A DNA stretch of 32,769 nucleotides from Anaerolineae bacterium (GTDB lineage Bacteria; Chloroflexota; Anaerolineae; Promineifilales; Promineifilaceae), in assembly GCA_015486215.1 (NCBI GenBank), contig WFSA01000154.1, forward strand, positions 1 through 32,769, written 5' to 3'. Below are positions 1-32,769 of this stretch, piece by piece; within the stretch, counting starts at the first letter, position 1, and the number at the start of each line of letters is the position of its first letter. The position numbers and the translations under genes are program-made. The notes beneath the pieces are model-generated. The model was not told the DNA's origin. It ran no database searches and worked only from the letters and a program-made list of their open reading frames with translations.

Positions 1-312
1 ACCAGAAGGAACGCGACAATCTCAATTTACATCGGCAGCGCACTTGCCCAACCTGGAATTATACGATTAAGCCGCATGCCTATTCTGGATGATATTCGAT
101 TGTTAATGTCCAAAGTTATTTACGAGCCTTCCCTAAGGTACTAATAATCCTAAAGATCTACGTCCTCTTAAACTGTAAAGACCTTCATCTCTTTTTTGAA
201 CCATGTCTAATTTTATATTAACTTGCATAACTGCATAGACAAAAAAGCGTCTGATTTTCCAAAAAATCAGACGCTCTCGCGGTATTGTTACTCGTCAAAT
301 GCTTGTTCCCTA
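1..312. other. Left-edge non-coding stretch with repeat remnants
   Basis: No gene can be supported here. All three forward frames are open at the left edge (one stops at 70, another at 144), so the 3' end of a rightward gene may be cut by the window, but no frame has a recognisable sequence. Bases 110-141 match the tail shared by the 33-bp palindromic repeats at 4451 and 15575 (GTCCAAAGTTA...CCTTCCCTAAGG). Bases 197-207 (TGAACCATGTC) are the right tip of the element family seen at 11657 and 14518, but no left partner is visible. A minus-strand terminator lies at 241-275. Confidence 0.5.
241..275 (-). terminator. Intrinsic terminator downstream of the response regulator gene
   Basis: A perfect 13-bp stem, AGCGTCTGATTTT (246-258) with AAAATCAGACGCT (263-275), has a 4-base loop. 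On the minus strand it is followed by a run of six T (241-246), the form of a Rho-independent terminator for leftward transcription. It lies about 250 bp past the response regulator stop codon. The element at 313-519 sits between gene and terminator and probably pushed them apart. Confidence 0.8.
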
Positions 313-519
313 GTAACTACTCAGCCTATCAATTATTTCACCACAAAGAAGCAAAGATCACAAAGTAAATCTTAAAAAACTTCGTATTCTTCGTGTCTTT
401 GTGATTAATTCGGACAAGACTTGACAAATTTTATCAGTATTTTATTTTACACGAGTATCATTAGGAAAATTTGTCAAGTCTTCCCAGAATACTGAGAAGA
501 TACATGGCTGAGTAGTTAT
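313..519. mobile_element. MITE-like element, 8-bp duplication, inserted at a stop codon
   Basis: Tips GTAACTACTCAGCC (313-326) and GGCTGAGTAGTTAT (506-519) are inverted repeats matching at 13 of 14 positions. They are flanked by identical 8-bp direct repeats GTTCCCTA (305-312 and 520-527), a target-site duplication. The right duplication contains the stop codon of the response regulator gene (525-527). Inside is a degraded copy of the element at 4549: a 17-bp perfect inverted repeat AAGACTTGACAAATTTT (416-432) / AAAATTTGTCAAGTCTT (466-482), and the inner tip TGAGAAGATAC (493-503). There is no transposase gene, so it must have been mobilised in trans. GTAA tips with 8-bp duplications recall the IS66 family, which is inference. 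Confidence 0.8.
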
Positions 520-524
520 GTTCC

Positions 525-2126
525 CTACGGAATAAGCCCTTGACGACGGGCTTCTTCAAGGGAGAGGCCGCCGCTATTGCTCTTTTCTTCTATGGTGGAA
601 ACGGCCGTGTTCCAGAAATCATCCAAATCCACCTCATCCGCAGGCGCGGAATCGGCAATAGCCGCTAACGGCTCATCCGCAATGTCTACCTTCGGCAAAA
701 TTGCGCCGCCGATCAAACCCAGCTTTTGCGCCTCAGCAAACGACATAGATTTCGTCTCCAACGACGGCAAGCTACCCGTATTCACCTCGTCGCCAAAACT
801 GATCGCATCATCATCAGGCACATCACCCACAAGCAAATCAGCCAAATCGTTACCGGTCGATTCGCCCAACAACGCTTTCAAATCATCAATACCCATCGCT
901 GCCGCTTCATTATCATTACTGCTCGCGGCATCTTGATCGCCATCCACAAAAAAGGAGGGCGGCGGCGGCGCGGATGGTTTCGGCACTTTCTTCTTCGGCG
1001 GGGCATCTTTTGGCGGGATTCTGGCCGCCCGTTCAATATTGCCAGCCGATGCACTATTTAGATTATACAGTGGACGACGGCGTTCCTTCGGTTTTGATGG
1101 TTTTGTCGGCGGGGGAGTGTACGACGGCCGTTCTCTTGGAGCGGTGTACGACGGCCGTTCTCTTGGAGCGGTGTACGACGGCCGCGCTTTTGAAGGGCGC
1201 GGCGAAGAAGATTTAGTTGCACGCTTCTTTCTTCTGCTTCGCGGAGGCGGCGGTTGCTTAACTACTTTTTGTACGGGGGCTGCTGCTACCGGTGCAACAC
1301 TCTTGCTTGTGGGCAACGCAGGTAGCACTGGCTGCAAATCCTTGATCGCCCGTTGGGTAAACACCCAAATCGTACCAAAACGGCCGCGTCGCACTTGCAC
1401 ATCAAAGATGATAGAGAGGAAATAATCATGCCCGATATTGGCCGTGTACATCTCCAACCGATCACCAGCATGATATTGAATCGTCGTTATAACATCACCG
1501 CCAAGCTGTTGCGTAAGCTGCTTGCTATTGGTCAAATTGCTAGAAATAATAGCTGCCATCTGCTGCGTATTTACATCACGAATCGCACCCGTTTGCAACA
1601 ACATTTGTCCATATCTCGTTACCAACAAGATAAGAGCGGCACTTGTATCGACTGTCAATGCGTGCAAACGCTTCTTTACACTGGCAGGCAGTGAAATATC
1701 TATATGAGAAACATCAGTAACAGAGACCTCCGCTTTAGACGGCGGGCCATATAAAACAGAGTTAACGGCCGTCAATACCTCATCCGTATCCGCAAACGGC
1801 TTCATAAAATAATGAAGAACCCCTAACTCGTCCGCCTCCTTTCGTCCCTCGTCTGACGAATGCGCCGTCATCACAATCACAGGCACACTTTGGTTTCGCA
1901 AACGCCTTCTTGCCCTGCGGACAAACTCAAACCCGCTCATACCCGGCAAGCGTATATCTGTGATCAATAGATCAAACTCAGTGCGCCCCAGCTCTAACAT
2001 CCCCTCTTCTGCCGAAGGGACGGCCAACACATCATAATCATATTCAGACAATTCCAGCATAGACTGCAAGAATTCCAACATCTCAAAATGATCATCAACT
2101 ACCAATATCTTTTTTACATCAGCCAT
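525..2126 (-). CDS. Response regulator with receiver and Roadblock-like domains
   Basis: A 533-residue cytoplasmic signalling protein. Residues 1-125 form a CheY-type receiver with all key residues: acidic pair D11/D12, phospho-acceptor D57 (LLITDIRLPG), T87 and K109 (MKP). Residues about 145-265 resemble a Roadblock/LC7-type domain (start near SVKKRLHALTVDTSAALILL), a small-GTPase-partner fold. A Pro/Lys/Arg-rich linker follows, with a 9-residue repeat RERPSYTAP encoded by 27-bp DNA repeats. Next is an acidic Asp/Ser-rich stretch. Two short related motifs, SFAEAQKLGLI and SLEEARRQGLIP, close the protein, the second being the C-terminus. There is no DNA-binding domain, so output is probably by protein contact. 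No histidine kinase lies nearby. The ATG at 2126 has no strong ribosome-binding site. A mobile element has inserted exactly at the stop codon. Confidence 0.85.
   Translation of the reverse strand: MADVKKILVVDDHFEMLEFLQSMLELSEYDYDVLAVPSAEEGMLELGRTEFDLLITDIRLPGMSGFEFVRRARRRLRNQSVPVIVMTAHSSDEGRKEADELGVLHYFMKPFADTDEVLTAVNSVLYGPPSKAEVSVTDVSHIDISLPASVKKRLHALTVDTSAALILLVTRYGQMLLQTGAIRDVNTQQMAAIISSNLTNSKQLTQQLGGDVITTIQYHAGDRLEMYTANIGHDYFLSIIFDVQVRRGRFGTIWVFTQRAIKDLQPVLPALPTSKSVAPVAAAPVQKVVKQPPPPRSRRKKRATKSSSPRPSKARPSYTAPRERPSYTAPRERPSYTPPPTKPSKPKERRRPLYNLNSASAGNIERAARIPPKDAPPKKKVPKPSAPPPPSFFVDGDQDAASSNDNEAAAMGIDDLKALLGESTGNDLADLLVGDVPDDDAISFGDEVNTGSLPSLETKSMSFAEAQKLGLIGGAILPKVDIADEPLAAIADSAPADEVDLDDFWNTAVSTIEEKSNSGGLSLEEARRQGLIP
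1117..1187 (-). repeat. 27-bp tandem repeat in the response regulator linker
   Basis: Units start at 1117, 1144 and 1171, exactly 27 bp apart. The first two are identical and the third diverges after ACGGCC. They encode RERPSYTAP repeats in the disordered linker. The first two units carry an intact ACGGCCGT palindrome (1124-1131, 1151-1158) and the third has ACGGCCGC. Expansion or contraction would stay in frame. Confidence 0.85.
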
Positions 2127-2222
2127 AGCGTGCTGGGACTACAACGAATGAAAGGAACAAGTGAACAATATCTCAACGATAGCATCCACCTGTTCCCATT
2201 ACTCGTTACAATCAACAAAACA

Positions 2223-3770
2223 TCATTTGCGTAATTCTGTCTTTAGAATTTTCCCCGTAGCATTCATCGGCAGCGTATCACGGAATTCGACCATGCGCGG
2301 GTATTTATAGGCGGCCATATTCTCCTTTGACCACACAATAATCTGCTCTTCCGTTGCTTCAACATCCGCTTTCAAGACGATGAACGCTTTAATCTCTTCA
2401 CCATATTGCCCTTGTGGAACACCGACAACGGCCGCCAAACTAACGGCTGGATGGGACATCAATACTTCCTCAATTTCACGCGGATACACATTAAAACCGC
2501 CGCGAATGATCATATCTTTGACCCGATCAACGATGTAATAGTAGCCATCATCATCCTTGCGGCCAATATCACCCGTGTGGAACCATCCATTATTGAACAC
2601 TTTTTCATTCGCTTCTGGCCGTTGATAATAGCCATTCATCACCGCATGGCCGCGAACGACAATTTCGCCCGTCTCACCGATAGGAACATCGTTATCATCA
2701 GCGTCAACGACACGCATTTCTATCCCCCAAACAGGCAATCCAATGGAGCCGGGTTTGCGTTCAATCCCTAAGCGATTAAAACAAACGACGGGACTCGTCT
2801 CCGACAATCCGTACCCTTCTAAAATGAATACGCCAAATTTCTGATCAAAGGCCAGCATCAGTTCGACGGGCATTGCCGCACCGCCTGAGAAGCTGAGGCG
2901 TAAATTTTTGGCGATTTTTTCGAGATCAAATGTATCCGCATTGGGCGAGTTGAGCATCGCCCAATACATCGTCGGCACGCCGGCAAAAATGGTCACATTA
3001 TCCCGCTCCATAATGCCCAAAGCATCATCAGGGGTAAAACGGGGCAGCAAGGAGATGGTAACGCCATTGTAAAAGCCGCCATTCATCTGCACTGTTTGCC
3101 CAAAGGAGTGGAAAAGAGGCAACGTGACCAGATGCACATCATCTGGCTTGCTATTGTACATTCTCTCGCTGAGTTTGGCGTTCATCACCATATTGGAGTG
3201 ACTGAGTTCTGCCCCTTTGGGCTGTCCAGTCGTGCCGCTGGTGTAAAGAATCACGGCCGCATCGTCTGGGTTGGTCGGCACGGTGTCATAAACAGGAGAT
3301 TGCCCGTGCATCAACATGCCCAATGTTTTTGTTCCTTCAATGGGGGATGGAGCGGCGGGGTTGGCGGTAATCATGAAGAATTGTTTACAGTTTTCAGCAT
3401 TATTAAAGCCAGCGTATCCCATCTGTCCCATTGGCAATTGCTCTGTGCCTTCAAAACAGAAGTAGGCGACGGCATCCGAGTCTTCCAGATGATAAGCGAT
3501 CTCGCGCGGTTTAAGCAGCACGTTTAGGGGAACGACAACGCCACCTGCTTTGAGGATGCCATAATAAACCATCGGGAAAAATGGCAGGTTGGGGCAGCCG
3601 AGTGCAATCTTATCCCCTTTCTTGATGCCGCTCGCGGTCAGTCCAGCCGCAATTTGATTAGCAGCTCCGTTGATTTGGGCGTAGCTTAATTTTGTGTCAT
3701 TGAATATAACGGCCGTATGAGACGGCATCTCTCTGGTTGAATTCTCAAGCAATACGGAAAGGTTTAACAT
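2223..3770 (-). CDS. Acyl-CoA ligase (AMP-binding, long-chain fatty acid type)
   Basis: A 515-residue member of the adenylate-forming superfamily, predicted to activate a fatty or related acid to its CoA thioester through an acyl-AMP. The P-loop-like motif LYTSGTTGQPKG lies at residues 175-186, the adenine-binding motif GYGLSETSP at 319-327, the ATP-ribose Asp in HTGD near 401, and the hinge region YIVDRVKDMIIRGGFNVYPREIEE follows. The catalytic lysine is in the C-terminal NATGKILK (K507). Length and motif order match the FadD/LcfB group. Chain-length preference cannot be read from sequence, and medium-chain or aryl acids remain possible. The ATG has a good site (AGGAG, 6 bases upstream). The next gene in transcription order, the response regulator, is about 97 bp away and looks independent. 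Confidence 0.92.
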   Translation of the reverse strand: MLNLSVLLENSTREMPSHTAVIFNDTKLSYAQINGAANQIAAGLTASGIKKGDKIALGCPNLPFFPMVYYGILKAGGVVVPLNVLLKPREIAYHLEDSDAVAYFCFEGTEQLPMGQMGYAGFNNAENCKQFFMITANPAAPSPIEGTKTLGMLMHGQSPVYDTVPTNPDDAAVILYTSGTTGQPKGAELSHSNMVMNAKLSERMYNSKPDDVHLVTLPLFHSFGQTVQMNGGFYNGVTISLLPRFTPDDALGIMERDNVTIFAGVPTMYWAMLNSPNADTFDLEKIAKNLRLSFSGGAAMPVELMLAFDQKFGVFILEGYGLSETSPVVCFNRLGIERKPGSIGLPVWGIEMRVVDADDNDVPIGETGEIVVRGHAVMNGYYQRPEANEKVFNNGWFHTGDIGRKDDDGYYYIVDRVKDMIIRGGFNVYPREIEEVLMSHPAVSLAAVVGVPQGQYGEEIKAFIVLKADVEATEEQIIVWSKENMAAYKYPRMVEFRDTLPMNATGKILKTELRK

Positions 3771-3819
3771 AATATCTCCTGATCAATTAGTAATGGGCGA
3801 TCAGCCCTTGACAATTTTG

Positions 3820-4410
3820 TTACACGTCATCTTCTACAGACAACTCTTCTTCATCAACAATTTCACTTTCATCAATACTGTTTATCGCATCTTCATCGGC
3901 AGCAGCCCCTTTATACACTTTTTCGATATGGGCTAAATCAACGGTCATCACACCATCATCGTCGCCCGTATCCACCAGCGTTTCACGCGGGATAATGCCC
4001 TTTTCAGCGATGGGGCCAGAGATATATGCTTTGCCTAAGGCGAACCCAGTCACACGGCCGTTTTCATCCAACATCACATCGCCAATTCTGCCCACTTTCG
4101 TGCCGCCGGGAGTATCGACTTCCCGCCCCTGTAATTTATCCAATCGCAGCCATTCAGATTCTTCGTCATACTTTTTATCTGTGGTCACAACGTCGCTATT
4201 TTTGACCAAGATGGCATCTACACCATAGACGACAACCGCTTCACGAGGGATGATATATGCCGTGCGGCGGATCAATCCTTCGCTTTTTAGATAGAGGCCA
4301 GCCAGCCAATATAATTCTACATTGACATAAATATCTTTGACTGAGCCGAGTAGACGGCCGTCGATAATGCTGATAATTGGCTTTCCAAGTAAGTCCTTTC
4401 CCAATCTCAT
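3820..4410 (-). CDS. PRC-barrel domain protein
   Basis: A 196-residue protein with two PRC-barrel-like units: residues about 1-85 (LLGKPIISIIDGRLLGSVKDIYV) and about 90-160 (KLQGREVDTPGGTKVGRIGDVMLDENGRVTG begins there). The C-terminal tail is highly acidic. PRC barrels occur in photosynthetic reaction-centre H subunits, in RimM, and in many proteins of unknown role, so no function is assigned. An upstream in-frame ATG (4470) would run into a mobile element. The ATG at 4410 is preceded by AAGGAG with good spacing and starts MRLGKDLLGKPI, so it is chosen. The gene is 49 bp upstream of the acyl-CoA ligase start and may be co-transcribed with it. Confidence 0.8.
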   Translation of the reverse strand: MRLGKDLLGKPIISIIDGRLLGSVKDIYVNVELYWLAGLYLKSEGLIRRTAYIIPREAVVVYGVDAILVKNSDVVTTDKKYDEESEWLRLDKLQGREVDTPGGTKVGRIGDVMLDENGRVTGFALGKAYISGPIAEKGIIPRETLVDTGDDDGVMTVDLAHIEKVYKGAAADEDAINSIDESEIVDEEELSVEDDV

Positions 4411-4435
4411 AAGATGTCTCCTTGCAATAATAGCA

Positions 4436-4672
4436 GTAACTACTTGGTCAAGGTGATAGGCACTTGGCAAGTGCCTGTCACCTGAAAGTCCAAAGTTAAA
4501 AACGAACCTTCCCTAAGAAATTGAAGCAATTTCAGAGAGCGTTAATAGGTATCTTCTCAATAAATCGTGGACATGACTTGACAAATTTCATCAGCACTTT
4601 ATTTTACACGAGTACCATTAGGAAAATTTGTCAAGTCTCCCTAGAATACTGAGAAGATACGTTAATAGTTAC
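4436..4672. mobile_element. Outer MITE carrying a nested insertion
   Basis: The left tip GTAACTACTTGG (4436-4447) and right tip ending ATAGTTAC (4665-4672) are short inverted repeats. The flanks are TAATAGCA (4428-4435) and TAATAGCG (4673-4680), a 7-of-8 target-site duplication. Inside is a near-perfect 33-bp palindrome (4451-4483, centred on GGCACTTGGCAAGTGCC) and the tail GTCCAAAGTTA...CCTTCCCTAAG, both also found at 15575. A second element (4549-4660) has inserted 4 bp from the right tip. Without it and its duplication, the outer element would be about 117 bp. Confidence 0.65.
4549..4660. mobile_element. Inner MITE, 112 bp, perfect 11-bp tips and 8-bp duplication
   Basis: Perfect terminal inverted repeats GTATCTTCTCA (4549-4559) and TGAGAAGATAC (4650-4660) are flanked by identical GTTAATAG (4541-4548 and 4661-4668). 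The interior is palindromic: GACTTGACAAATTT near the left end and AAATTTGTCAAGTC near the right. Related copies are at 416-503 (degraded) and 12183-12295 (inverted orientation). No coding capacity. It sits inside the older element 4436-4672. Confidence 0.88.
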
Positions 4673-4877
4673 TAATAGCGGAATTCACGAGGGCAAATCC
4701 ACTCCTGACTCACCCTGTTAGGATTATAAGAGGGAGTACCCTCCTTGACAATACTTTCAAGTAGGGCGATTGCCTACTCCAAAATTGGACACTGATTGCA
4801 CAAATGAACACAGATAAAAAGATCAAAATCAGTGAAATCAGCGCAATCCGTGTTCACTCTACCCTTATCTCTGCACG
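4673..4877. other. Non-coding spacer between PRC-barrel and lipoprotein genes
   Basis: There is no gene here. It holds a small palindrome GAGGGAGTACCCTC (about 4731-4744), a fragment TAGGGCGATTGC (about 4762-4773) resembling the tip of the element at 12874, and the interspersed repeat at 4778-4856. No convincing terminator with a T-run is visible for the lipoprotein gene that ends at 4878. Confidence 0.5.
4778..4856. repeat. 79-bp interspersed repeat, copy 1
   Basis: It matches 13065-13143 over its full 79-bp length with few substitutions and no gaps. Shared landmarks are TCCAAAATTGGACA at the left, CAGATAAAAAGATCAAAATC in the middle, and a terminal GTGTTCA here against GTGTCCA there. Part of it is inverted-repeat (GAACACAGAT with ATCCGTGTTC), so it could form a hairpin in RNA. 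Function unknown. Confidence 0.8.
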
Positions 4878-6365
4878 CTACTCATCCAGCAAGCTCAAGA
4901 TAGCTTGCTCAAACACCGTATACGGTTGTGCGCCCGAAATGAAGTGCCCGTTGATAAAGAAAGCGGGCGTGCCGCCGACTCCATTCTCAAGTCCTTCTTC
5001 CACATTGGACAATACCTCAATTTCATGCTCACCATCGGTAAGACATTGATTGAAAACGGCCGTGTCTAATCCCAACTCGCCCGCATACGTCGTAAAAATA
5101 GCGATCACATCACTCTGTCCGCTCCACTCTTGCTGTGTGTCAAACAGTTGGTCGTGCATCTCACGATACGCCTTTTGATCTCCAGCGCAGCGTGCCGCTT
5201 CCGACGCTTTCACCGCTTGCGGATGGATACTGCTCAACGGAAAATCTTTATATACATAATACACATCCCCGCTCTCTATGAAATTATCATAAATTTGGGG
5301 AAAGGTCTGTTGTTGATGGCGCACACAAAACGGGCATTGAAAATCGGTATATTCAATGATAACAACGGGCGCATCTGGATCGCCGACAGCATAAGAACTG
5401 CCAATCGGAATATCAACGGGTTCAGATGGCGGCGGCGGTGCTTCCTGCGTCGGCTGCTCTTGGGGAACATACGCGGCGGCCAACTCTCCTTTTTCTGCTA
5501 ACTCAAAAGCGTAACGAAAAAGTTCAATCGGCTGTGCGCCAGTAACAGGATAGCCGTCAATGAAAAAGGCGGGTGTACCTGTCACGCCCAATGCCATCCC
5601 TTCTTCAAGGTTTTGCTGTATAACGGCATCATGTTTGCCGCTTTCTATACATTCAGAAAAAACGGCCGTGTCCATCCCCAAACTCGACGCTATACCAACT
5701 ATCACCCCCGTCGCCCGCTCGCTGCCTATGCCAGACCAGAGGCTTTGTTGTTCAAAAATGGCATCGTGCATCAGCCCATACGCCTCTTGATCGGCGGCAC
5801 AGCGAGCCGCCGCCGCCGCAATACGCGCCTCTGGATGCAAACTGTCCAACGGGTAATCTTTGATGATATATTGCACCAACCCCGTATCCACAAATTCAGC
5901 CATAATCTGGGGCATCGTTTCGGTCACATGCCGCTCACAAAACGGGCATTGATAATCGGTATATTCAACAACGGTGATCGGTGCATCCGCATCCCCAAAG
6001 CGTCCAGCCGCATCTTCTAAAATAACGGTGACGGGTGTGGGTGCGGCAGGCGGGGTGACGGGTTCAGCTGCCTGTTCAGCCGCTGGTTCTGGCTCATCAA
6101 CCTTCTCTTCTTGATCGGAAACGGCCGTTGGCTCTTTAGTTGGTTTGGCCGTTGGTTCGACGGCTGCTGGCTCAACGGCCGTTGTGCCAACAGCATCAGC
6201 ATTATCAACAACTGCTGCTGCATCTGTCTCCCCACCCTCTTCTTGTATAGTAAAAGGCTCAAATGCAGTATCACTCGTCGGTGCATCAGGGCCGCACGCT
6301 GCCAGCAAAGCCAACAACAGTATAAATAACAGTACGATATTAAATTTATTTTTACACTTCATCAT
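4878..6365 (-). CDS. Lipoprotein with two thioredoxin/DsbA-like domains
   Basis: A 495-residue predicted exported lipoprotein. A hydrophobic segment (residues 9-22) is followed by a lipobox LAAC with C24 as the lipidated residue. A Pro/Glu/Ala/Thr-rich linker runs to about residue 112. Two DsbA-like thioredoxin domains follow: the first at about 113-295 with CPFC at 140-143 and the cis-Pro loop GTPAFF near 263-268; the second at about 318-495 with CPFC at 344-347 and GTPAFF near 465-470. Both have a complete redox site, so the protein is an internal duplication, not one active and one decayed domain. Predicted role: thiol oxidation or isomerisation of extracytoplasmic proteins. No DsbB/VKOR partner is adjacent. 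The start is ATG with GAGG 7 bases upstream; a second ATG follows at once. Confidence 0.9.
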   Translation of the reverse strand: MMKCKNKFNIVLLFILLLALLAACGPDAPTSDTAFEPFTIQEEGGETDAAAVVDNADAVGTTAVEPAAVEPTAKPTKEPTAVSDQEEKVDEPEPAAEQAAEPVTPPAAPTPVTVILEDAAGRFGDADAPITVVEYTDYQCPFCERHVTETMPQIMAEFVDTGLVQYIIKDYPLDSLHPEARIAAAAARCAADQEAYGLMHDAIFEQQSLWSGIGSERATGVIVGIASSLGMDTAVFSECIESGKHDAVIQQNLEEGMALGVTGTPAFFIDGYPVTGAQPIELFRYAFELAEKGELAAAYVPQEQPTQEAPPPPSEPVDIPIGSSYAVGDPDAPVVIIEYTDFQCPFCVRHQQQTFPQIYDNFIESGDVYYVYKDFPLSSIHPQAVKASEAARCAGDQKAYREMHDQLFDTQQEWSGQSDVIAIFTTYAGELGLDTAVFNQCLTDGEHEIEVLSNVEEGLENGVGGTPAFFINGHFISGAQPYTVFEQAILSLLDE

Positions 6366-6376
6366 TTTTTATCCTC

Positions 6377-6382
6377 ATTATA
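6377..6382 (-). promoter_or_regulatory. Candidate -10 box of the lipoprotein gene
   Basis: The minus strand reads TATAAT, 11 bases upstream of the ATG and just before the ribosome-binding site, so a transcript from it would have an extremely short leader. No good -35 match is seen at 16-18 bp. The upstream sequence instead resembles a mobile-element tip (AAGTAGTTAT). Confidence 0.35.
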
Positions 6383-6508
6383 CAACTTTCAACATAACTA
6401 CTTAAACGCTAAACCAAGAGTTGAGCGTATTGATAGTTACCTCTCAACATCATTCACGCATAAAACATCCTATACCTATCCAGATGCGCCCCCCGCCTAT
6501 AGCCAGCC

Positions 6509-6546
6509 CGTCCCTGCATAAGCACGGGGCAGACTATGCAGGGACG
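6509..6546. repeat. Hairpin-forming inverted repeat
   Basis: Perfect 12-bp arms CGTCCCTGCATA (6509-6520) and TATGCAGGGACG (6535-6546) around a 14-base loop. There is no T-run on either side, so it is not a standard terminator. It is probably another small interspersed repeat. Confidence 0.6.
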
Positions 6547-6599
6547 AAGATTTATTTTCTCTTTAAGCAGCTCGTTTGCGACTGGATTTAGCTAAACAG

Positions 6600-6632
6600 A
6601 GATGACAGGCACTCGGCAAGTGCCTGTCACCT
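6600..6632. repeat. Short palindrome family, degenerate copy
   Basis: The sequence is nearly the palindrome found at 4451-4483 and 15575-15607 (GATGACAGGCACTCGG followed by CAAGTGCCTGTCACC), with two changes in the left arm. The conserved tail seen after the other two copies is absent, so only the hairpin core is present. Confidence 0.7.
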
Positions 6633-6639
6633 TGACATA

Positions 6640-6707
6640 GTAGGAGCGACCCGCTGGGTCGCCCAATAACCGTTATTGGATTGGGCGATTCAGCGAGTCA
6701 CCCCTAC
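6640..6707. repeat. Imperfect palindromic repeat after the aminotransferase gene
   Basis: The ends GTAGGAGCGACCCGCTG (6640-6656) and CAGCGAGTCACCCCTAC (6691-6707) are imperfect inverted repeats, with an inner pair around CCAATAACCGTTATTGG. It starts 5 bp past the aminotransferase stop codon. As RNA it would form a long hairpin and may stabilise the 3' end, but no T-run follows. GTAGGGGCG-type blocks also lie inside the elements at 11657 and 14652. Confidence 0.65.
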
Positions 6708-6712
6708 GATAA

Positions 6713-7873
6713 TCATCCGTGCCGTTTCATAAACGACTCAAGACGATTCAAAACCTCTTCGATTTTCTCGTAAGAAGTCGCGTAAGAAGCACGCATAAAG
6801 CCCGCCCCGCTGGCACCGAACGCTTCGCCCGGCACCATCGCCACCTCTTCCTCTTCCAATAATTTCATCGCAAATTCGTCACCGCTCATGCCCGTTTTGA
6901 CGATGGAGGGGAAGGCGTAGAACGCCCCTTTTGGCTCAAAACAATCCATCCCCAGCGTGTTGAACCCGCCGACAATCAAGCGGCGGCGGCGATCATATTC
7001 GCGGCGCATCCGCTCCACATGGCTGTCTCCCTGCTCCAGCGCGGCGATGGCGGCCGCCTGCGCTGTCGTCGGCGCGGACATGATACTGTATTGATGCACT
7101 TTTCGCATTGCACCTAATATCTCAGGTGCGGCGCAGGCATAACCAATACGCCAGCCCGTCATGGCATAATTTTTGCTAAAGCCGCCGAGCAAAATCGTGC
7201 GGTCGCGCATTTCCGGCAGGGCGGGGACGCAGGTGTGTTCCACGCCGTACACCAGTTGGTCGTAAATTTCATCGGAAATGATGAGGAGATCGTGCTGTTG
7301 GGCAACGGCCGTTATCTCCAACATCCGCTCGCGGCTCATCACCGCGCCCGTCGGATTATTCGGGTATCCCAGAAAGATCGCTTTCGTTTTGGGGGTGATG
7401 GCCGCTTCAATCACTTCGGCCGTCACCTCAAAATTATCCTTCATATAAGTGGGAACCATCACTGGCACACCACCCGCAAAATTAACTTCAGGCGCGTAAG
7501 AAACAAAGCACGGATCGGGAATAATCACCTCGTCACCATCGTTCAAAATCGCCGTCATCACCAAATACAACGCCTCGCTCACGCCGACAGTGATAATAAT
7601 CTCATCATTCGGGTCATATTGCACGCCGTACAGCTTATTCAAATGTTTGCTAAGAGCGGTGCGTAACTCAATTGTGCCGCTATTGGAGGTGTAACTCGTC
7701 TCGCCCCGCTTCAAGGAGGCGATGCCCGCTTCCAAAATGGGGTCAGGGGTGACAAAATCAGGCTCGCCAATGCCCAGCGAGATTACATCTTGCATGGTGG
7801 CGGCAATGTCAAAAAATTTGCGTATACCAGACGGGGGGGTGCTGGCTACGCGGTCAGAAATAAAGTTTTTCAT
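6713..7873 (-). CDS. Class I/II PLP-dependent aminotransferase
   Basis: A 386-residue fold-type I aminotransferase of the aspartate aminotransferase superfamily. The PLP Schiff-base lysine is K234 (GGFSKNYAMTGWR). N173 (YPNNPTG), D201 and Y204 (SDEIYDQ) contact the cofactor, and R361 (FMRASYA) is the expected carboxylate-binding arginine. Length and motif order suit aspartate, alanine or aromatic transaminases (AspC/AlaA/PatA-like), which cannot be separated here. It is the only gene of its transcript, with repeat-filled spacers on both sides. The ATG at 7873 has only a weak site (GAGAAAATT). Confidence 0.93.
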   Translation of the reverse strand: MKNFISDRVASTPPSGIRKFFDIAATMQDVISLGIGEPDFVTPDPILEAGIASLKRGETSYTSNSGTIELRTALSKHLNKLYGVQYDPNDEIIITVGVSEALYLVMTAILNDGDEVIIPDPCFVSYAPEVNFAGGVPVMVPTYMKDNFEVTAEVIEAAITPKTKAIFLGYPNNPTGAVMSRERMLEITAVAQQHDLLIISDEIYDQLVYGVEHTCVPALPEMRDRTILLGGFSKNYAMTGWRIGYACAAPEILGAMRKVHQYSIMSAPTTAQAAAIAALEQGDSHVERMRREYDRRRRLIVGGFNTLGMDCFEPKGAFYAFPSIVKTGMSGDEFAMKLLEEEEVAMVPGEAFGASGAGFMRASYATSYEKIEEVLNRLESFMKRHG

Positions 7874-7914
7874 AATTTTCTCGTTTGTGATCCTATAGTT
7901 TGTAAAATTCTATC

Positions 7915-7977
7915 CGCATATTTCGTAGATTAGTGCAGATTGACTGTTTTTATCTGCGTCAATCTGCGAAATATGCG
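7915..7977. repeat. Palindromic interspersed repeat
   Basis: The 11-bp arms CGCATATTTCG (7915-7925) and CGAAATATGCG (7967-7977) are perfect inverted repeats, with further partial pairing inside (AGATT with AATCT). The inner text (TCTGCGTCAATCTGCG) resembles the AATC-GTG-TCA type of the repeats at 4778 and 13065, but they do not align end to end. Confidence 0.65.
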
Positions 7978-8071
7978 AATCATTCTTTTCTGGCTTGTCC
8001 AGGTTAGGCGTTACACAAGATTGCTCTGCTAACTATTTTCTCTTTTCTATATTCATCTGATTCCTTCCATC

Positions 8072-8194
8072 GTATCTTCTCAGTATTTCGGGGTGATTAC
8101 AACCAATTAGGAAAGGAACAAATTACGTCAGTTGAGTAAATTCGTTCCTTTCCTAATTAGCTGTACTCATGCCCCCAACTTTTTGAGAAGTTAC
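8072..8194. mobile_element. MITE, 123 bp, with 8-bp target duplication CTTCCATC
   Basis: Tips GTATCTTCTCA (8072-8082) and TGAGAAGTTAC (8184-8194) are inverted repeats with one mismatch. They are flanked by identical CTTCCATC (8064-8071 and 8195-8202). The interior has a perfect 15-bp inverted repeat AATTAGGAAAGGAAC (8105-8119) / GTTCCTTTCCTAATT (8144-8158), different from the interior of the 4549 element. Same tips with a different filling means a subfamily using the same transposase in trans. Confidence 0.88.
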
Positions 8195-8208
8195 CTTCCA
8201 TCCATCAT

Positions 8209-9366
8209 TCACTGTGAAATCAGAGTCGGCAATTGCGCTATTTCAGACAGCGGTAACATCGTGATTTTATCGCTGGCGGGGTAAATGTGCATTCCAGGGT
8301 AGACAACCCACAGATGAGTCAACCCCAAGGTTTCGATAGCGATGTTCATAGATTTTGTTACTTTGGGGGCTTCTTTGAATTTTATTTCGATGCCGTAGGA
8401 ACGGCCGTTTTTAAAAAACAACATATCCAACTCCGCTCCATTATGTGTTGCCCAAAAATACATATCACCTTCACGCAATTGGAGAGTATACGCGAGCTGC
8501 TCCAGCACAAACCCTTCCCACGACGCGCCCACAGCGGGGTGCGAGAATAACCCTTCCCAATCTGATATGTGCAGCAAACTGTGCAGCAAGCCGCTGTCCC
8601 GCAAATAAACTTTAGGCGATTTCACCTGACGCTTGCCCACATTGACAAACCACGGCTGCAATTGACGCACCATATACGTCCCGCTTAAAATATCGAGATA
8701 CGCTCGCGCCGTTTTCCCAGACAGATCCATCGCCCGCGCGATTTTTGCGCCATTCCACGTCTGCCCGTGATAATGTGCCAGCATCGTCCAAAAGCGGCGC
8801 ATAGCGGGGCTGGGAATACGAAAGCCAAATTGGGCGATGTCGCGTTCCAAGAATGTGCGGACAAACCCGCTGCGCCATGCAATACTGTCCGCCATATTTA
8901 CGGCCAAAAACGAGCGGGGAAAACCACCGCGCACCCATAAACGACGGCTCTCGCGGGCGGTCACTTCGGGCAAACGCAGGCCGGGCAAATCAACAAACTC
9001 AACCCGCCCAGCCAATGTTTGGGATACATTTTTGATAATGTCGGGCGAAGCACTGCCCAAAATGAGGAATTTCGTCTTGTTTTGCGGCCGGTCAACCAAG
9101 ACGCGCAACTGGTTGAACAGGTCGGGCATCGTTTGAATCTCGTCCAGCACGACAAGTCCTTCCAATGCGCCTAATGCCAATATCGGATTTTGCAAACGAC
9201 GGCGATCTACATCCAGTTCGCAATCGAAGAAGGTAGACGGCCGTGTTTTGGCAAAATGGCGGGCGAGTGTTGTCTTTCCGACTTGGCGGGGACCAAGCAG
9301 TGAGGTAATGGGGGAGCGTTTAACGGCCGTTTCCAACCGTTCTAAATACGCTGTTCGTTCAATCAT
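8209..9366 (-). CDS. AAA-type ATPase with C-terminal DUF4143 domain
   Basis: A 385-residue protein of the AAA_14/DUF4143 type. Walker A GPRQVGKT lies at residues 25-32 and Walker B LVVLDE at 71-76, with a sensor-like LGSAS near residue 103. From about residue 160 the C-terminal part has DUF4143 landmarks: VYLRDSGLLHSLL, GASWEGFVLEQL, and an acidic/Lys cluster ELDMLFFKNGRSYGIEIKFKE typical of a PD-(D/E)XK nuclease-like fold (ELD...EIKFK). Biological role is unknown; the family is common in anaerobes and archaea and has been linked to mobile or defence-like loci. It appears to stand alone. A TATAAT box six bases before the ATG implies a leaderless mRNA, and a 35-bp palindrome covers the region upstream of that box. 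Confidence 0.9.
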   Translation of the reverse strand: MIERTAYLERLETAVKRSPITSLLGPRQVGKTTLARHFAKTRPSTFFDCELDVDRRRLQNPILALGALEGLVVLDEIQTMPDLFNQLRVLVDRPQNKTKFLILGSASPDIIKNVSQTLAGRVEFVDLPGLRLPEVTARESRRLWVRGGFPRSFLAVNMADSIAWRSGFVRTFLERDIAQFGFRIPSPAMRRFWTMLAHYHGQTWNGAKIARAMDLSGKTARAYLDILSGTYMVRQLQPWFVNVGKRQVKSPKVYLRDSGLLHSLLHISDWEGLFSHPAVGASWEGFVLEQLAYTLQLREGDMYFWATHNGAELDMLFFKNGRSYGIEIKFKEAPKVTKSMNIAIETLGLTHLWVVYPGMHIYPASDKITMLPLSEIAQLPTLISQ

Positions 9367-9372
9367 GCACGC

Positions 9373-9378
9373 ATTATA
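9373..9378 (-). promoter_or_regulatory. Extended -10 box of the ATPase gene (leaderless start)
   Basis: The minus strand reads TGGTATAAT, an extended -10 element, with only six bases before the ATG at 9366. Transcription would start at or next to the start codon, and no ribosome-binding site is present. The expected -35 area lies within the palindrome at 9380-9414. Confidence 0.6.
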
Positions 9379-9379
9379 C

Positions 9380-9414
9380 CATGAAGATCGGGAATTGAAT
9401 TCCCGATTTTCATG
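9380..9414. promoter_or_regulatory. 35-bp palindrome, candidate operator or read-through hairpin
   Basis: Arms of 17 bp, CATGAAGATCGGGAATT (9380-9396) and AATTCCCGATTTTCATG (9398-9414), match except at one position, around a single central base. It lies between the stop codon of the nucleotidyltransferase-like gene (9421) and the -10 box of the ATPase (9373). As DNA it covers the -35 region and could be an operator. As RNA it would be a strong hairpin after the upstream gene, but it lacks a T-run on the minus strand. Confidence 0.6.
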
Positions 9415-9420
9415 GAAAAA

Positions 9421-10191
9421 TCAAACAAGATGCAACTCACCGCCTATCTCAGCGTTTTCGTCGATGATTGCACCATCCAAAATGCAATTTTCGATGCGTG
9501 CGCCTGCACCGATGATGCTGTTGCGAATGATGCTGCTTTTAATCTGTGCGCCTGCACCGATGTGGGCGTAGGGGCCGATGATGCTATGGGTGGCAACGGC
9601 CGTTTCGTGCAAAAACACTGGCGGCAATCCCATAAACTCCTCCGCATAACTACGCTCAACGAGGTCTTCGCTGCCATATCCCAAGCCGAGAAGGCGTGTG
9701 TTGGCATAGTGCAATTCAGGAATAGTACGGACAGGAAAGCTGAAATGGGCGGGGAATCTAGTCGCTTTTGTGCCCATCTCCTCCATCCACTTTTCAAGAT
9801 CATCGGCGGGCAAACGGCCGTTTTTCATCCATAACGCCCTCGTCCCCCCCGTTTCGTCGGTGATGGCGGCGAGGGGCGGCCAGTCGGTTGGCAGATTGGG
9901 ATTGGTTAGAAAACGGCCGTTTATCACCAGCATCTCCCCATCCAGCCCGCCATCGAATCGCTCGGCGCAGGAAATGGGCAGATCGGGGTAATTTTCGGCT
10001 ATCCAGCCGTCCACTTCGAGCGCATCGGGAGCGATGATTTGTATATCATCCCCCAAATATGCTCTAAACAAGTCAAGCGTATGACCAATAATGGTATTGC
10101 CGCCGACGGGGATGAGGGGAAACGGCCGTTTCCATCCCAATTCAGCAGTCAGTTCGTCATTCGCAAAAAAAATAATCGTTTTCAAAATCAT
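9421..10191 (-). CDS. Degenerate nucleotidyltransferase with left-handed beta-helix tail
   Basis: A 256-residue protein with a layout like sugar-nucleotide pyrophosphorylases of the GlmU/GlgC type. The N-terminal part (residues about 1-110) has RPFPLIPVGGNTIIGHTLDLF, matching the KPM-P-V-G-kP-I-h region of nucleotidyltransferases. The usual Gly-rich nucleotide-binding signature near the N-terminus (LAxGxGTR) is absent, being replaced by IIFFANDELTAELG, so catalysis is doubtful. Residues about 200-256 contain hexapeptide repeats (IIGPYAHIGAGAQI onward) forming a short left-handed beta-helix. It starts 8 bp after the gatA stop codon and is clearly in the gatC-gatA operon. GGAGG is directly next to the ATG; a TTG two codons later has better spacing and may be the true start. 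Confidence 0.75.
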   Translation of the reverse strand: MILKTIIFFANDELTAELGWKRPFPLIPVGGNTIIGHTLDLFRAYLGDDIQIIAPDALEVDGWIAENYPDLPISCAERFDGGLDGEMLVINGRFLTNPNLPTDWPPLAAITDETGGTRALWMKNGRLPADDLEKWMEEMGTKATRFPAHFSFPVRTIPELHYANTRLLGLGYGSEDLVERSYAEEFMGLPPVFLHETAVATHSIIGPYAHIGAGAQIKSSIIRNSIIGAGARIENCILDGAIIDENAEIGGELHLV

Positions 10192-10199
10192 CCCCTCCG

Positions 10200-11627
10200 C
10201 TAAAGTAAACTTTGCTCATACGCATACGCTGCGTTCAAAATAGTGGCTTCTTGCAAGGTGTTGCCGATCAATTGCAGGCCGATGGGCAGCCCGTCGCTGT
10301 CCGTGCCGCAAGGAACGCTGAGGCCGCAACTCGCGCTGAGATTGAGCGATAAGGTGAACACGTCGGCCAAATACATGCCTAATGGATCATCCGTCTTGGC
10401 ACCGATTTTGAACGCCGTCGTCGGCGCAGTCGGCGTGGCGATAACATCCACCTGCTCAAAAGCGGTCAAGAAATCGTTTTTGATGAGGGTGCGGGCTTTG
10501 AGCGCACGGCCGTAATACGCATCATAATAGCCCGCACTCAACGCATACGTCCCCAACATAATCCGCCGCTTCACCTCATCGCCAAAAAGGGCGCGGGTTT
10601 TCTTGACAGCATCGATCATGTTTTCACCCTTACGGCGCGGGCCGTAACGAATGCCGTCATACCGCGCCAAATTTGCGCTCGCTTCGGCGGGGGCGATGAG
10701 ATAGTAAACGGGCAAGGCGTAGCGGGTATGCGGCAGGCTGATTTCAACGCGTTCGGCTCCCAATTTTTCCAGATGGGCGATGGCGGTGCGAACGGCCGTT
10801 TCCACCTCCTCATCCATTCCTTCCACAAAATACTCGGCTGGCACACCGACGCGCAATCCTTTAATGTTGCCCGTCAACGCCGCCTCATAATTGGGCACGG
10901 GGCGATTAAGCGATGTACTGTCACGACGATCATAGCCAGCGATGGTCTGGAAAACGGCCGTTGTATCCGCCACCGTGCGCCCAAACGTCCCCACCTGATC
11001 GAGAGAGGACGCGAACGCCGTCACTCCCCAGCGAGAGACGCGCCCATATGTAGGACGCAAGCCGACCACGCCGCAAAATGAGGCGGGCTGGCGCACACTG
11101 CCGCCCGTATCCGATCCTAACGAGCCGAACGCCATCCCCCCCGCGACCGCCGCCGCGCTGCCGCCGCTGCTGCCGCCGGGAACGCGGCTCAAATCGTGCG
11201 GGTTACGGGTGGTAAAGTATGCTGAATTCTCGGTAGATGATCCCATCGCAAATTCATCTGTGTTCGTTTTGCCGATGATGACCGCACCCGCCTCTTTCAA
11301 TTTCTGGACGACAAATGCGTCGTATGGCGGCACAAATCCTTCTAAAATTTTGCTCCCAGCCGTCATTTGCACGCCGTCGACAGCGATTATATCTTTTACA
11401 GCGATGGGAACGCCCAATAGCGGGGTGTCGTCCCCGTCGGCACGCCGTTGATCGGCAACGGCCGCTTGCTGCAAAGCGATCTCGCCCGAAACGGTGATGT
11501 AGCTCTTGATGTCGCCATCAACAGCGGCGATCTGATCCAGCATCGCTTGGGTCGCTTGCACGCTGCTGACGCTGCCCGCGCGCATCCCGTCACGCAAATC
11601 GGTTAAAGTTGTGGTAGAAAAATCCAT
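10200..11627 (-). CDS. gatA: Asp-tRNA(Asn)/Glu-tRNA(Gln) amidotransferase subunit A
   Basis: The 475-residue glutaminase/amidase subunit of the GatCAB complex, which converts mischarged Glu-tRNA(Gln) (and Asp-tRNA(Asn)) to the correct amidated form. The amidase-signature triad is visible: K78 (VPIAVKDII), S153 (PGGSSGGS) and S177 (GSDTGGSVRQPA). Length is typical. The ATG has AAGGAG 8 bases upstream. gatC lies upstream but is separated by 194 bp, most of which is an inserted repeat element. gatB is not in this window. Confidence 0.97.
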   Translation of the reverse strand: MDFSTTTLTDLRDGMRAGSVSSVQATQAMLDQIAAVDGDIKSYITVSGEIALQQAAVADQRRADGDDTPLLGVPIAVKDIIAVDGVQMTAGSKILEGFVPPYDAFVVQKLKEAGAVIIGKTNTDEFAMGSSTENSAYFTTRNPHDLSRVPGGSSGGSAAAVAGGMAFGSLGSDTGGSVRQPASFCGVVGLRPTYGRVSRWGVTAFASSLDQVGTFGRTVADTTAVFQTIAGYDRRDSTSLNRPVPNYEAALTGNIKGLRVGVPAEYFVEGMDEEVETAVRTAIAHLEKLGAERVEISLPHTRYALPVYYLIAPAEASANLARYDGIRYGPRRKGENMIDAVKKTRALFGDEVKRRIMLGTYALSAGYYDAYYGRALKARTLIKNDFLTAFEQVDVIATPTAPTTAFKIGAKTDDPLGMYLADVFTLSLNLSASCGLSVPCGTDSDGLPIGLQLIGNTLQEATILNAAYAYEQSLL

Positions 11628-11656
11628 CTAGTTTGCTCCTTCATAACGCAAAAATG

Positions 11657-11805
11657 GCTATGGTTCATTTTATGCGAAATGATCTTTACACTTTGTGGGC
11701 GGACACAAGGCCGCGCCCCTACAACTTCCCTTGTAGGGGCGGCCTTTATGGTCGCCCAATCACGCAACAATTGTAAAGATGATTTTCACCATTTTGAACC
11801 ATGTC
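11657..11805. mobile_element. MITE inserted between gatC and gatA
   Basis: The left tip GCTATGGTTCA (11657-11667) and right tip TGAACCATGTC (11795-11805) are inverted repeats of the GACATGGTTCA family. Flanks CAAAAATG (11649-11656 and 11806-11813) are an 8-bp target duplication. Subterminal CATTTTATGCGAAATGATCTTTACA-like text recurs at 14760-14795, and the centre holds a GGGGCG/CGCCCC palindrome (gtaggggcg blocks). There is no open reading frame. It lengthens the gatC-gatA spacer from about 37 to 194 bp. Confidence 0.8.
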
Positions 11806-11821
11806 CAAAAATGCTTCAATG

Positions 11822-12109
11822 TTATAGCACAGTTTGAATAGCGAATTGGTCATCGGTATGCCATGCGCTGTTTTGCAAAGCCGCCGCAGTGGGCAGTGAT
11901 GGCTCTATCACATCATCACGCATCACATTTTGCTGACTAATGGCATGGGCTGTAGGGGGAACGCCGTCGAGATCGAGTTCATTTAAGCGGTCGGCATACT
12001 CAAGAACGGCCGTTAGCTGCCCCAAATACATCTCCTTTTCCGCTTCGCTCAACTCCAATCGCGCCAAATCGGCGATTTTTTCAACATCCTGCATCGTTAA
12101 TAGTGTCAT
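11822..12109 (-). CDS. gatC: Asp-tRNA(Asn)/Glu-tRNA(Gln) amidotransferase subunit C
   Basis: A 95-residue GatC, the small belt-like subunit that stabilises GatA-GatB. The N-terminal helix VEKIADLARLELSEAEKEMY and the middle LDLDGVPPTAH match the family, as does the C-terminal VMRDDVIEPSLP. A longer reading from 12178 would add 23 residues translated from promoter and leader sequence, so the ATG at 12109 (MTLLTMQDVEKI) is chosen; it gives the usual family length. AAGGAA lies upstream at a rather long spacing. Confidence 0.93.
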   Translation of the reverse strand: MTLLTMQDVEKIADLARLELSEAEKEMYLGQLTAVLEYADRLNELDLDGVPPTAHAISQQNVMRDDVIEPSLPTAAALQNSAWHTDDQFAIQTVL

Positions 12110-12151
12110 AGGGGAAAGATTCCTTATAATAGTAGATCGAAAAGTGGCGGA

Positions 12152-12157
12152 ATTATA
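12152..12157 (-). promoter_or_regulatory. Candidate gatCA promoter (-10 box)
   Basis: The minus strand reads TATAAT about 43 bases before the gatC ATG. A possible -35 TTGAGA at 15-bp spacing falls in the mobile-element tip-like sequence TTTTTGAGAAGTTAC (about 12167-12181), so an inserted repeat may supply part of the promoter. Confidence 0.4.
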
Positions 12158-12182
12158 ACATTTTACGTAACTTCTCAAAAAG

Positions 12183-12295
12183 GTATCTTCTCAGTATTCT
12201 GGGGAGTACTTGACAAATTTTCCTAATGGTACTCGTGTAAAACAAGGTGCTGATGAAATTTGTCAAGTCTTGTCCACGATTTATTGAGAAGATAC
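12183..12295. mobile_element. MITE of the GTATCTTCTCA family, inverted copy
   Basis: Perfect tips GTATCTTCTCA (12183-12193) and TGAGAAGATAC (12285-12295), 113 bp in all. Its reverse complement matches the interior of the 4549 element closely (GACTTGACAAATTTCATCAG...AAATTTGTCAAG). No 8-bp duplication is visible. Another tip, GTAACTTCTCA (12167-12177), abuts its left side, suggesting a nested or rearranged insertion. Confidence 0.8.
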
Positions 12296-12373
12296 GATTA
12301 TACCCTCTAAACTTGGACGCTGGTTGCGCTGATGAATATAGGTATAAATAGACCGCCTCATATAAGGATAATA
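12296..12373. other. Short spacer left of a gene remnant
   Basis: I see nothing functional beyond AAGGATAATA before the ATG at 12374, a possible ribosome-binding site on the plus strand for the remnant that follows. Confidence 0.3.
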
Positions 12374-12646
12374 ATGGTACGCATTATGAAAAACTTCAAG
12401 GGCTTCTTCACACTCATAGATTCACATACGATTATAATTACGATATTGGCACTGTTTTCGACATGATTATGTCGAGAAGTTGCGATAGCATTGACGGAAC
12501 GGAACGCCGATAAAAACTATTCCCAATCTATCTTCGCTGAATTGCACCGTCGTTACCGTGTCAGCGGTTGTAAAAGCATTCGTCAGGAGCAATATCAAGC
12601 TGTGCTTGATTTTCTGGGTGAGCGACTGGAGAAGATGGGGGAGTAA
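12374..12646 (+). pseudogene. Remnant: short membrane-like peptide joined to an ORF6C-like tail
   Basis: This is the only plus-strand coding trace in the window. An ATG at 12374 with AAGG upstream starts a 30-codon peptide ending in a hydrophobic stretch (DSHTIIITILALFST), stopped by TGA at 12464-12466. The same frame continues to TAA at 12644-12646 and encodes about 55 residues with YSQSIFAELHRRYRVSG and SIRQEQYQAVLDFL. This resembles the C-terminal ORF6C/P22_AR_C-type domain of phage-like antirepressor or KilA-N/Bro proteins. The N-terminal DNA-binding part is missing, and the peptide before it looks unrelated, so the locus is probably two gene fragments joined by deletion. The final TAA overlaps an ACGGCCGT palindrome. 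Confidence 0.45.
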
Positions 12647-12659
12647 CGGCCGTTAAAAA

Positions 12660-12711
12660 CAAAAAAATCAAGCTGTCCCTACTGACTCGTCAAAGCAGGG
12701 ACAGCTTGATT
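12660..12711 (-). terminator. Intrinsic terminator of the tRNA-Pro gene
   Basis: A perfect 15-bp stem, AATCAAGCTGTCCCT (12666-12680) with AGGGACAGCTTGATT (12697-12711), is followed on the minus strand by seven T. It begins 30 bp past the 3' end of the tRNA. The plus-strand side ends in A residues, so it works only for leftward transcription. Confidence 0.88.
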
Positions 12712-12740
12712 AAAAAATACGACTAGACAGTCATACGCTG

Positions 12741-12814
<74 letters not shown>

Positions 12815-12826
12815 TTAACCGTCAGG

Positions 12827-12854
12827 ATTATAAAGCAACCTCCATAAACGGCAA
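12827..12854 (-). promoter_or_regulatory. Promoter of tRNA-Pro
   Basis: The minus strand has TTGCCG (12849-12854), a 16-bp spacer, then TATAAT (12827-12832). The expected start lies a few bases before the tRNA 5' end at 12814. Together with the terminator it makes a monocistronic tRNA unit. The 12-bp duplication of the neighbouring element starts 8 bp upstream of the -35 box. Confidence 0.7.
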
Positions 12855-12873
12855 GTATTGCACGTTCCAAAAT

Positions 12874-13060
12874 AGGGCGATTGCAACCTCGCCTTAATTC
12901 GTGATCGTGATCGTTTTCGTGATCGAAAATCGAAAAAACCGATCACGACAATCATAACGTATAAATTCCCCGCAATTGACATGTTATGTCAATTGCGGAG
13001 CTGCTAAAAACGGTGTAAATTTGGAATTTAATAGTGCGATTTGGAGGTTGCAATCGCCCT
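12874..13060. mobile_element. MITE, 187 bp, 17-bp perfect tips and 12-bp duplication
   Basis: Tips AGGGCGATTGCAACCTC (12874-12890) and GAGGTTGCAATCGCCCT (13044-13060) are perfect inverted repeats. They are flanked by identical 12-bp direct repeats ACGTTCCAAAAT (12862-12873 and 13061-13072). Inside are GTGATCGTGATCG repeats and a perfect 13-bp hairpin CCGCAATTGACAT / ATGTCAATTGCGG (12970-12982, 12986-12998). There is no coding capacity. The long duplication suggests an IS4-like or similar transposase, which is inference. It is inserted at the left edge of the 79-bp repeat at 13065. Confidence 0.9.
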
Positions 13061-13064
13061 ACGT

Positions 13065-13143
13065 TCCAAAATTGGACATCGATTGTACAGATGGACACAG
13101 ATAAAAAGATCAAAATCAGTGGAATCAGCGTGATCTGTGTCCA
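13065..13143. repeat. 79-bp interspersed repeat, copy 2
   Basis: Aligns without gaps to 4778-4856. Its ends form an inverted repeat (GGACACAGAT with ATCTGTGTCC). Its left end overlaps the 12-bp target duplication of the element at 12874-13060, so that element landed at the edge of this older repeat. It lies 12 bp beyond the DEAD-box helicase stop codon. Confidence 0.8.
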
Positions 13144-13155
13144 ACTTCAAGCCAT

Positions 13156-14424
13156 TTAACGGTTTGCTCCGCTGCCGCGTCTGTTACTGCGGCTATAGCG
13201 CGTATTACGGCGTTGGCGACTTTTTGAGCCTCCGCCGTGCCCTGCTTTCTTTGGTTTACGCGCGTTTTTAGAGGAATCAACGGCCGTTTCTGGCATAAAA
13301 CTTCCATAATCAAAATTAGCCACCCGCCTGCGCTCCAGAGGCTGCTTCAAAAGCCGTTCAATATCGCGCACCATCACCCCATCCTCTGGCACAACAAATG
13401 TATATGCAATTCCAGAGCGTTCAGCGCGTCCCGTGCGCCCAATCCGATGCGTATACGCATCCACCGTATCGGGCATATCAAAATTGATGACATGGGTAAC
13501 ATTGGTCACATCAATCCCGCGAGCGGCAATGTCCGTCGCCACCAAAATATCATATTTCCCTTTGCGAAAGCCCGTGATCGCTTTTTGTCGCTTATTTTGC
13601 GACATATTGCCCTGTAACGCGGTCACATTATATTTATGCTTGCTAAGATCGCGGGCAAGATTGCGGGCGCGGTATTTCGTGCGCGTAAAAATCAACACCT
13701 GCCCTGTGCGCTCCTGCTCCAACATTGTCATCAACAACTCTTTTTTCCGTTTTTGGGTGATGGGATAAAGCGCGTGATCTACCGTTTCGGCTGGCGCGAT
13801 CATGCCGATCTGCACCGTCACAGGGTTATGTTGAAAGTCTGACACTAATCCGCGAATATCTTGGGGCATGGTAGCAGAGAAGAACAGGGTTTGCCGTTTC
13901 TTAGGCAGCAACTTGATGATACGACGAATATCAGGCAAGAATCCCATATCACACATGCGGTCAGCTTCATCCAAAACCAACACATCCACATGGGAAAAAT
14001 CGACATAACGATCCCCATACAAGTCGAGTAAACGACCGGGACAGGCGACGACAATCTCATATCCTTGCTGTAATTTTTGAATTTGATCACGCTTGCCCAC
14101 GCCGCCGTAAACGGTCATGCTGCGTATTTTCTTCATATTACGGCTAAAAGCGCGGAATTCGTCGTTAATTTGTTCGGCAAGTTCCCGCGTGGGGGCGACG
14201 ACAAGAACACGGGTCGATTTTAGGCGGCCTGTGGTCAGCCGTTGCAGGATGGGGAGGACGAAAGCGGCCGTTTTGCCCGTTCCTGTCTGCGCCAATCCCA
14301 ACACATCTTTGTCTTCTAAGATGATGGGAATAGCTTGTTCTTGTATGGGGGTGGGGTCTATATACCCGACTGTTTTGACGGCCGCAAGTATGCGTGCGTC
14401 AAGGGAAAAATCTTCAAAGTTCAC
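13156..14424 (-). CDS. DEAD-box RNA helicase (RhlE-like)
   Basis: A 422-residue ATP-dependent RNA helicase, probably unwinding structured RNA in ribosome assembly or mRNA decay. Visible motifs are the Q motif region (GYIDPTPIQEQAIP), motif I AQTGTGKT (45-52), Ia PTRELA (79-84), II DEAD (152-155), III SAT (183-185), and VI HRIGRTGRA in the second RecA-like domain. The C-terminus is a short basic tail rich in Arg, Ser and Gly (about 35 residues), an RNA-binding extension. The start codon is GTG at 14424 with AAGGAG upstream. A 6-bp stem CTTAGC/GCTAAG (14436-14453) abuts and partly overlaps the ribosome-binding site and could limit initiation. Confidence 0.95.
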   Translation of the reverse strand: MNFEDFSLDARILAAVKTVGYIDPTPIQEQAIPIILEDKDVLGLAQTGTGKTAAFVLPILQRLTTGRLKSTRVLVVAPTRELAEQINDEFRAFSRNMKKIRSMTVYGGVGKRDQIQKLQQGYEIVVACPGRLLDLYGDRYVDFSHVDVLVLDEADRMCDMGFLPDIRRIIKLLPKKRQTLFFSATMPQDIRGLVSDFQHNPVTVQIGMIAPAETVDHALYPITQKRKKELLMTMLEQERTGQVLIFTRTKYRARNLARDLSKHKYNVTALQGNMSQNKRQKAITGFRKGKYDILVATDIAARGIDVTNVTHVINFDMPDTVDAYTHRIGRTGRAERSGIAYTFVVPEDGVMVRDIERLLKQPLERRRVANFDYGSFMPETAVDSSKNARKPKKAGHGGGSKSRQRRNTRYSRSNRRGSGANR

Positions 14425-14517
14425 TGAATTTGCTCCTTAGCATATGAGCTAAGTTCCATTCTCAGCCCTACTCTGATCGATACATTAGTTAATAAAATGA
14501 ACAGTATCTGCCATTTC

Positions 14518-14618
14518 GGCATAGTTCAAAATTGGGCAAACCATCTTTACACTTTATGGATGGCCCGCTGGGTTGCCCAAAAAGTGTAAAGACCATTTCA
14601 CCAAAAATGAACCATCTC
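14518..14618. mobile_element. MITE, 101 bp, with 8-bp duplication GCCATTTC
   Basis: Tips GGCATAGTTCA (14518-14528) and TGAACCATCTC (14608-14618) are imperfect inverted repeats. Identical flanks GCCATTTC (14510-14517 and 14619-14626) are an 8-bp target duplication. Subterminal CCATCTTTACACTTT and AAAGTGTAAAGACCAT are also inverted. The centre GGGTTGCCC is short, making this the smallest member of the family. Confidence 0.85.
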
Positions 14619-14651
14619 GCCATTTCTAAAGTCTATTGTATTCGTAATTTT

Positions 14652-14801
14652 GACATGGTTCAAATTAGAGTGAATCATCTTTACAATTGTTGCATGATTG
14701 GGCGACCACAAGGGTCGCCCCTACAGGAGTAAATTGTAGGGGCGCGGCCTTGTGCCCGCCCTCAGCTTGTAAAGATCATCTTGCGTAAAATGAAGCATGT
14801 C
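14652..14801. mobile_element. MITE, 150 bp, with 8-bp duplication GTAATTTT
   Basis: Tips GACATGGTTCA (14652-14662) and TGAAGCATGTC (14791-14801) match at 10 of 11 positions as inverted repeats. The flanks GTAATTTT (14644-14651 and 14802-14809) are identical. The interior has TCTTTACAATTGTTGCATGATTG-like text shared, inverted, with the element between gatC and gatA, and a central GTAGGGGCG/CGCCCCTAC pair. Confidence 0.85.
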
Positions 14802-14853
14802 GTAATTTTTTATAAATTTATTTATCGTATAAACAGTTCCGTCAATCTTCTAT

Positions 14854-15078
14854 TTATATCATTTTTACAACGGCCGTTCTAATCAGTTTCAATATAAGCA
14901 AGACCCAAGGGGTCCCGTGCATAACTAGATCAATAATATCAATTGGACGGACTAGCTCACCAGCAAAAAGCATCTTTAATTTCTCCCAAACATGCGGTTC
15001 AGGGAAAAAGGGAGCGAGGCCGAGCATTACACAGGCAAGAACCAGCATGGGGAATGAAATATCATCTAACCAAGTCAT
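14854..15078 (-). CDS. Small membrane protein, 74 residues
   Basis: Two hydrophobic segments (about residues 9-25, SFPMLVLACVMLGLAPFF region, and 53-66, HGTPWVLLILKLI) flank a conserved-looking middle EPHVWEKLKMLFAGELVRPIDIIDLVMHG. Similar short proteins are common in bacterial genomes, often labelled as RND-transporter-related, but no function is established and none is claimed. It lies 61 bp after the DUF423 gene on the same strand, so the two may form an operon. The ATG at 15078 has no clear ribosome-binding site. An ACGGCCGT copy lies in its C-terminal codons (14870-14877). Confidence 0.7.
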   Translation of the reverse strand: MTWLDDISFPMLVLACVMLGLAPFFPEPHVWEKLKMLFAGELVRPIDIIDLVMHGTPWVLLILKLIRTAVVKMI

Positions 15079-15139
15079 AAGCTAATGCGGAATTGCGAAG
15101 TGATGCGGTTAATCACCCACCATCACCCCACCCACTCCG

Positions 15140-15517
15140 CTATGCAGTGCGCCAGATGGCAAAAACGAGAGCTGCCCAGCCGGAAAGCATCGCTATGCCG
15201 CCAAACGGGGTAATCGCTCCAAGCCAGCTTGTGTTTGTCATTACTAATAGATACAAGCTGCCAGAAAAAACAAGTACGCCAATGATTATTAAGCGGCCAG
15301 CCCAGATGGTCAGATTGTCCGGCCATTGGGTCACTGCCCATGCGATGGCGAATAGTGCCAAACCGTGAATAAGTTGGTATTGAACGGCCGTTTTGTATAT
15401 CGCTTCCAATCGTGGATATTCCACAAAATGATTCTCTAATCCGTGTGCGCCAAATGCGCCGGCGGCTACACCTGCAAACATGAAAATCGCGCCAAAAACA
15501 GCAAATGTTTTGTCCAT
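15140..15517 (-). CDS. DUF423 family membrane protein
   Basis: A 125-residue integral membrane protein with four predicted hydrophobic helices. The N-terminal FGAIFMFAGVAAGAFGAHGL is the hallmark of DUF423 (YgdD-like) proteins, and the following Y-K-TAVQYQLIHGLALFAIA is also conserved. Biochemical function is unknown. A clear AGGAG lies 5 bases before the ATG. It is followed by the 74-residue membrane protein. Confidence 0.9.
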   Translation of the reverse strand: MDKTFAVFGAIFMFAGVAAGAFGAHGLENHFVEYPRLEAIYKTAVQYQLIHGLALFAIAWAVTQWPDNLTIWAGRLIIIGVLVFSGSLYLLVMTNTSWLGAITPFGGIAMLSGWAALVFAIWRTA

Positions 15518-15561
15518 ATAGTCTCCTAATTTAATTACTGTTATTAAGGGAAAACTCGTAA

Positions 15562-15640
15562 ATAACTGTGGCCAAGGTGACAGGCACTTGGCAAGTGCCT
15601 GTCACCTGAAAGTCCAAAGTTAAAAACGAACCTTCCCTAA
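15562..15640. repeat. Palindrome-plus-tail repeat, copy with perfect 33-bp palindrome
   Basis: Bases 15575-15607 are a perfect palindrome with 16-bp arms (AGGTGACAGGCACTTG, one central G, then its complement). The tail to 15640 (GAAAGTCCAAAGTTA...CCTTCCCTAAG) matches the element at 4436. Text before it (ATAACTGTGGCC) may be a decayed tip. No right tip or target duplication is seen, so it is a partial element. Confidence 0.75.
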
Positions 15641-15746
15641 GGAATGAGGATTAAATAAAATCAGAAACTTCCATCTGTCATTTCTGCATTGTCGCCAACC
15701 GTACAGCCAACATTGGCAAAAAAAATGGCTTCCACATTCCCACAGC

Positions 15747-15771
15747 AAAAAGGCGAGAACAAAATCTCGCC
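15747..15771 (-). terminator. Intrinsic terminator of the ribosomal protein cluster
   Basis: The stem GGCGAGA (15752-15758) / TCTCGCC (15765-15771) is followed on the minus strand by a run of T (15747-15751). It lies about 43 bp past the rpsI stop codon and closes the long ribosomal protein transcript. Confidence 0.9.
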
Positions 15772-15813
15772 TAAGAGCTAACCTTATCCATTGTTGCTAA
15801 TCAAAAAAAATGA

Positions 15814-16221
15814 TTAACGCTTGGTGTATGTCGGTGCCTTACGCGCACGTTTCAAACCAGGCTTTTTGCGCTCTTTCACTCGCGCATCTCGTGTCATATG
15901 ACCATTTTGACGCAATACACTGCGTAACTCTTCGTCATATTTTACCAATGCACGGGCAATACCGAGTCGTACAGCACCAGTCTGCCCGCTATACCCGCCG
16001 CCGCTGATATGTACACTCACATCTGCTTTATCTGCCAAATCGGTGTCAACCAGAGGAGAGGTCAAGGTGATGTAATCACCAAAACGGGGGAAATAATCTT
16101 TTGCATCACGGCCGTTAACAGTAATAATACCACTGCTTTCTTCGTCCAAAATGACGCGCACACGTGCAGAAGCACGTTTGCGGCGACCAATACCTTCATA
16201 ATATCGTCTTGAATCTGCCAT
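15814..16221 (-). CDS. rpsI: Ribosomal protein S9 (uS9)
   Basis: A 135-residue small-subunit protein. Its C-terminal tail GLKRARKAPTYTKR reaches the P-site tRNA, and the last residues KR are typical. The N-terminal YYEGIGRRKRASARVR and central HISGGGYSGQTGAVRLGIARAL match the family. It is the last gene of the cluster, 11 bp after rplM, with AGGGAG upstream of the ATG. Confidence 0.98.
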   Translation of the reverse strand: MADSRRYYEGIGRRKRASARVRVILDEESSGIITVNGRDAKDYFPRFGDYITLTSPLVDTDLADKADVSVHISGGGYSGQTGAVRLGIARALVKYDEELRSVLRQNGHMTRDARVKERKKPGLKRARKAPTYTKR

Positions 16222-16232
16222 CTTTTATCTCC

Positions 16233-16661
16233 CTAGAATTCCATCGGCACAGGGTTTTGCGCCGCATGGGGATGATCTGTGCCTATATACAGTTTCAGTT
16301 TTTTAAACATTTTGCGTCCCAATTTATTTTTGGGCAACATCCCTTTGACAGCCGCTTCTAACGGCCGTTTTGGGAACTTGATCAACTGATCACGCAAGCT
16401 GATTTCTGACAATCCGCCGGGATAACCGGAATGTTTATAATACATTTTTTGATCAAGCCGGTTACCAGTCACCTTAAATTTATCGGCGTTAATCACAACG
16501 ACATAATCGCCGCAATCAACCGATGGGCTATAAATCGGCTTGTGCTTTCCGCGCAGAATAGTCGCAATACGAGTGGACAGACGACCGAGCGTTTGCCCTT
16601 CAGCGTCTACTACAAACCACTTGTGTTCTACCTCAGCCGGTTTTGTTACGTATGTTTTCAT
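16233..16661 (-). CDS. rplM: Ribosomal protein L13 (uL13)
   Basis: A 142-residue large-subunit assembly protein. Family landmarks are [55 protein letters not shown] and [10 protein letters not shown]. Its ATG overlaps the truA stop codon by 4 bp (ATGA), implying translational coupling. It pairs with rpsI as in most bacteria. Confidence 0.98.
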
Positions 16662-17404
16662 TTTTCATCTTCCTCGTATGCCACATCAACCAAATACAAC
16701 CCATGAGCGGGTGCTGATGCAGCCGAACGACCACGATCCCGTGCCTGCAATACTTCAGCAAACTGCTCCACTGTCCACTCCCCCTGCCCAACCTTGACCA
16801 AACTTCCCACGATACTGCGTACCATGCGGTAAAGAAAAGCGTTGGCCTGAATATAGAAAACAATTAACTCATCGCGCACTTGCCATTGAGCGGCAAACAG
16901 TTCACGAACAGTGTTGTTTCCCTGTGGAGGCTGTCCAAATGTGGCAAAATCTTGCACACCTATCAAGTTCACAGCTGCCTGATTCATTTTATCTATAGAA
17001 AGAGGCTGCTTGATATGCCATCTTCTGTGACGGTGAATAGGACTGCGAACGGCCGTGTTGTAAATGTGATACTCATAAGCCCGCCGCCTCGCATCATAAC
17101 GAGGATGGAAGTCAGGCTTTATTTCATCTATTTGTAAAACAACAATATCTTTGGGCAAATTAACATTAATAGCCCGTTGCAATTTTGCTGCCCCGTGCGA
17201 CCAATTTATTTCAAAGCTAATAACTTGCCCAAGTGCATGAACCCCTGCATCTGTTCGTCCAGCACTGCTAATCGGTATCTGTTGATGGACAACTGCGCGA
17301 AGCCCGTTTTCTAACTCACCTTGAACCGTCTGCAGCTTCGCTTGACGTTGATAGCCTGCGTAAGCAGTGCCATCATATTCAATCAAGGCACGATAACGGG
17401 GCAA
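16658..17404 (-). CDS. truA: tRNA pseudouridine(38-40) synthase
   Basis: A 248-residue TruA, which isomerises uridines 38-40 in the anticodon arm of tRNAs. The catalytic aspartate is D52 in the [14 protein letters not shown] motif. [12 protein letters not shown] at the N-terminus and [11 protein letters not shown] near the C-terminus are also typical. The start is TTG at 17404, with GAAGGG upstream and one base after the rplQ stop codon. It lies between rplQ and rplM, a common arrangement in Gram-positives and Chloroflexota. Confidence 0.96.
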
Positions 17405-17405
17405 T

Positions 17406-17843
17406 TTACCCTTCGTCTCCGTAATCCACTAACATTAACATTGCCATATCAGCATTGTCGCCGTTACGTTTGCCGACCTTTACCATCCGCGTGTATCCAC
17501 CCGGCCGATCTGCATACTCTGGAGCAACATCGCTAAACAAAGTCCGAACAACGTCCATTGTTTCGATTTCCCCATTATCACGCTCTATATTGCGATAACG
17601 CGGCAACCGCGCTGCCGCTAACCGACGGGCATGTACTTCTGCAGCAGGTTTTTCTGCCCCTTTAGCAATTCCCCGTTTGGCAAGTGTGATCATTTTTTCT
17701 GCCGCTGGCCGAATCGTGCGGGCTTTGGCTTCTGTTGTAAAAATTTGACCATTGCAGATCAAATCCGCAACCAAATTTTGACGCAATGCCTTCCGATGAG
17801 CCGAACTGCGACCCAAACGACGACCTTGTATTCTATGTCGCAT
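17406..17843 (-). CDS. rplQ: Ribosomal protein L17 (bL17)
   Basis: A 145-residue protein beginning MRHRIQGRRLGRSSAHRKALRQNL, the L17 signature. An in-frame ATG further upstream (17876) would add 11 residues read from two ACGGCCGT-containing spacer segments. The chosen ATG at 17843 follows GAGGACA at good spacing. It is somewhat longer than the usual 115-130 residues because of a middle segment around LPRYRNIERDNGEIETMD. It sits between rpoA and truA. Confidence 0.95.
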   Translation of the reverse strand: MRHRIQGRRLGRSSAHRKALRQNLVADLICNGQIFTTEAKARTIRPAAEKMITLAKRGIAKGAEKPAAEVHARRLAAARLPRYRNIERDNGEIETMDVVRTLFSDVAPEYADRPGGYTRMVKVGKRNGDNADMAMLMLVDYGDEG

Positions 17844-17902
17844 TGTCTTGTCCTCTTCAAAACGGCCGTTTTGCATTAAACGGCCGTTTGAGTCTTATAA
17901 AT

Positions 17903-18868
17903 CTATTCGGTTTCTACCTCATCTTCATCTGGTAAGAACCCTTTTATTCGTAGCTGCGCCCTCAACTCATCCAACGATTTTTCGCCAAAGTTACGAATCG
18001 CCAGCATTGTCTCATCCCCACGATCAAGCATCTCAAGCATTTCACCAATCTTGGTGATACCAGTCCGCTTCAAGGAATTGAATACGCGCACGCTCAAATC
18101 CAACTGTTCAATGGGAGTTTCGTATAGTTCATTGGGGATAGTTCCAACCTCTTCTACCACATCTTCCTCTGGCACAAACGTCTCTTCACTTACGCCGCCA
18201 ATAGGAACAAGTTGTTGGGCCAGAATTTGGGCAGATGAAGCCAGCGCATCCTCTGGACGGATGGAACCATCTGTCCAGATTTGCATGACAATGAGATCGT
18301 AATCCGCATCTTGTCCAACGCGGGTCTTCTCTACGTCATAACTGACACGCCGTATTGGGCTAAAAATTGCATCAACAGGCAACTCTCCAATAGGCAACCG
18401 CCCCCGCTCTTCAGAACGGGAATATCCACGTCCAGTTTCGGCCATCATCTCGATTTCCAAAAATGCACCGTCAGAATCAACTGTTAACAGGTACAAATCG
18501 GGGTTAATGATGTCTACCTCTGGCGGCGTTTGAATATCAGCGGCGGTTACCACCCCAGCCCCATTGATCTCCAAACGTAAACGTGCGCTGTCCGCATCAT
18601 GCAATTTAAGGCGCAATTGCTTGATGTTAAGAATCAATTGCATCATATCCTCGCGCACATCGGGAATGGCGGAGAACTCATGAGGGACATCAGTCACACG
18701 AACAGACGTGATAGCCACACCGGGCAGCGAGGCCAATAATACACGACGAAGCGAATTACCAAGCGTTATTCCGTATCCTCGCTCCAGCGGCCCTATAACA
18801 AAACGGCCGTACTCTTCTGACATAGCCGTGCTTTCAATTTTAGGCAATACTAAATTACTAATCGCCAC
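17903..18868 (-). CDS. rpoA: RNA polymerase alpha subunit
   Basis: A 321-residue alpha subunit. Residues about 1-230 are the dimerising N-terminal domain, with GPLERGYGITLGNSLRRVLLASLPG. An acidic linker (EETFVPEEDVVEEVG) leads to the C-terminal domain at about 250-315, with two helix-hairpin-helix-like motifs (RVFNSLKRTGITKIGEML and IRNFGEKSLDEL) that contact UP elements and activators. The start codon is GTG at 18868 with GGAGGT 7 bases upstream. Confidence 0.98.
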   Translation of the reverse strand: MAISNLVLPKIESTAMSEEYGRFVIGPLERGYGITLGNSLRRVLLASLPGVAITSVRVTDVPHEFSAIPDVREDMMQLILNIKQLRLKLHDADSARLRLEINGAGVVTAADIQTPPEVDIINPDLYLLTVDSDGAFLEIEMMAETGRGYSRSEERGRLPIGELPVDAIFSPIRRVSYDVEKTRVGQDADYDLIVMQIWTDGSIRPEDALASSAQILAQQLVPIGGVSEETFVPEEDVVEEVGTIPNELYETPIEQLDLSVRVFNSLKRTGITKIGEMLEMLDRGDETMLAIRNFGEKSLDELRAQLRIKGFLPDEDEVETE

Positions 18869-18927
18869 AGTCGTTACCTCCCTCTAAATATGTTATACAT
18901 ATGAATTTCATACCCTATTCACAAACA

Positions 18928-19566
18928 TTAGCGAGAGTAGTATTCAACAATCAACTGCTCGTTCAAAGAAATATCAATATCCTCACGGGCAGCCAGACTA
19001 ACAACGCTGCCTGTTAATGCATTTACATCAACAGTCAGCCAATTCGGAACACGGCGGTTATCCATCTCTTGCCGCAATGTCTTGAAATACTCTTTTTGTG
19101 CGCTTTGCGGACGAATAGATATTTCATCTCCAGCAGAAACAAGAGCTGAGGGTATGTCAGTTTTACGGCCGTTCAACATAATATGACCATGATTAACCAA
19201 CTGACGCGCCTGTGCGCGAGAATCAGCCATGCCCAATCGGTAAATAACATTATCCAAACGACTTTCTAACAAAATCAATAAATTGGATCCCGTCAACCCA
19301 GCACTGCCAGCCGCCCGTTTGAAATACCCCGCAAATTGCCGTTCAAACACGCCATAAATACGCCGTGCTTTTTGTTTCTCACGCAATTGCAATAAATAAT
19401 CAGAAGCACGCCCTCTACGGAACTGCTTCTCACTGCCATGCTGTCCGGGCGGATAAGAACGCCGCTCAAATGAACACTTCGGGGTCATACAACGATCCCC
19501 TTTCAAAAATAGCTTCTCGCCCTCACGGCGACATAACTTACATACCGAACCAGTATATCTTGCCAA
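18928..19566 (-). CDS. rpsD: Ribosomal protein S4 (uS4), zinc-binding form
   Basis: A 212-residue primary 16S rRNA binder. The N-terminus has four cysteines, C9, C12, C26 and C31, the zinc-binding type. The S4 RNA-binding domain ([28 protein letters not shown] region) is intact. The start is TTG at 19566 with GGAGG 6 bases upstream. A 154-bp gap separates it from rpsK, one of the larger gaps in the cluster, with a GC-rich inverted repeat around 19650-19685 (GGCAAGGC with GCCCTGCC) that might be a leader structure. Confidence 0.97.
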
Positions 19567-19720
19567 TTTGAACCTCCATACCTGCTACAGGATTTTGTTC
19601 CAGAAAAGTTTACAGGTTTGGCAACCCTTCATCCCTTTCCATATATACATGCGAACGGCAAGGCAAGAATTCCCGCCCTGCCGCAGCATCATTCAATTAT
19701 ATTCTCAACACCGCTATTAC

Positions 19721-20110
19721 TTAAACGCGCCGTTTCTTTGGCGGACGGCATCCATTATGTGGAACAGGAGTAATGTCACGGATAGCCGTCACTTTTAACC
19801 CTGCTCCTTGAACGCCGCGAATCGCAGCTTCGCGTCCAGGACCCGGCCCTTTCACGATAACAGAAACCTCTTTCATCCCATTATCCATCGCAATTTTAGC
19901 TGCGTTACCGCTGGCGATACGTGCGGCATAAGGGGTGTTCTTACGGGATCCCTTGAAGCCGACTGTTCCGCCACTGGCCCACGTCACCGTGTTGCCATTG
20001 GTATCAGTAATGGTGATGATTGTATTGTTAAAGGTAGCAAAAATATGCACTTCACCTTTAGGGATTGATTTCTTGATCTTTTTGCGCTGAGTTTGTTTCT
20101 TACGTGCCAT
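19721..20110 (-). CDS. rpsK: Ribosomal protein S11 (uS11)
   Basis: A 129-residue platform protein. Landmarks are [41 protein letters not shown] and the C-terminal [17 protein letters not shown]. The ATG follows GAGGAGC. It lies 17 bp after rpsM. Confidence 0.98.
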
Positions 20111-20127
20111 AATATGCTCCTCAGATT

Positions 20128-20508
20128 TTACGCACCCTTACGACGACCGCGCCCAGCGACTGTCTTTTTCGGACCTTTACGTGTACGTGCGTTTGTTTTT
20201 GTACGTTGACCATGTGCAGGCAGATGGCGACGATGGCGCACACCACGATAGCAGCCAATCTCTGTCAAACGCTTGATATTGAGTCGTGTCTCACGACGAA
20301 GATCACCCTCAACGATGTAATCGCTGCTAATAACCTGACGCAAACGGGAAACTTCTGACTCTGATAAATCTTGCACCCGCATATTTGGGTCTACCTCTGC
20401 TCGTGCCAAAATCTTTTGGCTAGAAGTTTTCCCAATACCATAAATATAAGTTAAGCTGATTTCCACCCGCTTGTTACGCGGAATGTCAACACCGGCAATA
20501 CGTGCCAT
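20128..20508 (-). CDS. rpsM: Ribosomal protein S13 (uS13)
   Basis: A 126-residue head protein contacting the P-site tRNA. Landmarks are [49 protein letters not shown] and a basic C-terminal tail. GGAGGAC sits just before the ATG. It is preceded by rpmJ and followed by rpsK, the classical alpha-operon order. Confidence 0.98.
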
Positions 20509-20573
20509 ATGTCCTCCGAATTGTGGTGTGGCATATCTGTCAAATGCAGAAATCCACCCACTACCTGTCTATT

Positions 20574-20687
20574 CTATCCTTGCCGCTGTTTATGATTAGG
20601 GTCCACACAAATAACGCGGATAATTCCCTTACGTTTAACGATTTTACATTTCGGACAACGTTTTTTAACGGACGATGATACCTTCAT
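20574..20687 (-). CDS. rpmJ: Ribosomal protein L36 (bL36), zinc-ribbon form
   Basis: A short gene of 37 codons. The product begins [20 protein letters not shown] and ends [10 protein letters not shown]. Zinc ligands C11, C14, C27 and H32 are all present. GGGAGT lies 6 bases before the ATG. It is the first gene after the adk gap and the first downstream of the candidate internal promoter near 20823. infA, its usual neighbour, is absent. Confidence 0.96.
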
Positions 20688-20861
20688 TTCAATACTCCCG
20701 ATCTGAACAATGCACACGAAACGACAACGGCCGTTTTCACTTACACCAGACCCTTTCTTTACTTACACTCCCCGACGGGAGTTTGTTTTTATCAAGGAAA
20801 ATTCGCAGTAAAGCGACTGGGGATTATACCAGCCTTTCTTTAATTGCCCACAAAGCGGAGA
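20688..20861. other. Gap between adk and rpmJ where map and infA are expected
   Basis: There is no gene in these 174 bp. It contains a promoter-like site (20823-20831), an ACGGCCGT palindrome (20727-20734), and a short hairpin ACTCCC-CGAC-GGGAGT (about 20767-20782). The hairpin has a T-run only on the plus strand, the wrong side for terminating the cluster transcript. Confidence 0.6.
20823..20831 (-). promoter_or_regulatory. Candidate internal promoter for the rpmJ-rpsM-rpsK-rpsD-rpoA segment
   Basis: The minus strand reads TGGTATAAT, an extended -10 box, about 135 bp upstream of rpmJ. The -35 region is weak (TTGTGG at an over-long spacing), as is usual for extended -10 promoters. The same 9-mer precedes the ATPase gene at 9373. 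Confidence 0.5.
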
Positions 20862-21434
20862 TTAAAAGATACTCTTCACCGCCGCGATCAACTCTTTCTG
20901 AACATCTTCAACAGATTGATCACCATTAATTTTCACCACCAACCCTCGCTCTCCATAATAGTCCAACAATGGTTGTGTTTGTTCTTTATAAATACGCATA
21001 CGCGTTTTGATAGTTTCTTCGTTATCGTCTGCACGCCCTTCAGTGATAGCGCGTTTAAGCAAACGCTCCACAAGAATGCCTGTTTCCACATAAATATGCG
21101 GAACCATATCAATCTTGACTCCCCACTCATCCAGCATAGCGGTCAAAGCATCTGCTTGTACTGGAGTACGCGGGAATCCATCAAGAATAGCACCCTTCTC
21201 ACAATCGGGCTGAGATAGCCGGTCGCGCACCATTGCCACCGTCACCGCATCGGGAACGAGTTCGCCCTTATCCATATAAGTGCGTGCCTCTATTCCTAAT
21301 GCCGTCTTGTTTTTAAGGTTATAACGGAACAAATCACCAGTAGAGATATGAACCAACCCTAACTCTTGTACCAATAATCTTGCCTGTGTACCTTTTCCAG
21401 CACCAGGCGCACCTACCAAAATCAAATATGTCAT
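20862..21434 (-). CDS. adk: Adenylate kinase
   Basis: A 190-residue nucleotide kinase (ATP + AMP to 2 ADP). The P-loop GAPGAGKGT is near the N-terminus, with LVHISTGDLFR, GFPRTPVQADAL and GRADDNEETIKTR following. The LID region is the short form without a zinc-finger insert. A longer reading from 21500 would overlap secY by 65 bp; the ATG at 21434 lies one base after the secY stop codon and gives the standard start MTYLILVGAPG. Confidence 0.97.
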   Translation of the reverse strand: MTYLILVGAPGAGKGTQARLLVQELGLVHISTGDLFRYNLKNKTALGIEARTYMDKGELVPDAVTVAMVRDRLSQPDCEKGAILDGFPRTPVQADALTAMLDEWGVKIDMVPHIYVETGILVERLLKRAITEGRADDNEETIKTRMRIYKEQTQPLLDYYGERGLVVKINGDQSVEDVQKELIAAVKSIF

Positions 21435-21435
21435 T

Positions 21436-22803
21436 TTATTTCGAGAACCCTTCGTAATGACGCATGAGCAATTGTGATTCCAACTGCCGCATTGTGTCAA
21501 TCACGACACCAACAACGATGATCATACCAGACCCTCGGACAACCAATGCATTTTGCAACCCATCAATCTTAAGAATTGCGCCAAGCAACGCTAAAAGTCC
21601 AGGTAAAGTTGCAACAACTCCCAAGAAAATTGCACCAGCGAATGTGATACGCCGCACAACAGACATCAGATATGCATCTGTGCGCTTGCCAGGCCGAATA
21701 CCAGGAATAAATCCACCTTGACGTTGCAATGTTTGTGCCAAATTCTGTTGCTTAACCATCACATCTGTATAAAAGAAGGTGAAGCCAACAACTAAAAAGA
21801 AGAAAAACGCCCAATATGCAAAAAATTGAACAGGCGCATCTTGTGGTGAAGCGACCGAGCTAAACGAACTAATTGCCGTTGCAATCCGATCAATAAATCC
21901 ACCATTGCCGCTCACAAAGAGCGCGGCGATCAGTGGAGGGAAAGTCAAGAAGGAACTGGCAAAGATAATCGGAATCATACCAGCCGTGTTCACGCGCAAT
22001 GGCACATGACTACTTTGCCCTTGATACACCTTACGACCTCGTACTCGACGGCCGTATTGCACTGGTATCCGCCTCTGCCCCTCCTGGATATACACAATAA
22101 CCAAAACCGTAGCCAGCGTCACTACAATAAAAGCAATTGTCGTAAAAATACGGGCTGTCATATCGTCCATTGACAAGATTTGAGCCATATTAGGGAACAC
22201 ACCTGACACGATACCACCAAAGATAATCAAGGAGATACCTTGCCCAATCCCATCTTCAGTAATCAATTCACCCAACCAAATAGCAAACATCGTGCCGCCA
22301 AGCATCGCAAACAGCGTGACCATCGTTGGCAAGATATTGCCATCGCTCATACCAAAATGCGGCATAAGCTGCTGGAAACCACCAGTCACACTCAATCCAA
22401 TCAAACGAATCTGACCAACTGCCTGTAAAAATGCTAATGGCACTGTCAGATAATAGGTGTACTTGTTCATCTTATTACGCCCAGATTCACCCTCAGTAGA
22501 GAGTTCCTGCAATTGCGGAATAATCGGGGTCAATAACTGGATGATGATGGAAGCCGTAATATACGGATATACACCCATCGCCATCACTGAAAAATTACGA
22601 ACAGCACCACCAGACAGCAAATCAAGGAAGTTAATGACCGCATTGCCGCTCTCTTGGTCACTAAAAGCAAGCCACGCTTCCAAATTAACACCAGGAACGG
22701 GGATATTTGCAACCAAACGGTATATGACTAATAACCCAACCGTGAAAAAGATACGTTTCCGCAAATCTGGCGTACCAAAAGCAGTGCGTACAGCATCAAT
22801 CAT
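21436..22803 (-). CDS. secY: Protein translocase subunit SecY
   Basis: A 455-residue channel-forming membrane protein with ten predicted membrane helices. Landmarks are RIFFTVGLLVIYRLVANIPVPGV at the N-terminus, the plug-region and helix-2 text FSVMAMGVYPYITASIIIQLL, and the cytoplasmic-loop IPVQYGRRVRGRK. GGAGAAG precedes the ATG at 22803; an upstream in-frame ATG would place that site inside the gene. The 74-bp gap from rplO carries a strong hairpin. Confidence 0.97.
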   Translation of the reverse strand: MIDAVRTAFGTPDLRKRIFFTVGLLVIYRLVANIPVPGVNLEAWLAFSDQESGNAVINFLDLLSGGAVRNFSVMAMGVYPYITASIIIQLLTPIIPQLQELSTEGESGRNKMNKYTYYLTVPLAFLQAVGQIRLIGLSVTGGFQQLMPHFGMSDGNILPTMVTLFAMLGGTMFAIWLGELITEDGIGQGISLIIFGGIVSGVFPNMAQILSMDDMTARIFTTIAFIVVTLATVLVIVYIQEGQRRIPVQYGRRVRGRKVYQGQSSHVPLRVNTAGMIPIIFASSFLTFPPLIAALFVSGNGGFIDRIATAISSFSSVASPQDAPVQFFAYWAFFFFLVVGFTFFYTDVMVKQQNLAQTLQRQGGFIPGIRPGKRTDAYLMSVVRRITFAGAIFLGVVATLPGLLALLGAILKIDGLQNALVVRGSGMIIVVGVVIDTMRQLESQLLMRHYEGFSK

Positions 22804-22830
22804 GATTTCTTCTCCATGCAAACGCCAAAC

Positions 22831-22872
22831 ATTTGGTTAAGTATCACTTAATCAAGTAATACTTAACCAAAT
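22831..22872 (-). promoter_or_regulatory. Long hairpin between rplO and secY
   Basis: The 14-bp perfect arms ATTTGGTTAAGTAT (22831-22844) and ATACTTAACCAAAT (22859-22872) enclose a further ACTT/AAGT pair around a 4-base loop, giving an 18-pair hairpin with one mismatch. It ends 28 bases before the secY ATG. There is no T-run, so it is a candidate RNA processing or regulatory structure and not a plain terminator. Confidence 0.6.
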
Positions 22873-22877
22873 TTTAG

Positions 22878-23333
22878 TTAGCCCAGTGCAATAACCTCTA
22901 CAGTTCCACCAGCAGCTTCAATCTTTTCTTTAGCTGAGGTCGAAAAACGATGTGCTTTAACAGTCAATGCCTTAGAGACATCGCCGCTTCCCAAAATAAC
23001 AACTGGATCGCTCTCTTTTTTGATGAGACCAATCTGTGCCAAAATGCTGGGAGTCACATCAACCCCTTCAAAATCAAATTGAGCTAACTGTGCCAAATTA
23101 ACAGTTTTGTAATAAATTTTATTTATATTAGTAAAACCGCGTTTAAATGGCAAACGACGAGCAAGAGGAAGCTGACCACCCTCAAAATAGGGGCCTTTGC
23201 CGCCGCCGCTACGTGCGCCTTGTCCTTTGGTACCACGTCCAGCAGTTTTACCCTGTCCGGCCGAGATACCACGACCCACTCGCTTACGCTTTTGCTTTGC
23301 ACCTGAGTTCGGGCGCAGATCGTGTAATTTCAT
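22878..23333 (-). CDS. rplO: Ribosomal protein L15 (uL15)
   Basis: A 151-residue protein starting [22 protein letters not shown], with the Gly-rich [18 protein letters not shown] segment that threads into 23S rRNA. Its ATG overlaps the rpmD stop codon by one base (TAATG), so the two are probably translationally coupled. Confidence 0.98.
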
Positions 23334-23518
23334 TATTTAACCTCTTCTACAGAAACCAAATGTCTAACTTTATGGACCATACCACGAATAACAGGTGTAT
23401 CATCATGCTCAATAACCTGATATAGCTTTCTGAATCCCAAAGCCCTAATTGTTCTTTTCTGACTTTTGTTATAACCAATTGCGCTTTTTTTATAGGTAAT
23501 TTTTATCTTGCTCATCAT
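23333..23518 (-). CDS. rpmD: Ribosomal protein L30 (uL30)
   Basis: A 61-residue protein with [27 protein letters not shown] and [14 protein letters not shown], the short bacterial L30. Two ATG codons in a row open the gene; the first overlaps the rpsE stop codon (ATGA). Confidence 0.97.
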
Positions 23519-24045
23519 TTACGACTCCAGAAAGGAGCAACATTCTCAGGATCAACACCGCGATCTGATGCGATCTGCTGAACACTTTTCAACTGTTGCA
23601 ATCCGTTCAATGTGGCGTGCAAAATATTCAACGTATTTGCACTACCCAATGATTTAGACAAAATATCATTATACCCAGCAGCCTCAATAACCTGACGCAC
23701 CGCGCCGCCAGCGATAACTCCTGTACCAGGTGAAGCTGGTTTCAGCAATACTCGTGCCGAACCATGCACACCCATCACTTGATGAGGAATTGTATTGCCA
23801 ACCATAGAAACAGGCCGCATATTTTTGCGTGCTGACTCTAACGCTTTACGAATTCCATCTGGAACGGTACGTGATTTGCCAACGCCAATAGCTACATTTC
23901 CCTTATTATCACCAACGACAACTGAAACACGGAAGGCAAAACGCCGACCACCTTTCACCACTTTGGCAACACGGGTAATATCAACAATACGTTCATCAAA
24001 TTCATCCCGATTCTTATCCTGAAATGATTGTCGTCTTTGACCCAT
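23515..24045 (-). CDS. rpsE: Ribosomal protein S5 (uS5)
   Basis: A 176-residue protein of the decoding-site region. The double-stranded RNA-binding N-terminal domain (ERIVDITRVAKVVKGGRRFAF) and the C-terminal GTGVIAGGAVRQVIEAAG are clear. The ATG at 24045 follows AAGGAG at proper spacing; a longer reading from 24084 overlaps rplR and is rejected. Confidence 0.98.
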   Translation of the reverse strand: MGQRRQSFQDKNRDEFDERIVDITRVAKVVKGGRRFAFRVSVVVGDNKGNVAIGVGKSRTVPDGIRKALESARKNMRPVSMVGNTIPHQVMGVHGSARVLLKPASPGTGVIAGGAVRQVIEAAGYNDILSKSLGSANTLNILHATLNGLQQLKSVQQIASDRGVDPENVAPFWSRK

Positions 24046-24055
24046 TCTTATCTCC

Positions 24056-24418
24056 TTAGAATTTAAGGCCGCCCTTACGCGCACCTTCGGCCAGAGCCTT
24101 CACTCGACCATGATACAGATAACCGCCACGATCAAAAACAACAGTTTCGATACCAGCATCTAATGCCCGTTCGGCAATAGCTTTGCCAACAAGTTCTGCT
24201 TGTTCTTTTTTCGTCTTCCCAGTCAAATCAGAAACCAGCTTTTTATCAACGGTGGAAGCGGATACGATTGTCCGTCCTGCTACATCATCAATAACTTGTG
24301 CGTAAATCTGATTGAGACTACGGAACACATTAAGGCGCGGCCGAACGGCCGTTCCTGAAAGTTTACGACGTATACGACGGTGTCGTCTGATACGCGCTTT
24401 GCGTGATTTTACAGCCAT
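24056..24418 (-). CDS. rplR: Ribosomal protein L18 (uL18)
   Basis: A 120-residue 5S rRNA-binding protein. The basic N-terminus ([15 protein letters not shown]), [20 protein letters not shown] and the C-terminal [24 protein letters not shown] are diagnostic. It lies between rplF and rpsE. Confidence 0.98.
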
Positions 24419-24429
24419 AACGATACCTC

Positions 24430-24972
24430 CTATACCTTGCCAGCCTTACCAGCTTTACGGCGAACATACTCGCCATCATAACGAATCCCCTTCCCCTTAT
24501 ACGGTTCTGGTGGACGCATCTTACGAATTTGGGCAGAAATTTCACCCACAACCTGTTTATCAATTCCTTTCACAATAATCGTTTTACTCCGATCCTCAAC
24601 CTCAAACACTACATCTGCGGGCGGATCAAAATAAACAGGGTGTGAATAGCCAACGCTCAACTCTAGCACTTTGCCATTGACAGCGGCACGATAGCCAACA
24701 CCCTCAATACGCAATATCTTTTTAAAGCCTTCGCTCACACCAACAACCATATTATTCAACAGCGCACGAGTAAGACCATGTAATGCACGATCCTCACGAG
24801 ATTCAGTGGCTCTCTTAACAGATAAGACCCCATCTTCAATCTCAATACTCATGTTCGGGTGAAAGGTTTGCGTCAAAGAGCCTTTAGCTCCTTTGACTGT
24901 AACTACCCTGCCATCTTGCTTAAAGGTTACACCTTTTGGTAAGCTGATTGGCGCTCTACCTATACGAGACAT
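24430..24972 (-). CDS. rplF: Ribosomal protein L6 (uL6)
   Basis: A 180-residue protein with two repeated L6 folds. The start [14 protein letters not shown] and the C-terminal [16 protein letters not shown] are diagnostic. GGGGAGG precedes the ATG, with 13 bp to rpsH. Confidence 0.98.
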
Positions 24973-24985
24973 ACCAAACCTCCCC

Positions 24986-25393
24986 CTACCAGACTTTGCA
25001 TAAAACTTCGCCGCCAGTACCCTGCCGCCGCGCTTTCTGCCCAGTCATCATACCGTTAGGTGTTGTCAAAATGGCAATACCCATGCCGCTCAACACCCAA
25101 GGAATTTCATCTTTACCAACATACACGCGGCGACCGGGTTTACTCACACGTTCCAAACCTGTAATAACAGAACGATAATGGCGGCGGTCGCCAATGTATT
25201 TTAATTTAATTTCCAATACGGATTGGGGCGATTGAGGAATAACTTTATACCCCAAAATATACCCTTCCGATTCTAACACCTCTGCAATTGCCACCTTTGA
25301 CTTGGACAGAGGCATGGAGACTGTGGCATGTCTACGCATAAGCGCATTCCGCACACGAGTCAACATATCTGCAATAGGATCACTCATTGACAT
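24986..25393 (-). CDS. rpsH: Ribosomal protein S8 (uS8)
   Basis: A 135-residue primary 16S rRNA binder with [31 protein letters not shown] and a C-terminal [15 protein letters not shown]. Another ATG follows two codons after the first. GAGGTG lies upstream of the first, which is chosen. Confidence 0.98.
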
Positions 25394-25402
25394 AATACAC
25401 CT

Positions 25403-25585
25403 CTACCAACTAGATTTAACAACGCCGGGAATATTTCCCTCTAACGCTTGTTCACGGAAACAAATGCGGCACAAACCAAACCGACGCATATAGCCACGGG
25501 GACGGCCGCACAACCTACAACGATTACGCACACGCACTCTATATTTACGTTTTCCTTCGCGTGCAATCATGGATTTTTTTGCCAT
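25403..25585 (-). CDS. rpsZ: Ribosomal protein S14 (uS14), short zinc-binding type
   Basis: A 60-residue S14 of the short type with four zinc-binding cysteines, C23, C26, C39 and C42 ([20 protein letters not shown]). The long zinc-free form would be about 100 residues. It sits between rplE and rpsH in the standard spc-operon position. Confidence 0.97.
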
Positions 25586-25605
25586 AATATTCTCCTGCCA
25601 ACCCT

Positions 25606-26160
25606 TTAGTTTGTATCTTTTGCAAAAGGCATGCCCAACAGCCCTAACAAGCGGCGGCCTTCTTCATCTGTTTGTGCCGATGTAACGATGCTTATCTCCA
25701 TCCCGCGCACTTTGTCAATATCGTCAAAGTCAATCTCAGGGAAAATAAGTTGCTCACGCAGACCCAATGTGTAATTCCCGCGTCCATCAAAAGAATCTGG
25801 GGAAACACCTTGAAAATCGCGTGTACGGGGCAACGCAATATGGATGAGGCGGGTCAAAAATGCCCACATCCGTTCGTTGCGTAACGTTACTTTTACACCA
25901 ACTGCTTGATCCGCACGCAACTTAAAGTTAGCGATTGATTTTTTGGATCGTGTCACAACTGGTTTTTGACCGGTAATGCGCGTAATATCATTAACGGTAA
26001 ACTCTATAGCTTTTGCATTATCCAACGCTTCTCCAACGCCGACATTGACGACGACTTTTTGGATACGCGGAATCTGCATCACACTTTTGTACTGAAATTC
26101 TTCCATTAAGGTAGATGAAATTTCAGTTTTATACTGTTCCTTCAACGGCGTAAATGCCAT
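25606..26160 (-). CDS. rplE: Ribosomal protein L5 (uL5)
   Basis: A 184-residue 5S rRNA- and P-site tRNA-contacting protein. Landmarks are [39 protein letters not shown] and a C-terminal [21 protein letters not shown] 117-bp gap to rplX upstream is larger than usual for this operon and holds no recognised gene. Confidence 0.98.
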
Positions 26161-26277
26161 TTCATCCTCCGAGTTAAGTAGCAGAACGGGTTACGGTCGG
26201 CTTTCACCTGTGGAAAATTCTCCACTCACTCACCGTTACATATCGTCTGGCTCATCTCTTGAAGGCAATGTAGAACC

Positions 26278-26595
26278 TTACAGTTCTGCACCACCATTCT
26301 TTGCATATCTAACCTGTTTACCGTCTTCATCACGGCGATAGCCTACACGAGTGAGCTTGTCATTATCGGAATTAACAACCATAACATTTGAAACATGAAT
26401 GGGTGCTTCAAATTCGATAATGCCGCCTTGAACTTGTGTAAGGCCGCCTTGCTGAGGTTTCTGGTGTTTCTTTACCATATTGATCCCTTCAACAACAACA
26501 CGGTTTTTAGAACGAAGAACTTGAGTAACTTTTCCTCGTTCGCCTTTATAATTACCCGCAATAACTTCTACGGTATCATCAACTTTAATTCGCAT
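26278..26595 (-). CDS. rplX: Ribosomal protein L24 (uL24)
   Basis: A 105-residue assembly initiator with a KOW motif near the N-terminus (DTVEVIAGNYKGERGKVTQVL) and GINMVKKHQKP. The ATG at 26595 (MRIKVDD) is chosen with GGGTGA as ribosome-binding site. A TTG four codons upstream is possible. Confidence 0.95.
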   Translation of the reverse strand: MRIKVDDTVEVIAGNYKGERGKVTQVLRSKNRVVVEGINMVKKHQKPQQGGLTQVQGGIIEFEAPIHVSNVMVVNSDNDKLTRVGYRRDEDGKQVRYAKNGGAEL

Positions 26596-26613
26596 CTTAT
26601 CACCCAATCCTTG

Positions 26614-26985
26614 TTACAATGCTTCAGGAGCCAGCGACATAATACGGCCAAATCCCTTACTGCGTAATTCGCGTGCTACTGGGCCAAAAATACGGGTTCC
26701 CACAGGCATTTTAGATTCAGCATCAATCAGCACGGCCGCATTATCATCAAAACGGATATAGCTGCCATCTTCACGACGATACTCTTTTTTCGTCCGCACA
26801 ATCACAGCTTTCACCACCGTGCCTTTCTTTACAGCCGAATTTGGCACTGCTTTTTTGACCGACCCTGTAACTATATCACCGACTGTTCCATAACGATGCA
26901 CAGAGCCACCCATTACTTGAATAACAAGCAGTTCACGCGCACCAGAATTATCGGTTATTTTTATACGACTTTCTTTTTGAACCAT
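26614..26985 (-). CDS. rplN: Ribosomal protein L14 (uL14)
   Basis: A 123-residue protein with [24 protein letters not shown] at its start and [10 protein letters not shown] near its end. The ATG at 26985 follows GAGGG; the longer reading from 27024 would overlap rpsQ and adds residues not found in the family. Confidence 0.97.
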
Positions 26986-26998
26986 CGTTGAACCCTCG

Positions 26999-27250
26999 TT
27001 ATTTCGCTCTTTCCAGAATTTCAATCACTGAAAAGCGTTTGTGCCGACTGATGGGTTGCGATTCAATGATCTTCACCGTATCGCCCATACGACATTCATT
27101 TTCTTCATCATGTGCCTTATATTTTTTAACAAGACGCATTACTTTTCCATAAACAGGATGACGCTTCGTGCTTGTCACAGAAACAACGACGGTTTTATCC
27201 ATCTTGTCACTCGTTATCACGCCTGTTAGGCGTTTGCGTTGATCTCTCAT
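26999..27250 (-). CDS. rpsQ: Ribosomal protein S17 (uS17)
   Basis: An 83-residue early 16S rRNA binder of OB-fold type: [40 protein letters not shown] and [18 protein letters not shown] are diagnostic. It lies 7 bp after rpmC. Confidence 0.98.
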
Positions 27251-27257
27251 TTTTTAC

Positions 27258-27686
27258 CTACCCTGCAATCTCGTAGCTAGTAACCAGCTGTGGCTGCTTT
27301 TTATTTTGTCTTGCTCTCCGACCTTGTGGGCGAGCTTTATTGAGATTCACCATCGCATTTGCAAGCACTGCATCATTATCATCACTAAAATCAACGCGCC
27401 ATGCGCCGTCTTCGTAACTAAAGCGGGCTGATGCCTGCCAATTTTGATTTGCAAGTGCAGATGCAATCTCTGGTTGCTGACTGGCAGCTTCCACAGCCAA
27501 TCCACGCATATGAAGAACGCTTGTCACCTGTGCAATTTCGCGTCGAACGGTTTTAACGAGGGCATAATCTTCCATCTGCCCTGATGCGTTTTGAAAACGA
27601 AGATTGAAAATCTCTTCCCGACTGTTTTCAAGCATTTCGTCCAGCACTTCATTGCTCATATCTCGTAATTCAACGATATTTGCCAT
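27258..27686 (-). CDS. rpmC: Ribosomal protein L29 (uL29) with long C-terminal extension
   Basis: A 142-residue protein. Residues about 1-68 are a normal L29 (VELRDMSNEVLDEMLENSREEIFNLRFQ, then ALVKTVRREIAQVTSVLHMRG), which sits beside the exit tunnel. The remaining 70-75 residues have no L29 counterpart: an Ala/Gln-rich segment, a W-containing ASARFSYEDGAWRVDFSDDND, then a basic ARPQGRRARQNKK end. The ordinary family length is 60-75. The ATG overlaps the rplP stop codon by one base (TAATG). No stop or frameshift separates the parts, so it is a genuine extension. Confidence 0.93.
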   Translation of the reverse strand: MANIVELRDMSNEVLDEMLENSREEIFNLRFQNASGQMEDYALVKTVRREIAQVTSVLHMRGLAVEAASQQPEIASALANQNWQASARFSYEDGAWRVDFSDDNDAVLANAMVNLNKARPQGRRARQNKKQPQLVTSYEIAG

Positions 27687-28102
27687 TATAACCAATCCTC
27701 TCTTGCCACAACTTGCGTTTTGATGGGCAATTTATATCCAGCTAAACGCAACGCTTCACGGGCAACACTTTCTGGCACGCCAGCAACTTCAAAAATGATA
27801 CGACCGGGCTTGACAACGGCAACGTATTCTTCCACAGACCCCTTACCTTTACCCATACGGGTTTCTGCCGGCTTTGCCGTCACAGGTTTATCGGGAAAAA
27901 TGCGGATCCAATACTTACCGCGACGCTTCATGCGACGCACGATAGCGCGGCGGATGGCTTCAATTTGGCGGCTGTTAATCCAGCCCGGTTCCAACGCTTG
28001 AATGCCATATTCGCCATTCAGCAATTCGGTGCCGCCCTTTGCCATGCCCCGCATCCGTCCACGGAACTGTTTGCGATACTTAAAACGCTTTGGCATTAAC
28101 AT
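27686..28102 (-). CDS. rplP: Ribosomal protein L16 (uL16)
   Basis: A 138-residue protein near the A-site and central protuberance. The start [24 protein letters not shown] and the [24 protein letters not shown] stretch are diagnostic. GGAGTAG precedes the ATG at 28102; the longer reading adds 12 spacer-derived residues. Confidence 0.98.
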
Positions 28103-28166
28103 AATTCTACTCCAAACATATAACTGTTGAACCAACAACGGCCGTTTACAGTCATAAAAAATTTAT

Positions 28167-28835
28167 CTATTTACTCACATAAACGTCAGTTGCTGCCTCT
28201 TTTTGGGGCAGAACCTCGCCATTATATACCCAGACTTTGATACCGATTTTGCCAAACGTCGTAGAAGCTTCAGCAACACCATAATCTAAGTCAGCGCGGA
28301 TTGTATTGCGCGGCACACGGCCGTCCCACAATTTTTCCTTACGCGCCATCTCTGCACCGCTCAACCGGCCGCTCACTTCGATGCGGATACCACCAGCACC
28401 TTGTCGCATAGCTTGTTGAATCGCCCGTTTCATCGCCCGTCCGTGCGAAATACGACGAGTAAGCTGTCCAGCGATATTTTCAGCGACAAGTTTTGCATTC
28501 GTGTCTGGCTGCGTAATCTCCTGCACCTCAACACGAACCGCTTTGCCCGTCACTTCCCGCAATTTATTACGCAACTCTTTAACCTGCGCTCCCTTGCGGC
28601 CAATAACAATACCGGGCTTCGCCGTATGAATCGTGATTTGCACTTGATTCATCGCCGCCCGTTCAATCTCAAGATGAGAAACAGATGCTGATTCCAACTC
28701 TTTGCCTAACATTTTGCGAATCGCAAAATCTTCATGAAGCAACTCCTCGTATAGAGCGCCTTCGGCAAACCAGCGAGTGTTCCAATCGCGGATCGTCTTT
28801 AACCGAAATCCAACAGGATGTACTTTACGTCCCAA
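28167..28835 (-). CDS. rpsC: Ribosomal protein S3 (uS3)
   Basis: A 222-residue mRNA-entry protein. A KH domain (GIVIGRKGAQVKELRNKL) lies near residue 75, followed by the C-terminal domain (GGIRIEVSGRLSGAEMARKE). The start codon is TTG at 28835 with GGAGG 6-7 bases upstream, giving MGRKVHPVGFRL. The rpsC-rplP gap contains an ACGGCCGT copy (28138-28145). Confidence 0.97.
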   Translation of the reverse strand: MGRKVHPVGFRLKTIRDWNTRWFAEGALYEELLHEDFAIRKMLGKELESASVSHLEIERAAMNQVQITIHTAKPGIVIGRKGAQVKELRNKLREVTGKAVRVEVQEITQPDTNAKLVAENIAGQLTRRISHGRAMKRAIQQAMRQGAGGIRIEVSGRLSGAEMARKEKLWDGRVPRNTIRADLDYGVAEASTTFGKIGIKVWVYNGEVLPQKEAATDVYVSK

Positions 28836-28855
28836 CGTGATCCTCCATACGACTA

Positions 28856-29236
28856 TTAAAAGCCGCCATAATCAGCCCCATCACGTTCAGCCAAAACAAC
28901 TGTAATATGTGATGAGCGTTTAATAATTTTACGAAAACGGCCGCGTCCAGCAAAACGACCGCCATAAGGAGCTTTACGATGACGAGGGCCGTCATCAGCA
29001 AAAATACTGCTTATGTACAAACCATCCGGCTCCAGATCAAAATTCTGCTCTGCATTAGCCATCGCCGAAGCGACCAGCTTATAAACAGGATCAGCAGCTT
29101 TTTGCGGCATGAAGCGCAACGTGTTCAACGCTTTCGCAACATCCATGCCCCGAACGACATCAACCACCAACCGCACTTTTTGCGGTGTAATTTGAATGTG
29201 GCGAGCCTGTGCCTTAATTTCAAATGCGTCAGCCAT
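28856..29236 (-). CDS. rplV: Ribosomal protein L22 (uL22)
   Basis: A 126-residue protein whose long hairpin lines the exit tunnel. Landmarks are ITPQKVRLVVDVVRGMDVAKALNTL and the C-terminal GRFRKIIKRSSHITVVLAE. GGGAGG precedes the ATG, and it starts 2 bp after rpsS ends. Confidence 0.98.
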   Translation of the reverse strand: MADAFEIKAQARHIQITPQKVRLVVDVVRGMDVAKALNTLRFMPQKAADPVYKLVASAMANAEQNFDLEPDGLYISSIFADDGPRHRKAPYGGRFAGRGRFRKIIKRSSHITVVLAERDGADYGGF

Positions 29237-29238
29237 CT

Positions 29239-29520
29239 CTACCTCCCACCTCTTTTCTCGGTACCAACAATGTGACCGCGGAAAGTTCGAGTAGGTGCAA
29301 ATTCACCCAATTTATGACCAACCATATTTTCAGTAATGTAAATGGGGATATGACGACGGCCGTCATAAACAGCAATCGTATGTCCAACCATCTGCGGAAA
29401 AATCGTGCTGGCACGCGACCAAGTACGAATGACCTTGCGACCTCTCGTAGCATTTAGCTTTTCTACCTTCGCCAACAACTTAGGGCTTACAAAAGGCCCT
29501 TTCTTTAATGAACGTGACAT
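29239..29520 (-). CDS. rpsS: Ribosomal protein S19 (uS19)
   Basis: A 93-residue head protein: [10 protein letters not shown] at the start, [25 protein letters not shown] in the middle, and [16 protein letters not shown] near the end are all diagnostic. Confidence 0.98.
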
Positions 29521-29531
29521 ATTTCTATCTC

Positions 29532-30371
29532 CTACCTACGCTTTTTGGTCCGGCGACGGAAGACAAACTTATCCGTAGACTTATTACGGCGCGTCCGTTG
29601 GCCTAATGCTGGCCGACCCCACGGGGTTTTCGGAGCTGCCATACCAATTGGCGAACGTCCTTCACCACCACCATGCGGATGGTCATTTGGATTCATAGCC
29701 GAACCACGCACAGCAGGTCGTTTACCCATATGCCGTTTACGTCCAGCCTTACCCAATTTGACATTGCCATGTTCAACGTTGCCGACCTGTCCAATCGTAG
29801 CACGACAAGCACGCAACACATACCGCTCTTCACCTGACGGCAAACGCAATAAAACATATTTGGGATGATCTTTAGACAGCAGCTGCGCTGATGTACCAGC
29901 AGAACGCACCATCTGACCACCTTTTCCAATCTGCAACTCAACATTGTGTACCTGCGTGCCCAACGGCATATTGTACAAAGGCATCGAGTTTCCCGGACGG
30001 ATTTCTGTCTCATCAGCACTCATCACAGGGTCGCCAACACGCAAACCCAACGGAGCGATAATGTAACGTTTTTCACCGTCAGCATAAATCAGCAACGCAA
30101 TACGTGCCGACCGATTCGGGTCATATTCAATCGAATCTACCCGTGCTGGGATGTTAAACTTATCGCGCAAAAAATCAATTTGACGATAACGGCGTTTATG
30201 GCCGCCACCGCGATGGCGTACCGTAATTTTGCCACGGAAATTGCGGCCAGCGCGTTTCCGTAAGCCACGCACCAAAGATTTTTCTGGCTGCGTGCGCGTA
30301 ACCTCCTCAAAAGTCTGTCCGCTCATATCGCGGCGACCAGGAGATGTCGGCTTAAATACTTTAATCGGCAT
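29532..30371 (-). CDS. rplB: Ribosomal protein L2 (uL2)
   Basis: A 279-residue protein near the peptidyl-transferase centre. The C-terminal [14 protein letters not shown] loop, containing the conserved histidine, is intact, as are [19 protein letters not shown] and the basic RRTKKRR end. GGAGAGG precedes the ATG. A 133-bp gap separates it from rplW. Confidence 0.98.
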
Positions 30372-30504
30372 ATTTCCTCTCCAGAGACGGACGGTAGATG
30401 GCTCGTATGCGGGAACAATCCACTTTACGATAACAATCCTCGCCCCTGCTCAATCTATCCTAACGACCTACCATAATCGTCAAGGTTACGAATATAGTTG
30501 TTTA

Positions 30505-30801
30505 TTAAACACCTTCAAACAAGTCAATTGAATCGCCTGCTTGTAAAGTCACGATTGCTTTCTTCCAACCCGCTTTACGAATAGCAATGTGACGACCACG
30601 ACGGCCTCGCTTGGCTGGCATATTAGCAATACGGACTTTCTCTACAGCAACGTCCCAAGCCAACTCAACCGCCTGCTTAACTTGTATTTTATTGGCCGAA
30701 TCATCAACAACAAATGTGTATTGATTATAGAAATCAGCCTGAAAATTACTTTTTTCCGTCACAACTGGGCGACGAATAATATTACGCCAATGTGTGTTCA
30801 T
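30505..30801 (-). CDS. rplW: Ribosomal protein L23 (uL23)
   Basis: A 98-residue exit-tunnel-rim protein, docking site for trigger factor and SRP. Landmarks are IIRRPVVTEKSN, YTFVVDDSANKIQVKQAVE and KKAIVTLQAGDSIDLFEGV. It starts 3 bp after the rplD stop codon. Confidence 0.97.
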   Translation of the reverse strand: MNTHWRNIIRRPVVTEKSNFQADFYNQYTFVVDDSANKIQVKQAVELAWDVAVEKVRIANMPAKRGRRGRHIAIRKAGWKKAIVTLQAGDSIDLFEGV

Positions 30802-30804
30802 GAT

Positions 30805-31473
30805 TTATTCTTCCTCTCCGCTGTCATCAGTGACAACCCATGCACTATCGCCGATAGCCAAAAAGCTTTCTAAGCTCTCTAATGCCGAAAGCGGCATGAT
30901 GAGTTTGTCATATCCCAGCAAATCACGAATGTTCAAGTAGCTCGCACGCAATGTCTTGGCATCCACCACATTACAGAACGCTTTTTCCACATTCTCGTTG
31001 CGTTCAGCCAGTAAAATCAGTGCGCTGTTATCACCAGCCAAGCTGTCTAAGATAGACACGGCCGTTTTCGTCTTAGGCGTATCCATAGAAATATCATCCA
31101 ACAAGATGATGTCCCCATCAGCAGCCTTCACACTCAAAGCAGAGCGTAACGCAGCACGACGCATTTTACGCGGCATGTTTTTAATATATTTATGCACCTT
31201 CGGCCCATGAGCAACACCACCACCGACAAAAATCGGCGCACGACGGCTGCCATGACGCGCATTACCCGTACCTTTCTGGCGGTAAATCTTCGCCGATGAG
31301 TAGCTCACTTCAGCGCGGCCTTGCGCTTTATGCGTTCCTTGACGCGCATTCGCCAACTGCCGCACCAACGCTTGATGCATCAAATCACGATTGATTTTGG
31401 CCTCAAAGATAGAGGATGGAAGTTCCATCACCTGCACCTCTTCGCCAGACATATTTAATACAGAAAAATTCAT
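30805..31473 (-). CDS. rplD: Ribosomal protein L4 (uL4)
   Basis: A 222-residue protein starting MNFSVLNMSGEEVQVMELP. The tunnel-loop segment RQGTHKAQGRAEVSYSSAKIYRQKGTGNARHGSRRAPIFVGGG is identifiable from its two ends (RQGTHK and RRAPIFVGGG). GGGAGG lies 7 bases upstream of the ATG at 31473; the longer reading from 31557 overlaps rplC and is rejected. In some bacteria L4 represses the S10 operon, but no such structure can be judged here. Confidence 0.97.
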   Translation of the reverse strand: MNFSVLNMSGEEVQVMELPSSIFEAKINRDLMHQALVRQLANARQGTHKAQGRAEVSYSSAKIYRQKGTGNARHGSRRAPIFVGGGVAHGPKVHKYIKNMPRKMRRAALRSALSVKAADGDIILLDDISMDTPKTKTAVSILDSLAGDNSALILLAERNENVEKAFCNVVDAKTLRASYLNIRDLLGYDKLIMPLSALESLESFLAIGDSAWVVTDDSGEEE

Positions 31474-31486
31474 CTCTACGCCTCCC

Positions 31487-32155
31487 TTAGCCCTTCGCTG
31501 CATCACGAATGACAACAAAGCTGCCTTTATGACCAGGAACCGCACCTTTAACCGCAATCAAATTACGATCAGCATCGACACGCACAATTTCCAAATTCTG
31601 GGATGTGTATCGCTTGCCACCCATACGGCCGGGCATTTTCTTACCCTTAAATACATGAGCCGTACCAGATGTTGCTCCAACAGAACCGGGCGCACGCCAA
31701 CGGTCAGATTGACCGTGTGTTTTCATACCGCCAGCAAAGCCATAACGCTTCACAACACCAGCAAACCCCTTCCCCTTCGTCACACCAGACACGTCAATAT
31801 GATCGCCAGCTTCAAATTGCTCAACTGTCAATTGTTGCCCCATCTCATATTCACTTGTTTTTGAAGTACGGAATTCGCGTAAATAACGCAAAGCGGGGAT
31901 ACCATGATTTGCTTTGCGCTGTGGGTGCTTCTCATCTGTAGGAAGAAGTCCCAAATGTCCCTTCTGCCCTTTTGTTAAACGGCTCTCTTTCGCTTCGCCG
32001 AATCCCAATTGAACAGAACTGTATCCATCACTACTATTATCTTTTATTTGAGTCACAAAACATGGTCCAGCTTGGATAATAGTAACGGGTGTTACCGTAC
32101 CATCCTCGCTGAAAATTTGAGACATGCCCAATTTAAGACCTAGTAATCCTTTCAT
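31487..32155 (-). CDS. rplC: Ribosomal protein L3 (uL3)
   Basis: A 222-residue protein with KGLLGLKLGMSQIF at its start, GVTKGKGFAGVVKRYGF in the middle and KKMPGRMGG further on. An ATG two codons upstream (32161) is too close to the GGAGG; the ATG at 32155 has normal spacing and is chosen. Confidence 0.97.
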   Translation of the reverse strand: MKGLLGLKLGMSQIFSEDGTVTPVTIIQAGPCFVTQIKDNSSDGYSSVQLGFGEAKESRLTKGQKGHLGLLPTDEKHPQRKANHGIPALRYLREFRTSKTSEYEMGQQLTVEQFEAGDHIDVSGVTKGKGFAGVVKRYGFAGGMKTHGQSDRWRAPGSVGATSGTAHVFKGKKMPGRMGGKRYTSQNLEIVRVDADRNLIAVKGAVPGHKGSFVVIRDAAKG

Positions 32156-32243
32156 TATCATAACCTCCCAGGACTGTCAGCCACCAGGCTAGACTGCATC
32201 ATCCTTGTATGCAATTTTTTAGTCCATCAGGGTATATCTATAC

Positions 32244-32552
32244 TTAGATAGATATTTCAATATCAACACCAGCGGGCAGATTAAGCCGCATCAATGTGTC
32301 AATCGTCTTCGGATCCGGGTTGACCACATCGATCAGCCGCTTATGCGTACGAATTTCAAAATGTTCGTGCGAATCCTTATCAATAAATGTACTGCGACGC
32401 ACAGTAAACCGTTCCAACTTCGTTGGTAACGGAACTGGCCCGACAACTTGTGCGCCTGTGCGCTCGGCAGTACCAACGATCCGCTTTGCGGATTGATCCA
32501 ATACACGATGATCATATGCCTTCAGGCGAATACGAATTTTTTGTTTAGCCAT
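32244..32552 (-). CDS. rpsJ: Ribosomal protein S10 (uS10)
   Basis: A 102-residue protein, also known as NusE in antitermination complexes. [39 protein letters not shown] and [15 protein letters not shown] identify it. It is the first ribosomal gene of the S10 block here, directly after tuf. Confidence 0.98.
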
Positions 32553-32571
32553 AGCTCTGTTACCTCAGCAA

Positions 32572-32604
32572 GAAGGGTGTTGTTCGTTAGAATCAACACC
32601 CTTC
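32572..32604 (-). promoter_or_regulatory. Strong hairpin between tuf and rpsJ
   Basis: A perfect 11-bp stem, GAAGGGTGTTG (32572-32582) with CAACACCCTTC (32594-32604), lies 10 bp past the tuf stop codon. On the minus strand it is followed by TTGCTGAGG, not a T-run. It may be a weak terminator or attenuator that sets the ratio of EF-Tu to ribosomal mRNA, or a 3'-end stabiliser. Confidence 0.6.
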
Positions 32605-32614
32605 ATATTACAAC

Positions 32615-32769
32615 CTATTTTATGATCTCGGTGATAACACCAGCACCGACTGTCAAACCACCTTCGCGGATAGCAAAGCGGCTACCGTTTTCTAATGCAA
32701 CCGGCATGATTAACTCAACCTGCAAGTTCACGCTGTCGCCAGGCATAACCATTTCAATACCTTCTGGTA
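32615..32769 (-). CDS. tuf: Elongation factor Tu, C-terminal part (cut by window edge)
   Basis: The last 51 codons are present. The product reads [20 protein letters not shown], continues with [12 protein letters not shown], and ends [12 protein letters not shown], the conserved domain 3 of EF-Tu. The 5' part lies beyond the right edge. It starts the str/S10 junction as in many bacteria. Confidence 0.96.

Follow-up and report, generated by a model that had tools for sequence, protein, structure and literature searches.

The window, by which is meant the whole stretch of 32,769 nucleotides that was analysed, carries next to a tRNA-Pro gene a short element that is very probably an ISAs1-family MITE of type I (a non-autonomous miniature transposon), moved in trans and giving rise to a 10-bp target duplication. 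At least 50 near-identical copies of this element, designated family A, are present in this Chloroflexota genome, and they constitute an ordinary ISAs1-type MITE family, a new member of a known transposon type. The element spans positions 12873-13061 (no strand assigned), i.e. 189 bp with its own outermost T and A counted in, and is bounded by 18-bp terminal inverted repeats, TAGGGCGATTGCAACCTC at 12873-12890 on the forward strand and its exact complement at 13044-13061 on the reverse strand. An earlier, sequence-only reading had described a recent gene-less insertion of 187 bp with 17-bp perfect tips. The element is real and devoid of genes as described, and the 17-bp tips do occur at 12874-12890 and 13044-13060, but the palindromic match in fact covers 18 bp (12873-12890 with 13044-13061), and the size and borders had been misread. 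Recency of the insertion was borne out, since the window copy is 98.4% identical to the family consensus and among the best-preserved of 54 aligned copies, which is in keeping with its late insertion.

The interior contains, as was noted earlier, GTGATCG-type repeats (about 12899-12959), which together form an imperfect inverted repeat, and a 13-bp hairpin (12970-12998, arms at 12970-12982 and 12986-12998) that is perfect in the window copy; neither is assigned a strand. Perfection of the hairpin was rejected as a conserved feature, as it is confined to the window copy and very few others, while the family consensus and nearly all other copies exhibit a mismatch (CACAT/ATGTC). Copy lengths within family A often vary by about 6 bp, and these steps would fit the gain or loss of a GATCGT-type hexamer.

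Abundance of the element was estimated from both its whole length and its tips. At least 40 matches to a 211-bp query were obtained in the window's own genome, many of them full-length, and the tip pattern with up to 2 mismatches gave 306 matches (158 forward, 148 reverse) in this 4.1-Mb genome with none for the reversed control pattern. Hence, about 150 elements are implied, and elements with these tips appear to have been amplified to roughly 150 copies. Copies were studied in stretches taken from the genome, comprising 206 unique ends, and their interiors fall into at least two families, A and the approximately 150-bp family B, which begins TAGGGCGATTGCAACCTCCAAAATTGGACACTGATT. Outside this genome, the tip pattern was absent from the 400 genomes sampled throughout the phylum, and viral contigs contained 22 scattered tip matches with no element-like pair accompanied by a duplication. 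No published description of this MITE family was found in the open-access literature on ISAs1 and Chloroflexi MITEs.

Other repeats were observed in the same stretches. An abundant repeat with GTATCTTCTCA-type ends (L021 1325-1651, where it sits inside a family A MITE, and also L306, L313 and others) probably represents a distinct MITE family. Several MITE copies (L009, L012, L032, L044, L051, L309 and L315), some of which stand near contig ends, abut a common flank similar to AACTTAGGCCAAGCAATACT, which suggests another repeat in which these MITEs are often found. At L062, a CRISPR-like array (repeat CGGTTCATCCCCACGGGTGTGGGGAAAAC, about 1890-2200) adjoins a transposase fragment and a copy of MITE A.

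The earlier description also required revision as to the length of the target duplication. The 12-mer ACGTTCCAAAAT is indeed present on both sides, at 12862-12873 and 13061-13072, and had been taken as a rare 12-bp duplication that sets this family apart. If ACGTTCCAAAAT were part of the element, flanks of other copies would always include it; upon inspection flanks were found to differ among copies, which identifies ACGTTCCAAAAT as target DNA rather than element sequence, and the insertion is upheld. Its duplicated portion is nevertheless shorter. When the 12 bases on each side of every copy were compared position by position, 27 copies with still-matching flanks were informative, a filter passed by randomly paired flanks in 0.05% of trials. 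Among these 27 copies, agreement is 93-100% at positions 2-11 of the putative 12-mer, but just 52% and 37% at positions 1 and 12. A T adjoins AGGG in 64 of 67 copies and an A comes after CCCT in 61 of 67, irrespective of the target, and hence the outermost T and A are the element's own bases, which accounts for the low agreement at positions 1 and 12. Thus, the true duplication is the 10-bp CGTTCCAAAA, with copies at 12863-12872 and 13062-13071 (no strand assigned), and the 12-bp match in the window is this duplication plus neighbouring bases that match by chance, as seen in a minority of copies. The claim that duplication length distinguishes the family therefore fails: it is 10 bp in most copies and 8 or 9 bp in a minority, as is normal for ISAs1-family elements.

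Assignment to the ISAs1 family came from elements of relatives that carry a transposase. Using PF13808, the ISAs1-associated domain, as query, five ISAs1 transposase genes recognised by NF033564 (the NCBIfam ISAs1 transposase model) were found in the same taxonomic order between AGGGCGATTGCAT-type tips, with scores of 377-427 bits against the NCBI ISAs1 cut-off of 70. Tips at L262-L266 read AGGGC(G/A)(A/T)TTGCAT; one of the five gene-bearing loci (L263) has T...A ends with an exact 10-bp duplication, L264 has an 8-bp duplication, and at the other three no duplication was found. NCBI-named copies of ISAs1 and ISPa60 on plasmids likewise possess CAGGGC tips and exact 10-bp duplications, and TAGGGCGATTGCA in the window element has the (C)AGGGC start of ISAs1 terminal inverted repeats. 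Matching tips in the relatives, together with the tips and duplications of ISAs1 and ISPa60, make it well supported by sequence comparison that the ends of the window element are of the ISAs1 type. Overall, the likeness to the ISAs1 family (ISAs1, ISPa60 and the Chloroflexota relatives; NF033564) extends to Y/CAGGGC tips and 10-bp, sometimes 8-9-bp, duplications, with 10 bp in the 27 informative copies of the present family and 8-9 bp in a minority. Differences are that the outermost base of the window family is usually T rather than C, and that the element is 189 bp long as compared to about 1.2-1.45 kb and lacks a transposase gene, for which reason it is classed as an ISAs1-family MITE and not as an IS. 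An autonomous counterpart, which the sequence-only reading had proposed to look for, was found in relatives with the same first 12 tip bases, but was not detected in this genome; no autonomous element whose tips read exactly AGGGCGATTGCAACCTC was found, as the relatives' tips diverge after these 12 bases. For the closest cyanobacterial ISAs1 hit (L320), ISKpn31 (L322), L324 and L325, the flanks examined revealed no clear tips accompanied by a duplication.

Comparison with known MITEs leads to the same placement. Type I MITEs share terminal repeats with an IS (PMC3542288 describes how types I and II are distinguished), and the present elements resemble them in being short, gene-less and non-autonomous, with terminal inverted repeats of an IS family and many dispersed copies with target duplications, but differ in that only relatives, and not the genome bearing the MITEs, yielded the matching IS. 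In the Chloroflexi MAG Go_Eff_bin_125 and related MAGs, MITEs of similar size (128-203 bp) have YAGGGCGATTGCATACTC tips and exact 10-bp duplications (observed at more than 20 sites), although beyond base 12 their tips differ from the present ones and their interiors, where shown, look unrelated.

The IS4/IS231-type group is known for 10-12-bp duplications. A MITE mobilised by a transposase of that group would fit the duplication length, and DDE_Tnp_1 (PF01609) genes do occur in this genome and its relatives. Such an origin is nonetheless extremely unlikely, since the tips and duplications match ISAs1 elements instead, and the PF01609 genes examined in this genome and in ten relatives have different tips; among them, no transposase without the ISAs1 domain was bounded by AGGGCGATTGCA tips. 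One DDE_Tnp_1 element seen in the course of this work (L061 565-2301) has a 446-aa open frame and CTGGAGTCTGGCGA-type ends, and its duplication, TTCTTAA, measures 7 bp.

The genomic location of the window copy involves both an older MITE and the tRNA gene. The tRNA-Pro (CGG) gene lies at 12740-12814 on the reverse strand, and its sigma70-like promoter-like site at 12827-12854 on the same strand consists of TTGCCG, a 16-nt spacer and TATAAT. The -35 box, at 12849-12854, is separated by 8 bp from the duplication, as the earlier reading had placed it. Since the duplication restores the adjacent 10 bp, the insertion has left the sequence upstream of the -35 box intact for 18 bp. This proximity, along with strong folding of the element, could suggest that the repeat is no transposon but a conserved sequence with a regulatory or structural function, such as an action on the transcription of tRNA-Pro. 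Such a role is nevertheless very improbable as an explanation of the repeat: dozens of copies stand at unrelated sites and each has a target duplication of its own, conservation does not extend to the perfect hairpin, and just one promoter-like site, which belongs to the tRNA itself, was found in the region. A later effect of the inserted transposon on tRNA-Pro transcription is possible, and nothing here lends it support.

On the other side of the insertion lies what had been called an older 79-bp repeat, which is genuine, but here measures about 90 bp and is a truncated older MITE of family B with the same tips (13062-13150, forward strand). A probable left-tip remnant of this family B copy is located at 12857-12872 (forward strand), to the left of the insertion. 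Joining the flanks reconstructs the empty site, and this sequence can be aligned with family B from its eighth base onward (ATTGCA...TCCAAAATTGGACA...), which places the new element within the left tip of the older truncated copy. The duplicated bases and all sequence rightward are clearly family B, while the six matching bases at the far left, outside the duplication, are weak evidence for it. A second truncated family B MITE, with the tip AGGGCGATTGCCTACTC, is present in the window at 4762-4856.

Taken in sequence, an ISAs1-type DDE transposase acting in trans would have recognised the YAGGGCGATTGCA ends of the element, mobilised it and inserted it at a cut in the target DNA with a 10-bp stagger, and subsequent gap repair would have left CGTTCCAAAA on either side. 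The window copy would in this way have entered the tip of an older MITE with matching ends, at a point 8 bp upstream of the -35 box of tRNA-Pro.

Insertion next to an existing tip is the sole mildly unusual feature of this MITE family. Among the 206 unique ends, eight element pairs stand 9-16 bp apart, tip to tip, and just one further match was observed at another short distance. With each adjacent pair counted from both ends, these were set against a chance expectation of approximately 0.6 end matches at 9-16 bp (206 ends x 8 positions x 0.00039), although two of the eight partners, at a spacing of 9, have weak tips and may be chance matches. MITE pairs in a row with a copy of the target duplication between them are seen at L045 (1284-1615), L089 (469-1055) and L070 (846-1210), and at L089 and a relative's locus (L070/L210) the target is present three times, as target-element-target-element-target. 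One tentative explanation, which we consider rather doubtful, holds that the ISAs1 transposase of this lineage preferentially inserts beside its own ends, with new MITEs entering the 10-bp duplicated target of an existing copy and building target-A-target-B-target arrays. Re-use of a preferred target, tandem duplication by recombination and directed insertion would each give the adjacent-pair pattern, and at L045, where the visible parts of both copies are alike, tandem duplication is likely.

Within the window's genome, no ISAs1 transposase was detected with PF13808, NF033564 (E up to 1) or a relative's protein, and the NF033564 search was strongly positive in four relatives. Consequently, the MITEs of this genome are probably stranded. 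The assembly is 96% complete and consists of 341 contigs, and several of these break off close to such repeats, so that unassembled DNA may harbour a helper; unless it does, the copies are probably relics of earlier activity that can no longer move.

Thus, a high-copy repeat of a Chloroflexota genome can be assigned to a known transposase family with its duplication length corrected, and the clustering of new insertions at old tips provides a clue to target choice by ISAs1 elements. In this organism, some 150 mini-transposons seem to have outlived their helper.
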